Positions 1 to 64,000 of a stretch of 64,000 nt of DNA are shown here, in pieces. Position 1 is the first letter of the stretch. Each line of letters opens with the position of its first letter. The DNA is from Actinomadura sp. DC4 (GTDB lineage Bacteria; Actinomycetota; Actinomycetes; Streptosporangiales; Streptosporangiaceae). The DNA lies in assembly GCF_030406325.1 (NCBI RefSeq), contig NZ_JAUEQY010000001.1:496001-560000 (forward strand), read 5' to 3'. Below the pieces are notes generated by a model. It had not been told where the DNA came from, did no database searches, and saw nothing but the letters and a program-made list of their open reading frames with translations. The translations under genes were made by a program, and so were the position numbers.

Positions 1-265
1 GGGCGCGCTGGACTGGCAGACGCTGCGGGGCAAGGCCCCGGCGGGGGTGGCACGGGCGGCGGCCGCGGTGGGGGTACCCGTGGTCGCGGTGGCCGGGCGC
101 AACTCCCTGTCGCCTGAGGAACTGCGGGAGGCCGGCATCCGCGGCGCGTACGCGCTGACCGACATCGAGCCGGACCCGGCGCGCTGCATGGAGGAGGCGG
201 GCACGCTCCTGGAACGCCTGGCCGAACGGACGAGCGCGGAGTGGCTCGACGAGGCGGTCCGGTGA
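1..265 (+). CDS. glxK: Glycerate kinase, C-terminal part (5' truncated by window edge)
   Basis: The open frame enters the window from base 2 and ends at TGA 263-265, giving the last 87 residues. The tail contains a VAVAGRNSLSPEEL stretch followed by a short helix rich in Ala, Leu and Arg, matching the C-terminal end of the GlxK/GarK glycerate 2-kinase family, which phosphorylates glycerate made from glyoxylate through tartronate semialdehyde. The allantoinase and allantoicase genes downstream on the same strand fit a pathway from allantoin to glyoxylate to 2- or 3-phosphoglycerate. The start and the ATP-binding part lie outside the window, so the family call rests on the tail and on context. 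Confidence 0.75.
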   Translation, partial: GALDWQTLRGKAPAGVARAAAAVGVPVVAVAGRNSLSPEELREAGIRGAYALTDIEPDPARCMEEAGTLLERLAERTSAEWLDEAVR

Positions 266-599
266 CCGGTTCGCACGACCTGGTCTCGCGGGCCCGGCCC
301 GGCGCGACGCAGGGGCACGTCCGCACGGCGGGGTGGTCCGGTGACCGGTTCGTACGGGTTGAGCGTCCGGTCGCGGCACGTGGTGCCGCGAGGCGCCAAG
401 CCGGCGTGGTGTGTGGAGGAGGCGGGCCTGCCGGTCAAGCCCTTGGTGGGATGGGATGGGGTGGGGTGGGGGTCGGTGACCGGCCGAGGGACGTGGTGCC
501 ACGGCGCGCCGGGCCTTGCGGCGTCTGCACGCCGGGCCACGCCGGGCCGGCGCGGTATGGAGCGGGTTCTGCTGGTCGAGCGCTTGGTGGGGTGGTTCG
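266..599 (+). repeat. Non-coding spacer built of decayed copies of the glxK-allB junction
   Basis: This 334-base spacer has no convincing gene. It contains repeated degenerate copies of the junction between the two flanking genes. The allB start (GTGACTGACTCGTATGACC at 600) is echoed as GTGACCGGTTCGCACGACC from 263 and GTGACCGGTTCGTACGGG from 341, with another weaker echo at 476. The glxK tail coding for CMEEAG at about 187 is echoed near 412 as a stretch coding CVEEAG and more weakly near 555. Each unit ends in a similar G-rich stretch before GTGAC. A run of G-tracts lies at 448-472. I read it as tandem duplication followed by drift. Confidence 0.6.
448..472 (+). other. Potential G-quadruplex motif upstream of allB
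   Basis: Five runs of three to five G separated by one or two bases (448-450, 453-455, 458-461, 463-466, 468-472) occur within 25 bases on the plus strand. This satisfies the usual four-run G-quadruplex pattern. It sits about 128 bases upstream of the allantoinase start, inside the decayed repeat spacer, so it would be on the non-template strand of any glxK-allB transcript. Whether it folds or matters is unknown. Confidence 0.5.
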
Positions 600-1904
600 G
601 TGACTGACTCGTATGACCTGGTCGTCCGGTCGCGGCGGGCGGTGCTGCCGGACGGTGAGCGCCCGGCGGCGGTGGCGGTGCGTGCCGGCCGGATCGCGGC
701 GGTGGCCGCGTACGACGCGCCGCTCGCCGCCGCCGAGACCACCGACCTGGGCGACGTCGCCCTGCTGCCCGGCCTGGTCGACAGCCACGTGCACGTCAAC
801 GAGCCGGGCCGTACGGAGTGGGAGGGGTTCGCCACCGCGACCCGCGCCGCGGCGGCCGGGGGAGTCACCGCGATCGTCGACATGCCGCTCAACTCCCTCC
901 CCCCGACCATCAGCGCCGGCGCCCTCGCGGTGAAGCGGGCCGCGGCCGAGGGCGCGTGCGCCGTCGACGTCGGGTTCTGGGGCGGGGCGATCCCCGGCAA
1001 CGCCGCCGAGCTGCGCGGGCTGCACGAGGCGGGCGTGTACGGCTTCAAGTGCTTCGTCTCGCCCTCGGGTGTCGAGGAGTTCCCCGAGCTGGACGAGGCG
1101 GGGATACGGGACGCGATGACGGCGATCGCGGCGTTCGGCGGGCTGCTGATCGTGCACGCCGAGGACCCGGCGGGGCTGCTGGAGCCGGCCGGGCCCGGGT
1201 ACGCGGAGTTCCTGGCGTCCCGCCCGCCCGCCTCCGAGAGCGTGGCGATCGCCCGCGTGGCCCGGCTCGCCGCGGAGACCGGCTGCCGTACGCACATCGT
1301 GCACCTGTCCGACGCCGGCTCCCTCCCGGTACTCGCGGAGTGGCGCGCCCGCGGCGCCCGGATCAGCGCGGAGACCTGCCCGCACTACCTGACCTTGGCG
1401 GCGGAGGAGGTCCCGGAGGGCGGTACGGAGTTCAAGTGCTGCCCGCCGATCCGGGGCGGCGACAACCAGGAGGGCCTCTGGCGAGGGCTCGCCGCCGGAG
1501 AGATCGCCTGCGTCGTCTCCGACCACTCGCCGTGCGTGCCGGAGCTCAAGAAGGGCGGCTTCGACACGGCCTGGGGTGGTATCTCCTCGCTGCAGCTGGG
1601 CCTGCCGGTGGTCTGGAGCGCGGCGCGCGCCCGGGGGTACGGCCTGGCCGACGTCGCGGCCTGGATGGCCGCGGGCCCGGCGGAGCTGACCGGGCTGACC
1701 GCCAAGGGACGCATCGCGGTGGGCGGCGACGCCGACCTGGTCGCCTTCGCCGCCGACCGCGGGTTCGTGGTCGACCCCGGCGCGCTGCGCCAGCGGCATC
1801 CCGTCACGCCGTACGCCGGGCGGGAGCTGACCGGAGTGGTGGAGGACGTCTGGCTGCGCGGCGAACCGGCCGGCCACGGCCGGCTCCTGAGGAGGGACCC
1901 ATGA
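600..1904 (+). CDS. allB: Allantoinase (cyclic amidohydrolase)
   Basis: 434 residues. Allantoinase opens the hydantoin ring of allantoin to give allantoate in the cytosol. The N-terminus has the metal-binding signature DSHVHVNEPGRTEWEGF (His-x-His near residue 60), a metal-bridging-lysine region GFKCFVSPSG near 145, and the downstream metal sites IVHAEDP, THIVHLSD and SDHSPC, all typical of the metallo-dependent hydrolase fold. GTG at 600 is chosen because the product then begins VTDSYDLVVRSRRAV as in homologues; an ATG at 516 in frame would add 28 residues translated from the decayed spacer. The stop overlaps the allantoicase start by 4 bases (ATGA), so the two are translationally coupled. 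Confidence 0.93.
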   Translation: MTDSYDLVVRSRRAVLPDGERPAAVAVRAGRIAAVAAYDAPLAAAETTDLGDVALLPGLVDSHVHVNEPGRTEWEGFATATRAAAAGGVTAIVDMPLNSLPPTISAGALAVKRAAAEGACAVDVGFWGGAIPGNAAELRGLHEAGVYGFKCFVSPSGVEEFPELDEAGIRDAMTAIAAFGGLLIVHAEDPAGLLEPAGPGYAEFLASRPPASESVAIARVARLAAETGCRTHIVHLSDAGSLPVLAEWRARGARISAETCPHYLTLAAEEVPEGGTEFKCCPPIRGGDNQEGLWRGLAAGEIACVVSDHSPCVPELKKGGFDTAWGGISSLQLGLPVVWSAARARGYGLADVAAWMAAGPAELTGLTAKGRIAVGGDADLVAFAADRGFVVDPGALRQRHPVTPYAGRELTGVVEDVWLRGEPAGHGRLLRRDP

Positions 1905-2944
1905 ACGAGCGAACCGACGACCCGGCCTCTCCGGCGCCCATGAGCTTCACGGCACTGCCCGACCTGGCACTGCGCACCCTGGGCAGCACCGTGATGGCGG
2001 CGAGCGACGAGTCGTTCGCCGCCAAGGAGAACCTCCTCAACCCCGGCCCGGCCGGCTTCCGCGCGCACATCTTCGGGGCCAAGGGCCAGGAGTACGACGG
2101 CTGGGAGACCCGGCGCCGCCGTACGCCGGGCCACGACTGGGCGATCGTCCGCCTCGGCCTGCCGGGCGTGATCCGCGGCGTGGTCGTCGACACCGCCTGG
2201 TTCAAGGGAAACTTCCCGCCGCAGGTCACGGTGGAGGCGTGCGCCGCCGAGGGGCATCCGGCGGCCGGGGAGCTGACCGGCTGGACGGAGATCGTGCCGG
2301 GGAGCCCGCTCACCGGCGACGCGGTCCACGAGTTCGCCGTCACGGCGGACCGGCGCTTCACGCACGTACGGCTCGCCATCCACCCGGACGGCGGGGTCGC
2401 GCGGCTGCGGGTGCACGGCGAGGTGGTCCCCGACCCCCGGCTGCTGACGGGCCTGACCGTCGACCTGGCCGCGCTCGCCAACGGCGCCGAGGTGACCGGC
2501 TGCTCGGACATGTTCTACTCCTCGCCGACCAACGCGATCATGCCCGGCCTGGCCCGGCACCAGGCCGAGGGCTGGGAGACCGCTCGCCGGCGCGACGAGG
2601 GCAACGACTGGATCACCCTGCGGCTCGCCGCGCCGGGCGTCGTGCGGCTGGCCGAGCTGGACACCTCGAACCTGAGGTTCAACGCGCCGGGCGAGGCGCG
2701 CATCCGCGGCGCCGACGCGCGTACGGGCCCGCTGGAGGACGAGGAGGCCTGGTTCGACCTGCTGCCGCGGACCCGGCTGCAGCCCGACACGAACCACCGC
2801 TTCCGCCTGGACCCGGCCCGCCCGGCGACGCACGCCCGCGTGGACATCTATCCGGACGGCGGCCTGGCCCGCGTACGCCTGCACGGCTCCCTGACCCCCG
2901 ACGGCGAACGCGACCTGTTCACCCGCTGGGAGGCGTGCTCCTAG
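1901..2944 (+). CDS. alc: Allantoicase
   Basis: 347 residues. Allantoicase hydrolyses allantoate to ureidoglycolate and urea, the step after allantoinase. The protein is two tandem copies of the allantoicase jelly-roll domain. Each copy has a G-W-E-T-x-R-R motif (about residues 67 and 225), and D-W near each motif plus DTAWFKGN in the first and DTSNLRFN in the second. A good ribosome site, GAGGAGGGA, precedes ATG 1901, and the gene overlaps allB by 4 bases. Its stop TAG shares the palindrome CTAG with the stop of the convergent gene below, a 4-base tail-to-tail overlap. Confidence 0.93.
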   Translation: MNERTDDPASPAPMSFTALPDLALRTLGSTVMAASDESFAAKENLLNPGPAGFRAHIFGAKGQEYDGWETRRRRTPGHDWAIVRLGLPGVIRGVVVDTAWFKGNFPPQVTVEACAAEGHPAAGELTGWTEIVPGSPLTGDAVHEFAVTADRRFTHVRLAIHPDGGVARLRVHGEVVPDPRLLTGLTVDLAALANGAEVTGCSDMFYSSPTNAIMPGLARHQAEGWETARRRDEGNDWITLRLAAPGVVRLAELDTSNLRFNAPGEARIRGADARTGPLEDEEAWFDLLPRTRLQPDTNHRFRLDPARPATHARVDIYPDGGLARVRLHGSLTPDGERDLFTRWEACS

Positions 2945-3342
2945 GCCTCGACGAGGCGGCCGGTCGCGGCGGCGAAGGCCAGGTGGTCGGCGTAGTCGCG
3001 GGACTCGACGATCAGGCCGTCGCGGACGCGCAGGACGAAGACGTTGCGTACGGTGAACGACCGGCCGGTCCCGGCGGCCCGCCCCTCGTAGGCGAACTCG
3101 CCGATGACCATCTCCGGGTCGGCGGTCTCGTGGACGACGACGTCACGCGCGGTCATCGCGAGGTCCATGCCGGAGGCGGCCTCGAAGTGGCTCCGGAGCG
3201 CCTCGCGGCCGATCAGCGGCCCGGCGGATGCGGCCATCGGGTGGTTCACCACGGCGTCCTCGGCGTACAGGCCGGGAAGTTCGTCCCACCGCCCGTGGGT
3301 CACGCCGTCGACGAGGCGCTCGAACACCGCCCGCGGGGTCAC
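2941..3342 (-). CDS. SnoaL-like domain protein, copy B
   Basis: 133 residues, GTG start at 3342. The sequence fits the SnoaL/NTF2-like cone fold: an N-terminal helix (PRAVFERLVDGVTHGRW), the LYAEDAVVNHP element, then ARDVVVHETADPEMVIGEF and the exit strands VFVLRVRDGLIVESRDY, features shared by polyketide cyclases, small isomerases and orphan ligand-binding members. The substrate cannot be inferred. It overlaps the upstream paralogue by 4 bases (GTGA) and is about half identical to it, so the pair arose by tandem duplication. It is probably transcribed with that gene under the TetR operators at 3809-3853. It could be catalytic or simply ligand-binding. Confidence 0.85.
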   Translation of the reverse strand: MTPRAVFERLVDGVTHGRWDELPGLYAEDAVVNHPMAASAGPLIGREALRSHFEAASGMDLAMTARDVVVHETADPEMVIGEFAYEGRAAGTGRSFTVRNVFVLRVRDGLIVESRDYADHLAFAAATGRLVEA

Positions 3343-3776
3343 GCGCGGTCCCCGGACACGGCCGCCATCAGGGCCGGGACGCCGCCGGTGGCGCGGGCGA
3401 TCGCGAGGTGGTCGTGGTAGTCGCGGCTGGCCGTGATGAGGCCGTCGCGGACCCGGAGCACCTGGATGTTGGCGGCCGTGACGGATCCGCCCCGGCCGGT
3501 GACGTCGTAGGCGAACTCGGCGACGATCACCTCGGGGTCGGCGGTCTCGTGCACGACCACGTCGCGGGCGACCATGCTCAACCCCATCCCGGCGGCGCCG
3601 GCGAAGTGCGCGCGGATCGTCTCGCGGCCTTCGATGCGGCCGGGCGCGGTGGAGACGAAGGGCTGGTCGACCACGGCGTCCTCGGCGTACAGGTCGGCGA
3701 GGTCGTGCCAGCGGCCTTCGGAGATGCCCCGGCTGAGGCGCTCGAACACCGCGCGGGGACTGGCCGGTACGGACAT
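3339..3776 (-). CDS. SnoaL-like domain protein, copy A
   Basis: 145 residues with ATG at 3776 preceded by an AGGAGTTT-like ribosome site. It has the same layout as copy B: PRAVFERLSRGISEGRW, LYAEDAVVDQP, the strand ARDVVVHETADPEVIVAEF and LRVRDGLITASRDYHDH. It is the first gene of a two-gene unit divergent from a TetR-family repressor gene. In that arrangement the repressor commonly controls the neighbouring enzyme in response to a small ligand, which is my inference here. No residues betray the reaction; NTF2-like proteins act on polyketides, epoxides, steroids or nothing at all. Confidence 0.86.
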   Translation of the reverse strand: MSVPASPRAVFERLSRGISEGRWHDLADLYAEDAVVDQPFVSTAPGRIEGRETIRAHFAGAAGMGLSMVARDVVVHETADPEVIVAEFAYDVTGRGGSVTAANIQVLRVRDGLITASRDYHDHLAIARATGGVPALMAAVSGDRA

Positions 3777-3808
3777 GGGAAACTCCTCGGACGGCAGGAA
3801 TTAGAATC

Positions 3809-3824
3809 CGGAGTGCTCGCTCCG
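3809..3824. promoter_or_regulatory. Palindromic operator 1 (probable TetR-family site)
   Basis: CGGAGTGCTCGCTCCG is an imperfect inverted repeat (arms CGGAG/CTCCG) between the divergent SnoaL and TetR genes. Its core GGAGTGCTCGCTCC at 3810-3823 resembles the second palindrome at 3840-3853, and the two cores are 30 bases apart, close to three helical turns. Placement between divergent regulator and target genes is the classic arrangement for TetR self-regulation. Confidence 0.6.
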
Positions 3825-3839
3825 GTTTCACAACGATAT

Positions 3840-3853
3840 GGAGTGGTGACTCC
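3840..3853. promoter_or_regulatory. Palindromic operator 2 at the tetR start (probable TetR-family site)
   Basis: GGAGTGGTGACTCC is a perfect inverted repeat with 5-base arms GGAGT/ACTCC. It ends two bases before the only usable start codon of the TetR gene (TTG 3856). Bound protein would block initiation of a leaderless or very short-leader transcript, so autorepression is likely. It shares the GGAGT..CTCC layout with operator 1. Confidence 0.62.
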
Positions 3854-3855
3854 GT

Positions 3856-4440
3856 TTGTCAACGACGACGCCGCCCGGCGGCCGGCCGCCGCGCGCCGAC
3901 GCGCTGCGCAACCGGGCCCGGGTCCTGGAGGCGGCCGAGACGGTCTTCGACGCCCACGGCACCACCGCCTCGACCGAGGAGGTCGCGCGGGCCGCCGGGG
4001 TGGGCATCGGCACGGTCTTCCGGCACTTCCCGACCAAGGAGGCGCTGCTGGAGGCGGTGTACGTCACCCGGCTGGGCAAGCTCGCCGCCGAGGCCGACGC
4101 GCTGGCCTCGGCGGAGACGCCCGGCGAGGCGTTCTTCGCGTTCTTCGCCCGGGTCGTCGGCCACGCCGCGACCAAGAACGCCTTCTCCGCCGCGCTCATG
4201 GAGGCCGGCGTGGACGTACGCGAGACGACGGCCGAGACCGGCAGGGAGCTGCGGCGTGCCCTCGCCGCGCTGCTGGACCGGGCGCAGGAGGCCGGGGCGG
4301 TACGGCGGGACGTCGGCCTGGCCGAGATCATGACGCTGCTGGTCGGCGCCTCCCAGGCGGCCGAGCGGGTGGGCGGCGACCCCGGCGTACGCGACCGGGC
4401 TCTGTCCGTCGTCTTCGACGGTCTGCGCGTGACCCGCTGA
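3856..4440 (+). CDS. TetR family transcriptional regulator
   Basis: 194 residues. The N-terminal helix-turn-helix domain (about 15-65) reads VLEAAETVFDAHG, then TEEVARAAGVGIGTVFRHFPTK, the TetR signature; the C-terminal helical ligand domain has no identifiable ligand. The start is TTG at 3856: an in-frame TGA at 3847 rules out anything further upstream and no other start precedes the HTH. There is no Shine-Dalgarno sequence and operator 2 abuts the start, so the message may be leaderless. Likely represses itself and the divergent SnoaL pair. Confidence 0.9.
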   Translation: MSTTTPPGGRPPRADALRNRARVLEAAETVFDAHGTTASTEEVARAAGVGIGTVFRHFPTKEALLEAVYVTRLGKLAAEADALASAETPGEAFFAFFARVVGHAATKNAFSAALMEAGVDVRETTAETGRELRRALAALLDRAQEAGAVRRDVGLAEIMTLLVGASQAAERVGGDPGVRDRALSVVFDGLRVTR

Positions 4441-4449
4441 GGCGGCGGC

Positions 4450-5439
4450 TCAGACCCGCTGGGGCACGGTCGTACGGTAGCGGGCGCGGTAGGTGCTCGG
4501 GGCGATGCCGAGGGCGCGCTTGAACGCCCGGCGCATCGTCTCCTCCGAGCCGAAGCCCGAGCGGCGTGCCACCACGTCGAGCGTGTCCGTGCCGGACTCC
4601 AGCAGGCCCGTCGCGGCCTCCACTCGCGTCCGCTCCACGAAACCGGCGGCGGTCGTGCCGAGCTCGGTGCGGAACAGCCGGGTCAGGTGCCGGACGCTGA
4701 CCCCGGCCCGCGCCGCCAGCGCGTCCCGGCTGTGCACGCCGCCCGGGTCGGCGGTCACCGCGTCCAGCACCGCCCGTACGACGGGGCTGCGGGGCGCCCC
4801 CGAGCTCAGCCGGACGCTGAACTGCGACTGGCCTCCGGCCCGCGCCATGAAGACCACCAGGTGCCGCGCGACGGACCGCGCCACCTCCACGCCGTAGTCT
4901 TCCTCCACCAGCGACAGGGCCAGGTCGATGCCGGCGGTGACGCCCGCGGACGTGACGACGGCGCCGTCCCGTACGAAGATCGAGTCGAAGTCCACCTCGA
5001 CCCGGGGGAATGCCTGTGCGAGCTCGGCCGCCAGCCGCCAGTGGGTCGCGGCGCGGCGGCCGTCGAGCAGGCCCGCGGCGGCGAGGGTGAAGGCGCCGGA
5101 ACAGACCGAGGCGATCCGGTGGGACGCCGTGGACAGCCGGGCGACCTCCGAGACGAAACAGGAGTCGCGGACCACCGAACGCCAGTCGCTCCGGCCCGGC
5201 ACGATCAGCGTGTCGATCGGCCCGGTCACCTCCTCCAGCACGAGATCGGCGGCGAACCGTACGCCCGCCGTGGTGCGCACGGGCCGCCCGCCCGGCGAGG
5301 CCGTCCGGAGGAGGTAGCGCGCGCCGTAGTCGTCGGCGGCGGCGAAGACGTCCAACGGCCCGGTGACATCGAGGCCCTGGATCCCGTCGATGACCACCAT
5401 CACCACCAGATGATCGTCCTGACCTGCGGTTTTTCCCAT
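4450..5439 (-). CDS. GlxA-type transcriptional regulator (DJ-1/PfpI domain plus AraC HTH)
   Basis: 329 residues. An N-terminal DJ-1/PfpI-like domain (about 10-190) carries the nucleophile-elbow motif ASVCSGAFTLAAAGLLDG and THW, which in GlxA-type regulators senses a ligand rather than catalysing. A C-terminal AraC double helix-turn-helix (about 225-325) has LAARAGVSVRHLTRLFR and ARRSGFGSEETMRRAFKR. ATG 5439 is chosen because the fold begins directly after it. It is tail to tail with the TetR gene, 9 bases apart. Targets are not evident; GlxA family members often govern amino acid, choline or detoxification genes. Confidence 0.9.
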   Translation of the reverse strand: MGKTAGQDDHLVVMVVIDGIQGLDVTGPLDVFAAADDYGARYLLRTASPGGRPVRTTAGVRFAADLVLEEVTGPIDTLIVPGRSDWRSVVRDSCFVSEVARLSTASHRIASVCSGAFTLAAAGLLDGRRAATHWRLAAELAQAFPRVEVDFDSIFVRDGAVVTSAGVTAGIDLALSLVEEDYGVEVARSVARHLVVFMARAGGQSQFSVRLSSGAPRSPVVRAVLDAVTADPGGVHSRDALAARAGVSVRHLTRLFRTELGTTAAGFVERTRVEAATGLLESGTDTLDVVARRSGFGSEETMRRAFKRALGIAPSTYRARYRTTVPQRV

Positions 5440-5483
5440 ACGAGCAGACTGCGACAACCTCGCGCGTACGGCAAGTGCGCGGC

Positions 5484-6125
5484 TCAGACGGTCCAGCGGG
5501 AGGCCAGGATCGTCTCGACGAAGTCGGCCCGCTCGAACCCGGGCAGGCAGTGGCTGAGGACGTCGGCGTTCACCGTGCCGAACGTCGTGTGCGCGCGGCG
5601 CGCCATGCCGTCGGTGAAGGCCCGGAGGATCTCCCGCTTGAAGTCCGGCCGGGGATGCGCCGCGGTGACCTCGGCGCGTTCGCCGTCGGAGATCTCGTCG
5701 TAGCCGAAGCCGAGCACGTCCAGCTCGACACCGGCGGTGACCAGGGCGATCTCGGGCGCCATGCGCCACGGGATCTCCGGGGTGGTGTGCAGGGCGATGG
5801 CCTCCCACACCAGGTGGGCGCGCTCGGAGGGCACGCCGTGTTCGAGCAGGACCCGGCGGGCCTCGTCGGCGCCGTCGATCTCGAACCGCTGGCCGGAGCC
5901 GCTGAACCGGTCGGTCCGCCCGAGGTCGTGGAAGAGCGCCCCGGCGTACAGCAGCTCGGGGTCGTAGTCCAGGCCCCGTTTGCGCCCGCGGAGCGCGCCC
6001 CAGAAGAAGACCCGGCGCGAATGGTGGTAGAGCAGCGGCGTGGCCGATTCGCGGACCAGTTCGGTCACGTCGCGCATCAGGGACGAGGCGGGCACCTCGA
6101 TCCCGGCGATGACAGTGGCTGACAC
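5484..6125 (-). CDS. HD domain hydrolase, cyanamide hydratase-like
   Basis: 213 residues from GTG 6125, preceded by GGGGGGAAA as ribosome site. Metal ligands of the HD superfamily are visible: H in YHHSRRVFFWG, the HD pair in LYAGALFHDLGRT, and further His/Asp in EAIALHTTPEIP. This layout, including the W near the first His and the FSGSGQRFEIDGAD stretch, is that of the cyanamide hydratase-like HD proteins, which are small cytosolic metal-dependent hydrolases, most of unknown substrate. It lies alone between regulators, 44 bases from the GlxA-type gene on the same strand. Confidence 0.85.
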   Translation of the reverse strand: MSATVIAGIEVPASSLMRDVTELVRESATPLLYHHSRRVFFWGALRGRKRGLDYDPELLYAGALFHDLGRTDRFSGSGQRFEIDGADEARRVLLEHGVPSERAHLVWEAIALHTTPEIPWRMAPEIALVTAGVELDVLGFGYDEISDGERAEVTAAHPRPDFKREILRAFTDGMARRAHTTFGTVNADVLSHCLPGFERADFVETILASRWTV

Positions 6126-6268
6126 GGTCGTTTCCCCCCAGCGGAAGCGGCCGTGCCCCCGCCGGGCGCCGGTGTCATCCGCACTCACCGAGGGACAACG
6201 GCCCGTGTCCGTCCGGTGATCGCCGGTGATGGGGACGCGAGGACCACCGATCGGGCCACGCGGCGCGG

Positions 6269-7471
6269 TCAGGACCGCCCGGTCAGCGCCATCGTGGACA
6301 GGTGGCGGTTGATGCCGTTGACGTCGGTGTTCTGCACGTTGCTGAGCACGACGACGGCGATGTCGTCGTCGGGCAGGTACGCGTTGCTCGCGTGGTATCC
6401 CTGCAGCAGGCCGGGGTGGTAGAGGTAACGGTGTCCGCGCAGCTTGTCGACGAGCCAGCCGTAGGCGTAGCCGGTCGAGGGCGAGTCGAGGCAGCCGCCG
6501 GACGGGCAGTGCGCCAGGGGCGTGAACGCCTCCTTGACCGTGGCGGCCGGCGCGACCTTGTCCGCCCCGAACGAGCGGTCCCAGCGGCCGAGGTCGTCGA
6601 CGGTGGAGTAGACGCCGCCGGCGGCGTTGGCCTGCGACCCGTTGATCGGCGCGGCCGGTGTGCCGAGCTTGAGATAGCCCTTGGCGAAGCCGGTCGGCGG
6701 GTAGCCGGAGCTGAAACCGGTGTGCGCGAGGCCGAGCGGGCCGGTGATGTCGTCGTGCAGGACGGTGCCGTACGGCTTTTTCGCGACCTTCTCGACGATC
6801 GCGCCGGCCAGGATGTAGCCGGAGTTGCTGTACTTCCAGTTGGTGCCGGGCCGGAAGTCCAGCGGCTTGTTCGCGAACCGGCTGATGATCTCCTGTGTCG
6901 TGGTCGGCTTCGGGAGTTTCGGGAAGAAGTCCGGCATCTCTGAGATGTCGGGGATGCCGGAGGTGTGGGAGAGAATCTGGCGGATCGTGATCGACCGCCA
7001 CGCCTTCGGGCAGGCCTTGACGTACTTCGGCACGAGGTACGGGCAGATCCGGTCGCCGATCTTCAGCCGGCCGCGGTCGCGCTGCTTGAGCACGAGCATC
7101 GCGGTGAACTGCTTGCTGACCGAGGCGAGCCGGAAGATCGTGTCCGGGCGTACGGCGATGTGCTTGGCCTCGTCGGCCTGGCCCGCGGCGAACCTCGCCA
7201 GCACCTCGCCGTGCTTGAGCACGAGCGCGGCACCGGTGAAGCGCTTCTTGGCCGCCAGGCCCTTGAGGTAGGTCTGCATCGCCGCGGCGGTCCGGTCGCC
7301 CTGCGGCGCCGGCGAGGTGGCCAGCGGGTCGCCGGCGGGGGCGCGGGTCGAGGACCGGGCCGCCGGCGGGTCGGCCGTACCGCCACCGCTGGATGAGTCA
7401 CTGCACGCGGCGGTCGCGGCCAGCACCACGAACACCACGACGGCGGATCTCACAGCCTGCACACCCCTCAT
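6269..7471 (-). CDS. Serine hydrolase lipoprotein, beta-lactamase/D-alanyl-D-alanine carboxypeptidase family
   Basis: 400 residues. The N-terminus is a lipoprotein signal: positively charged start, hydrophobic SAVVVFVVLAATAA, then Cys at about 23, followed by a Ser/Pro/Thr-rich linker, so the domain is probably anchored on the outer face of the membrane. The class C beta-lactamase-like catalytic motifs are all present: SVSK in LASVSKQFTAM, the YSN motif in WKYSNSGYILAG, and HPG in LYHPGLLQGYH. Substrate could be peptidoglycan peptides, esters or antibiotics. ATG 7471 follows a GGGGGAACG ribosome site. Transcribed divergently from the quinone oxidoreductase gene. Confidence 0.9.
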   Translation of the reverse strand: MRGVQAVRSAVVVFVVLAATAACSDSSSGGGTADPPAARSSTRAPAGDPLATSPAPQGDRTAAAMQTYLKGLAAKKRFTGAALVLKHGEVLARFAAGQADEAKHIAVRPDTIFRLASVSKQFTAMLVLKQRDRGRLKIGDRICPYLVPKYVKACPKAWRSITIRQILSHTSGIPDISEMPDFFPKLPKPTTTQEIISRFANKPLDFRPGTNWKYSNSGYILAGAIVEKVAKKPYGTVLHDDITGPLGLAHTGFSSGYPPTGFAKGYLKLGTPAAPINGSQANAAGGVYSTVDDLGRWDRSFGADKVAPAATVKEAFTPLAHCPSGGCLDSPSTGYAYGWLVDKLRGHRYLYHPGLLQGYHASNAYLPDDDIAVVVLSNVQNTDVNGINRHLSTMALTGRS

Positions 7472-7676
7472 CGTTCCCCCGACACCTGCTCCCCGTACCG
7501 TCCGGACACGCCAAGAATCTCCACCGCTACGCGAGAGTACTAGGGCTCTTGACGCCGGACGGCCATGGTCGGTCAAGCCGGAGCCCCTCGGAAGTGGGAT
7601 CATGGCCGCGTCTCGGGAGGATGAGCCACGACGGCGGAGGGTATGGACCGTCAGCGTTGATGTTTCGGGGGGACTC

Positions 7677-8585
7677 ATGCGTGCTGTCACGGTGACCGGC
7701 TTCGGAGCCGTGCCCGAGGTGACCGATCGGCCGGTGCCCGAGCCCGGTCCGGGCGAGGTGCTCGTACGGCTGACCGCCGCCGGGCTGAACCCGTTCGACT
7801 GGAAGGTCATCGACGGTGCCATCGAAGACGTCGGGTTCCCGCTGATCATCGGCACCGACGGCGCCGGCACCGTCGAGCGGGTCGGGGCGGACGTCACCGG
7901 GTTCCAGTCCGGCGACCCGGTCTTCGGCCAGTTCAGCAAGGCGCGGCTGGGCCGGGGGTCCTACGCCGAGCTGGCCGTCGCCTCGCACGGCGCGATCGCC
8001 GCCGCCCCGCGTACGGTCGCGCTCAGCGAGGCCGCCGCCGTCCCCACCGCGGGCATGACCGCGCTCAACCTCGTCGACCACGTCGGCGACGCCGGCCGGC
8101 TGCTGATCGTCGGCGCGACCGGGGGAGTGGGCACCTTCGTCACCCAGATCGCCTCGGCGCGCGGGATCACCGTGGTCGCCACCGCCTCGGAGGAGAAGGC
8201 CGACCTGATGCGGGCGCTCGGCGCCACCGAGGTGGTCGACCACACCGTCGCGCCGATCGCCGACCAGGTGGACCCGCAGGTGGACGCCGTCATCGACCTG
8301 GTCAGCGGCACCGAGCGGCTGCGGAGCCTGCTGCCGGTGATCCGTCCGGGCGGCATCGTCCTCAGCCCGGTGTTCGCGGTGCCGGAGGAGGGCCTGCCGG
8401 GCGTCGAGGCGGCCAACTTCAGCAACGTGGCAAGTGCCGACCTGCTCGAACGCCTCGCCGGCCAGATCGACGCCGGGCACGTCCGCGTGGTCATCGGCGA
8501 CACCGTGACGCTGTCCCAGGCCCCCGAGGCATTGGCCCGCAGCCGCGCCGGGAAAGCGCGCGGGAAGACCGTCATCGTGATCTGA
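7677..8585 (+). CDS. NADP-dependent zinc-independent quinone oxidoreductase (MDR superfamily)
   Basis: 302 residues. A GroES-like N-terminal domain (AAGLNPFDWKVIDGA, GTDGAGTVERVG) is followed by a Rossmann domain with the dinucleotide-binding stretch LIVGATGGVGTFVTQIA (about 143-160) and the MDR tail TVTLSQAPEALARSRAGKARGKTVI. The zinc-ligand cysteines of alcohol dehydrogenases are absent, so this is the quinone reductase/enoyl reductase branch, reducing quinones or enones with NADPH in the cytosol. ATG 7677 follows GGGGGGAC. It stands alone, 19 bases before the hydrolase gene on the same strand, with which it may be co-transcribed. Confidence 0.9.
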   Translation: MRAVTVTGFGAVPEVTDRPVPEPGPGEVLVRLTAAGLNPFDWKVIDGAIEDVGFPLIIGTDGAGTVERVGADVTGFQSGDPVFGQFSKARLGRGSYAELAVASHGAIAAAPRTVALSEAAAVPTAGMTALNLVDHVGDAGRLLIVGATGGVGTFVTQIASARGITVVATASEEKADLMRALGATEVVDHTVAPIADQVDPQVDAVIDLVSGTERLRSLLPVIRPGGIVLSPVFAVPEEGLPGVEAANFSNVASADLLERLAGQIDAGHVRVVIGDTVTLSQAPEALARSRAGKARGKTVIVI

Positions 8586-8604
8586 TTTCAGCGATGATTC
8601 CGGC

Positions 8605-9342
8605 ATGGACGACGTCACGGAAGTACGCCCCGGGGTCCACCTTGTCCACGGGAGCGACACCAACTGGGTGATCCTCACCGAGGGCGACGCGGTCACGCTC
8701 GTCGACACCGGCTACCCGGGAGATCGTGAGCAGGTGATCGCCTCGCTGGAGGCGGTCGGGCGGCGGCCCGAGGACCTGACCGCGATCCTCATCACCCACG
8801 CCCACGCGGACCATCTGGGTTCGGCGGAGTACCTCGGCCGGACCTACGGGGTGCCCGTGCTGATGCGCCCGGAGGAGGTGCCCCACGCGCGGCGGGAGTT
8901 CCTCCACCAGGTCACGCCGGGTCAGATCCTGCGCAACGCCTGGCGGCCGGGCGTCCTGCCGTGGGCGGTGCGCGTGCTGCGCTCGGGCGGCACGGCGGAC
9001 GTGAAGGTCCCGCAGGCGGAGGCGTTCCCCTCACCGCTGGACGTGCCCGGACGCCCGGTGCCGGTGCACACCCCGGGCCACACGCGCGGTCACTGCGCCT
9101 ACCACCTGCCCGAGTCGGGCGTGCTCATCACCGGCGACGCCCTCATCACGGGCCATCCGACGTCTCGCGTCCAGGGCCCGCAGATGCTGGCCCGGATGTT
9201 CCACCACGACTGGGACGGAGCCCTCAACGCCCTGGACGTCCTGGCCGACCGAGACGCGGAGATCCTGCTCCCGGGCCACGGCCCGGCCCACGAGGGCTCC
9301 CCGGCGGCCGCGGCGGACCAGGCGCGACGCGTATCGGCTTAG
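8605..9342 (+). CDS. Metallo-beta-lactamase-fold hydrolase
   Basis: 245 residues. The metal-binding motif HxHxDH is present as ITHAHADHLGSAEY (about 69-82), with the next ligands H in HTPGHTRGHCAYH, D in LITGDALI and H in LLPGHGPAHEG. This is a general MBL-fold hydrolase (glyoxalase II, lactonase and related activities); the substrate is not evident. Start ATG 8605 is the first in-frame codon after the oxidoreductase stop. A 70-base segment encoding the HTPGHTRGHC motif (9031-9100) has a 94 percent identical inverted copy at 13267-13336. Confidence 0.9.
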   Translation: MDDVTEVRPGVHLVHGSDTNWVILTEGDAVTLVDTGYPGDREQVIASLEAVGRRPEDLTAILITHAHADHLGSAEYLGRTYGVPVLMRPEEVPHARREFLHQVTPGQILRNAWRPGVLPWAVRVLRSGGTADVKVPQAEAFPSPLDVPGRPVPVHTPGHTRGHCAYHLPESGVLITGDALITGHPTSRVQGPQMLARMFHHDWDGALNALDVLADRDAEILLPGHGPAHEGSPAAAADQARRVSA

Positions 9343-9388
9343 GCGTGGCGAAGGGCCCTGCGTGGCCGACGCGGCGAGCGGAGGCCCG

Positions 9389-11188
9389 CTAACGCCGGAA
9401 GAGCTCGCGCAGGTTGACCACCAGCAGTACTCCGGCGACCAGGACCATCGGGCCGAGCAGCACGTACCGGCCGCCGTACATCACCGCGAGGGTCAGCCCG
9501 ACCATGACCACCCCCGCGCCGGCGAGCATCAGCAGGCCGGACGCCAGCGCCAGCAGGCGGCGCCGCGCCCAGGCCTCCATCAGGGCGAACAGGAAGACGA
9601 CCGCCGCGAGCAGGATCGCGACCGGTTCGTGTGGCACGACGAAGACGCCGACGAGCGCGAGGATGAACAGCGGCGTGCTCAGCGCCGCCCACGCGTGCAG
9701 GAACCTCGTACGGGAGCCGCGGGTCGGCGTGTACGGCAGGTGCGGCTCGCGCAGGTGCTCCTGGGGCCGCTCGGCGTCGGGCGGCCGGGCGAGCGTCGCC
9801 TCGTGCGCGGCCCGCTCCTCGGCCAGGTCGGTACGCGCGCGGATCAGTGCGGCGAGGTCGCGCTCGGCCCTGGTCACCTCGGCCGAGCGCCGCCGGGCCA
9901 GGCTGCGGGCGTTCTCATGGTGGCCGAGGGAGACGGCCGTCGCGCGCAGCCGTCGCAGCTGTTCACGGTCGCGTTCGATCGTCGTGTCGTTCTCCTCCAG
10001 CTCCTTGTCCAGGAGCGTTATCCGGGCGCGCAGCTCGCGCCGGTCGTCCTCGGCGTCGGGGAGGATCTTCTGCAGGCCGGCCCAGCCGAGCGGGTCGGCC
10101 CAGAGGGTGCGCACGCGCCCGTCGCGGTCATAGCGCGGGCCCGCCGGGGCCCGCTCGCCGCCGACCCAGTCGCGGGTGTCGCGGCCCCACAGCCCGTGGA
10201 AGCCGCTCACCCACGACGTCGCGTCGGAGATCATGACCGGGTGCCACACGCGCGTACGCGCCGGGCCGACCTCCTCGCCGTTGCCCATCGCGTAGTCGAT
10301 GAACGGGATGCCGACGCCGCCGTGGCTCCGCCCCTCGCGCAGCCACGGGAAGGCGAACGCCTTGGCGCGCCGGGTGCCGCGCAGCACGGGCCGCAGGCGC
10401 GCCGGGTTGACGGTGACGAGGTACTGGCCCTTCAGGAACGCCCCGGAGTGCGATCCGGCGCCCACGAAGATCACCGGGTGGTCGCCGTCGACTCGCAGGT
10501 CGGGGTCGTCCCAGCGGCGGCGCAGGTCGTCACCCGCACCGTCGTGCGCGGACACCGCGACCCACGCCGGCCGCAGCCCCTCGGCGGTCTCGGCCAGATA
10601 GACCATGACCGCCTCCCAGTCGGCCTCATGATCGTTGACGCCGCTGAAGGTCGTACGCCAGTCGTTCATGGCGTAGAGGAAGAAGTACTGCAGAATGACG
10701 TAGCCGCCCTCACGAACGACACGTCCGTAATAGGGGCAACGGTCAGGGTCCATCCGGCTCTCGTACAGGCTCGCCGCCGCCGCGGCCACACCGCCGGGAA
10801 CCGAGCCGCGGAGAAACAGCGAGGCGCGGAGCAGCACGTCGAAGACCCGGCCGAACAGGCCGACCGCGGCCAGCCGGCCCGACTTGGCGATGGGCGGCCT
10901 CGCGTGGCCGTACCTCAGGGCCTCCCGGCGGTTGAACGGCTCGTGGACCAGCAGGAGCGACAGCCGCGACTCCGGGTACAGCTCGGCGATCGTGACCAGG
11001 CTGTCGATGGTCAGCTCCCCGGCGGGGACGAGCTGTTCCTCTCCGCGCCACAGGCCGCAGCAGCGTACGTAGGCCTCGACGTCGACCGGGAAGAACCGCT
11101 CGCCGGCGGTGTAGGCGAGGACGGGCTCGTACTGCCGCAGCAGGGCCGTGTCAGGGTCGGGCGGAAGGGTTTCGCCAGGCTCAGTCAC
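9389..11188 (-). CDS. Vps62-like domain protein with coiled coil and C-terminal membrane segments
   Basis: 599 residues, GTG start at 11188 after GGGGGAT. The first about 370 residues resemble Vps62-related proteins: LQYFFLYAMNDWR, then FSGVNDHEADWEAVMVYL, AVSAHDGAGDD and VIFVGAGSHSGAFL, with H, D and W placed as in that family. A charged coiled coil follows (about 400-470, RELRARITLLDKELEEND and onward), then three or four membrane-spanning stretches (about 490-595). It was probably inner-membrane anchored with the large domain cytosolic. No function is established for bacterial members. The gene is convergent with the MBL hydrolase, 46 bases apart. Confidence 0.82.
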   Translation of the reverse strand: MTEPGETLPPDPDTALLRQYEPVLAYTAGERFFPVDVEAYVRCCGLWRGEEQLVPAGELTIDSLVTIAELYPESRLSLLLVHEPFNRREALRYGHARPPIAKSGRLAAVGLFGRVFDVLLRASLFLRGSVPGGVAAAAASLYESRMDPDRCPYYGRVVREGGYVILQYFFLYAMNDWRTTFSGVNDHEADWEAVMVYLAETAEGLRPAWVAVSAHDGAGDDLRRRWDDPDLRVDGDHPVIFVGAGSHSGAFLKGQYLVTVNPARLRPVLRGTRRAKAFAFPWLREGRSHGGVGIPFIDYAMGNGEEVGPARTRVWHPVMISDATSWVSGFHGLWGRDTRDWVGGERAPAGPRYDRDGRVRTLWADPLGWAGLQKILPDAEDDRRELRARITLLDKELEENDTTIERDREQLRRLRATAVSLGHHENARSLARRRSAEVTRAERDLAALIRARTDLAEERAAHEATLARPPDAERPQEHLREPHLPYTPTRGSRTRFLHAWAALSTPLFILALVGVFVVPHEPVAILLAAVVFLFALMEAWARRRLLALASGLLMLAGAGVVMVGLTLAVMYGGRYVLLGPMVLVAGVLLVVNLRELFRR

Positions 11189-11327
11189 CGAATCCCCCAG
11201 TAACGGTCATTCGGCTGTTATACCGGACGGCCATCACGGGTTAAGCGCCCGCCATAGCGGTGCATGAACGGTTTCTCCTGGGGTACCCCGTATGCGCCTC
11301 ACCCCGTCCAGGGAGTTGATTGATCAG

Positions 11328-12101
11328 ATGACGACGACACTACGAGTTCCGCGCAGCCGCGGCGCCCTCAGTGGGCTGCTGTTGGTACTGCTCGGCCTCT
11401 GGGGTGCACTCATGCCCCTCATAGGCCCTTATTTCCACTTTGGTTTCACCCCCGACAAGGCGTGGCACCTCACGTCCGGCCGGACCTGGTTGCAGATCGT
11501 CCCCGGTTGCGGCGTCTTCATCGGCGGCCTGATCGCGCTCGGCAGCGCCAACCGCGCCTTCGCGGCGTTCGGCGCCTGGCTGGCCGCGGTCGGCGGCGCC
11601 TGGTTCGCCGTCGGCGTGCCGGTCAGCGGCCTGTGGGCCGACCAGGGCCGTACGCAGCTCGGCCAGGCCCTCGGCGGCACGACGCGTCAGGTGTCCGAAC
11701 AGCTCACCCTGCTGTACGGGCTCGGCGTGGTCTCGGTGTTCCTCGCCGCCGTCGCGCTCGGCCGCCTCGCCGTCGTGGGGGTCAAGGACGCGCGGCTCGC
11801 CGAGCGCGCCTCGGAGGAGGACGTCCCCAGAGACGCTCCCCGGGACGCTCCTGACGACATCGCGAACGCCGACACGGAGGAGAACCCGCGGCTCGAGCCG
11901 TCCCGCGGGCCGCGTCCGCCGCTCGTACGGCGCAAGGGGCGCCGGAACGACACGGAGGAGAACGCGGTCCCGGCCCGGCGCGGACCGTGGCCCGAGAAGG
12001 TCCCGGCGACGCCTACGGAGCCGATGACCACGAGCCCCTCCGACGTGAAGGTCGCCGGCCAGACCGGTGCCGAGAAGACCCGCGAGACCGATCGCCCGTA
12101 G
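11328..12101 (+). CDS. Four-helix membrane protein with long charged cytosolic tail
   Basis: 257 residues. Four hydrophobic segments are visible (SGLLLVLLGLWGALMPLIG; VFIGGLIALG; AAFGAWLAAVGGAWFAVGV; LYGLGVVSVFLAAVALGRLA), followed by about 110 residues rich in Arg, Glu, Asp and Pro, including two DTEEN repeats, likely disordered. I do not recognise a functional family. ATG 11328 has a GGGAG ribosome site 12 bases upstream; an in-frame ATG at 11292 would add 12 residues but lacks such a site. It is divergent from the Vps62-like gene, so the two may share a control region. A strong hairpin follows the stop. Confidence 0.78.
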   Translation: MTTTLRVPRSRGALSGLLLVLLGLWGALMPLIGPYFHFGFTPDKAWHLTSGRTWLQIVPGCGVFIGGLIALGSANRAFAAFGAWLAAVGGAWFAVGVPVSGLWADQGRTQLGQALGGTTRQVSEQLTLLYGLGVVSVFLAAVALGRLAVVGVKDARLAERASEEDVPRDAPRDAPDDIANADTEENPRLEPSRGPRPPLVRRKGRRNDTEENAVPARRGPWPEKVPATPTEPMTTSPSDVKVAGQTGAEKTRETDRP

Positions 12102-12117
12102 ATCGGTGTGGCGTCAT

Positions 12118-12146
12118 CACGGCCCCGGCGTGCTGCCGGGGCCGTG
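12118..12146. terminator. Bidirectional hairpin terminator between convergent genes
   Basis: CACGGCCCCGG and CCGGGGCCGTG form a perfect 11-base-pair stem around a 7-base loop, 16 bases after the membrane-protein stop and 6 bases before the end of the WYL gene. No T-run follows on either side, which is common for actinomycete terminators. It serves both convergent genes. Confidence 0.8.
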
Positions 12147-12152
12147 CTCGGT

Positions 12153-13127
12153 TCAGGCGTCGTAGAGCCGCAGCACCTCGCGTGCGGAGGCGGTGATGCA
12201 CTCCCGCAGCTCGGGAGGCGCCAGCACCTCGACGTCGGCCCCGAACCTCATGAGGTCGACGTGCGCGTGGCGTACGGACTCGATCGGGATGACCGTACGG
12301 ACCCAGCCCCGTTCGTCGGGCTCCCCGGCGTTCTCCTCGGCGGCCTGGATCACCGCGGGCGTGACGAGGTGCGCGAGGCGGCGCATCCCGTCGGGCGAGA
12401 AGCGGACGACGGCCTCGCCGGAGAACATCTCGCGCTGGAACCGGTCGAGGTAGGCCCGCCAGAACGCGGCCAGCTCGAAGTCCGCGGGCCGTTCGAAGAC
12501 CTCCTCCAGCGTCTCCAGCTCCAGGAGGCGGTCGACGCGGTACGTGCGGTCGCCCTCCTCGGACCGGGCGATGAGGTACCAGTTGCCGGCCTTGAGCACG
12601 AGACCGAGCGGCTCGATCGTACGGGCGACGGGGGTCGGCCGCTTCCAGCGGCGGTAACTGACGCGGACCCGGCGCTGGTGCCAGACGGCGTCGGCGACGG
12701 CGGCCAGGAAGGGCGTCGGCTCCCCGCCGTGGAACCAGCCGGGCACGTCGAGGTGGAACCGCTCACGCGCCCGCGCGGCACGCTCGGCCTGGCCCTTGGG
12801 CAGCGCGGCCATGAGCTTGATCTCGGCCGCGGCGAGGACCGCGCCGAGCCCCAGCTCGGCGGCGGGGCCGGGCATGCCGGTGAGGAAGAGCGACTCGGCC
12901 TCGGCGGCGGTCAGCCCGGTGAGGCGGGTGCGGTAGCCGTCGAGGAGCTGGTAGCCGCCGGCCGACCCGCGGTCGGCGTAGACCGGCACGCCCGCCGAGG
13001 AGAGCGACTCGACGTCCCGGTAGATCGTCCGAAGCGACACCTCGAGCTCGTCCGCGAGTTCCTGCGCGGTCATCCGCCCCCGCGCCTGCAGAAGCAGGAG
13101 AAGAGAGACCAGCCGGCTCGCACGCAT
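12153..13127 (-). CDS. WYL-domain transcriptional regulator (DeoR-type HTH)
   Basis: 324 residues. An N-terminal winged helix-turn-helix (about 1-60; LADELEVSLRTIYRDVESLSSAGVPV) is followed by a WYL domain (about 140-220, with WYLIARSEEGDRTYRVDRL) and a C-terminal WCX segment ending in AREVLRLYDA. WYL domains bind nucleic acids or small ligands and such proteins act as repressors or activators, often for DNA-damage or defence genes. ATG 13127 is taken because it directly precedes the HTH (MRASRLVSLLLLLQ). Its target is not apparent. Confidence 0.9.
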   Translation of the reverse strand: MRASRLVSLLLLLQARGRMTAQELADELEVSLRTIYRDVESLSSAGVPVYADRGSAGGYQLLDGYRTRLTGLTAAEAESLFLTGMPGPAAELGLGAVLAAAEIKLMAALPKGQAERAARARERFHLDVPGWFHGGEPTPFLAAVADAVWHQRRVRVSYRRWKRPTPVARTIEPLGLVLKAGNWYLIARSEEGDRTYRVDRLLELETLEEVFERPADFELAAFWRAYLDRFQREMFSGEAVVRFSPDGMRRLAHLVTPAVIQAAEENAGEPDERGWVRTVIPIESVRHAHVDLMRFGADVEVLAPPELRECITASAREVLRLYDA

Positions 13128-13266
13128 GCGCCCAGTCTGCCCTGCCCCACCGAACCGGACGCCCCGGCCACCACGCCACACCACACTGGCGAGCCGTTGC
13201 GGTTCAGACCCTGGCCCGGCTCTCCGGACGTCTCACGGCCGCCGCACCCAGTCCCCATCCCACCCG

Positions 13267-13336
13267 AGGCGCAGTGACCGCGTGTGTGGCCCGGGGTGTG
13301 CACTGGGACCGGGCGTCCGGGCACGTCCAGCGGCGA
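13267..13336 (-). pseudogene. Fragment of the MBL-fold hydrolase gene, inverted copy
   Basis: Read on the minus strand, these 70 bases match 9031-9100 of the MBL-fold hydrolase gene at 66 of 70 positions (94 percent), including codons for GRPVPVHTPGHTRGHCA. Outside the segment the match stops abruptly on both sides. The fragment lies between the WYL regulator and the P-loop kinase gene and cannot encode a functional protein. It is an orphan partial copy in opposite orientation to its source, 4.2 kb away. Confidence 0.8.
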
Positions 13337-13378
13337 GGCGGCCTGCGTCCGGATCCGTGGCGGAAAGGCGGCCGGAGC

Positions 13379-13957
13379 CTAGAGGAGTTCGTCGAGCTGG
13401 GCGGTCAGCGGGCGGGCGGTGATGCGGTTGTCCAGCTCGATGTGGGGCACCGGCGGCGGCTCTCCGGCGCGTACGGCGTCGGCGAACTCCTCGAAGTTCT
13501 CCAGCTTGCGCGCGTCGCGTTCGAGGCCGCGGTTCTTCAGGCGCTCGCGCAGTGTCACGCGGTCCGTGCGTACCCATACCAGGTGGACCGGTGAGCCGCC
13601 GAGCTCCTCGATCCAGGCGCGCCAGCGGCCCGGCTCGTGGATCTGCCCGGTGAACGGGCCGCTCAGCATCACCGGGCAGCCGTGCGACCGGATCTCACGC
13701 GCGGCGGCCGTCATCCCGGCGTATTCGTGCCGCTTGACGTTCTCGTCGTACCAGGGCCCCTCGCGTTCGCCCTCCGGCCGCCCGTTCGCCCGCAGCGTCG
13801 CGGAGACGAACGGGCCGTAGAGCGTGTCCTTGTCGAGCAGCGCGGGAACGGGCCGCAGCCGGGCCAGGAGCAGCTCGGCCACCGTGGACTTGCCGCCGCC
13901 CGGCGGTCCGGCGACGATCCAGGCCGCACTCGAAAGGGGTTCCATGCGTCGCATCAT
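13379..13957 (-). CDS. AAA/P-loop kinase-like ATP-binding protein
   Basis: 192 residues. A Walker A motif GPPGGGKST lies near residue 18-26, then [11 protein letters not shown], resembling the Asp-x-Asp/Lys strand of zeta-toxin and chloramphenicol phosphotransferase-like kinases; LVWVRTD and [13 protein letters not shown] give the base-binding and lid regions of small-molecule kinases. The substrate is not identifiable; a nucleotide, sugar or antibiotic is possible. Start is one of two adjacent ATGs at 13957/13954 after GGGGGCACGGGGG. No antitoxin-like gene is next to it, so a toxin role is not supported. Confidence 0.82.
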
Positions 13958-14094
13958 CCCCCGTGCCCCCCAGCTCGGGTGCCCGACGCACCGAAAACGT
14001 CACCTTGCGCCCGAGCATTATGCGGAAGGATAGGCGTTCTGCGACGCTTTGCCGATAGCCCCGGCGGAGTACCAGCGCCGAGGGCACGTGACTG

Positions 14095-15231
14095 TCACGG
14101 TTGGAGCGCGGTGTCGCACGCGAGACGGTAGCCGCGCTTGATGATCGTCTGGACGAGCCCCTGCCTCCCCAGCCCGCGCCGCAGCCGTGCCACCGCCATC
14201 TCCACCGCGTGCTCGTCGGGCTGCGCCCGCGCCGGCCCCAGCCCGCTCGGCAGTACGCCGCACAGCTCGGCGCGCGACAGCACGTGGCCGGGGCGGGCCG
14301 CTAGCGCGCGCAGGATCGCCATCGGCGCCGGCGCGATCGGCCGCAGCCGCCCGTCGAGGACGACGGCGTGCCCGCGCAGCTCCAGCTCACAGCCGTGTAC
14401 GACGAGACGACCCGTGCGCCGTACCGGCAGGTCCGCGACGAGCGTGCGGACGAGCGCGCCGAGCCGGGCGCGGTCCGGGCGTACCGTCGGCACGGACCGC
14501 CTCTCCAGCGGCGCGGCGGTGACCGGCCCGACGCAGGCGGCCATCACCCGCGTCCGCAGCGCGTGCAGCAGCGCCTCCTCGGCGTGGTACTCGGCGGCGA
14601 GCGACAGCGTCGCGCCGACCGCCGGCGCGCTGGTGAAGGTGATCGCGTCCACCGTGCCGGCCACCGCCTGCCCGACCAGGCGCCGCAGCGGCTCGGGGTC
14701 CTCCGCCAGCGCCCACTGGTACACCGGGATCTCCACCACGTCCGCGCCCGCCCGCCGCAGGCCGTCGGTCAGCTCCGGGCACGGCTCGCCGTAGAGCTGC
14801 ACCGCGATCCGCCGGCCGGCGAGGTCCTCCCGCAGGAGGTACCTCAGCACCTCCTCGCAGCTCTCCGACTCCGGCGACCACGCCTCGGCCAGGCCGGCCG
14901 CGCGTACGGCCCCGCGCGCCTTCGGCCCGCGGGCGAGGATCCGCACGCCGCCCAGCAGCCGCATCAGGTCATCGCGCAGGCCCCAGCCGTCGGCCGTCTC
15001 CAGCCACGCGCGGAGCCCGATGCCGGTCGTGACGACGAGGTCGTCGACCGGCCGCGCGAGCATCTCCCGCGTGGCGGCCAGGAGCACCGCGTCGTCGGCG
15101 AGCGGCACCAGCCGGATCGCCGGCGCGTGGACCACACGCGCCCCGCGGCGTTCGAGCAGGGCCGCGAGCTCCTCGTGCCGCCGGGCCGCGGTCACGCCGA
15201 CCGTGAACCCGGCCAGTGGCTGCTCGTTCAC
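14095..15231 (-). CDS. nnaR: NnaR-like regulator: uroporphyrinogen-III synthase domain plus OmpR-type winged helix
   Basis: 378 residues. The N-terminal about 260 residues are a HemD (uroporphyrinogen-III synthase) domain: TVGVTAARRHEELAALLERRGARV, VTTGIGLRAWL, VQLYGEP, ITFTSAPAV, ACVGPVTA. The last about 90 form an OmpR-type winged helix (ILRALAARPGHVLSRAEL to TIIKRGYRLAC). In Streptomyces the fused protein NnaR activates nitrite assimilation genes; its position as last gene of the nirB-nirD operon, with 4-base GTGA overlap to nirD, supports the same role. Whether the HemD domain is catalytic (siroheme supply) or a sensor is unknown. Confidence 0.88.
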   Translation of the reverse strand: MNEQPLAGFTVGVTAARRHEELAALLERRGARVVHAPAIRLVPLADDAVLLAATREMLARPVDDLVVTTGIGLRAWLETADGWGLRDDLMRLLGGVRILARGPKARGAVRAAGLAEAWSPESESCEEVLRYLLREDLAGRRIAVQLYGEPCPELTDGLRRAGADVVEIPVYQWALAEDPEPLRRLVGQAVAGTVDAITFTSAPAVGATLSLAAEYHAEEALLHALRTRVMAACVGPVTAAPLERRSVPTVRPDRARLGALVRTLVADLPVRRTGRLVVHGCELELRGHAVVLDGRLRPIAPAPMAILRALAARPGHVLSRAELCGVLPSGLGPARAQPDEHAVEMAVARLRRGLGRQGLVQTIIKRGYRLACDTALQP

Positions 15232-15563
15232 GCCCGTGCCACCTCCACTCCGCCGCCGGCCACCCGCACGGCGTACGTCGCCACGGCGACCTCCGGGTCG
15301 TCCAGGCAGCGGCCCGTGGTCAGGTCGAAGACCTGTTTGTACATGGGCGAGGCCACCGTCGGCACCCCGCGGCGCGAGCCGACGATCCCGCGCGCGAGGA
15401 CGTACGCCCCGCTGAACGGGTCGCGATTGGCGAGCGCGTACAGCGCTCCGTCGTGGGTGCGGAAGAGCGCGACCTGGTCCTCGCCGACGAGCGCGCACAC
15501 GCCGCGTTCGGGCGGCAGGTCGTCGTAGGCGCAGACCGCGGACCAACGCGCGAGGGCCGTCAC
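15228..15563 (-). CDS. nirD: Nitrite reductase small subunit NirD
   Basis: 111 residues from GTG 15563. It has the Rieske-like fold of NirD (AVCAYDDLPPERGVCALV, VALFRTHDGALYALANRDPFSGAYVL, SPMYKQVFDLTTGRCL) but, as is normal for NirD, not the Cys/His cluster ligands. It is an accessory subunit of the NADH-dependent assimilatory nitrite reductase that makes ammonium. It overlaps nirB by 4 bases (GTGA) at its start and nnaR by 4 bases at its end, so all three are translationally coupled. Confidence 0.93.
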   Translation of the reverse strand: MTALARWSAVCAYDDLPPERGVCALVGEDQVALFRTHDGALYALANRDPFSGAYVLARGIVGSRRGVPTVASPMYKQVFDLTTGRCLDDPEVAVATYAVRVAGGGVEVARA

Positions 15564-18007
15564 GGCGTCACCACCTCCAGGAGAACGGGTTTGATCTGGT
15601 CGCGTTCGGGCTCGAAGGCGATGCTCGGGTCGGGGGTGCCGGGCGCGTTGACGAACGACACGAAACGGCGGAGCCGCGCGGGGTCCTCCAGCGTCGCCCG
15701 CCACTCGTCGGTGTAGTCCTCCACGTGCCGGGCCATGGCGGCGTCCAGCTCGGCGCAGATGCCGAGCCGGTCCGCGACGATGACGTCCCGCAGGTAGTCC
15801 ATGCCGCCGTCGAGGTTCTCCAGCCAGGTGGCGGTGCGCTGCAGCCGGTCGGCGGTACGGATGTAGAACATGAGGAACCGGTCGACGCAGCGGATCAGCG
15901 ACTCCTCGTCCAGGCCGGTGGCGAACAGGTCCGCGTGCCGTGGCCGCATCCCGCCGTTGCCGCCGAGGTAGAGGTTCCAGCCCTGTTCGGTGGCGATGAC
16001 GCCGAAGTCCTTGCTCTGCGCCTCCGCGCACTCGCGCGCGCACCCGGACACCGCGGACTTGATCTTGTGCGGGGCGCGCAGGCCCCGGTAGCGGAGTTCG
16101 AGCCGGATCGCCATGGCGACCGAGTCCTGCACGCCGTAGCGGCACCAGGTGGAGCCGACGCACGACTTCACGGTGCGCAGCGCCTTGCCGTACGCGTGCC
16201 CGGACTCGAACCCGGCCTCGCTCAGCCGCCGCCAGATCCGGGGGAGCTGCTCGACCCGGGCGCCGAACATGTCGATCCGCTGCGCGCCCGTGATCTTGGT
16301 GTACAGGCCGAACTCGCGGGCGACCTCGCCGATGACGATGAGCTTCTCCGGGCTGATCTCACCGCCGGGGACGCGCGGCACCACCGAGTAGGTGCCGTTC
16401 TTCTGCAGGTTGGCGAGGAAGTGGTCGTTGGTGTCCTGCAGGGCGGCCTGCTCGCCGTCGAGGATGTGGCCGTTGCCCAGGCTCGCCAGGATCGACGCGA
16501 CGACCGGCTTGCAGATGTCGCAGCCCCGGCCGCGGCCGTGCTCGGCGATCAGGCGGCCGAACGTCGCGATGCCCCGTACGCGGACGATGTCGAACAGCTC
16601 GGCGCGCGTGTGGTCGAAGTGCTCACAGAGCGCCCGGCTGACCGTGACCCCGGCGGCGGTGAGCTCCTCGTCGAGGATCCGCTTGACCAGCGGGACGCAG
16701 CTCCCGCAGCCGGTGCCCGCGCGGGTGCACGCCTTCACCGCGGGCACGTCGGTGAGGCCCTCGTCGCCGATCGCGGAGCGGATGGCGCCGGCGCTGACGT
16801 CGTTGCAGCTGCAGACCATCGTCGCGCCGGGCAGCGCGCCGCCCACGGCCTCGGTGCCGCCGAACAGCAGCTGCTCGGGCGGCGCGGGCAGGCTCGCGCC
16901 GACGTGGGCGCGCAGGGTCGCGTACGCGGAGGCGTCGCCGACGAGCACGCCGCCCAGGAGGGTCTGCGCGTCGTCGCTGACGACGATCCGCTTGTACGTC
17001 CCGGCGACCGGGTCGGTGTAGCTGACGTTCAGCGCGTCCGCGTCCGGCGTACCGAAGCTCGCCACGTCGACGCCCATGAGCTTGAGCCGGGTGGAGGTGT
17101 CCGCGCCGGTGAAGCGCGCCGTGCCGCCGAGCAGCCGGTCCGCGACGACTTCGGCCATCGAGAAGCACGGGCCGACGAGGCCGTACACCTGGCCGTCGAC
17201 CAGCGCGCACTCGCCGATCGCGAAGACGTGCGGGTCCGAGGTACGGCAGGTGCCGTCGACGGCGACGCCGCCGCGCGGTCCCACGGCCAGCCCCGCCTCC
17301 CGCGCGAGCTCGTCGCGCGGGCGGATCCCGGCGGAGAACACGACGACGTCGGCGGGCAGGACCACGCCCCCGGCGAGGTGGATCGCGCCGGGCTCGACGC
17401 GTTCGAGCGCGGTCCCCGTGTGCACGCCCAGGCCGAGGGCCTCGATGTGCCGGCGCAGCATCGACCCGCCGCCCTCGTCGAGCTGCCGCGCCATCAGCCA
17501 GGGCGCGATCTCGACGACGTGCGTGGTGAGGCCCAGCCCCTGCAGGGCGCGTGCCGCCTCCAGGCCCAGGAGCCCGCCGCCGACGACCACCCCGGCGGCA
17601 CGTCCGCGGGCCGCCGCGCGTACGGCGTCCAGGTCCGCGATCGTCCGGTAGACCAGGGCGGTCTCCGCGCCCGGGACCGGCGGCACGAACGGCACCGACC
17701 CGGTGGCGAGGACCAGCGCGTCATAGCCCAGCACCCGCCCGTCCGAGGTCGTGACCGTACGCGCGGCGCGGTCGACCGAGGCGACCCGCTCTCCCGTACG
17801 GACCCGCACCCGTTCGCCGTGGGCGGGGTAGGCGAGGTCCGCGCCCTCGGTGAGGTAGGACGTGAGCGCGACCCGGTCATAGGCGGGACGCGGCTCCTCT
17901 CCCACCACGGTGATCTGCCAGCGGCCGTCCGTGTCCCGCTCGCGGACCGCCTCGACCAGGCGATACGCGGCCGGGCCGTGACCGGCGACGACAAGATGCT
18001 GGGCCAT
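15560..18007 (-). CDS. nirB: Assimilatory nitrite reductase large subunit NirB
   Basis: 815 residues. Order: FAD/NAD(P)H-binding pyridine-nucleotide oxidoreductase domains (1-390), a BFD-type [2Fe-2S] region (CSCNDVSAGAIRSAIG to CTRAGTGCGSCVP), and sulfite/nitrite reductase domains carrying siroheme and [4Fe-4S] ligands (CVGSTWCRYG; CARECAE). It reduces nitrite to ammonium with NADH in the cytosol. ATG 18007 follows GAGGAGG. A GlnR-box-like pattern at 18056-18093 lies just upstream, overlapping the end of nasB, so nirB may have its own nitrogen-controlled promoter. Confidence 0.96.
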   Translation of the reverse strand: MAQHLVVAGHGPAAYRLVEAVRERDTDGRWQITVVGEEPRPAYDRVALTSYLTEGADLAYPAHGERVRVRTGERVASVDRAARTVTTSDGRVLGYDALVLATGSVPFVPPVPGAETALVYRTIADLDAVRAAARGRAAGVVVGGGLLGLEAARALQGLGLTTHVVEIAPWLMARQLDEGGGSMLRRHIEALGLGVHTGTALERVEPGAIHLAGGVVLPADVVVFSAGIRPRDELAREAGLAVGPRGGVAVDGTCRTSDPHVFAIGECALVDGQVYGLVGPCFSMAEVVADRLLGGTARFTGADTSTRLKLMGVDVASFGTPDADALNVSYTDPVAGTYKRIVVSDDAQTLLGGVLVGDASAYATLRAHVGASLPAPPEQLLFGGTEAVGGALPGATMVCSCNDVSAGAIRSAIGDEGLTDVPAVKACTRAGTGCGSCVPLVKRILDEELTAAGVTVSRALCEHFDHTRAELFDIVRVRGIATFGRLIAEHGRGRGCDICKPVVASILASLGNGHILDGEQAALQDTNDHFLANLQKNGTYSVVPRVPGGEISPEKLIVIGEVAREFGLYTKITGAQRIDMFGARVEQLPRIWRRLSEAGFESGHAYGKALRTVKSCVGSTWCRYGVQDSVAMAIRLELRYRGLRAPHKIKSAVSGCARECAEAQSKDFGVIATEQGWNLYLGGNGGMRPRHADLFATGLDEESLIRCVDRFLMFYIRTADRLQRTATWLENLDGGMDYLRDVIVADRLGICAELDAAMARHVEDYTDEWRATLEDPARLRRFVSFVNAPGTPDPSIAFEPERDQIKPVLLEVVTP

Positions 18008-18055
18008 CGATCGTGACCTCCTCGGTGCGGGTTCGTCCGAGCTTGACGAGGGGGC

Positions 18056-18093
18056 GTTTCGCAACGGGGTCCGGCCTGTTGCCGCTCTGCTAC
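18056..18093 (-). promoter_or_regulatory. GlnR-box-like site upstream of nirB
   Basis: On the minus strand the site reads GTAGC-n6-GCAAC-n6-GACCC-n6-GAAAC, four pentamers at 11-base spacing. This matches the register of the actinomycete GlnR consensus gTnAc-n6-GaAAc repeated twice, with a perfect GAAAC in the last position. The same register occurs before both nasC-like genes. The site starts within the nasB stop codon and ends 48 bases before the nirB ATG. Confidence 0.6.
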
Positions 18094-19538
18094 AACGGGT
18101 TCACCGTCGCCGGCGCCGCCGGTGAGGCCCCGGCGTCCTGAGAGCGGAGCCACTCCAGGATGCCCGTCACGGTGTCGCGGCAGCCGCCGCAGCCGGTGGT
18201 GGCCCGGGTCCCGGCGGCGACGTCCCGCACGTCCCGCGACCCGGCCTCCCAGCTCGCGCGGATGCCTCCCTTGGTCACGTTGTTGCAGTGGCACACGACC
18301 GCGGCGTCCGGGATCCGTACCGGCGTGTCCGCCGGCGGGCCCGTGCCCATCCCGTGGAACAGCAGGTGCAGCCGGTCCGGCGGCAGCGGGGCCGCGCGGG
18401 TGTACAGCTGGCTCAGCAGTCCCGCCGTACCGGTCTCGCCGAGCAGGATCGCGCCGACCAGCCGGTCGTCCTTGATCACGACCTTCTTGTACGTGCCGCG
18501 GACCGGATCGGCGAAGCGGACGACCTCGGCCTCGTCGTCGCCCAGGCCGGTCTCGCCCATCGCGGCCAGGTCGATCCCGGCCGCCTTCAGGCGCGTCACC
18601 GGCCGTGACCCCGCGTAGCGCGCGTCCCGGCCGGTCAGCACGTCCGCGACGACGCCGGCCTGCTCCCAGGCCGGCGCCACGAGCCCGTACATGGTGTCCT
18701 GGTGCTGGGCGCACTCGCCGATCGCGTGGACGCGGGGATCGCCGACGGACCGCAGCCGGTCGTCGACCAGGACGCCGCGGCCGACGGGCAGGCCCGCCGC
18801 CGAGGCCAGGCCGGTCTCCGGTCGCACCCCGCAGGCCAGCACGACCAGGTCGGCCTCCAGGAGGGTGCCATCGTCCAGCTCCACGCCGGTCACGCGCCCG
18901 CCGGCCGTACGCGCGGCGGCGACCCGCGCGCCCAGGAACGTCGCGACGCCCAGGTCCGCGAGCACGCGGCGCAGGACGCCGCCGGCCTCGGGGTCGAGCT
19001 GGCGGTCCATCAGGTGGCCGGGCCGGTGCACGACGGTCACCGGCATGCCCCGTCCGGCCAGGCCGCGGGCGGCCTCCAGCCCGAGCAGCCCGCCGCCGAC
19101 CACGACCGCGGACCGCGCGGCCGCGGCGTGCCGCAGGATCGCCCGGCAGTCCTCGATCGTGCGGAACGCGACGACGCCCGCGGCGTCCATGCCGCGCAGC
19201 GGCGGCACGACCGGCGCGCTGCCGGTGGCCAGGACCAGCGCGTCGTACGGCGTCACGCGGCCGTCGGCCGACGTCACCGTGCGCGCGGCCCGGTCGACGC
19301 CGGTGACCGGGACGCCGAGCCGGGCGTCGACGTCGTTGCCGGCGTACCACCCCGGGGCGGTGAGGCCGATGTCGCCGGGCCCGGACCGGCCGGCCAGGAC
19401 GTCGGACAGCAGGACCCGGTTGTAGGGCGGGGACTCCTCGGCGCCGAAGACGGTGACCGGCAGCCGCCGGTCGCGGCGGCGCAGCTCACCGACCAGCCGC
19501 GCGCCCGCCATGCCGTTGCCCACGACCACGACGCTCAC
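18090..19538 (-). CDS. nasB: Nitrate reductase electron-transfer subunit (FAD/NAD(P) oxidoreductase with BFD-type [2Fe-2S] domain)
   Basis: 482 residues from GTG 19538. The FAD motif VVVGNGMAGARLV is at the N-terminus and the NAD(P) motif AVVVGGGLLGLEAARGLAG near 150; the C-terminus carries BFD-like [2Fe-2S] cysteines (VVCHCNNVTKGGI; TTGCGGCRDTV). It resembles the N-terminal half of NirB and is the usual partner passing electrons from NAD(P)H to assimilatory nitrate reductase. It overlaps the nasC gene by 4 bases (GTGA), so the two are co-translated. Symbol nasB follows usage for this two-component enzyme; naming varies between species. Confidence 0.88.
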   Translation of the reverse strand: MSVVVVGNGMAGARLVGELRRRDRRLPVTVFGAEESPPYNRVLLSDVLAGRSGPGDIGLTAPGWYAGNDVDARLGVPVTGVDRAARTVTSADGRVTPYDALVLATGSAPVVPPLRGMDAAGVVAFRTIEDCRAILRHAAAARSAVVVGGGLLGLEAARGLAGRGMPVTVVHRPGHLMDRQLDPEAGGVLRRVLADLGVATFLGARVAAARTAGGRVTGVELDDGTLLEADLVVLACGVRPETGLASAAGLPVGRGVLVDDRLRSVGDPRVHAIGECAQHQDTMYGLVAPAWEQAGVVADVLTGRDARYAGSRPVTRLKAAGIDLAAMGETGLGDDEAEVVRFADPVRGTYKKVVIKDDRLVGAILLGETGTAGLLSQLYTRAAPLPPDRLHLLFHGMGTGPPADTPVRIPDAAVVCHCNNVTKGGIRASWEAGSRDVRDVAAGTRATTGCGGCRDTVTGILEWLRSQDAGASPAAPATVNPL

Positions 19539-21598
19539 GCGGCCCGCTCCACCCGTACGGCGCAGACCTTGAACTCCGGCATCCGCGAGGCCGGATCGAG
19601 CACCGGGTTGGTGAGCAGATTGGCCCGTGCGGCGGCCGCCCAGTGGAAGGGCAGGAAGACGGTGTCGCGCCGGATCGCCCCGGTGACCGTGACCTTGGCG
19701 GTCGCGCTGCCGCGCCGGCTGGTGAGGCGGACGGTGGAGCCGTCGGTGACGCCGAGCCGCCCGGCCAGGTCGGGATGGAGCTCGACGTACGCCTCGGGGA
19801 CGGCGTCCGTCAGCGCGCGTACGCGCCGGGTCTGCGCCCCGCTCTGGTAGTGCGCGAGGACACGGCCGGTCGTGAGGTAGAGCGGGTAGTCGCCGCACGG
19901 CACCTCCGCCGGGCCGCGGTGCTCGACGGGCAGGGCACGGGCGCGGCCGTCGGGCGTGGGGAAGCGGTCGAGGAAGACGCGGGGCGTGCCCGGATGGCCT
20001 TCGCCGGGACACGGCCAGAAGACGCCGGTCTCGGCGACGATCCGTTCGTAGGTGATGCCGGAGTAGTCGGCGACGCCGCCGGCGCTGGCGGCGCGGAGCT
20101 CGTCGAAGACCTCGGCGGGTTCGGCGCTGAAGCGGCCGGGGGCGTCGAGCCGTCCGGCGAGCCCCGCGATGATCTCCAGGTCGCTGCGGGCGTCCGGCGG
20201 TCCGGGCATCGCGGCGCGGCGGAGGAGGACGCGGCCCTCCAGATTGGTCATGGTCCCGGTCTCCTCGGCCCACTGGGTGGTGGGCAGGACGACGTCGGCG
20301 CGCAGCGCGGTCTCCGACGGCATGAAGTCGGCCACGACGAGGAGGTCGAGCGCGTCGAGCCGCTCCTCGATCCGCGTGGAGTCGGGGGCGGACACGACCG
20401 GGTTGGAGCCGAAGACCAGCAGGGCGCGCGGCCCGCCGGGCGTGCCGAGCGCGGCGAGCAGCTCGGTGGCGGACAGGCCGGGGCCGGGCAGGTCGGCGGG
20501 GTCGACTCCCCAGACGCGGGCGACGTGCTCGCGTGCCGCCGGGTCGTCGATCCGGCGGTAGCCGGGGAGCTGGTCGGCCTTCTGCCCGTGCTCGCGGCCG
20601 CCCTGCCCGTTGCCCTGCCCGGTCAGGCAGCCGAACCCCGAGCCGGCCCTCCCCGGCAGGCCGAGGCCCAGGGCCAGGTTGATGAAGGCGGTGACCGTGT
20701 CGGTGCCGGTGGCGTGCTGTTCCGCGCCGCGCGCGGTGAGGATGAGCGCCTTCGCGGCGCCGCCCAGCAGACGGACGGCCTCCCGCATCGAGGGCACCGG
20801 CACGCCGGTGATCTGCTCGACCCGCTCCGGCCAGTACGCGTTGACGGAGGCGCGGACCGCCGCGAAGCCCGAGGTGCGCCGCGCGACGTACGCCTCGTCG
20901 ATCAGCCCCTCGGTCATCGCCAGGTGCAGCAGCCCGTTGGCCAGGGCCAGGTCGGTCCCGGGCGTGACCTGCAGGTGCAGGTCGGCGCGCCGGGCCGTCG
21001 CCGTCTCCCGCGGGTCGATGACGATCAGCCGCCCGCCCCGGTCCTGCTGCGCGGCCAGATGCCGGACGAACGGGGGCATCGTCTCGGCCACGTTGCCGCC
21101 GGCGAGCAGGATCACGTCGGCCTCCGCGAGGTCGGTGACCGGCACCGGCAGGCCCCGGTCCAGGCCGAACGCGCGGTTCTGCGCCGTCGCGGCCGATGAC
21201 ATGCAGAAACGCCCGTTGTAGTCGATGTTGGCGGTGCGCAGCGCGACCCGGGCGAACTTCCCGAGCTGGTAGGCCTTCTCGTTCGTCAGCCCGCCCCCGC
21301 CGAAGACCGCCACGGCGTCCGGGCCGGCCGCCCGCTGGATCCGGCGCACCTCGGTGGCGATCCGGTCGAGGGCGGCCGCCCAGGAGACCGGCCGCAACGG
21401 GGCGTCCCGGCGTTGCCGCATCAGCGGGGCCCTCACCCGGTCCGGAGCGTTCAGCAGGTCACCCGCGGTCCAGCCCTTCTGGCACAGCGCGCCGCCGGCG
21501 TTGGCCGGCACGTCCTCGCGCGGCGTGACCGTACCGGCGTCGACGAACATCCCGCACTGCAGCGCGCAGTACGGGCAGTGCGTGGGTGTCGGCGGCAT
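19535..21598 (-). CDS. nasC: Assimilatory nitrate reductase catalytic subunit (molybdopterin oxidoreductase)
   Basis: 687 residues. The N-terminal [4Fe-4S] motif is complete: Cys8, Cys11, Cys15 and Cys39, with the conserved Lys41 between cluster and pterin. The probable molybdenum-ligating cysteine is Cys132 in GRFCMSSAATAQ. Other family motifs are GQGNGQGGREHGQKADQLPG and HYQSGAQTRR. It reduces nitrate to nitrite in the cytosol using electrons from NasB. ATG 21598 lies 22 bases after a GlnR-box-like site. It is divergent from narK, with which it shares a 221-base control region. Confidence 0.94.
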   Translation of the reverse strand: MPPTPTHCPYCALQCGMFVDAGTVTPREDVPANAGGALCQKGWTAGDLLNAPDRVRAPLMRQRRDAPLRPVSWAAALDRIATEVRRIQRAAGPDAVAVFGGGGLTNEKAYQLGKFARVALRTANIDYNGRFCMSSAATAQNRAFGLDRGLPVPVTDLAEADVILLAGGNVAETMPPFVRHLAAQQDRGGRLIVIDPRETATARRADLHLQVTPGTDLALANGLLHLAMTEGLIDEAYVARRTSGFAAVRASVNAYWPERVEQITGVPVPSMREAVRLLGGAAKALILTARGAEQHATGTDTVTAFINLALGLGLPGRAGSGFGCLTGQGNGQGGREHGQKADQLPGYRRIDDPAAREHVARVWGVDPADLPGPGLSATELLAALGTPGGPRALLVFGSNPVVSAPDSTRIEERLDALDLLVVADFMPSETALRADVVLPTTQWAEETGTMTNLEGRVLLRRAAMPGPPDARSDLEIIAGLAGRLDAPGRFSAEPAEVFDELRAASAGGVADYSGITYERIVAETGVFWPCPGEGHPGTPRVFLDRFPTPDGRARALPVEHRGPAEVPCGDYPLYLTTGRVLAHYQSGAQTRRVRALTDAVPEAYVELHPDLAGRLGVTDGSTVRLTSRRGSATAKVTVTGAIRRDTVFLPFHWAAAARANLLTNPVLDPASRMPEFKVCAVRVERAA

Positions 21599-21620
21599 GA
21601 GCCGATCGTGCGGGTACGGC

Positions 21621-21658
21621 GTTTCGTCCCCGAGTCCCGTGTATTACCTCGCCGCTAC
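21621..21658 (-). promoter_or_regulatory. GlnR-box-like site in the nasC-narK divergent region
   Basis: On the minus strand the site reads GTAGC-n6-GTAAT-n6-GACTC-n6-GAAAC, pentamers at 11-base spacing matching the GlnR consensus register. The site lies 22 bases from the nasC start and about 160 bases from the narK start, so it could serve either promoter. The same 38-base arrangement recurs before the second nasC-like gene at 25145-25182. Confidence 0.6.
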
Positions 21659-21819
21659 ATGCGGTTCACGCACGGATCGCCCTGCTGTGCGGGCGCGGCG
21701 GGCTCACAACCGGCGTCCGCCCGCGTGCGGGGAACGTTGCACCGCCGAATCGCGGACCACACGAGCGGGAAACGCCGGGTTCCTACCGTCCTCGCTGACG
21801 CGACCCCCAGGAGGACCCC

Positions 21820-23133
21820 ATGACCGCAGTCCAGCAGCGTCCGCCCGGCGCGATCACCCGACGGATCAGCGACTGGCGCCCCGACGACCGGGAGTTCTGG
21901 GAGGAGACCGGAGCCGGAGTCGCCCGGCGCAACCTCGTCTTCTCCATCTTTTCCGAGCACGTCGGCTTCTCCGTCTGGAGCCTGTGGTCGGTGCTGGTGC
22001 TGTTCCTCGGCCCCGAGTACCACGTCGACCCGGCCGGCAAGTTCGTGCTCACGACCGTTCCCACGGCGCTCGGCGCCGTGCTGCGGCTGCCGTACACCTT
22101 CGCGGTGGCGCGGTTCGGCGGGCGGAACTGGACCGTGATCAGCGCCGCCCTGCTGCTGGTCCCCGCCGTGCTCGCGGCCGTCGTGATCAGGCCCGGAGTC
22201 TCGTACGGCACGCTGCTGGCGGTCGCGGCCGTCGCGGGCGTCGGCGGCGGCAACTTCGCCTCCTCGATGGCGAACATCAACGCCTTCTACCCCGAGCGGC
22301 TCAAGGGCCGGGCGCTGGGCGTCAACGCGGGCGGCGGGAACCTCGGCGTGGCCGTGGTGCAGCTCGTCGGGCTGGCGGTCCTGGCCACGGCGGGCGGCGG
22401 CCATCCGCGCCTGGTGGCGGGCGTCTACATCCCCCTCATCGTCGCGGCCGCCGCAGGCGCCGCGCTCCGGATGGACAACCTGGCCGGCCTCGGCAACGAC
22501 CGGCACGCCATGCGCGACGTGGCCCGCGACGCGCACACCTGGATCGTCTCGCTGCTCTACGTCGGCACGTTCGGCACGTTCATCGGCTTCGGTTTCGCCT
22601 TCGGGCAGGTGCTCCAGGTGCAGTTCGCCGCCGACTTCGCCACCCCGATCCGCGCCGCGTACCTGACCTTCCTCGGGCCGCTCCTGGGCTCGTTCGCACG
22701 GCCGCTGGGCGGCTGGGCCGCCGACCGGCTCGGCGGTGCCCGGGTCACGTTCTGGAACTTCGCGGCCATGGCGCTCGGCGCCGCCCTCGTCCTGGCCGCC
22801 TCGGCGCAGCGGTCGCTGCCGCTGTTCGTCACGGGGTTCGTGCTGCTCTTCGTCCTCAGCGGCGTCGGCAACGGCTCGACGTACAAGATGATCCCGGCGA
22901 TCTTCCGTGCGAAGACCCCGGTGGAGGCGGAGGCGCGCCGGCTGTCCGGCGCGCTCATCGGCCTGGCCGGGGCGATCGGCGCGTTCGGCGGCGTCCTGGT
23001 CAACCTGGCCTTCCGGCAGTCGTTCCTCGCGTACGGGTCGGGCACCGGCGCCTACGCCGCCTTCATCGCGTTCTACGTGCTCTGCGCCGCCGTCACCTGG
23101 GCCGTCTACCTGCGGTCCCGTACCGGAGTCTGA
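21820..23133 (+). CDS. narK: NarK-family nitrate/nitrite transporter (MFS)
   Basis: 437 residues with about 12 membrane segments. The nitrate signature motifs of the NNP family are present: GVGGGNFASSMANINAFYP (about 143-161) and NAGGGNLGVAVVQ (about 168-180), with FLGPLLGSFARPLGGWAADRLGG in the second half. A clear ribosome site CAGGAGGACC precedes ATG 21820. It is divergent from nasC and converges with the second nasC-like gene, 6 bases apart. It probably imports nitrate for the flanking reductase, and may also move nitrite. Confidence 0.94.
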   Translation: MTAVQQRPPGAITRRISDWRPDDREFWEETGAGVARRNLVFSIFSEHVGFSVWSLWSVLVLFLGPEYHVDPAGKFVLTTVPTALGAVLRLPYTFAVARFGGRNWTVISAALLLVPAVLAAVVIRPGVSYGTLLAVAAVAGVGGGNFASSMANINAFYPERLKGRALGVNAGGGNLGVAVVQLVGLAVLATAGGGHPRLVAGVYIPLIVAAAAGAALRMDNLAGLGNDRHAMRDVARDAHTWIVSLLYVGTFGTFIGFGFAFGQVLQVQFAADFATPIRAAYLTFLGPLLGSFARPLGGWAADRLGGARVTFWNFAAMALGAALVLAASAQRSLPLFVTGFVLLFVLSGVGNGSTYKMIPAIFRAKTPVEAEARRLSGALIGLAGAIGAFGGVLVNLAFRQSFLAYGSGTGAYAAFIAFYVLCAAVTWAVYLRSRTGV

Positions 23134-23139
23134 CAGCCG

Positions 23140-25122
23140 TTACTCGTCTTTGTCGATCCGTACGGCGCCGACCGTGACCTCGGGCACGCGCGGCGCCGGA
23201 TCGTCGGGCAGGGCGGCGCCGGCCCAGCGGTAGGGCATGAAGACCATGTCGCGCCGGATCGTCTCGGTGAGCCGTACCCGGGCGACCGCGCCGCCCGCCC
23301 GGCCGGTGACGCGGACGGTGGACCCCTCGGCCACGTCGAGCCGCCCGGCCAGGTCCGGATGGAGCTCGACGTACGCCTCCGTCGCGTGGCGCGCGAGGGC
23401 ACGGCCGGTGGTCAGGTGAAGCGGGTAGTCGCCGCACGTCTCCTCCTCCGGGCCGCGGTGCTCGACGGGTACGGCGCGGGCGCGGCCGTCGGCGGTGGGG
23501 AAGCGGTTGAGGAAGACGCGCGGCGTGCCGGGATGGTCCTCGCCCGGGCAGGGCCAGAAGACGCCGGTCTCGGCGGCGATGCGCTCGTAGGTGATGCCGG
23601 AGTAGTCGGCGACGCCGCCCGCGCTGGCGGCCCGGAGCTCGTCGAAGACCTCGGCCGGCTCGGCGCTGAACCGGCCGGGGGCATCGAGCCGCCCGGCCAG
23701 CGCGGCGATGATCTCCAGGTCGCCGCGTGCCGTGGGCGGTTTGGGCAGGGCCGCACGGCGCAGGAGCACGCGGCCCTCCAGATTGGTGACGGTGCCGGTC
23801 TCCTCGGCCCACTGAGTGGTGGGCAGGACGACGTCCGCGCGGAGCGCGGTCTCCGACGGCACGAAGTCGGCCACCGCGAGGAAGTCCAGGGCCTCCAGGC
23901 GTTCCTCGATCCGCGCCGAGTCCGGCGCGGAGACCACGGGGTCGGCGCCGAACAGCAGCAGGGCCCGCGGCCCGCCGGGCGTGCCGAGCGCGCGGAGCAG
24001 CTCGGTGGCGGGCAGCCCGGCGCCGGGCAGGTCGGCGGGGTCGACTCCCCAGACGCGGGCGACGTGCTCGCGCGCCGCAGGGTCATCGATCCTCCGGTAG
24101 CCGGGCAGGCGGTCGGCCTTCTGCCCGTACTCACGTCCGCCCCGCCCGGTCAGGCAGCCGAACCCCGAGCCGGCCCTCCCCGGCAGGCCGAGGCCCAGGG
24201 CCAGGTTGATGAAGGCGGTGACCGTGTCGGTCTCGGCGGCGTGCCGCTCCTCACCGCGCGCGGTGAGGACGAGCGCGCGGGGCGCGAGGCTCAGCAGGCG
24301 TACGGCCTCGCGCAGCCGGTCCGCCGGCACGCGGGTGATCCGCTCGACCCGCTCCGGCCCGTACGTGCCGGCGGACCGGCGGACCGCGGCGAACCCCGAG
24401 GTGCGCCGCCGGACGTACGCCTCGTCGGTCAGCCCCTCGGTCATCGCCAGGTGCAGCAGCCCGTTCGCGAGGGCCAGGTCGGTGCCGGGGGTGAGCTGCA
24501 GGTGCAGGTCGGCCTGCCGGGCCGTGGCCGTCTCGCGCGAGTCGACGACGATGAGCGTCCCGCCACGCTCGCGCTGTGCGGCGAGCTGCCGGGCGAACGC
24601 GGGCATCGTCTCGGCGACGTCGCCGCCCACGAGGAGGATCGTGTCGGCCTCCGCGACGTCGGTGACCGGCACCGGCAGGCCCCGGTCCAGGCCGAACGCG
24701 CGGTTCTGCGCCACGGCGGCGGAGGAGGCGCGGGACCGGCCGTTGTAGTCGACGTTGGCCGTCCGCAGCGCGACCCGGGCGAACTTCCCGAGCTGGTAGG
24801 CCTTCTCATTGGTGAGCCCGCCCCCGCCGAGCACCGCGACGGCGTCGGGGCCGCTCGCCCGCTGGATCCGGCGTATCTCGCCGGCGATCCGGTCGAGCGC
24901 GGCCTCCCAGGAGACCGCCTGCAGCGGCGCGTTGCGGTGCAGCCGCATCAGCGGAACGGTCAGCCGGTCCGAGGCGCACAGCAGCTCGCCGGCGGTCCAG
25001 GCGGGCCCGTACGCCGCCCCGGCGTCGCCCGGGGCGTCCTCGCGCGGCGTGGCCGTACCGGCGTCGACGAGCGTGCCGCACTGCAGGGCGCAGTACGGGC
25101 AGTGCGTGGGTGTCGGCCGCAT
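23140..25122 (-). CDS. Nitrate reductase paralogue lacking Fe-S and Mo ligands (probable pseudoenzyme)
   Basis: 660 residues, same layout as the nasC product and identical over long stretches, yet key residues are gone. Cys8, 11 and 15 remain, but the fourth cluster Cys and the adjacent Lys are replaced (AYGPAW instead of ALCQKGW). The Mo-ligating Cys is Arg131 in GRSRASSAAVAQ. The GQGNGQGG loop has lost four residues, and HYQSGAQTRR is deleted near the C-terminus. The frame is nonetheless open to a normal stop, with the GlnR-like upstream site retained. Expected to be inactive as a nitrate reductase; a role in binding, assembly or regulation, or early decay, are the alternatives. Confidence 0.85.
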   Translation of the reverse strand: MRPTPTHCPYCALQCGTLVDAGTATPREDAPGDAGAAYGPAWTAGELLCASDRLTVPLMRLHRNAPLQAVSWEAALDRIAGEIRRIQRASGPDAVAVLGGGGLTNEKAYQLGKFARVALRTANVDYNGRSRASSAAVAQNRAFGLDRGLPVPVTDVAEADTILLVGGDVAETMPAFARQLAAQRERGGTLIVVDSRETATARQADLHLQLTPGTDLALANGLLHLAMTEGLTDEAYVRRRTSGFAAVRRSAGTYGPERVERITRVPADRLREAVRLLSLAPRALVLTARGEERHAAETDTVTAFINLALGLGLPGRAGSGFGCLTGRGGREYGQKADRLPGYRRIDDPAAREHVARVWGVDPADLPGAGLPATELLRALGTPGGPRALLLFGADPVVSAPDSARIEERLEALDFLAVADFVPSETALRADVVLPTTQWAEETGTVTNLEGRVLLRRAALPKPPTARGDLEIIAALAGRLDAPGRFSAEPAEVFDELRAASAGGVADYSGITYERIAAETGVFWPCPGEDHPGTPRVFLNRFPTADGRARAVPVEHRGPEEETCGDYPLHLTTGRALARHATEAYVELHPDLAGRLDVAEGSTVRVTGRAGGAVARVRLTETIRRDMVFMPYRWAGAALPDDPAPRVPEVTVGAVRIDKDE

Positions 25123-25144
25123 GATCCGATGGTGCGGCCGGAGC

Positions 25145-25182
25145 GTTTCAGCCCGGAGTCCCGTGTATTACCTCGCCGCTAC
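25145..25182 (-). promoter_or_regulatory. GlnR-box-like site upstream of the nasC paralogue
   Basis: Minus-strand pattern GTAGC-n6-GTAAT-n6-GACTC-n6-GAAAC, identical in its pentamers to the site before the active nasC gene. The flanking bases from the nasC start to beyond the site are also homologous, so the promoter was duplicated with the gene. The paralogue is therefore likely to be expressed under the same nitrogen control. Confidence 0.6.
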
Positions 25183-25192
25183 AAGCCCTTCA

Positions 25193-26236
25193 CTACGCGG
25201 GTATGCGCAGCGTCTGGCGGGCCAGGCGGGTCACGCGGCCGGCGTCGATCTCGTGGCCCAGGCCCGGCTGGGTGAGGGGCACCGCGACCACGCCGCCGCT
25301 CACGCTCACCGGCGGGGACACGACCGCCGTGGAGGACGGCGTCTCGGTCAGGTCGCTCGGCAGGTCGCAGCCCGGCAGGCTGGCCAGCGCGACCGCCGCC
25401 GCCTGCCCGATGCCGAACCCGTCCGCGCCGCCGCACCAGGCCTCCCAGCCCGCCGCGAGGGCGCGGTCGTGCGCGCCGCGTGCGGCGGTCAGGCCGCCGA
25501 GCCGGCTGATGCGCAGGCCCAGCATCCGGCCGGCGTCCATCGCGATCGCGCTGTCGACCGTCTCGACGTCGGCCGGGTCCAGGCACACCGCGGTGCCGAC
25601 CTGGCACTGCAGCCGCGCGTGCGCGGCCAGGTCGTCGCCCGGGAACGGCCGCTCGATCGCGACCAGACCGTACGCGTCCATGGCGGCCAGCGCGCGAAGG
25701 TGCTCGGGCGCCTCGGTGTAGGCCTCGCCGGCGTCGGCCTGGAGCGCGAGCGCGGGGAACGCCCGGCGTACGGCGCGGACCGGCTCGACGTCGCAGCCGG
25801 GGTGCACCGCGAGGGTCACCCGCGTGTAGCCGGCCCCGATGAGGCGGCTGACGCGGGTCAGGAGCACGTCGAGCGCCGGTTCGGCGCTCAGCCGGGCGCC
25901 CGCCATGACCGAGGTGCGGGTGCCGCCGAGCGAGTGGGACAGCGGGCTGCCCTTACGGCGGCACCACAGGTCCCAGCACGCGATGTCGGCGGCCGAGGCC
26001 GCCGCGCCGCCGCCCAGCCCGCCGACGCCGGCGACCTCTTCGGGAAGCTCCCAGTCCAGGCCGAGCAGGGCCGGGCCGACGCGCTCCTCGATGTCGGCCC
26101 AGCAGAGGTCGGAGCCGGCCACCTCGCCCCAGCCGGCGACGCCGTCCTCACCGACGACCCGGACGAGAATGCTCTCCGGGCGCCGGCCGCGCGGCATCGC
26201 CATGCGGTAGGCCTCGAACCCCTGGATGCGGGGCAT
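25193..26236 (-). CDS. Enolase-superfamily protein of the mandelate racemase/muconate lactonizing (MenC-like) group, altered active site
   Basis: 347 residues from ATG 26236 (ribosome site GAGGA 8 bases upstream; a farther ATG at 26275 lacks one). It has the capping domain and TIM barrel of o-succinylbenzoate synthase/N-acylamino acid racemase relatives, and the DLTETPSST motif near the C-terminus. Metal ligands are kept as Asp168, Glu195 and Asp220. The catalytic KxK pair is replaced by Thr141 and Ala143, and the Lys on the opposite face by Arg242. Ordinary racemase or OSBS chemistry is therefore unlikely. Alone between nasC2 and guaB1. Confidence 0.82.
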   Translation of the reverse strand: MPRIQGFEAYRMAMPRGRRPESILVRVVGEDGVAGWGEVAGSDLCWADIEERVGPALLGLDWELPEEVAGVGGLGGGAAASAADIACWDLWCRRKGSPLSHSLGGTRTSVMAGARLSAEPALDVLLTRVSRLIGAGYTRVTLAVHPGCDVEPVRAVRRAFPALALQADAGEAYTEAPEHLRALAAMDAYGLVAIERPFPGDDLAAHARLQCQVGTAVCLDPADVETVDSAIAMDAGRMLGLRISRLGGLTAARGAHDRALAAGWEAWCGGADGFGIGQAAAVALASLPGCDLPSDLTETPSSTAVVSPPVSVSGGVVAVPLTQPGLGHEIDAGRVTRLARQTLRIPA

Positions 26237-26304
26237 GTCACCGTCCTCGACTCGACGTCCCTTCCTATGATCCACCCGTCACGGCGATGCTCGGGCACTG
26301 ACGG

Positions 26305-27759
<1,455 letters not shown>

Positions 27760-27825
27760 TCATCTGGGCGAATGACCTGAAAAGCGGCCATCATCCATTC
27801 TGATGGATACCCGCGAGTGCGCGGT

Positions 27826-28653
27826 TCAACGAGCGGCGAGCAGCTCGGAGACCTTGACGAGCCGCAGGCCCCGTGATCGCAGGCCGGTGATGATGCCCGG
27901 CAGGGCGGCGTGCGTCTCCGGCGCCGTGGGCGCTCCGTTCAGGTGCATGACGACGATCGAGCCGCCCCTGGCCTCCCTGAGGACCGTACGGGTGATCGCG
28001 TGCGGGTCGTGGCCGAACGCGTCGCCGCTGATGACGTCCCACTGCACGGGCGTCACTCCCGCCGCGAGGACCGCACGCACCGCGGAGGCGTCGTGGCACC
28101 CGCCGGGGAAGCGGAAGTAGGGCGTGTGGCCGGGCACGTGCCCGTCGAGGACCGCGGCGGCGCGCCGTACGTCCGCGGTCCGCTTCCCCCGGGGCAGCAC
28201 GGGCAGGCCGTAACACGGCGCGGCGAAGGCGCTGTGCTCGTAGGAGTGGTCGCCGAACTCCAGCAGCGGGTCGGCGGCCAGCGTCCTGGTCACGCCCGGG
28301 TACCGCTTGATCCACAGCCCGGTGGCGAAGATCGTCGCGGGCGTGCGCGTGGCGTCGAGGACCTTGACGATCCGGCGGTCGTAGGAGGACTTGATGCGCC
28401 CGGCGTCGAGCGAGCGCCACATGCCGTGCGTCATGTCGGCGTCGAAGGTCAGCGCCACCAGGCCCGTGCCGCGCGCCCCGTGGAACACCAGGCGGTGCGG
28501 GTGCGGCGCCACGGCCGGGCGGCGCCGCGCCACCGGGACGGGCCGGGCGCGGACCGGCGGTCGCGCCTCCGCGTGGGTGCGGATCTCCGCCCGGTCCGCG
28601 GAGCCGGCGACCGCCACGAGAAGCAGCGCGCCGGCGAGATGTCGCCATCGCAT
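27826..28653 (-). CDS. Polysaccharide deacetylase (NodB family), secreted or membrane-anchored
   Basis: 275 residues. The N-terminus (RWRHLAGALLLVAVAG) is a signal peptide or anchor. NodB motifs: LTFDADMTHGM (catalytic Asp pair, motif 1), FGDHSYEHSAF (metal His pair, motif 2), RFPGGCHD (motif 3), DVISGDAFG, and IVVMHLNG with the catalytic His of motif 5. It removes acetyl groups from peptidoglycan or another surface polysaccharide outside the cell. ATG 28653 is chosen because the signal peptide then begins directly; the frame stays open up to 28731. The GuaB1 gene lies upstream of its end, not in operon. Confidence 0.88.
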   Translation of the reverse strand: MRWRHLAGALLLVAVAGSADRAEIRTHAEARPPVRARPVPVARRRPAVAPHPHRLVFHGARGTGLVALTFDADMTHGMWRSLDAGRIKSSYDRRIVKVLDATRTPATIFATGLWIKRYPGVTRTLAADPLLEFGDHSYEHSAFAAPCYGLPVLPRGKRTADVRRAAAVLDGHVPGHTPYFRFPGGCHDASAVRAVLAAGVTPVQWDVISGDAFGHDPHAITRTVLREARGGSIVVMHLNGAPTAPETHAALPGIITGLRSRGLRLVKVSELLAAR

Positions 28654-28862
28654 CCGCACAGTGTGACGGGCGAGCGAGCCGCCGCCGGAAGGGGGGCGGA
28701 TGCGGCGAATGACAACCTTTCCTGTCTTCACCGTTGACCATGAGTGATTTCTTCATGCGACACTTGTTTCTGAGCTGAGCTAAGGATCTTGCCGGCGCCC
28801 TCGCACGGCGCTGCCTCCGGTGCCGTGCGGGCAGGTCGGGAACCCCTCGCTGAGAGGCATGC

Positions 28863-31838
28863 ATGCAGGTCAGGCTCTTGGGTCCGGTGGAGCTGTGGGA
28901 CGGCGCCGCCTCCGTCCCGATCGGCCCACGCGCCCGGGCCGTGCTGGCCGCGCTCTCGCTCGACCCCGGCCGCGTCCGCAGCGTGGACCGGTTGATCGAG
29001 GCCGTGTGGGGCGAGCGCGCGCCCACGACCGCGACGGCGCAGATCCAGGCGTGCGTCTCGTCGCTGCGCCGCGCCTGGCGCGTGGCCGACCCCGGCGGCG
29101 AGCCCGTGCGCGACGTGATCGTGACCGTCCCACCGGGCTACGTCCTGCGCACCGACCGGGTCGACCTCCTGGAGTTCGAGCGCCGGCTGGAGGCCGCACG
29201 CGGTCTCGACCCGGCCCGTGCCTCGGAGGAGCTGCGCGCCGCGCTCGGCCTGTGGCGCGGGCCCGCGCTCGGCGGGCTGCCCGGCCTGGCCGCGGAGGCG
29301 GCGCGCCTCGAGGAACGGCGGCTGACCGCGATCGAGGAGCGCATCGACGCCGACCTGTCCCTCGGCCGCGCCGGCGACCTCATCCCCGAGGTGGTCTCCC
29401 TGGTGGCCGCACACCCGCTCCGCGAGCGCTTCCGCGGTCAGCTGATGCGCGCCCTGCACCGCGCCGGCCGCCGCTCCGAGGCGCTCGACGCCTACCAGGA
29501 CGCGCGCGACACCATGGTCGGCGAACTGGGCCTCGAACCCGGCCCCGACCTGCGGCGCATTCAGCAGTCCATCCTCGCCGACGACACGGCCGCGACCGCC
29601 TCCGGCGAGCCGGTGCCCCTCGCCGGGCCCTCGCCGCTGCCGCCCGACATCGCCGACTTCACCGGCCGCGCCAAGCAGGTCGCCGAGATCGCCGGCACGC
29701 TGACCTGGCGCCCGGAGCCGTACGGCGCGGTGCCGATCATCGCGATCAGCGGACGCGGCGGTGTCGGCAAGACCACACTCGCCGTGCACGTCGCGCACCG
29801 GCTGCGCCGGGAGTTCCCCGACGGCCGCCTGTACGTCGGGCTGCGCGGCTCCGAGGCCAGCCCCGCCGACCCGGCCGACATCCTCGGCCGGCTGCTGCGC
29901 AGGCTCGGCGTCGACGGCGCGGCCATCCCCGGCGACCCCGACGAGCGCGCCGACCTCTTCCGCGCCCGCCTCGACGGGCGGCGGGCCCTCATCGTGCTCG
30001 ACAACGCCGCGGACGAGCGCCAGGTGCGCCCCCTGCTGCCGGGCAGCCCGCTGTGCGCGGTCATCGTCACCTCCCGGCGCCGCCTGACCGGCCTGGCCGG
30101 CGCCACGCGCATCGAGCTGGACGCCTTCGAACCGGCCCAGGCGGCCGAGCTCCTCACCCGGGTCGCCGGCGCCGAACGCGTCGCCGCCGAGCCGGAGGCG
30201 GCCGATCGCGTCGCCGCGCTGTGCGACCGGCTGCCGCTGGCCCTGCGCATCGCCGCCGCGCGCCTGGCCGCCCGCCCGCACTGGACCCTCGACCGTCTCG
30301 CCCGCCGCCTCGCCGACGAGCACCGCCGCCTCGACGAGCTGGTCCATGCCGACCTGGAGATCCGCGGCAGCCTCGCGCTCGGCCACCGCGGCCTGTCGGC
30401 CGGCGCCCAGCGGGCGTTCCGGCTGCTCGGCATGCTGGAGGTGGCCGACTTCGCCGCGTGGACCGCGGCGGCGCTGGTCGACGTGCCCATGCCGGAGGGC
30501 GAGGACCTCGTCGAGGAGCTCGTCGACGCCCGGCTGCTGGAGGTGGCCGGACGCGACGCGACCGACCAGCCGCGCTTCCGCTTCCACGACCTGCTGCGCG
30601 TGTACGCGCACGAGCGCGCCCTGGCCGAGGAGCCGCCCGCCGAGCGCCGGGCCGCGCTGGGCCGGGCGCTGTCGGCCTGGCTGGCACTTGCCGACGAGGC
30701 CGAGCGGCGGCTGCCCAACTGCTACTACGCGCCGCTGTCCGGCGACGCCCCCCGCACACCGCTCGACCCGGAGATCACCGAGGCCCTGCTGCGCGACCCG
30801 CTCGCCTGGTTCGAGGCCGAGCGCTCCGCGATCACCGTCATGGTCGGCCAGGCGCGTACGGCGGGCCTGCCCGGGTTCTGCTGGGAGCTCGCCAGCGCCA
30901 GCCTGCCGTTCTTCGAGTTCTGCGGCGACGTGGTCGAGTGGCGCCGCTGCTGCGACGACGCGCTGGCGGCGGCCCGCGAGTCCGGCGACCTGCGGGGGGA
31001 GGCGGCGTCGGAGATCAACCTCGGCGCGATGCTGTACGTCCAGAGCGAGTTCGGGGAGTCCCGCGGGCACTTCGAGCGCGCGGGCGCGCTGTGCGAGCGC
31101 ATCGGCGACGGCTACGGCCGGGCCGGCGCGCTCTGCGGGGTGGCCGCCACGGTCCGCATCAACGGCGACCCGGAGGCGTCCCGGCCTCTGTGGGCGGGCG
31201 CCCTGCGCCTGTTCGGCGAGCTCGGCGACCGGCGCGCCGAGGCGTACGCCGTGGAGGGCCTGGGGATGTGCGACCTCGACCAGGGCCGCGCCGAGCCGGC
31301 GCGGGCGCGTTTCGAGGAGATGCTGCGGCTCTACCAGAGCGCGGGCAACGCCATGGGCGAGGCGCACGCGCTGCGCCGCATCGCGACGGTCGAGCTGGAG
31401 CTGGGCCGCCACTCCGAGGCGCTGCGGCTGCTCGAGAAGGCGCTGCCGACGTTCCGCGCCATCGGCGACCGGCTGAGCGAGGCCGTGGTCCAGATGAGGA
31501 TGGGTGAGTGCCTGGTCCGGCAGAAGCGCCACGACGAAGCGAGGCCGCTGCTCGATCTCGTGATGACGACTTTTCGCGATGTCGGCTGGCGCACGTGTGA
31601 AGGGCATGTGCTGCGGCTGGCCGGCGAGATGCTTCTGGCCGACGGTGACGCCGACTCGGCGGCCGTCCAGCTGGACGAGTCACTGCGGATCTTCCGCGAT
31701 CTCCAGGAGTCTCTGGACGTCGCCGAGACCCTTCGCTGTCTTGCCGACACACATGCGGCGAAAGGGGACGAAGAGGCGGCTTTGGCTGCCCGAGACGAGG
31801 CCCGGGAAATCCTTGCTGAATTGGGACGCGAGTTCTAA
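28863..31838 (+). CDS. SARP/AfsR-type regulator: BTAD, NB-ARC ATPase and TPR repeats
   Basis: 991 residues. An OmpR-like DNA-binding domain (1-95; LSLDPGRVRSVDRLIEAVW, TVPPGYVLRT), a BTAD domain (about 100-240), an NB-ARC STAND NTPase (Walker A GRGGVGKTTLA about 297-307; Walker B ALIVLDNA about 377) and a C-terminal array of tetratricopeptide repeats (about 660-980). This is the architecture of AfsR and cluster activators. No secondary metabolite genes are in the window, so its regulon is not local. ATG 28863 follows GAGAGG. Transcribed divergently from the deacetylase gene. Confidence 0.94.
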   Translation: MQVRLLGPVELWDGAASVPIGPRARAVLAALSLDPGRVRSVDRLIEAVWGERAPTTATAQIQACVSSLRRAWRVADPGGEPVRDVIVTVPPGYVLRTDRVDLLEFERRLEAARGLDPARASEELRAALGLWRGPALGGLPGLAAEAARLEERRLTAIEERIDADLSLGRAGDLIPEVVSLVAAHPLRERFRGQLMRALHRAGRRSEALDAYQDARDTMVGELGLEPGPDLRRIQQSILADDTAATASGEPVPLAGPSPLPPDIADFTGRAKQVAEIAGTLTWRPEPYGAVPIIAISGRGGVGKTTLAVHVAHRLRREFPDGRLYVGLRGSEASPADPADILGRLLRRLGVDGAAIPGDPDERADLFRARLDGRRALIVLDNAADERQVRPLLPGSPLCAVIVTSRRRLTGLAGATRIELDAFEPAQAAELLTRVAGAERVAAEPEAADRVAALCDRLPLALRIAAARLAARPHWTLDRLARRLADEHRRLDELVHADLEIRGSLALGHRGLSAGAQRAFRLLGMLEVADFAAWTAAALVDVPMPEGEDLVEELVDARLLEVAGRDATDQPRFRFHDLLRVYAHERALAEEPPAERRAALGRALSAWLALADEAERRLPNCYYAPLSGDAPRTPLDPEITEALLRDPLAWFEAERSAITVMVGQARTAGLPGFCWELASASLPFFEFCGDVVEWRRCCDDALAAARESGDLRGEAASEINLGAMLYVQSEFGESRGHFERAGALCERIGDGYGRAGALCGVAATVRINGDPEASRPLWAGALRLFGELGDRRAEAYAVEGLGMCDLDQGRAEPARARFEEMLRLYQSAGNAMGEAHALRRIATVELELGRHSEALRLLEKALPTFRAIGDRLSEAVVQMRMGECLVRQKRHDEARPLLDLVMTTFRDVGWRTCEGHVLRLAGEMLLADGDADSAAVQLDESLRIFRDLQESLDVAETLRCLADTHAAKGDEEAALAARDEAREILAELGREF

Positions 31839-32036
31839 CCCCATGATCCCGGACGTTGCCATGCCGATGGCCGAGGAACCGCACGGCTTTCGGCACCGAC
31901 GCCGCGCCACACCGACAGATCCGTGGTCCTTGCGCGGACGTACACGAACAACGCTCCGTTTTCGCGACGAAGACGTCAGTAATGAAATGATCATGCAAGC
32001 GAATGCAGGAACATACAGGCCCTGAGGAGGACCCCC

Positions 32037-32927
32037 GTGCTGGATGCGGTCGACGCTGTGCTCGTACGCGAGCTACAGCGGGATGGGAGGGCGACCTTCC
32101 AGGCGCTCGCCGACCGTGTGGGGCTGTCGCGCACGGCAGTGCGCACGCGCGTACAGCATCTTCTGGATTCGGGGATCGTGCGCGTGGTCGGAATCGTGCA
32201 CGCGTCCGTGATCGGCACCGGCGCCATCGGCCATCTTTTCGTCGATGTCGACGGTCCGGCCCGGCACGTCGTGGACGCCGTCGCGAGAAAGTCGGCGGCC
32301 TGGTTCGCGGCCCTGTCCACCGGGGCGCACGCGGTCGTCGCGGAGGTACGCGTCCGCGACGACGCGACGCTCGCCCAGGAGGTCGATGGCGTCCGGTCAC
32401 TACCGGGAGTGCGAGGCGTGGAGGTATTCCGCGTCATCTCCGTGGTGAAGGACGCGCACTCGGTCGTCACCGAACTGCCCGACGTATCCCTCGATGAAAT
32501 TGATTGGCGGCTGTTGCGCGAACTCACGCGCGACGGCCGGACCCCCTACACGCGTTTGGCCGAGGTCGTCGGCCTGTCCCAGGCGGCGACCCGCGCACGT
32601 GCCGTACGGCTGATGCGCACCGGAGTGATCCACGTGAGCGGCATCGTCGACTCGCGCGCGCTCGGCTCCGGCGAACTCGCCGGGGTGGGCGTACGCGTCT
32701 CGTCGGACGTGGACACGGCCGCCGGCAGAATCGCGAGACTCTCCGGCATCAACTACGTGGTCACCGGCTTCGGCCGTTACGACCTCGTGTGCGGAATCGA
32801 CGCCACGTCCCGTGACCTGCTGCTGAGCACCCTCGAAGCGGTCCGCGCGGTGCCCGGTGTCTGGGTCGGCGAGTCCTGGCACCACCTGGATGTGGTGAAG
32901 CAGACCTACGGCGCCGACCTGGACTGA
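32037..32927 (+). CDS. Lrp/AsnC family regulator with two tandem HTH-RAM units
   Basis: 296 residues, about twice the size of a single Lrp/AsnC protein. Unit 1: HTH (about 5-50; QALADRVGLSRTAVRTRVQHL) and ligand-binding RAM domain (to about 140). Unit 2: HTH (about 150-200; TRLAEVVGLSQAATRARAVRLM) and RAM (about 205-290; YVVTGFGRYDLVCGI). GTG 32037 has the strong ribosome site GAGGAGGA. Lrp proteins sense amino acids or other small molecules and bind DNA as oligomers. The neighbouring AT-rich stretch 31978-32020 before the gene may be its own control region. Regulon unknown. Confidence 0.93.
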   Translation: MLDAVDAVLVRELQRDGRATFQALADRVGLSRTAVRTRVQHLLDSGIVRVVGIVHASVIGTGAIGHLFVDVDGPARHVVDAVARKSAAWFAALSTGAHAVVAEVRVRDDATLAQEVDGVRSLPGVRGVEVFRVISVVKDAHSVVTELPDVSLDEIDWRLLRELTRDGRTPYTRLAEVVGLSQAATRARAVRLMRTGVIHVSGIVDSRALGSGELAGVGVRVSSDVDTAAGRIARLSGINYVVTGFGRYDLVCGIDATSRDLLLSTLEAVRAVPGVWVGESWHHLDVVKQTYGADLD

Positions 32928-32975
32928 CCCCCACCTTCGCCTGCGACGGCACGCCTGGCGCGCCGCGTCGGCCAG

Positions 32976-33045
32976 GGCCTGTCTCGAAGTCCCGCTGTCC
33001 TGCTGCGCGGCGCTCGCGACGGACGGGGACCTCGAGACAGGTCCC
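32976..33045. repeat. Long imperfect inverted repeat (hairpin or small mobile-element remnant)
   Basis: Left arm beginning near 32976 (GGCCTGTCTCGAAGTCCC) and right arm ending near 33045 (GGGGACCTCGAGACAGGTCC) are inverted copies with few mismatches, separated by about 30 bases. A transcribed hairpin of this size would make a rho-independent terminator for the AsnC gene, but the arms also look like the ends of a miniature inverted-repeat element. I could not identify target-site duplications, so the two readings remain open. Confidence 0.5.
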
Positions 33046-33114
33046 AGGCGAATGTCCGTGCCGATTCCGGCTATGTCCAGGACTGGGCACGGCGCATTGC
33101 CATACCGTCGAGCC

Positions 33115-33975
33115 ATGAATTTGCGGCAGCTGCGCTATGTCGTGGCGACCGCCGACCACGGCACCATGACCGCGGCGGCGCAGGCCCTGTTCGTCGCTCA
33201 GCCGGCACTCTCGCGGGCGATCCGCGAACTCGAGCGTGAGCTGGGCGTCGAGCTCTTCGCCCGTGCGGGCCGGGGCGTCGCGCTCACCGAGGCCGGCGAG
33301 CACATCGTGCGGTACGCACGCGACGCCCTGGAGGCCGTCGACGCGATCGAGGCGTTCTCGGCCGCGCCCGCCGGCGGCCGGCCGGGGGAGCTGCGGGTCG
33401 CCTCGACCTCGACCCTCGAGCCGGAGCTGACCGCGCGGCTGCTGCCGGAGTTCGCCCGCGAACAGCCGGCGACGAGGATCCGCGTGATCCGCTGCGACGG
33501 CCGGGAGTCGGTCGGCGCGGCGGTACGCGACGGCCGGGCCGACCTGGCGCTGACGGACCTTCCGGTGCCGGGCGATCTGGCCGCACACCCGCTGGAGCAG
33601 CGCGAGATCGTCCTGGTCTCGCCGCCGAGCCTGAGCCTGCGCGAGCCGGTCCCGCTGTCGGCCCTGGAGGGCCTGCGGCTGGTCATGCCGGCCCGGGGCA
33701 GCGCCCGCCGGAGCGAGCTGGACGGGGTCCTGTCGCGCATCGGCGTCCGCCCGGTCCCGGCGGTGGAGTCCAACGAGCGGGGCTCGTGGCTGGCCTGGGT
33801 ACGCGCGGGGGTCGGGTCGCTGATGTGGTACCGCAACCAGATGGAGGCCGTGGACGGCCTGGCGGTCCGCTCGTTCATGCCCCCGATCACGACGACGATC
33901 GGCTTAGTCCACGTAAGACGCCCGCTACCCCCGATCGCCCGCGAGTTCCTGGCCTTCGCCAAGAGCCGCGGCTGA
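33115..33975 (+). CDS. LysR family transcriptional regulator
   Basis: 286 residues. N-terminal winged HTH (1-60; MNLRQLRYVVATADHGTMTA, AQPALSRAIRELERELGVELFAR) and a substrate-binding domain (about 90-286) shaped like a periplasmic binding protein. ATG 33115 gives the conserved MNLRQLRY start; there is no strong ribosome site. LysR regulators usually respond to a pathway intermediate and often act on a divergent neighbour, but here the upstream gene faces the same way. The DHA2 exporter downstream converges with it. Confidence 0.92.
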   Translation: MNLRQLRYVVATADHGTMTAAAQALFVAQPALSRAIRELERELGVELFARAGRGVALTEAGEHIVRYARDALEAVDAIEAFSAAPAGGRPGELRVASTSTLEPELTARLLPEFAREQPATRIRVIRCDGRESVGAAVRDGRADLALTDLPVPGDLAAHPLEQREIVLVSPPSLSLREPVPLSALEGLRLVMPARGSARRSELDGVLSRIGVRPVPAVESNERGSWLAWVRAGVGSLMWYRNQMEAVDGLAVRSFMPPITTTIGLVHVRRPLPPIAREFLAFAKSRG

Positions 33976-34187
33976 CCCCGCATCCCCCCTACGGACCTCC
34001 CGCGCGCCGCGTACCGGGATGGCCATGTGCGTTCGCACTGCTCGCGAGCTGCTCGCCGGGCTCCCCGGACCGCTCGCCGCGACCTTTCTTCCGGCCGTGC
34101 ACCTCCGCTTCCCGGCGTTCGCCGAGAGCCGCGGCCGTCCCCGCATTCAGTACCCCGCGAACCTCCGGCCCGCGAACGCGCCGGCGG

Positions 34188-35720
34188 TCAGGCTCCGAGG
34201 GCTGGCTGGCGGGCGGTGCCGGGCTCCAGGGGCGGTGCGCCGACCGGGCAGTTGAAGTCGCACTCCGGGGAGGCCGTGGCCTGGCCCGGGCGCAGGACGT
34301 CGTCGTGGACGATGAGGAAGGTCAGGACCGCGCTCACCAGCAGGAGTGTTGCCGCGATGAGCATCGCGCGGTGGAAGCCGTCGTTGAAGACGCCGGGGTC
34401 GTTGTAGGCGGTGCCGGTCAGGCCGACGGCGGGCGGGATGCCCGCCACGGCGAGGAGTCCGGCCGCGCGGGCGACCGCGTTGTTCACCCCGCTCGCCACC
34501 CCCGCGTGCTGGATGTCGGCGGTGGCCAGCACCGTCGCGGTGAGCGGGGCGACGATCATGGACAGTCCCAGGCCGAACACCACGGCCGCCGGTAGGACGT
34601 CCGCGACGTAGGAGGCGTGCGGGCCGATGCGGAACGTCAGTGCCATCCCGGCGGCGGCCAGGACCAGCCCGGCCGACATCGGATAGCGCGGGCCGACCCG
34701 CTGGGCCAGCGCACCCATACGGGAGGACAGCAACAGCATCAGGATCGTCACCGGCAACAGCCCGGTGCCCGCGACGATGGGGGAGTAGCCCGCCACGACC
34801 TGCAGATCCACCACGAGCAGGAAGAACTGCACGCTCATGCCGCCGTACACGACGAACGTCACGATGTTGACCGCGGTGAACTGCCGGGACCGGAAGATGC
34901 CCAGCGGGAGCATCGGACTCGCGCCCCGCCCGCCGGAGCGGCGGCGTTCGACCAGGACGAACGCGACGCCCGCCGCCACGCCGATCACGGCCGCGAGCAC
35001 GACGGGCACCTTGGAGCCGCTCTTGGCGGGCGCCTCGGTGAGGGCGTAGGTCAGCCCGGCGAGCGTGAGGGCGGCGAGCACCGCCCCGAGGACGTCGAAG
35101 CCGTGGTGCTCGGACTCGTCGCGGCTCTCCGGGACGTGCCGGGCCGCCACGATCACGACGAGGACCGCGAGCGGGAGGTTGAGCAGGAAGGCCCAGCGCC
35201 AGCCCGCCGCGGCGATCAGCCAGCCGCCCAGGAACGGCCCGATCGCGCCCGCGACGCCGCCGAGGCCGGACCAGGCGCCGATCGCCCGTGGCCGGTCCGC
35301 GGGCGTGAAGGACGCCTGGATGATCGCGAGTGAGCCCGGGGTCAGCAGCGCGCCGCCGATGCCCTGCAGGGCGCGGGAGGCGATCAGCACGCCGATGTTC
35401 GGCGCGAGCCCGCAGAGCGCGGAGGCGACCGCGAACCAGATCACGCCGATCATGAAGACCCGGCGGCGGCCGAAGCGGTCGCCGAGCGAGCCGCCGAGAA
35501 GGATCAGGCCCGCGAGCGTGAGCGTGTAGGCGTTGACCGTCCACTGCAGGCCCGCGAGAGAGGCACCGAACTGCCGGCCGATGCGCGGGAGCGCCACGTT
35601 GACGATCGTGGCGTCCAGCATCGCCAGACTGGAGCCGAGCACCGTTGCCGCCAGGACCCACCGGCCGCTGGCCTCGGAGAGACGCAGCGGCGACGAGGGC
35701 GGACTCTGAGGAGACGACAC
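34188..35720 (-). CDS. DHA2-family MFS drug exporter (EmrB/QacA type)
   Basis: 510 residues with about 14 membrane segments. Motif LDATIVNVALPRIG (motif D1) near residue 35-48, WTVNAYTLTLAGLILLGGSLGDRFGRRRVF (motif A), and RALQGIGGALLTPGSLAII (motif C) are typical of 14-TM drug:H+ antiporters. It is expected to export hydrophobic toxic compounds. GTG at 35720 is the start; no strong ribosome site. The flanking LysR regulator converges on it, so co-regulation by that gene is uncertain. Confidence 0.92.
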   Translation of the reverse strand: MSSPQSPPSSPLRLSEASGRWVLAATVLGSSLAMLDATIVNVALPRIGRQFGASLAGLQWTVNAYTLTLAGLILLGGSLGDRFGRRRVFMIGVIWFAVASALCGLAPNIGVLIASRALQGIGGALLTPGSLAIIQASFTPADRPRAIGAWSGLGGVAGAIGPFLGGWLIAAAGWRWAFLLNLPLAVLVVIVAARHVPESRDESEHHGFDVLGAVLAALTLAGLTYALTEAPAKSGSKVPVVLAAVIGVAAGVAFVLVERRRSGGRGASPMLPLGIFRSRQFTAVNIVTFVVYGGMSVQFFLLVVDLQVVAGYSPIVAGTGLLPVTILMLLLSSRMGALAQRVGPRYPMSAGLVLAAAGMALTFRIGPHASYVADVLPAAVVFGLGLSMIVAPLTATVLATADIQHAGVASGVNNAVARAAGLLAVAGIPPAVGLTGTAYNDPGVFNDGFHRAMLIAATLLLVSAVLTFLIVHDDVLRPGQATASPECDFNCPVGAPPLEPGTARQPALGA

Positions 35721-35740
35721 CCCGTCATGGTCGCATGCCG

Positions 35741-36787
35741 CTACCAGTGGTCGAAACTGAGCGGTTCGTCTTCGGGCCGGTCAGAACGCGACAGCAGGGC
35801 GAGGTCGGATTCGACCATCATGGTGACGAGTTCCTCGAAGGAGACGTCCGGCTCCCAGCCGAGTTGGTCCCGCGCCTTCTTCGGGTCGCCGCACAGCAGG
35901 TCGACCTCTGCCGGCCGGGTGAGGGAGGTGTCGGTGACGACGTGGTCCCGCCAGTCGAGCCCGGCCGTCGCGAAGGCCAGCTCGACCAGTTCGCGTACGG
36001 ACTGTGTCCGGCCCGTGCCGATCACGTAGTCCTCCGGCGTCTCGGCGGTGACCATGAGCCGCATCGCCTGCACGTAGTCGCCGGCGTACCCCCAGTCGCG
36101 CCGCGCCTCCATGTTGCCGAGCGTGAGCTTGCCGGCCAGCCCGAGCTTGATCCGGGCCACGCCCAGGGAGATCTTCCGGGTCACGAACTCCGAGCCGCGC
36201 CGCGGCGACTCGTGGTTGAACAGGATCCCGCTGACCGCGAACATGCCGTACGACTCGCGGTAGTTCTGCGTGATGAAGTGCCCGTACGTCTTCGCGACGC
36301 CGTACGGGCTGCGCGGGTGGAAGGGCGTGCGCTCGTTCTGCGGCGTCTCGCGCACCTGCCCGAACATCTCCGACGAGGACGCCTGGTAGAAGCGGATCTG
36401 GCCGCCGCTGGGGCTGCGTGAGCCGCCGATGCCGCTCACGACCCGTATGGCCTCCAGCATGCGCAGGACGCCCATGCCGGTGACCTCGGCGGTGATCTCG
36501 GCCTGCTGCCACGACATCGGCACGAACGAGATCGCGCCGAGGTTGTAGACCTCGTCGGGCCGCACGCTCTCCACGGCGGAGATGAGGCTGCCCTGGTCGA
36601 GCAGGTCGCCATGGACCAGCCGCACGTCGCCGATGTGCTTGCGCAGCCGGGACACGTGCGGGTTGGACTGCCCTCGTACCAGGCCCCAGACCTCGTACCC
36701 CTGCTCGAGCAGATGCTCGGCGAGGTAGGAGCCGTCCTGCCCGGTGATTCCGGTGATGAGCGCTCGCGTGGCCAGCGGAACCTCCAT
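35741..36787 (-). CDS. gmd: GDP-mannose 4,6-dehydratase
   Basis: 348 residues. Short-chain dehydrogenase fold with NADP(H)-binding GITGQDGSYLAEHLLEQGY at the N-terminus, catalytic Ser in ASSSEMFG and the Tyr-x3-Lys pair in SPYGVAKTYG. It converts GDP-mannose to GDP-4-keto-6-deoxymannose, the first step to GDP-6-deoxyhexoses such as fucose, rhamnose or perosamine for surface polysaccharides or glycosylated metabolites. ATG 36787 is chosen; a GTG at 36793 two codons earlier is an alternative. No epimerase or reductase for the next step is in the window. Confidence 0.93.
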   Translation of the reverse strand: MEVPLATRALITGITGQDGSYLAEHLLEQGYEVWGLVRGQSNPHVSRLRKHIGDVRLVHGDLLDQGSLISAVESVRPDEVYNLGAISFVPMSWQQAEITAEVTGMGVLRMLEAIRVVSGIGGSRSPSGGQIRFYQASSSEMFGQVRETPQNERTPFHPRSPYGVAKTYGHFITQNYRESYGMFAVSGILFNHESPRRGSEFVTRKISLGVARIKLGLAGKLTLGNMEARRDWGYAGDYVQAMRLMVTAETPEDYVIGTGRTQSVRELVELAFATAGLDWRDHVVTDTSLTRPAEVDLLCGDPKKARDQLGWEPDVSFEELVTMMVESDLALLSRSDRPEDEPLSFDHW

Positions 36788-36951
36788 GCTCACGGGGCTA
36801 TGTCCCGTTACGTGTCACAGAGGTTAGCCGTCCGGCCGGGCGCGCGGCGACAGCGGCCGGGCCTCGATACCGAATCGCATTCGAGATTTGGCCCACGCGA
36901 CGGGCCACCGCGCTGGAACGCGCCACCGAAGTAGGAGAAGATCACAGCATC

Positions 36952-37323
36952 ATGCTGCGCCTTGGACGGCGCCGCCGGGAGGGCGCGGGCCTGGTCCGCG
37001 TCTGCGCGGAGGGCGAGATCGCGGACGGGGAGATCCGCGCGATCGAGGGCCTGCCCGCCGTCCTCTGCCGTACGGGCGATGACCTGTACGCGCTCGGCCT
37101 GCGCTGCCCGCACTCGGGCGCCCTCCTCAGCAAGGGGAAGATCGTCGGAGACTGCCTGGAGTGCCCGCTCCACGGAGGCAGGTTCGCGCTCGGCGGTGGC
37201 GCGGTGCGCAGCGGACCGCCCCGCCGCGGCGTCCCCGCGTACGATGTCGTGGTGCGCGACGGAATGATCTACATCTCGCGGCGCCCGCGCCGGCGCAACC
37301 GCCCCGCGCAGCGCCGCCGATGA
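36952..37323 (+). CDS. Rieske [2Fe-2S] ferredoxin-like protein
   Basis: 123 residues. The Rieske ligands are clear: CPHSGALL (Cys-x-His) and ECPLHGGRF (Cys-x2-His) near residues 51-78. It is the size of a Rieske-type ferredoxin component, with basic N- and C-terminal tails (RLGRRRRE; RRPRRRNRPAQRRR) that could bind nucleic acid or phospholipid. It overlaps the next gene by 4 bases (ATGA), so its electron-transfer role may be linked to that FolP2-like protein or its product, although no such pairing is known to me. Confidence 0.85.
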   Translation: MLRLGRRRREGAGLVRVCAEGEIADGEIRAIEGLPAVLCRTGDDLYALGLRCPHSGALLSKGKIVGDCLECPLHGGRFALGGGAVRSGPPRRGVPAYDVVVRDGMIYISRRPRRRNRPAQRRR

Positions 37324-38171
37324 CCCCGCCTCTGCGGCTGGGCGGCCGGTCCCTGGACGGCTTCGCCGTCATGGCGGTGATCAATCGCACCCCCGACTCC
37401 TTCTTCGACCGCGGCGCCACGTACGGCTTCGACGCGGCCCTCGCCGCGGTCGGAACGGCGGTCGCCGAGGGCGCGGACATCGTCGACATCGGCGGCGTCA
37501 AGGCCGGCCCCGGCGAGGAGGTCGGCGTACGCGAGGAGCTGCGGCGCGTCGTCGACGTCGTCGCGGCCGTGCGCAAACGCCACCCCGACGTCGTGATCAG
37601 CGTCGACACCTGGCGCGCCGAGGTGGGCGAGGCGGTCGCGGAGGCCGGCGCCGACCTGCTCAACGACACCTGGGGCGGCGTGGACCCGCGGCTGGCCGAG
37701 GTCGCAGCGGCGTACGGCATCGGGCTCGTGTGCGCGCACGCGGGCGGCCTGGACCCGCGCACCCGCCCGCACCGGATCGCCTACGACGACGTGGTGGCCG
37801 ACGTCGTCCGCCACGTCACCGCCGAGGCCGAGCGCGCCGTCTCCCTGGGCGTACGCCGGGACGCGATCCTCATCGACCCGGCCCACGACTTCGGCAAGAA
37901 CACCTGGCACTCACTGGAGGCGACGCGCCGGCTCGGCGAGCTGACCGCCACCGGCTGGCCGGTGCTCGTCGCGGTCTCCAACAAGGACTTCATCGGCGAG
38001 ACGCTCGGCGAGCCGGTCGACAAGCGCGGCGTCGGCACGATGGCCGTGCTGGGGGTGTCGGCGTGGCTGGGCGCGCGGGTGTTCCGTGTGCACGACGTCG
38101 CCGCCGCCCGGCGGGCCCTGGACGCGCTGGCGGCTCAGCCCGGCGCGGACTCCCGCTGCCGCGCGCGGTAG
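37320..38171 (+). CDS. folP2: FolP2-like dihydropteroate synthase paralogue
   Basis: 283 residues, TIM-barrel dihydropteroate synthase family (VINRTPDSFFDRG, ISVDTWR, NDTWGG, DPAHDFGKNT, GVGTMAVLGVSAWLG). In place of the SxRPG loop of the active enzyme it has VDIGGVKAGPGEE, which is the hallmark of the actinobacterial FolP2 group; mycobacterial FolP2 does not restore folate synthesis. Folate genes are absent around it. It starts at ATG 37320 overlapping the Rieske gene and its 3' end overlaps the convergent CGNR gene by 37 bases. Its actual reaction is unknown. Confidence 0.85.
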   Translation: MTPPLRLGGRSLDGFAVMAVINRTPDSFFDRGATYGFDAALAAVGTAVAEGADIVDIGGVKAGPGEEVGVREELRRVVDVVAAVRKRHPDVVISVDTWRAEVGEAVAEAGADLLNDTWGGVDPRLAEVAAAYGIGLVCAHAGGLDPRTRPHRIAYDDVVADVVRHVTAEAERAVSLGVRRDAILIDPAHDFGKNTWHSLEATRRLGELTATGWPVLVAVSNKDFIGETLGEPVDKRGVGTMAVLGVSAWLGARVFRVHDVAAARRALDALAAQPGADSRCRAR

Positions 38172-38698
38172 GCGGCCACGTGCATGCGGTTGCCGCACGT
38201 ACGGCTGTCGCAGTAGCGGCGGCAGCGGTTGCGGGACAGGTCGATGAGGACCCGCTCGCAGTCCGGGGCCTCGCAGACGCTCAGCCGGTGGAGCTCGCCG
38301 GCGGCGACGACGTAGGCGAGCGCGATGCCGCACTCGGCGGCGAGGTGCTCGGCCAGCCGTGAGCCGGGGGCGAAGAAGTGGACGTGCCAGTCCCACTCCT
38401 CGTGGTCGGTCAGGTGCGGCGTCGTCCGTGCCTCGGCGATGATCGCGTTGATCCGGCGGACCGTGAGCTCGGTGTCCGACGGCGCCTGGAAGACGCCGTG
38501 GAGCCGCTCGCGGAGGCGGAGCGTGGCATCGAGATCGCGGGCGTCGAGGTCGCAGACGTCGCTCACGCGGTTGCGCTCGACGAAGGCCTGCAGCGCCACG
38601 AGGTCGGGCAGGTGCTCCTCGTCGGCCGCCGCCGGTCCGGTGTTGACCAGGTCGACCACCATGTGGAGCGCGTGCTCGGTGTCATGGCTGAAAAGCAC
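38135..38698 (-). CDS. CGNR zinc-finger transcriptional regulator (ABATE domain)
   Basis: 187 residues. N-terminal ABATE-like domain (DLVNTGP, ALQAFVERN), and C-terminal CGNR zinc finger SVCEAPDCERVLIDLSRN then RRYCDSRTCGNRMHVAAYR (about 140-180), with all four cysteines. Proteins of this family are small actinobacterial regulators that probably sense stress. It overlaps the convergent folP2 3' end by 37 bases, which is unusual but both frames are clearly coding. ATG 38698 is preceded by AGGGTTCGCC, a weak ribosome site. Confidence 0.88.
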   Translation of the reverse strand: MLFSHDTEHALHMVVDLVNTGPAAADEEHLPDLVALQAFVERNRVSDVCDLDARDLDATLRLRERLHGVFQAPSDTELTVRRINAIIAEARTTPHLTDHEEWDWHVHFFAPGSRLAEHLAAECGIALAYVVAAGELHRLSVCEAPDCERVLIDLSRNRCRRYCDSRTCGNRMHVAAYRARQRESAPG

Positions 38699-38771
38699 TG
38701 GGACTCCCGTCCGAGGCGAACCCTGCCGATGTCATCACCGTACCGCTACGGCGATCCTTACCGGACTCCGG

Positions 38772-39350
38772 TCAGCGGACGTAGTGGGGGTCCGCCAGAA
38801 CAGGGTAGAGCGCGTCGGCGTCCCGGTGCCGCACGGTCATCACGATCGTCGTGCCCTCCAGGCGATATTCCGCCGGGATCGAGCGGTAGAGCGAGTCGCA
38901 GCCCCACGGCGCGTAGAACCGGCCGACGGTGGCCCCGTACCGGTCGTGCACCACGTCGTACCCGCCGGACGGCGTGACGTCCAGCGACAGGCCATCGCCG
39001 AGCCGCAGCGGGAAGCGGAACTCCTCAGGAGCGTCCGGGCCGTTCAGCACGGTGACGAAACGGACCCCCGCGGCCGTCGTCTGCGCCATCACGTCCGTGT
39101 CCGTGTCGATGTTCACGAAGACGCGCAGGCTGGGCCGGAGCACCGCCGGCGCGCGATCCTCGGCCGCCCCCGCGACGCCGATGTGGATCCGCTGCCCGTC
39201 ACGTGTCGGCGCCCATACGCCCTCACTCGCCACGTCACCCCAGATGACGTCCGGATTCTCTAGTTCAGGCGGTTCCGAACGCCCGCCGATCGAAAGGACG
39301 CGTGTCGCGGCCTCGATCGTGGCGGACACCTCGTCGCGCGCATGCCTCAT
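38772..39350 (-). CDS. Hypothetical protein, beta-rich
   Basis: 192 residues from ATG 39350 with GGGGA 8 bases upstream. The sequence is strongly amphipathic and beta-rich (PSLRVFVNIDTDTDVMAQTT; GDGLSLDVTPSGGYDVVHDRYG; YAPWGCDSLYRSIPAEYRLEG; TIVMTVRHRDADAL) without a signal peptide or membrane segment. The WGCDSLYRSIP motif and the balanced coding composition indicate a real gene. I do not recognise the family. It is divergent from the small membrane protein of the STAND module, whose start is 283 bases away, so a link is possible but unproven. Confidence 0.72.
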   Translation of the reverse strand: MRHARDEVSATIEAATRVLSIGGRSEPPELENPDVIWGDVASEGVWAPTRDGQRIHIGVAGAAEDRAPAVLRPSLRVFVNIDTDTDVMAQTTAAGVRFVTVLNGPDAPEEFRFPLRLGDGLSLDVTPSGGYDVVHDRYGATVGRFYAPWGCDSLYRSIPAEYRLEGTTIVMTVRHRDADALYPVLADPHYVR

Positions 39351-39632
39351 GGCGGATCCCCTTCGCCCCGTGTATCCCTCTGTCTGATCACGTCGCGCTG
39401 ACGCATCAGATGGACGCACTCTGCAACGGAATCCGGGTGGATTCTGGTTGTTTCGCCGAAGTGCAGGTTGCAAATCCATTACATGGTCTGGCTCGCTACC
39501 TGAACCGCCGTCATTTCGGACGGCGGGACGACGATCGAGTGGTCTCGGTGAGCCGCGTGAACGGACACCGAGCCGAAATAGTGTACATACCGGTCGATAA
39601 CGGGCCTGCGCCGCGTGCGCCATGATGGAGGG

Positions 39633-39995
39633 ATGAACACGCGGCGGACCGTGCTGACGGTGACCTCTCTCGCGGTGGCGGGCCTGGGCGTGGCCTTCTT
39701 CCTGCTCCGCAGGGATGAGGCGAACCAGGCGGCCACGCTGGTGTCGGCGCTCATGGCGGTGGCGGCGCTCGGTGTCGCCGTATGGGCCGGTCTGCCCGTG
39801 ACCCGTCCACGCGGGCTGCGGGTGACGGGCACCGGCGAGGCACGGGCCGGAGCCGGAGGCACCGCCGTCTCCGGCTACGCGGGTCCGGCCGCCGGCGGTA
39901 CGGGACAGGACGCGGGGACGGTCGAGGTGGAGAACACCGGCCCGGCCGACGCCACCGGTGGCGGGGATGCCACCAGCGGCGTTCGCCTGACCTGA
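39633..39995 (+). CDS. Small two-helix membrane protein with G/A-rich repeat motif, STAND-module partner
   Basis: 120 residues from ATG 39633; GTG 39615 is an alternative with more ribosome-site distance. Two membrane segments (about 8-25 and 35-53) are followed by an extracytoplasmic or cytosolic tail with two repeats of a motif TG-x-A-x-A-x-x-GG-x-A-x-SG (TGTGEARAGAGGTAVSG at about 65-81 and TGPADATGGGDATSG at about 102-116). A closely similar motif (AGSGAARATTGGVAVSG) opens the STAND NTPase encoded next, 100 bases downstream. I infer the two are a membrane-tethered pair that interact by this element. No enzymatic motif. Confidence 0.78.
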   Translation: MNTRRTVLTVTSLAVAGLGVAFFLLRRDEANQAATLVSALMAVAALGVAVWAGLPVTRPRGLRVTGTGEARAGAGGTAVSGYAGPAAGGTGQDAGTVEVENTGPADATGGGDATSGVRLT

Positions 39996-40095
39996 GTGGG
40001 CCCAGGCGCGTGCGTCCGGCAAGTGAGTCTCGGTGTCATGTCGCCGGTCCCGCGCCGGGAGGGGGACGTACGCACGTGAGACGAACGGAGCCCGG

Positions 40096-43000
40096 GTGAA
40101 GGCGTTCGGGTGGTGGCAGCGGTCGACGGCCGTCGCCGGCAGTGGGGCGGCGCGCGCTACGACGGGTGGGGTCGCGGTCAGCGGCGTGGTGCACGGTGAC
40201 GTGGCCGTGCAGGCGCCGTCCGCCGCCCGCAGCGGGTACCGGCAGCAGGTTCTGCGTATCGCGCCCTCCGAGCTGAGAGGCCGGCGGGCGGAGCTGGCCG
40301 AGCTGGCCGCGTTCTGCACCGCGCCGGACCAGGGCCCTTATGCGTGGTGGCGGGCGCCGGCGTGGTCGGGGAAGACCGCGTTGATGTCCTGGTTCGCGCT
40401 GCACCCTCCGAAGTCGGTGGAGGTCGTGCCGTTCTTCGTCACCGCCCGCTTCGCGGGGCAGAGCGACCGGACGGCGTTCACGGAGGTCGTCGGCGAACAG
40501 CTCGCCGCACTGCTGGGGCAGCCGATGCCCGCCTACCTCACCGAGGCCACCCGCGAAGGCCACCTGCTCGCCGTGCTGGAGGAGGCGGCCGACCGGTGCT
40601 CGCAGCGCGGTGAGCGTCTGGTGTTGCTGGTCGACGGTCTGGATGAGGACCGCGGGGTGACCACCGGGCCGGATGCGTACAGCATCGCCGCGCTCCTGCC
40701 CGCCCGGCCGCACACCGGGCTGCGGGTGATCGTGGCCGGCAGATCCGACCCACCGGTGCCGGGCGACGTACCGGAAGGCCACCCCCTGCACGATCCGGGC
40801 ATCGTCCGGCCCCTGGAAGGGTCTCCGTTCGCGGCGGCGGTCCGGGCCGACTGTGAGCGGGAGCTGGCGCGGCTGCTGCGTGGCACGCCGGAGGAACGGG
40901 ACCTGTTGGGCCTGGTGGCCGCCGCCGGGGGCGGCCTGAGCAGAGACGATCTGACCGAACTGACCGGTTGCGGCGTGTGGGAGGTGGCCCAGCACCTTCG
41001 GGCGGTCACCGGCCGGACGTTCACCGCCCGTGCGGTCGGCGGCCGGTCGGCGGCCGCGCATGGGATCGATGCCTCCGAGGTGTACGTCCTCGGCCACGAG
41101 GAACTCCAGACGACGGCGCTCACCATGCTCGGCCGCGACAGGCTGAGCGGTTATCGCGGACGGCTGCACGCGTGGGCCGCGACGTACTGCGACCGGGGCT
41201 GGCCGCCTGCCACCCCGGAGTACCTGCTGCGCGGTTACGCCCGGCTGCTGCGCGTCACCGAGGACCTGCCCCGTGCCCTCGCCTGCGCCACCGACTCGGT
41301 CCGCCACGACCGGATACGTGAGCTGACCGGCGGGGACGCCGCCGCGCTCGCCGAGATCGACGCAGCGGGAACGATGGCCCTGGCCTGCGATGACCCTGAT
41401 CTGGTGGGGGTGGCACTGCTGGCCGCCCACCGGCGCCGGCTCGTGGACCGCAACACCTATCCGGTGCGCCTGCCCGCCGTGTGGGCGGCGGTCGGGCAGC
41501 CGGACCGCGCCGAGGCACTGGCCCGCGGAATGGACGACCCGGACATGGTGGGCGCGGCGCTGGCGGAGGTCGCCGTGGTGGTGGGCTCTGGAGGCGACCA
41601 GGTGTGGGCGGCCGAGCTGGCCGACGCCATCGAAGGCCTCGGCGGCGGCAGCGGCATGGCGTGCTGGCGGGCGCGCCGGATGGCGGCCGTGGCGGAGGCG
41701 GCGGGCGCCGCCGGCGATCGTGACCGCGCCGCCGCCCTGGACCGCGCCATGGATGCCGTCCTGGCGGACGCCGCCGATGACCATGAGAGAACGCTGGTCC
41801 TGGGCGCGAGGGCACGGGCCGCGGCCGCGAGCGGGGATCGCGGACGGGCCGGTCAACTGGCCGACGCGATCGAGGACCTCGCCCGTGGCGGCATCGAGTC
41901 GTGGTGGGAGTGGGACGTGGGGTGGGCGGCCGGCTCGCAGGATCCGGAGCGTGTGGCCGTCGCGCTGGGGCACCTGGGGGTGCTGGCCCGTACGGTGCGC
42001 TCTGCTCGGCGGCGGGCCGAGATGGAGGCGAAGCTGGCCGCCGTGGCCACCGACGGCACGGGCCGACACGGCGCATCACTTCTGGAGGCCGCCGCGGAGC
42101 TGAGCCGGTGGGCGCGACCGCCCATGTGGGCTCTGAAGGTCATCGAACCGCTCACCGAGGCGGTGGCCGCCGCAGGCGACGCGCCGCGCGCGGCGCGGCT
42201 GGCGGACCTCATCGCGGAGGCGGCCGCCGTCCCTGATCACCCGTGCTGGGAGGACTCGGTATCGCAGAGATCCATGGCGCGGGCGGCGGTGGAGGCGTTG
42301 ACCGTGTGCGGTGACCGGGAACGCGCGGCCGCGCTGTCCCAGGCGCTGGAAGCCGTGGCCGGCACGTCGGTGGTGCCCCGCGACATCGGATCCGAGAAGA
42401 CGTCCGGCAGCGGAGCCGGAGAAGCGGACCATACCGAGGACGACTCCGTGATTCTCGTGGCCGCGGCGGGAGCGGCGGCACTGGCGGGCGACGACACGCG
42501 CGCCGAGGCACTGGCTCGCGCGGTCACGGATCCGTACGAACGTCCGGAGGCGCTCGTCCTGATGGCGAGGGTGTCACTCGGCCGCAGCGATCACGATCGG
42601 GCGGCGGAGCTCGCGGCGGCGGCCGAACGTCTCTGCCGCGACAGCGCGCGGCCGACTCCCCGGGCGAAGGCGCTGGCGGCGCTGGCAAGAGTGACCGCCG
42701 CCGGAGGCGACGGGGCCGGCGCGGCGCGCCTGACCGGCGCCGTGGGCGTGATGGCCGGTGCCGTGACCTCGCCTTACTGGCGGGCGGAGGTGCAGGTGGA
42801 GTGGGTGGAGGCGCTGGCGGCGACGGGACAGACGGACCAGGCCGAGGCTCTCACGCGGACGATCGCCGCGCCGTGGCTGCGGGGGTGGGCCGGCAAGGAG
42901 CTGGTGCGGACACGGTCCGAGCGAGGGGAGTTCGATCGGGCCGAAGCGTTCGTCCTCGCTATCGACGACCGGAAGGAACGCGGCGAGGCGGGCATGACCA

Positions 43001-43725
43001 TGGCGCACGCCGCGATCGGCCGCGGCGCTTTCGACCGCGCCTGGCGGCTCTTCGAGGTCTTCGAGGCTCCACCGGAGGACCGGGCCCGGCTGCTGACCTC
43101 GCTCGCCCAGCGGGCGGCCGTCGGCGGCGCCCGGCACCGCGCCGCCGTACTCGCGGCTTCTGTGCGCGACCTCGGCCACACCCGCTCGGACGGCCGGTCC
43201 CGAGACGAGATGGCGCGCTTCACGGCGGAGGCACTGGCCTGGAGCCGCCGATTCGACGCGGCCGAGATCTTGGCGCGCGGCATCACCAGTCCATACTCGC
43301 GGGCGGAAGCACTGGCCGCTCTGGTGAGGGCGGCGGCGAGATCAGGCGAGTCAGGCCTGGCGGCGGTGTGCGCCCACCGGGCCGGAGAGTCGTTTCGCTC
43401 GCTGGCCGACCCGTACGAGCGGTCTTTTGCGCTGAAGCGTCTGGTGGAGGCGGTGACCGCGATGAGCGACGTCGACTTCGCGCTGGACCTGGCCGAGCGC
43501 ATTCCCCGTTCGGATTGGCGCGCCGACGCGATGGCGAAGCTGACGCGGTTCCTCGATCCCGCCCAGGCCCGGCGGCTCATGGCGCACGCGCTGGCCGTGG
43601 GCGACTTGAGCGGCCTGCTCGACGACCTGGTCCGGCTCGCGCCTGAGGCTCTCCCGGCTCTAACCGACACCCTTCTCGGCTGGGAGGCGACGGACACCGG
43701 CCCGGCGGGCGGGTCAGGGCTGTGA
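40096..43725 (+). CDS. STAND-type NTPase with helical repeats
   Basis: 1209 residues. A short N-terminal Gly/Ala motif (AGSGAARATTGG at about 15-27) precedes a STAND NTPase domain: Walker A APAWSGKTALMSWF (GKT about 92), Walker B LVLLVDGLDED (about 174-184), and sensor region VIVAGRSDPP. From about 420 to the end there are many 33-40-residue helical repeats of the type ALARxIxSPYxRAEALxxLxxxAAxxGDxxRA, a TPR-like superhelix that would sense a trigger. GTG 40096 with GGAG 5 bases upstream is chosen; open frame extends to 40033. STAND proteins act as threat or signal switches that oligomerise upon binding ligand. Confidence 0.88.
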   Translation: MKAFGWWQRSTAVAGSGAARATTGGVAVSGVVHGDVAVQAPSAARSGYRQQVLRIAPSELRGRRAELAELAAFCTAPDQGPYAWWRAPAWSGKTALMSWFALHPPKSVEVVPFFVTARFAGQSDRTAFTEVVGEQLAALLGQPMPAYLTEATREGHLLAVLEEAADRCSQRGERLVLLVDGLDEDRGVTTGPDAYSIAALLPARPHTGLRVIVAGRSDPPVPGDVPEGHPLHDPGIVRPLEGSPFAAAVRADCERELARLLRGTPEERDLLGLVAAAGGGLSRDDLTELTGCGVWEVAQHLRAVTGRTFTARAVGGRSAAAHGIDASEVYVLGHEELQTTALTMLGRDRLSGYRGRLHAWAATYCDRGWPPATPEYLLRGYARLLRVTEDLPRALACATDSVRHDRIRELTGGDAAALAEIDAAGTMALACDDPDLVGVALLAAHRRRLVDRNTYPVRLPAVWAAVGQPDRAEALARGMDDPDMVGAALAEVAVVVGSGGDQVWAAELADAIEGLGGGSGMACWRARRMAAVAEAAGAAGDRDRAAALDRAMDAVLADAADDHERTLVLGARARAAAASGDRGRAGQLADAIEDLARGGIESWWEWDVGWAAGSQDPERVAVALGHLGVLARTVRSARRRAEMEAKLAAVATDGTGRHGASLLEAAAELSRWARPPMWALKVIEPLTEAVAAAGDAPRAARLADLIAEAAAVPDHPCWEDSVSQRSMARAAVEALTVCGDRERAAALSQALEAVAGTSVVPRDIGSEKTSGSGAGEADHTEDDSVILVAAAGAAALAGDDTRAEALARAVTDPYERPEALVLMARVSLGRSDHDRAAELAAAAERLCRDSARPTPRAKALAALARVTAAGGDGAGAARLTGAVGVMAGAVTSPYWRAEVQVEWVEALAATGQTDQAEALTRTIAAPWLRGWAGKELVRTRSERGEFDRAEAFVLAIDDRKERGEAGMTMAHAAIGRGAFDRAWRLFEVFEAPPEDRARLLTSLAQRAAVGGARHRAAVLAASVRDLGHTRSDGRSRDEMARFTAEALAWSRRFDAAEILARGITSPYSRAEALAALVRAAARSGESGLAAVCAHRAGESFRSLADPYERSFALKRLVEAVTAMSDVDFALDLAERIPRSDWRADAMAKLTRFLDPAQARRLMAHALAVGDLSGLLDDLVRLAPEALPALTDTLLGWEATDTGPAGGSGL

Positions 43726-43933
43726 CACCCCGGGGAGCGGGCCGTATCGCCGCGCGAGGAGCAGGCCACGGCGGCGCGGCGGAAAGGCCGGAGGACGTCC
43801 TCGGGACCGGAGCGGTGGCCAAAAGCGCCGCGTGCGTCCGGGACAGTTCGGCTCGTTACTGAGATCCTGGGCTCGTGCCCGGTGATCAGGGCACCAACGC
43901 CCATGCGCAGCGCGAGTCGAAGGAGTCCCGTCC

Positions 43934-44482
43934 ATGGCCGACCAGACGGCCGATCAGCCGCAGGCCCGGCAGTCCGACATTCCCTCCGGCACGGTCCGTA
44001 TCGTCGACCTGCCGGAGTCCGACCGAGAGTTCGTGCGCTCCGCGCTCCGGCGCGACACGCCGCTGCACGACCTGCTCGGCCTGGAGATCGTCGAGATCGG
44101 CGAGGACCACGCCGTCCTGTCCATGCCCGTACGCCCGGAGGCCTTCAACAGCACCGGCAACCTGCACGGAGGGGCGATCGCCACGCTCATCGACGTGGCG
44201 GCCGGCACGGCGGCGGCGCGGGGGAGTGGTTTCGAGCCGGGCCGGCAGAGCCTGGTCACCGCCGACCTGCACGTGCGCTACCTCGGGCGGCCGCACAGCG
44301 ACGCCGTCTACGCCCGCGCCGACCTTCTCAAGGCGGGACGCCAGCTCATCGTGGTGGAGTGCCGGGTGACCGACGGCGAGGATCGTCTGATCGCCTCGGC
44401 GGACTTCAGCATGATGATCGTGCCGCTGCGCAAACCGTTGCGTCCCGTGGCGAGCGCCAAGGACACCGACCCCGACCTGTGA
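43934..44482 (+). CDS. PaaI-family hotdog thioesterase
   Basis: 182 residues. The hotdog core shows NSTGNLHGGAIATLIDVAAG (active-site helix, about 72-91) and VTADLHVRYLGR (central strand), as in PaaI/YdiI acyl-CoA thioesterases. The first about 40 residues are an extra polar leader. It hydrolyses acyl-CoA in the cytosol, probably aryl- or medium-chain; substrate not evident. ATG 43934 follows GAAGGAGTCC. It stands alone and is followed by a strong terminator hairpin. Confidence 0.9.
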   Translation: MADQTADQPQARQSDIPSGTVRIVDLPESDREFVRSALRRDTPLHDLLGLEIVEIGEDHAVLSMPVRPEAFNSTGNLHGGAIATLIDVAAGTAAARGSGFEPGRQSLVTADLHVRYLGRPHSDAVYARADLLKAGRQLIVVECRVTDGEDRLIASADFSMMIVPLRKPLRPVASAKDTDPDL

Positions 44483-44491
44483 GGACGGGGA

Positions 44492-44527
44492 CCGGTGCGT
44501 GGCCGTACGGAGACGGCCGCGCACCGG
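44492..44527. terminator. Hairpin terminator between convergent thioesterase and sedolisin genes
   Basis: CCGGTGCGTGGCCG and CGGCCGCGCACCGG pair over 14 positions with one G-U wobble around an 8-base loop, 10 bases after the thioesterase stop and 17 bases before the end of the sedolisin gene on the other strand. It can terminate both transcripts. Confidence 0.8.
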
Positions 44528-44543
44528 GAGCTGACACCGGCGA

Positions 44544-46301
44544 TCACGCCGGGGAGTTCAGCAGGATGTTGAAGAGGTTCGCAGCGTTCGGGGTGCCCAG
44601 TCCGGTCGACAGGTCATAACCGGCGGTCGCCGGGTAGTACAGGTTGTTACCGGTGACCACGTCGTAGTACGGGGTGTTGGCGCCGCCCTGTCCGAAGACG
44701 TGGTAGAACGTGTCCGGACCGTACCAGAAGACGCGTGCGCGAGTCAGCAGGCCCTGGTTGATCAGCGACATTCCGGCCGCCCAGATCGGGGTAGCCGCGC
44801 TCGTGCCGCCGAAGCCGTGCCACTGGCCCCGGTAGAAGACCGGAAGTTCGATCGCCGCCGCCGACACGTCGGGCACCTGCCGGTATCCCGTCGTGTACTG
44901 GTTCGCGACGCCGGTTCCCGCCTGGTACAACGGCTTGGGGAAGACCTTGCTGACGCCGCCGCCGCTGCCCCACTGGTTCTCACATTTGGACAGGCTCGAA
45001 CGGTCCGACCAGACCTGCTCCTGCGCGCGCGTGCCGGCCGCGCCGAACTGCATCCGCGTGCCGCCGACCGCGACCGCCCACTGCGAGGTCGAGGGGAACG
45101 ACACGTCCAGCGGCCCGTACACGCGGTCCCCGTACGCGCCGCAGTCGCCGGTGGCCACGAAGACCGTCATCCGCTCGGCCTGCGTCAGGATGCGCAGGTT
45201 CTGGTCGACCGCCTGCATCGTGGCCTGCGACATGTAGCCCTCGGAGCCGCCGAGGCTGATGCTGACCGCGCTGCCCGGCCGCGGGGCGTTGACGTTGTCG
45301 TCGATGACGCGCTGCAGCGCGTTGTTGAACGCCGTCCACGAGTCCGACCCGGAGCCGGTGCTCAGCAGCGCCGGGTCCTCCTGGTAGTCGACGACGCGGA
45401 CGCCCGGTGCGAGACCGGCCAGCATCTCGATGTCGAGCGTCGCCTCGCCGCCCGGCGGGGGAGCGGTGGCGCCGAGGTTCACGTTGCTCAGCGCGATGTG
45501 GGACCCGGTGCAGGCGTTGTACGCCGCGATGTCGCGGGGGTCGTACCCGTCCATCTCGACGAGGTTGACCGTCATGTTCTCGCCGTGCCAGCCCTGCTGC
45601 CAGAGCTTGTCGTAGCCGTACGACTGGGCGATCTTCTGGTTCGTCGCCACGTGCGGCGCGAACTGCGGGCAGGCGCCGGCGCGCATGGCCGCGGTGGAGG
45701 CGAGCGGCGTCATGGGCGCGTGGTGGGAGGTCGGCGCCTGGCTGTAGCTGTCCAGGCCCGTGACGGACAGGATGTAGCCCGAGACCTGGGCCGGGACCAC
45801 CGGCATGTGGGCCGGGTCGGGCGTGAAGTAGGACCGCCCCCTGAGCGTGTGCGTCACGAACGAGGTCTTCAGGAGCTGCCCGGCCACGCCCGCCTTGACG
45901 TCGAAGGTCAGGCTCGTACGGGTCTTGCTGGGCTTGGCCTGGATGTGCGCGGTGGCGAAGTACTCATTGAGCTTCTTCAGCTCCTCGTCGCTGACGCCGA
46001 GCTTCTGCGCCAGGCCCTGTGCGCCCTGGCTCGGGCTCTTGCCGTGCCCGAGCTGCTTCCACGTGTCGTCGCTGATCTTGAGCGTCACCCCGACGTGCAG
46101 CGTCCGGTCCGCCGGGACCTTGCCGGTGATCGGCGCGCTCAGCGCCTCCTTGGGCAGCCCGAGGTTCAGCGGTGCGAACTTCAGCGACGACGCGCCGGAC
46201 GGTGATGATGACGGTTTGCTCGAATGTCCCGAACCCCCGCAGCCGCTCAGCACCGTGAGTGCGAGCAGGACGCGGAGAAAAGCGGTCCGGCGATTACGCA
46301 C
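44544..46301 (-). CDS. Sedolisin (S53) serine peptidase, lipoprotein
   Basis: 585 residues from GTG 46301 after GGGAGA. A lipoprotein signal (AFLRVLLALTVLSGC) is followed by a Ser/Pro-rich linker, a Pro-kumamolisin activation domain (about 60-200) and the S53 catalytic domain. The Glu and Asp of the triad lie in GGEATLDIEMLAGLAPGV (about 290-305), the oxyanion Asp in VATGDCGAYGD, the nucleophile Ser in FGGTSAATPIWAAG, and the calcium site in the tail GYDLSTGLGTPN. Sedolisins are acid-active endopeptidases; membrane anchoring by lipid is less common than secretion. No substrate partner is apparent. Confidence 0.92.
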   Translation of the reverse strand: MRNRRTAFLRVLLALTVLSGCGGSGHSSKPSSSPSGASSLKFAPLNLGLPKEALSAPITGKVPADRTLHVGVTLKISDDTWKQLGHGKSPSQGAQGLAQKLGVSDEELKKLNEYFATAHIQAKPSKTRTSLTFDVKAGVAGQLLKTSFVTHTLRGRSYFTPDPAHMPVVPAQVSGYILSVTGLDSYSQAPTSHHAPMTPLASTAAMRAGACPQFAPHVATNQKIAQSYGYDKLWQQGWHGENMTVNLVEMDGYDPRDIAAYNACTGSHIALSNVNLGATAPPPGGEATLDIEMLAGLAPGVRVVDYQEDPALLSTGSGSDSWTAFNNALQRVIDDNVNAPRPGSAVSISLGGSEGYMSQATMQAVDQNLRILTQAERMTVFVATGDCGAYGDRVYGPLDVSFPSTSQWAVAVGGTRMQFGAAGTRAQEQVWSDRSSLSKCENQWGSGGGVSKVFPKPLYQAGTGVANQYTTGYRQVPDVSAAAIELPVFYRGQWHGFGGTSAATPIWAAGMSLINQGLLTRARVFWYGPDTFYHVFGQGGANTPYYDVVTGNNLYYPATAGYDLSTGLGTPNAANLFNILLNSPA

Positions 46302-46618
46302 GGATCTCCCCTGTTCCCTGTCTGTGGTTCCGTCGCGCACGCCCGGCCGTCTGCTCGGGCGGGCACTCCCCGACGGTGCGCGTCGCCTGGAGAGCGGCCC
46401 TGCACCCCGCTACACCTGGTACGTACGCCCCGATACCTTGACAGAACGCCAAACGTGCAAGCAACACTTCGAAGAACGTAGAAACGGACTAAAGCTGTCA
46501 TGCACAGCTATGTCGTGAGACGCACGCCGAGGCGGTTCGGTGCCCGCTGTCTTGTGCGTGTTTTCGGGCCGCATGTACCGTAATTTCGGTTCTGACTTAT
46601 ATAGGTTTTGGGGGTGCC
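46302..46618. promoter_or_regulatory. Divergent control region between sedolisin and FAD oxidoreductase genes
   Basis: 317 bases without a gene, notably less GC-rich than its surroundings from about 46440 to 46612. A TTGACA hexamer at 46438-46443 on the plus strand and an AT stretch CTTATATAGG at 46597-46604, 15 bases before the FAD gene start, are candidate promoter elements, but the spacing to a matching partner hexamer is not ideal in either case. I see no operator-like palindrome. Confidence 0.4.
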
Positions 46619-48022
46619 GTGAGCTCCGCGTTCGTCAACGGCGAGGTGTCCTTCTGGTACCGCCAGTCCGGTCTGCCGGCCGTACGCGACCCCCTCCCGG
46701 GCGCGCGGGAGTACGACGTGTGCGTGGTCGGCGGCGGGTTCACCGGGCTGTGGACCGCCTACTACCTCAAGCGGGCCCGGCCGGAGCTGCGCGTCGCGGT
46801 GCTGGAGAAGGAGTTCGCCGGGTTCGGCGCGTCCGGGCGCAACGGCGGCTGGCTGACCGGGGAGCTGGCCGGCTCGGCGGCGCGATACGCCCGCGCCCAC
46901 GGCCGGGAGGCGGTCGTGGCACAGCAGCACGCGATGTTCGCCGCCGTCGACGAGGTCGTCCGGGTCGCCGCGGACGAGGGGATCGAGGCCGACATCGTCA
47001 AGTCCGGCGTCCTCAACGTCGCGACCAGCGTGGCCCAGAGGAGCCGCCTGCACGAGGAGCTGGCCGAGGCCCGCGAGTGGGGGTTCGCCGAGGCCGACCT
47101 GCGCCTGCTCGACCCCGGGGAGCGGGAGGAGCGGCTGCGGGTCACCGGCGCGATCGAGGCCACGTACAGCCCGCACTGCGCCCGTGTGCAGCCCGCGCGC
47201 CTCGTCCAGGGCCTGGCCGGTGCCGTCGCGGCGCTCGGCGTCGACGTCTTCGAGGCGACGACGGTCACCGCGATCCGCCCGCGGGCCGGCGGCCGGCCGG
47301 CCGAGGCGGTGACCGCGCGCGGGAACGTACGGGCGGAGTACGTCATCCGGGCGACCGAGGGCTTCACCGCGGGCCTGGCGGGTCAGCGGCGCCAGTGGCT
47401 GCCGATGAACAGCTCCATGATCGTCACCGAGCCGCTCGGCGAGGAGGTCTGGGAGAGCGTCGGGTGGGCGGGCCGGGAGCTGCTCGGCGACCACGCCCAT
47501 ACCTACATCTACGCCCAGCGCACCGCCGACGACCGGATCGCGATCGGCGGGCGCGGCGTGCCGTACCGGTTCGGCTCGGGCTGGGACCGGCGCGGCGCCA
47601 CGCAGCCCAAGACCGTCGCCGCGCTCCACCGGATGCTCGGCACGCTGTTCCCGGCCACCGCCGGGGCCTCGGTCGACCACGCGTGGTGCGGGGTGCTCGG
47701 CGTGCCGCGCGACTGGTGCTCGACCGCCCACGTCGACCACGAGACCGGCCTCGGCTGGGCCGGCGGCTACGTGGGCACGGGCGTCGCGACGACCAACCTG
47801 GCCGGCCGCACCCTCCGCGACCTGGTCCTCCGCGAGGACACCGAGCTGACCCGCCTGCCGTGGGTCGGGCGGCAGGTGCGCCCGTGGGAGCCCGAGCCGC
47901 TGCGGTGGATCGGCGTCCAGCTCATCTACGCGCTGTACCGTACGGCCGACCGGCGCGAGAGCTCCGGCCGGATCCGCACCTCCGGCTACGCCCGGCTCGC
48001 AGGCCTCATCTCGGGTCGCTGA
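46619..48022 (+). CDS. FAD-dependent amine oxidoreductase, PuuB-like
   Basis: 467 residues. The FAD-binding motif VCVVGGGFTGLWTAYYL (about 31-47) is followed by FGASGRNGGW, the typical region of DAO-family gamma-glutamylputrescine oxidase relatives, and a C-terminal segment GGYVGTGVATTNLAGR that binds the FAD ring end. N-terminus FWYRQSGLP is shared with PuuB proteins. It probably oxidises an amine or N-methyl amino acid in the cytosol. GTG 46619 is preceded by GGGGGTGCC. The gene's 3' end overlaps the convergent amidase end by 17 bases. Confidence 0.9.
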   Translation: MSSAFVNGEVSFWYRQSGLPAVRDPLPGAREYDVCVVGGGFTGLWTAYYLKRARPELRVAVLEKEFAGFGASGRNGGWLTGELAGSAARYARAHGREAVVAQQHAMFAAVDEVVRVAADEGIEADIVKSGVLNVATSVAQRSRLHEELAEAREWGFAEADLRLLDPGEREERLRVTGAIEATYSPHCARVQPARLVQGLAGAVAALGVDVFEATTVTAIRPRAGGRPAEAVTARGNVRAEYVIRATEGFTAGLAGQRRQWLPMNSSMIVTEPLGEEVWESVGWAGRELLGDHAHTYIYAQRTADDRIAIGGRGVPYRFGSGWDRRGATQPKTVAALHRMLGTLFPATAGASVDHAWCGVLGVPRDWCSTAHVDHETGLGWAGGYVGTGVATTNLAGRTLRDLVLREDTELTRLPWVGRQVRPWEPEPLRWIGVQLIYALYRTADRRESSGRIRTSGYARLAGLISGR

Positions 48023-49430
48023 ACGCGGGACGCCGCGTGGCGTACCCCGTGGCCTGCTCGAACGCGTACCCCGCCTGGAGCACGGCCAGGTCGGCGCGGT
48101 GCGGCCCGATGACGTGCAGCCCGACGGGCAGGCCGCCCCCGCTGAAACCGCCCGGCACCGACAGCGCCGGGCAGCCGGTCGCCGAGATGAGGTACGCCGA
48201 GCGCATCCAGTCGACGTAGGAGGTCATCGGCTCGCCGGCCACCTCGGCGGGGTACTCCAGGTCCGCGTCGAACGGCAGGACCTGGCAGACCGGCGCGAGG
48301 AGCAGGTCATAGCGCCCGAAGAACTCCCGTACGCGGTGGTAGAGGCGGGTGTGCAGCATCTCGGCCCGCCCCACGTCGGCGCCGGAGAGACGGCGGCCGT
48401 CCTCGACGTTGGCGACGACGGTGGCCTTGACCTTGTCGCGGTGGCGGTCCACGACGGCGCCGAGCCCGGTCTCGAACTGCCAGGCCCGCAGGACGCGGAA
48501 GACCTCGTCGGCGCCGGACAGGTCCGGGCAGGCCTCCTCGACCACGCAGCCGAGGTCGGCGAAGACCTTGACCGCGGGCTCGAGCGCGGCGACCACCTCC
48601 GGCTCGAACGGCACCGAGCCGTCCAGGCGTGGCGCCCACGCGACGCGCAGGCCGGCCAGGTCGCGCTCCAGCGGGACCGCGAACGCCGACCCGGGCGTCT
48701 CCAGCGCGATCGGCGAGCGCGGGTCGGGCCCGGCGAGCACCGACAGGAGCAGGGCCACGTCGGAGACCTCCCGCGCCATCGGCCCCTGGACGCCCATCGT
48801 GCCCCAGGCCGTCTCCTCCGGCCAGCTCGGCACCCGGCCCGGCGAGGGCCGCATGCCCACGACGTTGCAGAACGAGGCGGGGTTGCGCAGGGAGCCGCCC
48901 ATGTCGCTGCCGTCGGCGATCGGCTGCAGGCCGGCGGCGAGGGCGGCCGCCGCCCCGCCGCTGCTGCCGCCCGCCGACCGCGAGAGGTCGTACGGGTTGC
49001 GGGTGGTCCCGAAGATCGGGTTGAAGGTGTGCGAGCCGGCGGCGAACTCGGGCACGTTGGTCTTTCCGAGCATCACCGTGCCGGCGGCGCGCATCCGCTC
49101 GATGATCAGCTCGTCCCGTACGGGCACGTGGTCGGCCAGCAGGGGGGAACCGGAGGTCGTACGGACGCCGGCGGTCTCGTGCGTGTCCTTGTGCGCGACC
49201 GGCAGGCCGAGCAGCGGCGGCGGCTCGGCCCCGGAGGCCAGCAGCGCGTCCGCGGCGCCGGCCTCCTCAAGCGCGCGCTCGACGGTGTGCGTGACGATCG
49301 CGTTGATCTTCGGGTTGACCGCCTCGATCCGCGCCAGATGCGCCTCCGCGACCTCGCGCGCCGACACCTCCCGCTCGCGGATCCGGCGGGCCAGCTCACG
49401 TGCGCTCAGGTAGCAGATCTCATCCGCCAA
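48006..49430 (-). CDS. Amidase (amidase signature family)
   Basis: 474 residues. The catalytic triad is visible: Lys in PVAHKDTHE (about 79), cis-Ser in the AGGSSGGAAAALAAG loop and the nucleophile Ser in GSDMGGSLRNPA, matching the amidase signature. It hydrolyses an aliphatic or aryl amide; paired with the convergent PuuB-like oxidase, a role in amine/amide catabolism is possible. TTG 49430 (LADEICYL) is the start because no other in-frame start precedes the conserved N-terminal helix YLSARELARRIRERE; ribosome site weak. Confidence 0.9.
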   Translation of the reverse strand: MADEICYLSARELARRIREREVSAREVAEAHLARIEAVNPKINAIVTHTVERALEEAGAADALLASGAEPPPLLGLPVAHKDTHETAGVRTTSGSPLLADHVPVRDELIIERMRAAGTVMLGKTNVPEFAAGSHTFNPIFGTTRNPYDLSRSAGGSSGGAAAALAAGLQPIADGSDMGGSLRNPASFCNVVGMRPSPGRVPSWPEETAWGTMGVQGPMAREVSDVALLLSVLAGPDPRSPIALETPGSAFAVPLERDLAGLRVAWAPRLDGSVPFEPEVVAALEPAVKVFADLGCVVEEACPDLSGADEVFRVLRAWQFETGLGAVVDRHRDKVKATVVANVEDGRRLSGADVGRAEMLHTRLYHRVREFFGRYDLLLAPVCQVLPFDADLEYPAEVAGEPMTSYVDWMRSAYLISATGCPALSVPGGFSGGGLPVGLHVIGPHRADLAVLQAGYAFEQATGYATRRPAFSDPR

Positions 49431-50059
49431 CGGGTGTCCTCCGAGGTCGCGTCTTCGCTGTCACCCCCATCTTTGGTACGAACCGGGCGCCTTGTCCAGA
49501 TGGCGTCCGGGTCGGTCCGGGGGGATCGCGGGGCGTGGCGTCCGGGTCGGTCTCGGCGGCGTAGTGGCCGGTGGGGACGGTTCGGTGGTCGCCGCGGGGG
49601 CGGAGCGCGTCGTCCCCTATGCGAGGGCGATGATCCCGCCGCCGGCGCCGTGAGGGCGACGGTGAGCCGGACGCCGGCCGGTACCGCCGCCACCCGGCCC
49701 GCCGGGCCGGCGACGTCCTCCTGCTCGTGGTGGATCTGCAGGGCGAGTACTGCGCTGTTGCCTGCGGCGATCACCGCCCCGACGACCTCGGTCCCGGAGC
49801 GGGCCGCCACGTACGGGGCGACTCTGATGCCCTGGCCCTCGCGCGAGCATGATCCCTCCGCGACGTCGTCAGGTGCACCGTCCGCATGATCACCGCGAGA
49901 TGCCGAGGGGCGTAAGCGCGTCCCGGGAATCCGTGCCGTCAGGCGTCACCGGTCAGGACAGGGAAGAACTCGGCCTTCGCGCCAGGGCGTCCCGGAGCCG
50001 GGCACAGATCACCCTGCTCACCTGCGCGCGCCCGCCGGGCCGTGAGCGGACGGTCGGGC
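49431..50059. other. Long intergenic stretch with a decayed coding-like segment and a 17-base direct repeat
   Basis: 629 bases with no confident gene. On the minus strand from about 49890 to 49660 the frame reads like protein (RVAPYVAARSGTEVVGAVIA then LALQIHHEQEDVAG and AAVPAGVRLTVAL), with no start codon well placed for it; beyond 49650 the frame turns into low-complexity Arg/Pro. A perfect 17-base repeat TGGCGTCCGGGTCGGTC occurs at 49501-49517 and 49536-49552. I read the area as the remnant of a lost gene, family not recognised. Confidence 0.4.
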
Positions 50060-50332
50060 TTAGTGGTCGACCAGCCTCACGTGTTCGTGGGTGACGGCCT
50101 CGATGTCGACGGCGGCCGTGTCGAGCAGGCGGTGGGCCAGGTCGGACAGGGCCCGGGCGGTCGCGAGTTCCGCGCCGATCTCCGGGACGTCCCAGTCGGT
50201 CGGGTTGCAACGGGCCTGGCCGCGGCCGTGCAGGACCTCGGAATCGCGGGTGGTCAAACGGGCCTCGGCGTGTGTCTCGCCCTCGTGTTCGCTGAGATAG
50301 ACGTCGACCGACCAGCGGTCGGTGGTGTTCAT
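50060..50332 (-). CDS. DUF1876 protein (dsRBD-like fold)
   Basis: 90 residues. WSVDVYLSEHEGETHAEARLTT, DVPEIGAELATARALSDLAHRLLDTAAVDIEAVT are the DUF1876 signature; these small actinobacterial proteins have a double-stranded-RNA-binding-domain-like fold and are found abundantly, often multiple per genome, with no established role. ATG 50332 follows GGAGGA. Stop TAA. Single gene between the decayed region and DUF2786 gene; the two are on the same strand 82 bases apart. Confidence 0.9.
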   Translation of the reverse strand: MNTTDRWSVDVYLSEHEGETHAEARLTTRDSEVLHGRGQARCNPTDWDVPEIGAELATARALSDLAHRLLDTAAVDIEAVTHEHVRLVDH

Positions 50333-50414
50333 GGATTCCTCCGCGTTTACGGTGCCTTCTACCATCGAGGCTCGCCGTACATCGGCGCGCGGGGCAGGGC
50401 CGAAAGTCCCCTCA

Positions 50415-51185
50415 TCACTCCCGCGGCGAGCCGAGGGCGGGCCGGGAGCCCGCCACGTTGCCCGAGCCGAGGTCGGCGAAGCGGCCCGCGTCGCGGCCCG
50501 CCGTGAAGCCGTCATGCCGCAGGCGCTGCTCGCGGGCGCGGCCCAGCACCGGGAAGCGCGCCTCGAACTCCGTCCGCACGCGTTCGTCGTCGCGGGCGAG
50601 AACCAGCGCGGTCGACTCGGCGGCCTCGTCGCCGCGCATCCGGCCCCGCGCCGCCTCGATACGCTCGGCGACCCGGTCTCCATAGCCCACCAGGAACGCC
50701 TTGAGGTAGCCGTTGCGCCACCGGGTGCGGTCGGCCTTGCGGCGGAACAACTCCTCAGGGAAGTCCTGCATGTGCGTGTCGGCGGCGCGGGAGCCGGCAC
50801 CGTCCATCTGCAGCGTCAGCGACGGCAGCAGCAGCGTCAGCGCGTCGCGCGCCGACTCGGTCGCGACCACCAGCAGCGCGATGTCCTGCCGGTAGGTGCC
50901 GTTGCCGCGCAGCGCGCACGCGCCGCCGTACGCCCGTACGACCGCGGTCAGGCCTGAGGAGCGCGCGCGGGCGTGGCCGTCGCCGCCCGCGACGGCGTGC
51001 TCCCAGTAGACGACCGGCTCCGGGCCTTCGCCGCGGCGGGCGCGCAGGGCGGCCTCGTCGATGGCGTGGCGCATCATCAGCTCCGCGGCCTTGGCCGCGC
51101 ATGCCTGCGCCTCGGCCTCCGGCGTCTCCGGGTGCTCGGCACGGGAAAGCAGCGCGCGGACCCTGCCCTCGTGGTCGATCGTCAT
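50415..51185 (-). CDS. DUF2786 domain protein
   Basis: 256 residues. The N-terminal DUF2786 motif VRALLSRAEHPETPEAEAQA then ELMMRHAID (about 8-45) is followed by a less conserved region with GYGDRVAERIE and LVLARDDERVRTEFE, charged toward the C-terminus. The family is found in actinobacteria and phages, function unknown; some members lie near DNA or defence genes. ATG 51185 precedes the motif directly. It is probably co-transcribed with the following DUF1876 gene. Confidence 0.86.
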   Translation of the reverse strand: MTIDHEGRVRALLSRAEHPETPEAEAQACAAKAAELMMRHAIDEAALRARRGEGPEPVVYWEHAVAGGDGHARARSSGLTAVVRAYGGACALRGNGTYRQDIALLVVATESARDALTLLLPSLTLQMDGAGSRAADTHMQDFPEELFRRKADRTRWRNGYLKAFLVGYGDRVAERIEAARGRMRGDEAAESTALVLARDDERVRTEFEARFPVLGRAREQRLRHDGFTAGRDAGRFADLGSGNVAGSRPALGSPRE

Positions 51186-51361
51186 GACGACGGAGCGTAA
51201 TCGCAGGCACCGACAAATGAAGGCAAGCGCAATAGCCGTACAAAACCGCCGGACACCCATTCATCATGGCGTATCCCGGAATACAGAGAGAAGTACTCCG
51301 ATCTTCGCGTACCGTTGGCCCGGTCCTCGCGCCGCCGACCATCCGGGGAGCCCTTCGGCCC

Positions 51362-51994
51362 ATGGAAGCACCGCACCGGTTCGAGATCCCGCGGCTGACC
51401 CACCTGGCGCTGCACGCGCTGCCCCGGGTCTTCGAAGGAATGATCGCGCCAGTGGTCGTCTTCTACGCCGGGCTCGTCCTCCTCGGCCTGAACGGCGCGC
51501 TCGTCACCGCGGTCGCCTGGGTCTACGGCGGCATCCTCATCCGCGTCGTGCGCCGCCGCCCGGTGCCCGGCACCCTCCTGCTCGCGGCGCTCGGCGTGAC
51601 CGCGCGGGCCGCGATGGCCGCCGTGACCGGCAGCGCCGTCGTGTACTTCCTCCAGCCCACGCTCGGCACCCTCATGGTCGCCATGGCCTTCCTGGCCTCG
51701 GTCCCGCTGCGCCGCCCGCTCGCCGCCAAGGTCGCCACCGACCTGGTGCCGCTGCCCGCCGGGTTCCTCGCCAACGAGCGCGTCCACCGGTTCTTCCTGC
51801 GCATGTCGCTGCTCTGGTCGCTGGTCTTCACGCTCAACACCGCGCTCAGCGTCTGGCTGCTCTTCCGTCACTCGATCGCCGCCTATCTGTGGATTCGCAC
51901 GCCCGCCGTGGCGCTCCTCGGAGCGACCGCCGTCGTCATCTCGGTCTGGGGCTTCAAACGCTGCGTACGAGGCGTCACGGTCGCGAGTACCTGA
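51362..51994 (+). CDS. Membrane protein resembling the VC0807 family
   Basis: 210 residues with five or six hydrophobic segments (MIAPVVVFYAGLVLLGLNGA; VTAVAWVYGGILI; GTLLLAALGVTARA; VVYFLQPTLGTLMVAMAFLA; WSLVFTLNTALSVWLLF; VALLGATAVVISVW). The pattern with FLQPTLGTL, FLASVPL and RMSLLWSLV resembles the VC0807/intracellular septation protein A-like membrane family of unknown function. ATG 51362 is chosen; an in-frame ATG at 51266 would add 32 poorly conserved residues. Transcribed divergently from the DUF2786 gene. Confidence 0.75.
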   Translation: MEAPHRFEIPRLTHLALHALPRVFEGMIAPVVVFYAGLVLLGLNGALVTAVAWVYGGILIRVVRRRPVPGTLLLAALGVTARAAMAAVTGSAVVYFLQPTLGTLMVAMAFLASVPLRRPLAAKVATDLVPLPAGFLANERVHRFFLRMSLLWSLVFTLNTALSVWLLFRHSIAAYLWIRTPAVALLGATAVVISVWGFKRCVRGVTVAST

Positions 51995-52050
51995 GCCAAG
52001 AGCGGGCAAAGAGCGAACAAAGATGGGTCGGAATGCGTCTAGCTCTATGA

Positions 52051-52063
52051 GGGTGTTACACCC
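52051..52063. promoter_or_regulatory. Palindrome upstream of the L,D-transpeptidase gene
   Basis: GGGTGTTACACCC is a perfect 13-base palindrome with central T, 43 bases before the transpeptidase start. It is flanked by CTAG 52039-52042 and another CTAG at 52078-52081. It could be an operator or a cyclic-ligand-regulator site; no matching copy was found elsewhere by eye. Confidence 0.35.
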
Positions 52064-52105
52064 CAAGGCCGTGCAAGCTAGGGCCCACTGGAGGGCCTGC
52101 GGGAT

Positions 52106-53257
52106 ATGAGGATTTCTGTGCTGATCAGGGGAGCGATCGCTGCGGCGGTGCTCATGACCGCGGGCTGCGGCGTGGTCGGCGGCGGTTCGTCGCACCCCGC
52201 CAAGGTCTCGATCACTCCCGCCAACGGCGCCGCGGAGAGCCGCCCGGAGCTCCCGATCGTCGTCAAGGCCGACACCGGCAAGCTCGGCGCGGTCACCGTC
52301 CAGGGCGGCGGGGCCACGGTCGCCGGCGCCTTCGACCAGGCGCACCGCCAGTGGAAGTCGAACCGTACGCTCCGGCCCGCCACGAAGTACACCGTCACCG
52401 CGACGGCCAGCCTCGGCGGCAGGACGTCGACGACGACCAGCGCGTTCCAGACGCTCACGCCCAAGCGGACGTTCGAGATCGCCGACATCACCCCGATGCC
52501 CGGCGAGACGATCGGCGTCGGCATGCCGCTCATCGTCAAGTTCAGCAAGCCGGTCTACAACCAGGCCGACGTCGAGCGCGCGATGCGCGTCACCTCCGAG
52601 AAGCCCGTCGAGGGCGCGTGGCACTGGTTCGGGCGGCAGCAGGCGATCTACCGCACCAAGACCTACTGGCAGCCCCACCAGGCCGTTCACCTGACCGCCG
52701 ACCTCGCCGGCGTACGCGGCGCCCAGGACACCTACGCCACCAAGGACTACAGCCGCTCCTTCACGGTCGGCGACTCCCACATCAGCGACGTCGACGTCAA
52801 GGCTCACCGCATGACCGTGCAGGTCGACGGCAAGACGGTGAAGACGACGCCGATCAGCGCGGGCAAGGGCGGCCAGCGCAAATACACCACCACGAACGGC
52901 GTCCACGCGGTCATGGGCAAACAGAGCCCGGTCACGATGACCTCCGGCTGGGAGGGCGTGACGAGCAAGAGCGACCCGAACTACTACAGCCTGACCGTCT
53001 ACCAGGCCGTGCAGATCTCCTCCAGCGGGGAGTACGTCCACTCCGCTCCCTGGTCCGTCGGCTCCCAGGGCCGCGCGAACGTCAGCCACGGCTGCGTGAA
53101 CGCGCCGCCCTCCTTCGCCAAGTGGTTCTACGCCCTGTCGCGCCGCGGAGACATCGTCAAGGTCAGCGGCACCGACCGCGAGCTGGAGCCGGACAACGGC
53201 TTCGGCTATTGGCAGCTCTCCTGGACCGACTGGCTGAAGGGCAGCGCCCTGCACTGA
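52106..53257 (+). CDS. L,D-transpeptidase lipoprotein (YkuD) with Ig-like domains
   Basis: 383 residues. A lipoprotein signal (VLMTAGCG, Cys about 22), two Ig-like segments (about 30-230) and a YkuD catalytic domain with HSAPWSVGSQGRANVSHGCV (about 311-332), carrying His and the nucleophile Cys of the SHGC motif. L,D-transpeptidases make 3-3 cross-links in peptidoglycan, outside the membrane. The Ig-like module architecture matches LdtB-type mycobacterial enzymes. ATG 52106. A 13-base palindrome lies upstream. Confidence 0.95.
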   Translation: MRISVLIRGAIAAAVLMTAGCGVVGGGSSHPAKVSITPANGAAESRPELPIVVKADTGKLGAVTVQGGGATVAGAFDQAHRQWKSNRTLRPATKYTVTATASLGGRTSTTTSAFQTLTPKRTFEIADITPMPGETIGVGMPLIVKFSKPVYNQADVERAMRVTSEKPVEGAWHWFGRQQAIYRTKTYWQPHQAVHLTADLAGVRGAQDTYATKDYSRSFTVGDSHISDVDVKAHRMTVQVDGKTVKTTPISAGKGGQRKYTTTNGVHAVMGKQSPVTMTSGWEGVTSKSDPNYYSLTVYQAVQISSSGEYVHSAPWSVGSQGRANVSHGCVNAPPSFAKWFYALSRRGDIVKVSGTDRELEPDNGFGYWQLSWTDWLKGSALH

Positions 53258-53310
53258 CAACGCTGGACGCGCCGCCCCGCCGCGGTGCCCGAGATGAGAC
53301 CGCTGGCAGG

Positions 53311-53694
53311 ATGGATCATGTGCTTGACGTCGTTGGATGGGTGCACGAGTCGGACGGACGGCTCCTGGCCGTGCGCGCTCGCGCCCGCGACCGGCTCTAC
53401 CTGCCGGGAGGAAAGCGCGAGCCGGGCGAGGACGACTGGACCGCACTCTCCCGCGAGGTGTTCGAGGAGCTCGGCGTACGGCTCGACCGGCCGAGCTTCC
53501 GCGGCATCGGCGTGGTCGAGGCGCCGGCACACGATCAGCCGCCGGGGACACGCGTACGTATGGCCTGCTACACCGCCGACTATCACGGCGACCTGACCGC
53601 GACTGGGGAGATCGACGAGTGGATGTTCGTAGGACCGGCCGAGCGCCATCGGCTCGCGCCGGCCGTACAGGCCGCGCTGGAGCTGACAAGGTGA
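53311..53694 (+). CDS. NUDIX hydrolase
   Basis: 127 residues. The Nudix box GGKREPGE then REVFEELGVRL (about 34-60) is intact, with GxxxxxE and REVFEELG catalytic Glu residues. It hydrolyses a nucleoside diphosphate-linked molecule; the size fits MutT/ADP-ribose-type housekeeping enzymes. ATG 53311 follows GGCAGG. Its last bases overlap the glycosyltransferase start by 4 bases (GTGA), so the two are co-translated, suggesting a nucleotide-sugar-linked role. Confidence 0.9.
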   Translation: MDHVLDVVGWVHESDGRLLAVRARARDRLYLPGGKREPGEDDWTALSREVFEELGVRLDRPSFRGIGVVEAPAHDQPPGTRVRMACYTADYHGDLTATGEIDEWMFVGPAERHRLAPAVQAALELTR

Positions 53695-55169
53695 AGGTCA
53701 GTGTCATCGTGCCCGTGTACAACACGGGCGAGGACCTGACGCAGTGTGTCGAATCGGTGCTCGCGCAGACGATGGACGAGTTCGAGGTGATCTTCGCCGA
53801 CGACGGGTCGAGCGACGGCACCGAGAAGCGCCTGGACGAGCTCGAGACCGAGCACGACCGCGTCCGCGTGCTGCACCTGCCGCCGAGCGGGGGCCCGGGC
53901 GGCCCGCGCAACGCCGGCATCGAGGCCGCGCGCGGCGAGTTCGTCTACTTCCTGGACGACGACGACTGGCTGGGCACCGAGGCGCTGGAGCGCATGCACG
54001 CCATGGCGCTGCGCAACGACTCCGACATCGTCATCGGCAAGATGGTCGGGCACGGCCGCCGGGTGCCGCGGCTGATGTTCCGCGAGTCGCGCGACCGCGC
54101 CGACGTCCTGGACGACGCGCTGTGCGGCATCCTCACGCCCCACAAGATGTTCCGGCGTTCGTTCCTGAACGAGCACGAGATCCGCTTCCCCGAGGGACCG
54201 GTACGGCTGGAGGACCACCGCTTCGTCCTCCGGGCCTACTTCCGCGCCCGTACGATCTCGGTGGTCGGCGACTACGCGTGCTGCCACTGGATGAAGCGGC
54301 CCGGCAGCTACTCCCGCAACCTCCCCGACCCGGTGCACTACCACGACATGCTCCGCGAGGTGCTGGACATCGTCGACGAGCACGTCGAGCCGGGCCCCGT
54401 ACGTGACCGCTACTACGCGCACTGGTACCGCGGGAAGATCCTCAAGCGGCTCGGCGAGGGCGGTCTCGTGGACGCCCCGCCCGACTACCGCGACTCCAAC
54501 TACGCCGAGGCGCTGCGGCTCACGAACGAGCGCATCGGCCCGGGCGTCGACGAGTGGCTGCCGGTACGCCTGCGGGTGCGCTCGGCGCTGCTGCGCGCCG
54601 ACGCGCGCGAGGACCTGTTCCGCCTGCTGACGGCCGAGCGCGGCACCGCGGTCGACGCCGTGCTGGACGAGGCGCGGTGGCGCGGCGACCGGCTGGCCGT
54701 ACGGTTCACGGCGCGCTTCACCTACGACGACGACACGCCGGTGACGTTCGTCGAGGACCGCTGGAAGCCGCCGGTGCCGGTCGACGTGCCGGCCGACCTG
54801 CTGGCCGTCGACGACCGCCCGTGGCGGCTGGACCTCTACATCCGCCGGCGCTCGGACAACGCCGACTTCCCGCTGGCGATCACCGCCGAGCACTGGGAGA
54901 GCGGCACGATGACCGGCGAGGCCGTGCTCGACGTGGACGAGGTGCCCGGCCTGACCGAGGGCACCTGGGACCTCATCGGCCGCATCGATGGGGGCGGCTG
55001 GACGTACGAGCGGCGGCTCCGTGGATACGACCACGACCTGCCCGCCCGCGGACGAGTGGAGCCGTACCGGACGATCAACGACAACCTGAGCATCCGCATC
55101 CGCGGCGCCGCGGCATCGCCCCGGAAGAACACGCTACGGCGCACGGTCCGCTGGCTGCGCCGACGGTAG
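53691..55169 (+). CDS. Family 2 glycosyltransferase with C-terminal beta-sandwich tail
   Basis: 492 residues. GT-A fold: VSVIVPVYNTGEDLTQCVES, FADDGSSDGTEKRL, and the metal-binding Asp run FLDDDDW (about 88), then LEDHRFVLRAYF as base region. The C-terminal about 170 residues are beta-rich (LAVRFTARFTYDDDTPVTFVE), resembling the tails of teichoic-acid glycosyltransferases (TarS type), and a basic end (RRTVRWLRRR). It probably decorates a cell-wall polymer or glycolipid. GTG 53691 overlaps the Nudix stop by 4 bases. Confidence 0.9.
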   Translation: MKVSVIVPVYNTGEDLTQCVESVLAQTMDEFEVIFADDGSSDGTEKRLDELETEHDRVRVLHLPPSGGPGGPRNAGIEAARGEFVYFLDDDDWLGTEALERMHAMALRNDSDIVIGKMVGHGRRVPRLMFRESRDRADVLDDALCGILTPHKMFRRSFLNEHEIRFPEGPVRLEDHRFVLRAYFRARTISVVGDYACCHWMKRPGSYSRNLPDPVHYHDMLREVLDIVDEHVEPGPVRDRYYAHWYRGKILKRLGEGGLVDAPPDYRDSNYAEALRLTNERIGPGVDEWLPVRLRVRSALLRADAREDLFRLLTAERGTAVDAVLDEARWRGDRLAVRFTARFTYDDDTPVTFVEDRWKPPVPVDVPADLLAVDDRPWRLDLYIRRRSDNADFPLAITAEHWESGTMTGEAVLDVDEVPGLTEGTWDLIGRIDGGGWTYERRLRGYDHDLPARGRVEPYRTINDNLSIRIRGAAASPRKNTLRRTVRWLRRR

Positions 55170-55195
55170 TTGATCTACAACGTAAAGGCGGCGGC

Positions 55196-57316
55196 TCAGG
55201 GGTGGGGAGGCTGCTCGCGGTCCTTCCCGTGATCTCCCGTGGGAGCGCCCCGCTCTCCGCCGGGTGGAACCTGCTGCTCCGGGGGCGCGCTCTTCGCCGG
55301 CTCCTGCTGTGTCTGCCGTACGGGCGATGCCGGCGGCCGATGAGGGTCGGCAGCGGGCTGGCCCGATCGCAGGAAGAACACGACGATCGCTATGACGGCG
55401 GTCACGACCAACGTGATCGGGACCAGGGCCAGCGGCGGGATCGCCGACCGATGCCGGGCACGGTAGCGCCGGCTCGATTCGGTGAGCCGATCGATCCAGC
55501 GGGACCCGCGCGGAGCCGAGACGGACCCGAAGGACCGGGGCGGGGACAGGGAGCGGCCGGTCGGGCCGTTCTCGACGTCGGTGGACCGCAGCAATGCCTG
55601 TATCTGCTTGCGCCGGTCGCGGGAGAGCCCGGATGACGTCGCCATCGCCTTGGCGATCGCCGGTACGACCCGATCTCCGGCACCGTGACCGTACTGGAGT
55701 ACCGCCGCCGCGAACAGCGGCTGGCAGGAGAGCACCGCCGGATGGCCGATGACCTCTTCGAACTGGTCGTCTGAGCGCACGGACCGGTACGCGGCGGTCA
55801 GGAGGCCGTGGAAGCAGTCGAGCTGACGGTCGCCCTGCTCGGTGAGCAGGCAGACGGCGCGTGCCAGATAGTCGTGTTCCTCCAGTGCGCGGGCGATCAT
55901 GGGGGCCTCGGCTTCGTCGTCGGCGCTCCGTCTGCCGATCTCGCGGCAGGCGATCCGTACGACCCGTTCGTCGTACGGCTCTCGGGCGGCGTTCGCGATC
56001 AGGCCTTCGCTCGGCACCTTCTCCAGGATCTTGTAGGAGTGTTCCTGGGCGTACGACGCCATGATCATGTTGGTGAGCACGCAGTCCGGCGGAATGAGTC
56101 TCATCGCGTTGAACAACTGCGGCGTCATGCCGCCCGCGTCGCGCAGGATCTCGTCGATGACCTCGGGTGTCAGTAAGGGTCCGTAACCCGTTCGCAGCAC
56201 GGCGTCCTGGAGCTGCGAACGGAGCTGTGGGTCGAGTTCGGGCCGCTCACGGTACAGGTTGCGCTTCCTGATGACCCCCAGGCTTCGCGCGCGCTCCTCC
56301 GGCTCGAGCCGTTCGGCGATCTCCCCGAGCTCGTGTACGAACTCGGGGAGATCGGAGGCCGGCCGCGGCCGGTCGAGACGGTCGGCGATGGCACTGAGGA
56401 GCTCCTCGGGGGTGGGGAGCTCCGTCGGTCGGGGAGGCTCCAGGGCAGGGGGTCGGCGAGTGCCTCGTGCGCCGCACAGGTTGTCGAGAAGATCCAACGC
56501 GTGCAGACAGTCCCTCATCTCCTTGAACGAGAGGGGCTCGGTGTCTCTCGCCAGCCCGGCTATGAGCTCTGCCTTGTCCGGATGGCCGTCCAGGAGAGAG
56601 TAGTAACGCGCGGCGATGCCGTCCCAGGGAGCCGACGAAGGCTCCGTCCACGAGACGACGCCGGCGTCGTCTCGCGCGTGCCGGGAGAAAGAGAGCCGGA
56701 TGCGATGGGCCGTCGCACTGCTGGTCCAGGTCGAGGCACTGAACTTGGCGCGCAAGCCGTACGGCAGCAGTGCCGCCACCGTGTCGAGGAATCGCAGGCG
56801 TTCCGGCAGGCTCAGGCTCTCTCCCTGCACGACGCACACGTTCTTGCCGGTCAGTAGCAGCGCAGCGGCGCGCATGGCCCGGCCGTCGACCCTCCCCGCG
56901 AGGTCGGGGGCGTTCAGCGGAGGCACGGAGAGGGACAGGATCCCGTCCGACGGGAGCCGCCGAGGGTGGAACGCGTCGTACAGCGCCCCGTACGTGACCG
57001 CGCTTTCGCACAACTGACGGTAGGGAACGCAGAAATAGCGCGTCTCGGCGATCTGCCGTCGCCAGCGGTCGACCTGCCCGGACAGGTCCTGTATCGCGAG
57101 GCCGAGGTGGGCGTGGTGACCTTCGCGGACCCAGCTGATCGTCACCTGAGGGAACGTCTCCGGCGATCCGGAGCCGAAGTGAGAGATGATCTCGGCGAAG
57201 AGGTCGCGGTCGAACATCCCCGTGCTGTTGTCGAGGACTGCGTAGTCCTCCAGCCCTCCGGGCGGCTTGGCCCACAGAGCCCACTCCGCCGTGATCCGCG
57301 TCGTACCGTCTTTCAT
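55196..57316 (-). CDS. GTPase-associated protein 1 (GAP1)-like membrane-anchored protein
   Basis: 706 residues. The N-terminus (TAEWALWAKPPGGLEDYAVL, FGSGSPETFPQVTISWV) matches the N-terminal domain of GTPase-associated protein 1 families; a helical middle region (about 300-570) is followed by one membrane segment near 627-650 (PLALVPITLVVTAVIAIVVFF) and a Pro/Glu-rich tail. It is cytosolic with a C-terminal anchor. It overlaps the P-loop gene by 4 bases (ATGA, start 57316), so GAP1-type and GTPase are made as a pair. ATG 57316 with GGGGGCAAACG ribosome site. Confidence 0.8.
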   Translation of the reverse strand: MKDGTTRITAEWALWAKPPGGLEDYAVLDNSTGMFDRDLFAEIISHFGSGSPETFPQVTISWVREGHHAHLGLAIQDLSGQVDRWRRQIAETRYFCVPYRQLCESAVTYGALYDAFHPRRLPSDGILSLSVPPLNAPDLAGRVDGRAMRAAALLLTGKNVCVVQGESLSLPERLRFLDTVAALLPYGLRAKFSASTWTSSATAHRIRLSFSRHARDDAGVVSWTEPSSAPWDGIAARYYSLLDGHPDKAELIAGLARDTEPLSFKEMRDCLHALDLLDNLCGARGTRRPPALEPPRPTELPTPEELLSAIADRLDRPRPASDLPEFVHELGEIAERLEPEERARSLGVIRKRNLYRERPELDPQLRSQLQDAVLRTGYGPLLTPEVIDEILRDAGGMTPQLFNAMRLIPPDCVLTNMIMASYAQEHSYKILEKVPSEGLIANAAREPYDERVVRIACREIGRRSADDEAEAPMIARALEEHDYLARAVCLLTEQGDRQLDCFHGLLTAAYRSVRSDDQFEEVIGHPAVLSCQPLFAAAVLQYGHGAGDRVVPAIAKAMATSSGLSRDRRKQIQALLRSTDVENGPTGRSLSPPRSFGSVSAPRGSRWIDRLTESSRRYRARHRSAIPPLALVPITLVVTAVIAIVVFFLRSGQPAADPHRPPASPVRQTQQEPAKSAPPEQQVPPGGERGAPTGDHGKDREQPPHP

Positions 57317-58311
57317 CGTTTGCCCCCGTGGCCGACAGGCATCCGCGCGGCCAGGCATTCGGCCAGCCACGTCATCGGCTCCATGACATTGATCGGATGG
57401 ACCTGACCACGGATACGAAAGGGCTCTGGCTGGCCTTTCGCCACCGTGGCCGACGAGTCGGGGATCAGGTTCTGCGGGTCGTCCGGGTCGAAGACGCTGG
57501 TCCGCTTGTCCACGTGGAAGCCGATGGAGGAGGTGACGAAGTACCTCGTGCGCTCCGGATGAAAGTCGCGGTCGAGTGCCTGCATCACCATCTCGGCGTT
57601 TCCCGTCGGAGAGATGTCGCATAGCTCCCGGAAGAGTTCCATCGCGTCGCCGTCGTCCACCCGGGGGAACTCGTACCGGTCGTGCGGGTCGGACGTGACC
57701 AGACCGAGCTTCTCCGCCGTGTGCAGGACCCGCATCTCGTCGAACTTGGTGACGCAGACGGCCAAGTGGTGCGGCAGCTTGCCGCCTTGGAGCCCGCCGC
57801 TGGCGCGCATGCGCTGGCGCAGCCGGGCGAGGGTTCCGTGCAGTGAGCTGAAGGCGTCGCCGCTCTCGAACTCTCGTATCGGGTCGAAGAGGAACACGAT
57901 GCCCTGGCTGTTCGTCAGGTTGTCGAGCAGTTCCTCCTGCAGTCCGGCGTACGCTCCGTTCAATGCGAAGGCGCCACCCGGCGGGTCGAGCAGTTCGAGG
58001 CCGATCTGGAGCGTGTCCTTGGACGGCCCGCGCCACCGCCTGCGACGGTCGGCGCCACCCTGCCGGATCAGGAACCAGTGGTAGCGGTCGATCGTCTGGG
58101 TTGCCGGGAAGAACTTACGTTCCTGCGACAGCGAGTCGGTCGCCCGAACGAGGAAGTCGGTCGAAGCGTCGTCGGCTCCGACGATGCTCCACTCGCTGTC
58201 GCGACGGGTGAGAGCGATGTCCAGAGCGGTGATGAAGGTCGTCTTCCCACTGGCCGGCGCGCCCCACATGGCGATGTTGTGCTTCGGCGGCGGTTGCTGG
58301 TCGGGACTCAT
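57313..58311 (-). CDS. Small GTPase-like P-loop protein of the GAP1 cassette
   Basis: 332 residues. Walker A GAPASGKTTF (residues 17-26), Walker B region LELLDPPGG (about 107-115) and a nucleotide-specificity motif VCVTKFDE (about 183-190) identify a TRAFAC-like GTPase rather than an ATPase. The rest (RWRGPSKDTLQIGLELLD; LFDPIREFESGD) fits the GTPase partner in GAP1 systems. It overlaps its downstream partner by 4 bases and follows the vWA-like gene by 27 bases, so it sits in the middle of the three-gene unit. Confidence 0.82.
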   Translation of the reverse strand: MSPDQQPPPKHNIAMWGAPASGKTTFITALDIALTRRDSEWSIVGADDASTDFLVRATDSLSQERKFFPATQTIDRYHWFLIRQGGADRRRRWRGPSKDTLQIGLELLDPPGGAFALNGAYAGLQEELLDNLTNSQGIVFLFDPIREFESGDAFSSLHGTLARLRQRMRASGGLQGGKLPHHLAVCVTKFDEMRVLHTAEKLGLVTSDPHDRYEFPRVDDGDAMELFRELCDISPTGNAEMVMQALDRDFHPERTRYFVTSSIGFHVDKRTSVFDPDDPQNLIPDSSATVAKGQPEPFRIRGQVHPINVMEPMTWLAECLAARMPVGHGGKR

Positions 58312-58338
58312 GGTCTCTTTTCTGGGGGAGCGCGGCGT

Positions 58339-59727
58339 TCATCGCTGCGCTACGGACAAGGGGAAGGGGGCCCGGCCGCTCGGTGGCATGGTCAGGCCGA
58401 GATCGGCGGTGAGCCGACGGACGTCGACGGCGTCGAGGTCGGCGGGCGCGCCGTCGCCGAGATGGTGCCAGGACCGGTGCGCGGGCCGGCCGCAGACGGC
58501 GCCGAGCCGCACCCCGCGCGCCCTCAGGCGGCGCAGGCTCGACTCCCAGTCGTGCCGGTGGGGACAGGGGAGGATCTCGGACGGATGCGCACGGGGCGGA
58601 TGCGCCGGCCGGTCGCCGAGGACGAGGAGGGCGGTGTCGCCGGTGCCCCGCGCCCGGTCGAGCCGCTGAACCACCTCGGCGAGCATGTCCTCCAGCTGGG
58701 CGGCGTGGCGGTACCCCTCGTCGGTGACGGGCCGCCCTTCGAGCCTGGTCAGCGACTTGAGGGCCGACGCCGGGGAGTCTGCCCAGCAGACCACCTGGAC
58801 CGGCTCGTCGGGAACGGACCAGTCATAGGAGTGAGCTCCGTAGGCGAGGAGGGACACCTGAAGGTGCTCGGGCGACTCGGCGGACACTGCGTCGATTACT
58901 TGCCGGATCCGGCCGAGTCGTTCCCCGACGACCGTTTCAGTCCCGTTGGTCTCGGCCGCGCAGATCAGATGTGCCGGTCCGGCAGGAGGAGAGAGCTCGG
59001 GCGGCACGAGCGCCGCGATGTCGGCCCAGTCGCGTGTGTCCCGGGCAAGGCCCGGAAGACCGGTCAACCGCACTCGTCCCGGCCGTTCCAACTCCGCCGT
59101 GATCTCATAGCCGCCGGGCACCAGCTTGGCGACGTCGATCGAGAGCGGTCGTGGTCCACGGCCGCCCCAGGTCACCACCGCGAACGCCGTGCCCCGGTCG
59201 TCGCTGGGCGCGCATCGCACGGTCAGGACGGCCGTCTCGCCACGGCGCGCGCCGATGGAGAAGAGTGGCTCGCAGCCGAGTTCGAGCCGCCCGGTCCCGG
59301 TGTTCTGCTTAAGGACGACCAGGTCGTACGCCTGGTGGAGAGGCTCCTGTTCGACGATCTCGCGCAATAAGACGTCGACCTCCAGATCCGTGCAGGTGAA
59401 GGCCTGTGCCGCAGGGTGGGCGGTCCGTAGCCACTCCATGGCCCGCTCGGTGTGGGACGCCGAATGAGAGCAGACGAGGGCCACGGTGGAGTCGGGCGCG
59501 CCGCGCGCCGCACGTTGGACCGAGTCGGCGGACAGCGCTTCGTCGGTCGCCCACCGCAGCGCCCGGCGCCCCCGGCCGCGCGTCGTTCCGAGCTCGTCCC
59601 GGTGGAGCTCGAACACCGTGATTCCGTCCACGCCCACGTCCGCGACGGACAATCGCCTGGCACCGGCCAGGTCGGTGACCGACTCGGTGAGAGCCTTGCG
59701 CAGGAATTCCTCGCCAGGATCGCTCAT
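58339..59727 (-). CDS. vWA-like protein without a canonical MIDAS, first gene of the cassette
   Basis: 462 residues from ATG 59727 (GGGGGCCTAT before it). The second half (about 245-370; AHLICAAETNG, QVSLLAYGAHSYDW, VVCWADSPASALKSL, DTALLVLGDRPAHPP) has the order of a von Willebrand factor A fold, but the DxSxS MIDAS motif is AAETNGTE, so it probably does not bind divalent metal by the usual way. The N-terminal half (RKALTESVTDLAGARRL) is beta-rich and unrecognised. Position first in an operon with a GTPase fits a scaffold or sensor role. Confidence 0.7.
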   Translation of the reverse strand: MSDPGEEFLRKALTESVTDLAGARRLSVADVGVDGITVFELHRDELGTTRGRGRRALRWATDEALSADSVQRAARGAPDSTVALVCSHSASHTERAMEWLRTAHPAAQAFTCTDLEVDVLLREIVEQEPLHQAYDLVVLKQNTGTGRLELGCEPLFSIGARRGETAVLTVRCAPSDDRGTAFAVVTWGGRGPRPLSIDVAKLVPGGYEITAELERPGRVRLTGLPGLARDTRDWADIAALVPPELSPPAGPAHLICAAETNGTETVVGERLGRIRQVIDAVSAESPEHLQVSLLAYGAHSYDWSVPDEPVQVVCWADSPASALKSLTRLEGRPVTDEGYRHAAQLEDMLAEVVQRLDRARGTGDTALLVLGDRPAHPPRAHPSEILPCPHRHDWESSLRRLRARGVRLGAVCGRPAHRSWHHLGDGAPADLDAVDVRRLTADLGLTMPPSGRAPFPLSVAQR

Positions 59728-59973
59728 ATAGGCCCCCGTAATGCGTGCATGGTCGACGTTCAGGTGCGCACTTCTTGACGTGAGTCCGGCCACCCCGCGA
59801 AGGCCGTACGGAGAAGTACTGGCACAAGTGTTCTGCGGAATCCTGCATAAATTGAACGGGTATGACCGCATGTGGCCAAAAGGGGACTTAGTGTATTGAG
59901 GTCGGTTGCCAGCCTTTAACGGGAACTGGTGTTATTTACATGATCGGGGGATATTTTTAGAGGGGATAATATA
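59728..59973. promoter_or_regulatory. Divergent promoter region of the five-gene cassette
   Basis: 246 bases separate the two arms of the cassette. The part nearest the DUF4407 gene (59880-59973) is much less GC-rich than the rest of the window, with TTGCCA at 59906 and TGTTAT at 59930 as a possible -35/-10 pair (18-base spacer, weak match). The plus-strand leader is rich in A and T up to the ribosome site AGAGGGG. No palindromic operator is obvious. Confidence 0.35.
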
Positions 59974-61338
59974 GTGAGAAAGCTGCTGACCGCTTTGTCC
60001 GGGGCACGGCCCGAGGTGCTCGATCGGTGCCCGAGCGAGCAGGGGAAGTTCGAGGGTATCGGGGGTGCGGTACTCACGACCTGCGTGCTGGCCGTCGTGT
60101 CGATGACCTTCGCGCTGCACAGCGCGCTCGGCGTGTCTCTGCTGTTCGCCATCCCGGCGAGCCTCGTCTGGGGGCTGGCCATAATGAGCTTGGACCGATG
60201 GCTGGTCGGAAGTATCCAGGCCGACGACGCGCGCCGTTGGAAAATGGCGATCCCGCGCATCCTCATGGCGGTTCTTATCGGCTTTGTCATCTCGACTCCA
60301 CTCGTCTTGCGGATCTTCAAGTCCGAGATTGATGTCCAGATTGCCCAAATTAAACAGACTCGTTCCGATACATTCGCAAATGAGCAGAAAAGGGGGGCGG
60401 TGGGGCAGGAGGTCACCCGACTCGGTGAGTCGGTGGCCGGCTTGGAGAAGGTGATCGCCTCTGGCGGTGACGTCCCGCTCGACCCGGCCAAGGACCCTAA
60501 GATCCAGGCATTGACGGCCGAGCGAGACGCGCAGCAGCTTCAAGCGGCGAAGCTCTACAAGGATTGGCAATGCCAGCTGTACGGCGGCACGAAGTGCCGG
60601 AAGGGCGACGGGGTTCTCGCCAGGGCCAGCAAGTCCGCCTACGATAAGGCGAACGGCCAGGTCAACGGGCTTAACCGTCAGATCGGGGAGCGCCGCCGCC
60701 AGCTGACCGCCACTGACGATAAGGCGAAGCAGGCACGGCTGGCCAGTGCGAGGGACGATCTCCCCGGCGTCAAGGTGCAGCTCAAGGAGGCGACCGACCG
60801 GCAGAGCGCTCTGCGCAAGTCGTTCGACGCGGAGAACGACACCACCGACGGGCTGCTGATCCGGCTGCAGGCGCTCAACGAGGTCTCCGGTAAGGACTTC
60901 ACGCTCCGGCTGGCGCACATCCTGCTGTTCCTGCTGTTCCTGCTGATCGAATGCCTGCCCGTCACGGTCAAGCTGCTCCAGAAACCGGGCAACTACGAGA
61001 AGATCTACAAGCTCACGGTGAGGGAGGAGTACCGCGCCGCCCGCGACCGGCTCGGTCCTCAGGGGTCGGCGCAGCCCGGGGCTGGATCGCTGTACGACAT
61101 CTGGGCGGGATCGGTGCCGGACGCGGATCCGGCGTCCGGCCATACCGCGCCCCTGCCGCCCGACGACGAGGTGGCCCCGGCCAGGAGCGATGAGGACTGG
61201 CCTGCCGGCCACCCCTCGTTCGAACACGAGGCGCTGCGGGACATGCCCGACACCCGGATCATCGCTCGTGAGCCCGGGACGCACGCGAAGGCCGGTGAGC
61301 GGCCGGAGGAGTTCGAGCTGTTTCCCGGCGACGACTGA
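59974..61338 (+). CDS. DUF4407 domain membrane protein
   Basis: 454 residues. Two membrane segments close together near the N-terminus (about 33-73), a third (about 92-112), a long cytosolic coiled-coil region (about 115-300; AQIKQTRSDTFANEQ, GESVAGLEKV) and a fourth segment (about 310-332) followed by an acidic tail: DUF4407 architecture. GTG 59974 follows AGAGGGG. The first third uses AT-ending codons far more than any other gene here. It forms a two-gene unit with the kinase 8 bases downstream, in the outward arm of the cassette. Function unknown; a membrane platform is likely. Confidence 0.88.
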   Translation: MRKLLTALSGARPEVLDRCPSEQGKFEGIGGAVLTTCVLAVVSMTFALHSALGVSLLFAIPASLVWGLAIMSLDRWLVGSIQADDARRWKMAIPRILMAVLIGFVISTPLVLRIFKSEIDVQIAQIKQTRSDTFANEQKRGAVGQEVTRLGESVAGLEKVIASGGDVPLDPAKDPKIQALTAERDAQQLQAAKLYKDWQCQLYGGTKCRKGDGVLARASKSAYDKANGQVNGLNRQIGERRRQLTATDDKAKQARLASARDDLPGVKVQLKEATDRQSALRKSFDAENDTTDGLLIRLQALNEVSGKDFTLRLAHILLFLLFLLIECLPVTVKLLQKPGNYEKIYKLTVREEYRAARDRLGPQGSAQPGAGSLYDIWAGSVPDADPASGHTAPLPPDDEVAPARSDEDWPAGHPSFEHEALRDMPDTRIIAREPGTHAKAGERPEEFELFPGDD

Positions 61339-61346
61339 ACCACGGC

Positions 61347-62900
61347 ATGCGCGGAGAGACGGGCCGTCTGATCCACGGTCGCTACCGGATCTCGTCCCGG
61401 CTCGGCCGGGGAGGGATGGGCAATGTCTGGCTGGCCCAGGACGAGCGCATCGGGCGGCCGGTCGCTCTCAAGGAGATCCTGCTGACGCCGGATGGCGAGG
61501 ACCTGTCCGTACAGCTGGAGCGGGCGAAACGGGAGGCGCACGCGGCTGCGACCATCGACCATCCCGGCATCGTCGAGATCCATGACTTCTTCCTGGAGGA
61601 GGAAGAGCAGCAGCCGTGGATCGTGATGGAGTACATCAAGGGCCGTACGCTCGCCGACCTGATCGCGGAACGGGCCCTCACGGAGCGCGCGCTCGCCCGG
61701 ATCGGCGTGCACATCCTGGACGCCTTGGTCGCCGTGCACGACCGGAACGTCGTACACCGCGACGTCAAGCCCACGAACATCGTGATCAACGAGGCGGGTG
61801 AGGTGTTCCTGGTCGACTTCGGCATCGCCCACCTCGGCGGACGGACCCGCCTCACCGGGGCACTCGTCGGCACGGCCGACTTCCTTTCACCCGAGCGTGT
61901 CAGGAACGGGACGCCGGGGCCACCGGCCGACCTGTGGTCCCTGGGGATCACCTTCTTCACCGCACTGGAGAGACGCTCGCCGTTCCACCGCGCGAACATC
62001 CCGGCGACCCTGTACGCGATCCTCAACGAGGACCCGCCTCCGGCCGGCCGGCCGGGGCCTTTCGCCGATGCCGTCGCTCTCCTGCTGCACAAGGATCCCG
62101 AGCGAAGGATGGTCGCCGCCGAGCTCGCGCCGGTCCTCGGCTCGATCGTGACCGGCCGGACCTCGCCGACCACCTCGAAGGACGTGCCGGCCGCCCCTCA
62201 TCCGGCCGTTCCACGCCCGGCCTCGCCGAGACCGGCCAGGCGGGGGCGACCAGAGGCCACAACGCCGCGGACAGACGAGACGGTGCGTCAGGCCGCGGGC
62301 GCGACGGTGGCCGACGACGCGTGGCAGCTTGCGGGTGTCTCCCCGCAGTCGGCACGCGACGCGCTGGCCCGCATGAGGCCGAAGCCGGCGGCGCGAATGC
62401 TGCTGGCGCTGCCGGAGGATCGAGCCGCCGCCGTCCTGGCGGTCACGCCGTCCCGCGCGGCCGGCTCTCTGCTGGACGAGCTCGCAGCCGTACCGGTCCG
62501 GGCCGCCTCGATCCTGGCCATGCTGTCGGCCACTCTGGCCGGACGAGCCTTGAATTACGCCCGGCGGCCGGCGCCCGCCACGCTGATCGCCGCCATGCCT
62601 CCGGCGGAGGGCGCGCGGATCATGGCTCGCACCGACATCCACACCGCGGCGGGCGTCATCACCGATCTGAACGATCCTTCGGCGGCCTGCCGCCTCGTGG
62701 ACGTGCTCCCCGTGGCCCAGGCAGGGAACATTCTTGGATACGTGGAGCCGGCCGCGATCGCCGCGCTGCTTCGGGAGGGCACCGCCACCCGTGCCGAACA
62801 CCTGCTCCGCGCCCTTCCCCACTCGGCGCGAGCGCAGGTTCGCCGGCGGCTGTCGGAGGACGCTCCCGCCGGCGACGAAGATCCCTCCCGCCGGTCATAG
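61347..62900 (+). CDS. Ser/Thr protein kinase with MgtE-N-like helical-repeat tail
   Basis: 517 residues, cytosolic. A Hanks-type kinase domain (about 10-275): Gly-loop LGRGGMGNVW (17-26), VALKEI with Lys about 40, HRDVKPTN (137-144), DFGIAHL (157-163), GTADFLSPE. A Pro-rich linker follows, then about 200 residues of alpha-helical repeats (ARDALARMRPKPAARMLLAL, ILAMLSATLAGRALNYA) resembling the MgtE N-terminal superhelix, without CBS or membrane parts. This tail probably binds a partner. It is directly downstream of DUF4407 (8 bases), so it likely phosphorylates or is held by that membrane protein. Confidence 0.9.
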   Translation: MRGETGRLIHGRYRISSRLGRGGMGNVWLAQDERIGRPVALKEILLTPDGEDLSVQLERAKREAHAAATIDHPGIVEIHDFFLEEEEQQPWIVMEYIKGRTLADLIAERALTERALARIGVHILDALVAVHDRNVVHRDVKPTNIVINEAGEVFLVDFGIAHLGGRTRLTGALVGTADFLSPERVRNGTPGPPADLWSLGITFFTALERRSPFHRANIPATLYAILNEDPPPAGRPGPFADAVALLLHKDPERRMVAAELAPVLGSIVTGRTSPTTSKDVPAAPHPAVPRPASPRPARRGRPEATTPRTDETVRQAAGATVADDAWQLAGVSPQSARDALARMRPKPAARMLLALPEDRAAAVLAVTPSRAAGSLLDELAAVPVRAASILAMLSATLAGRALNYARRPAPATLIAAMPPAEGARIMARTDIHTAAGVITDLNDPSAACRLVDVLPVAQAGNILGYVEPAAIAALLREGTATRAEHLLRALPHSARAQVRRRLSEDAPAGDEDPSRRS

Positions 62901-63149
62901 CGCGCGCAGCGCACGCGAGGCGTCCGGGAACGGCTCCCACGTCTGCGCGAGGGGCGTGGACCTCCCGGCGCCCGGCCGGGCCGAGACGGTCGCCTGCAGC
63001 CGCCAGGGCTTCGCGCTGTTCTCGCAGGTCGTCGGCTGTGGCGCACGTCACGAGGTCCGCGTAAACGGGTGCCGTCGGCGTCGCCTGCCCAGCACGGGGA
63101 GCGGCGCCGCGTCGGTTTCGCCGGGGCGGCGGCGCGCGGCCGCCAGATA
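62901..63149. other. Non-coding tail of the decayed exonuclease region
   Basis: About 250 bases between the kinase stop and the exonuclease remnant. No convincing gene or start. On the minus strand, segments such as APVYADLVTCATADDLREQ and EALAAAGDRLGPAG look like former coding sequence, probably the C-terminal extension of the same exonuclease gene, but the reading is broken. Nothing else recognised. Confidence 0.4.
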
Positions 63150-63623
63150 GCGGCGCAGCGGTTCGGCCGCAGCCCCGGCGTCGGCATCGCGATGTGCGCA
63201 TCATGGGCGGGATCCCCTCGGCGCGCAGTCCGCCGACCGCAGGGAGCCGGCCGTACGCCCGTGGCGCCGGGCGAGTCCGAGCGTGCACAGCGACAGCAGG
63301 TCGTCGGCGGCGGCGCCGGTCCGCCGGAACTCGGCGGTCAGCATGCCGGTGTCGAACATCGCATTGTGCGGGACGATCACGGCGCCGTCGATCGCGCGGG
63401 TGATCTCCCCGAAAAGGGGCAGTCCGCACAGGTGAGGCGTGGAAGCACGTCGGGCCGGAGCCCTGGTCGCTCTGCAGGAACGTGTGGAAAACGCCCCGGG
63501 GCCGTGCCGTCCGGGTCGAGGCGGACGACGACGATCTCGATGACGCGGTCGCGGAACAGGGTCGAGCCCGGTGGTCTCGGTGTCGATCACGGCGTACGGG
63601 AGTCCGTCGATGCGGTACCGCCG
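63150..63623 (-). pseudogene. DnaQ-type DEDDh exonuclease pseudogene with frameshifts
   Basis: On the minus strand the DEDDh motif YAVIDTETTGLD (start about 63623) leads into RDRVIEIVVVRLDPDGTAPG, then VFHTFLQSDQGSGPT, then HLCGLPLFGEITRAIDG, VIVPHNAMFDTGMLTAEF and LLSLCTLGLARRHG, the Exo I, II and III-type segments of a DnaQ-like 3'-5' exonuclease. But these stretches are in different frames, with shifts near 63567, 63500 and 63435, and the final AHDA motif (about 63190) is in yet another. The gene cannot give a full-length protein. The first bases overlap the 3' end of the helicase gene. Confidence 0.82.
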
Positions 63624-64000
63624 GCGACCCGCGGTACCCGGGTGGGCGTCCGCCTCCGGGCCGCGGCGACGAGGCCGGGCAGGGCCTCCCAGGCGGCCGG
63701 GACGTCGATCCTGCGCGCGGCGTACGCGGTGGTGAGGAGGTCCTCGCCGAGGTACTCGTCGTACTTGTCGAGTTCCTTGTCCAGTACGGGCGCGGCCAGC
63801 TTCCGGGGGTCGGGCGGCGGGGCCGCGGCGAGCTCGTCCAGCAGCTCCACGGCACGCTCCGGGCTCGTCTGAGGCAGCCGCAGCGCGAGACTCTCCTTCT
63901 CATAGCGGACGCCGCGCAGTGCGAGGGCCAGGCCGAGCGCGGCCATCACGGCGTCGCCGCGGAACGGGAAGACGTAGGTGTCATCGCCCCAGCCGACGAC
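63587..64000 (-). CDS. DEAD/DEAH-box helicase, C-terminal part (runs off window edge)
   Basis: The last 137 residues of a protein encoded on the minus strand whose start lies beyond 64000. It begins VVGWGDDTYVFPFRGDAVM and continues ALGLALALRGVRYEKESLAL, with LDKELDKYDEYLGEDLLTTA then WEALPGLVAAARRR near the end. This VFPWRGDR-type strand and the EDLLTAAYAARRLD helix are found in the C-terminal region of large Lhr/Ski2-like helicases of actinobacteria. The final about 25 residues (RTPTRVPRVAGG) look like an extension into the overlapping decayed exonuclease gene. Confidence 0.6.
   Translation of the reverse strand, partial: VVGWGDDTYVFPFRGDAVMAALGLALALRGVRYEKESLALRLPQTSPERAVELLDELAAAPPPDPRKLAAPVLDKELDKYDEYLGEDLLTTAYAARRIDVPAAWEALPGLVAAARRRTPTRVPRVAGGTASTDSRTP

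Follow-up and report, generated by a model that had tools for sequence, protein, structure and literature searches.

Actinomadura sp. DC4 carries five genes, set in two divergent arms, whose products are predicted to be a DO-GTPase-like GTPase, an overlapping partner that is probably a very divergent GAP1 protein, an adaptor that couples an Hsp70-like half to a vWA fold, a DUF4407 membrane protein and a Ser/Thr kinase. We propose, with about an even chance of being right, that they form a membrane-associated alarm module that is most likely a conflict (anti-phage) system. The anatomy of the cassette as described here is near certain. A sequence-only reading of the window, the 64,000-nucleotide stretch of DNA analyzed here, had described five genes in two divergent arms, and our analysis places them at the same positions; the gene identities it had offered are supported by Pfam, hhalign, and fold searches.

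Organization and co-conservation of the five genes

Transcription of the minus arm runs from the adaptor gene through the GTPase gene to the GAP1-like gene. The start codon (ATG) of the latter shares 4 bp with the end of the GTPase gene, and by sequence the two are translationally coupled. In the plus arm, the DUF4407 gene is followed after 8 bp by the kinase gene (Table 1). The overlap that had been claimed for the GAP1-like partner was borne out, and a predicted membrane helix agrees with the anchoring claimed for it, but its gene most likely encodes 706 aa rather than the 946 aa of the mechanical open reading frame. The adaptor gene most likely starts at 59727, giving 462 aa. A scan of the 246-bp gap between the arms found no conserved operator.

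Table 1. Positions in the window of the five-gene unit, its parts and its neighbors
Feature	Position	Strand	Remarks
Whole five-gene unit	55196-62900		Two divergent arms, all five genes intact
GAP1-like protein, 706 aa	55196..57316	-	Predicted membrane helix near C-terminus, residues 631-649
DO-GTPase-like GTPase, 332 aa	57313..58311	-	hhalign to canonical DO-GTPases; G motifs
Adaptor ("vWA-like" protein), 462 aa	58339..59727	-	AlphaFold2 model and fold searches
Adaptor residues 1-245, Hsp70-like half	58993..59727	-	Predicted RNase-H/actin-type lobe and beta-sandwich
Adaptor residues 246-447, vWA fold without DxSxS	58387..58992	-	VIA fold comparison
Intergenic region between arms	59728..59973	.	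246 bp, divergent
DUF4407 membrane protein, 454 aa	59974..61338	+	PF14362; 4 predicted TM helices
Ser/Thr kinase, 517 aa	61347..62900	+	PF00069 and C-terminal MgtE_N/FliG-like helical arm (PF03448)
Strain-specific insertion, part inside window	55113..64000	.	Empty site in five congeners
SngC 3' part (Shango operon)	63587..64000	-	PADLOC and Pfam; neighbor, outside five-gene unit

Do these genes belong together? A survey of co-conserved neighbors had been suggested as a check, on the understanding that failure of the genes to co-occur in other genomes would count against the cassette; they do co-occur. Of 151 genomes searched within this bacterial family, 44 encode homologs of the GTPase, representing 19 of 68 genera, and 40 GTPase neighborhoods were fetched for comparison of gene content. 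All five genes lie together in 35 of these 40, in the divergent arrangement seen in the window. Two of the five incomplete loci (L039 and L062) are interrupted by contig ends; a third (L070) has its DUF4407 gene approximately 5 kb off and no kinase was found there, and the last two (L060 and L064) have the GTPase alone of the five genes. No flanking gene family broadly common to the fetched loci was found. Because the flanks are not conserved while the order of the five genes is, the unit comprises these five genes. Reciprocal searches gave the same picture, with 43 of 45 adaptor homologs and 38 of the best 40 DUF4407 homologs adjoining a GTPase gene. The remaining two of these best 40 belong to a single genome (G085), in which the cassette contig starts at the vWA gene (L039), and weaker DUF4407 paralogs sit away from the cassette.

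A second set of 80 GTPase loci was drawn from named genomes (Streptosporangium, Microbispora, Microtetraspora, Herbidospora, Sphaerisporangium, Actinomadura, Nonomuraea, Acrocarpospora, Frankia, Nocardia, and others) and partly overlaps the genomes of the 40-locus set. All five genes are present in 52 of these loci, the kinase is absent from 10, only GTPase-GAP1-vWA is found in 8 and only GTPase-GAP1 in 5. These partial loci suggest a GTPase-GAP1 core that was joined stepwise by the vWA protein, DUF4407, and then the kinase. Several loci also contain a tandem GAP1 duplication. Across the 35 complete loci, the five protein families have correlated pairwise distances (r 0.82-0.93), which shows co-inheritance, a pattern to which common vertical descent would look identical. 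In the searches made, the cassette is restricted to actinobacteria, most of them mycelial, and many of those that keep the five genes together are soil organisms. A plasmid search with the GTPase returned a single match at 30%, a phage search with the same query returned none, and a contig scan with a single GAP1 protein as query gave no matches.

The five proteins

By sequence comparison, the GTPase is a TRAFAC GTPase related to the DO-GTPases that Kaur et al. (2020) described. The relation to GTPase-GAP1 systems that had been read from the sequence is upheld by profile alignment to canonical DO-GTPases (hhalign 99.7%, E 2.7e-26). PF19993 (DO-GTPase2) matches 30 of 31 orthologs, at best with 4.6e-8, while the copy in the window falls below the cut-off. 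The G1, G3, G4, and G5 motifs are kept in the window copy and in the orthologs. The Walker B glutamate of canonical DO-GTPases is mostly glycine, giving DxxGG in the window and in most orthologs; the DxxGE form is found in only a few.

The evidence on its overlapping partner is of several kinds. GAP1-M (PF20014) matches 19 of 35 orthologs, below threshold in each case, and in the orthologs inspected the match lies at approximately residues 155-247, the canonical placement. A Pfam search of the window copy gave no hit, and GAP1-N1 and GAP1-N2 domains were looked for in the GAP1-like proteins and not detected. Profile comparison with two canonical GAP1s was uninformative; comparison with a larger canonical set yielded a weak but collinear match. 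Hydropathy predicts a hydrophobic helix at the C-terminal end of most copies. From these sequence features, the partner is probably a GAP1 that has diverged strongly and carries a membrane helix near its C-terminus.

The adaptor had been read as a vWA-like protein. The vWA fold was recovered, but the description is incomplete, as the other half of the protein is Hsp70-like by fold. In the full AlphaFold2 model (pLDDT 91), residues 246-447 match the vWA domain of CMG2 (VIA Z 19.5, 2.2 A over 164 aa), and the MIDAS motif DxSxS, typical but not universal in vWA domains, is found in none of 30 orthologs. The N-terminal half, to residue 245/246, was modeled alone with pLDDT 93, and Foldseek placed Hsp70s throughout the top of its list (DnaK, E 8.3e-7). 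Model residues 9-233 align to approximately residues 175-530 of Hsp70, that is, lobe II and SBD-beta. The best VIA match of this half has Z 8.7 (7b7z_B), with a large rmsd owing to the different setting of the two domains, and the sandwich alone matches BiP (5e84_A) with Z 8.2 (3.0 A over 93 aa); these Z values exceed those of common arrangements by only a moderate margin. Likeness to Hsp70 is favored because every row of the list is an Hsp70 and both domains match in order. Profile comparison of this half with real Hsp70s gave no sequence support, so the claim is one of fold. A complete two-lobe ATPase domain is absent; a single lobe of approximately 130 residues precedes the sandwich. On these models, the N-terminal half is Hsp70-like, not an Hsp70.

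The first gene of the plus arm encodes a clear DUF4407 protein (E 1.4e-78, 264.7 bits against a curated cut-off of 31.3), with four predicted TM helices and a loop of approximately 200 residues (116-315) that contains a strongly conserved cysteine pair, C200/C208. A conserved tail carries the motif LRxMxDTR. If the N-terminus lies inside, the loop would be outer and the tail cytoplasmic. The membrane setting that had been foreseen for the cassette agrees with the helices that hydropathy predicts in this protein and in the GAP1-like protein. A search of the available literature for DUF4407 returned mentions only in passing. The kinase has the helical-repeat arm attributed to it, with PF00069 (E=6.8e-46) followed by a C-terminal MgtE_N match (E=1.3e-11). 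The VALK-type lysine, the HRD catalytic aspartate, and DFG are kept in 26 of 26 aligned orthologs, one of which (L056) has HCD instead of HRD. The arm is equally constant, with MgtE_N in 26 of 26 orthologs and FliG_M in 17.

Relation to known systems and the insertion site

How does the cassette relate to systems already described? Kaur, Burroughs, Iyer, and Aravind (2020, eLife 9:e52696; PMC7159879) described DO-GTPase-GAP1 systems with three GAP1-N2 themes (tubulin; Hsp70-GrpE; kinase-PP2C-vWA). That GTPase-GAP1 modules are immune switches of multicellular bacteria has been proposed, an idea that is computational so far. The third of the GAP1-N2 themes is closest to ours. In it, too, a GAP1-like gene overlaps and follows the gene for a DO-GTPase-type protein, and the GAP1 ends in a TM helix (PMC7159879). 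A predicted active kinase and a vWA protein are common to both, as are actinobacterial hosts and the membrane setting. The kinship claimed for the cassette therefore stands, but several of the features of GAP1-N2 systems that we tested differ. The five-gene unit lacks an FNIII protein (Pfam, five proteins; no conserved sixth gene) and, unlike the kinase theme, has no PP2C among its five proteins or in any conserved flanking family. Compared with DO-GTPase-GAP1 systems, it has one GTPase and no zinc ribbons, its Walker B glutamate is mostly replaced and GAP1-N2 is undetected, while DUF4407, the MgtE_N kinase arm, and the Hsp70-like/vWA fusion are additions to the theme. As FNIII and PP2C are wanting, the Walker B glutamate is mostly replaced, GAP1-N2 is undetected, and extra components are present, we regard the unit as a sister branch of DO-GTPase-GAP1 systems, clearly related but not a strict member. 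Neither DUF4407 nor MgtE is named in the main text of Kaur et al. (PMC7159879), and a search of the available literature for further work on GAP1 systems found none.

The same genome carries two loci of the GAP1-N2 Hsp70/GrpE theme (L166 and L167), which likewise combines a GTPase, a GAP1, and an Hsp70-type component. There, the Hsp70s are complete and the GAP1-N2 is canonical, whereas the five-gene unit is predicted to have a single lobe and sandwich fused to a vWA domain, and has no GrpE. Kinase and/or GTPase membrane signaling complexes are also known from the TerY-P type vWA-kinase-PP2C triads and the Streptomyces conservons. By Pfam, the five proteins of the cassette include no PP2C, which sets it apart from the former, and none of the conservon-type partners (roadblock, DUF742, histidine-kinase-like), which sets it apart from the latter. 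PADLOC matched the five genes to no known anti-phage system; its kinase matches were rejected as generic to the kinase domain, and its P-loop matches were marginal.

How did the cassette come to lie at this site? Five congeners (G136, G286, G092, G287, and G116) lack it here, matching the window to 54.8-55.1 kb and continuing, within 0.1-1.2 kb, with sequence that matches 69.3 kb. These junctions define an insertion of approximately 14.2 kb in this genome, at about 55.1-69.3 kb. Besides the five genes, it contains an exonuclease-like fragment and, as its other main cargo, a complete Shango operon of three minus-strand genes (PADLOC: SngC 1.9e-276, SngB 7.5e-174, SngA 4.6e-78; Pfam: DEAD, BrxC_BrxD, and TerB_N/TerB/TerB_C), of which SngB and SngA lie beyond the window, reaching about 69133. 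No tRNA was found at the insertion ends, and a simple scan found no direct repeat of at least 9 bases between the two junction stretches. Shango has been shown by experiment to be anti-phage in Pseudomonas (PMC10250203). It shares the insertion with the five-gene unit, but its TerB, BrxC/D-like ATPase, and DEAD helicase are related to none of the five proteins. The GC3 of the five genes is 0.844-0.862, against 0.945 +/- 0.018 (minimum 0.912) for 20 other genes of the window, whereas that of the Shango genes is native-like (0.92-0.95). This difference argues for separate arrivals, and the cassette and Shango probably reached their shared site independently. Their adjacency is confined to this genome among 38 tested; where SngB-like genes occur in other cassette genomes, they lie elsewhere.

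Proposed function and competing readings

How might such a module work? Beyond the predicted folds, we infer the following steps. The sandwich/vWA adaptor would bind an exposed peptide or a misfolded or foreign protein and contact the GTPase-GAP1 pair through its vWA domain. Binding may alter the GTP state of this complex at the membrane, where GAP1 would be anchored, and the complex could then act on DUF4407 and the kinase. The outer cysteine-paired loop of DUF4407 may serve as a second sensor, while its cytoplasmic side would dock the kinase through the helical arm of the latter. The kinase might phosphorylate DUF4407, at its LRxMxDTR tail, and/or GAP1, altering the membrane state or spreading the alarm. 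The output would be signaling or membrane-directed, not nucleolytic. As had been noted for nucleases and toxins, Pfam found no toxin, nuclease, or other effector among the five proteins. In a more specific version, which we consider rather doubtful, an Hsp70-derived peptide-binding module without the ATPase motor would, with the vWA domain, report foreign or misfolded protein to a membrane-anchored GTPase-GAP1 switch gating DUF4407 and the kinase, in effect a proteostasis-guard immune or danger circuit.

Why favor conflict? The related DO-GTPase systems have a proposed conflict role; the distribution is patchy, the site is empty in five congeners and GC3 is atypical; and the insertion is common to the cassette and a complete Shango operon, although this last support is circumstantial and a single case. 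Against a conflict role, the unit has no effector among its five proteins by Pfam, and composition is less variable across genera than in typical effector-swapping conflict systems; such constancy would also suit a stress or developmental pathway. The weak profile match of GAP1 and the lack of sequence similarity behind the Hsp70-like fold also count against the proposed module.

The main rival is envelope or proteotoxic stress signaling rather than immunity, which we hold as a tentative possibility. Here, the cysteine-paired outer loop of DUF4407 would sense the envelope or redox state and the Hsp70-like adaptor unfolded protein, and through the kinase and GTPase the hyphal actinobacterium would alter its growth, cell wall, or sporulation. 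The constant composition with intact kinase and GTPase motifs, the adaptor fold, and the conserved cysteine pair all suit this reading, as does the occurrence of DO-GTPase proteins in some PSP envelope-stress operons (PMC11237479). Detection of the cassette GTPase in fewer than a third of the family genomes searched (44 of 151), a site empty in five congeners, atypical GC3, and a Shango neighbor form a mobile, dispensable pattern that speaks against it. We consider improbable a developmental or kin-recognition switch, in which a membrane GTPase complex would tune differentiation, a role for which the Streptomyces conservons offer the comparison. The cassette would be such a membrane complex, and the searches found it only in actinobacteria, most of which are mycelial, but the conservon partners are missing from its five proteins, and many related mycelial genomes lack it. 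A chance neighborhood of unrelated genes, for which we found no point in favor, has next to no probability and was rejected, as it is contradicted by the reciprocal linkage of the vWA and DUF4407 genes and by an order that holds while the flanks change.

What would an alarm module of this kind mean for actinobacteria? Phosphorylation, GTP state, and chaperone-type peptide binding, three signaling modes, would be genetically tied in one portable unit, as judged from sequences and models. The uncharacterized DUF4407 family gains a reproducible partner set and a testable role. If phage defense proves true, the cassette would provide direct evidence for GTPase-GAP1 modules as immune switches.

Related GTPase-GAP1 loci and disrupted cassettes

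A larger, distinct variant was identified in Actinomadura, Actinokineospora and Nocardia (neighbourhoods L230, L233, L235, L236 and L245), to which L223, L232, L242 and L243 are similar. It encodes a radical-SAM protein (Fer4_12), coiled-coil and double-AAA proteins, one zinc-ribbon vWA protein, the GTPase, GAP1 and an actin/Hsp70-like protein, so named from its N-terminal motif and lacking a Pfam match; DUF4407 is present in most of these loci. At the GTPase-GAP1-vWA loci L093 and L099, the kinase is fused to a PQQ-type beta-propeller in place of MgtE_N. Two cassettes are disrupted: ~1.3 kb separates the GTPase from the vWA gene in L058 (10568-11896), and the GTPase of L063 is split into two frames (9485-10520).

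DUF4407 and GAP1-N2 outside the cassette

In L153, L155, L156, L163 and L164, DUF4407 genes without a cassette are adjoined by a recurring small-protein family starting MGQINVV. The source genome also encodes, away from the cassette, two canonical GAP1-N2 systems with Hsp70.

The shared insertion

The cassette and the complete Shango operon belong to one common insertion. Between them lies an exonuclease-like piece, the reading frame of which looks broken.

Locations of the neighbouring and GAP1-N2 features (G000, source genome; C, contig)
Feature	Location	Strand	Remarks
Shango (SngABC) anti-phage operon, complete	window 63587-64000, on to ~69133 (L248:687-6233)		extends past window end
Exonuclease-like short piece	window 63204-63590	-	RNase_T/DEDDh, PDC-S48 match
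Canonical GAP1-N2 + Hsp70 loci	L166 and L167 (G000:C88 and G000:C45)
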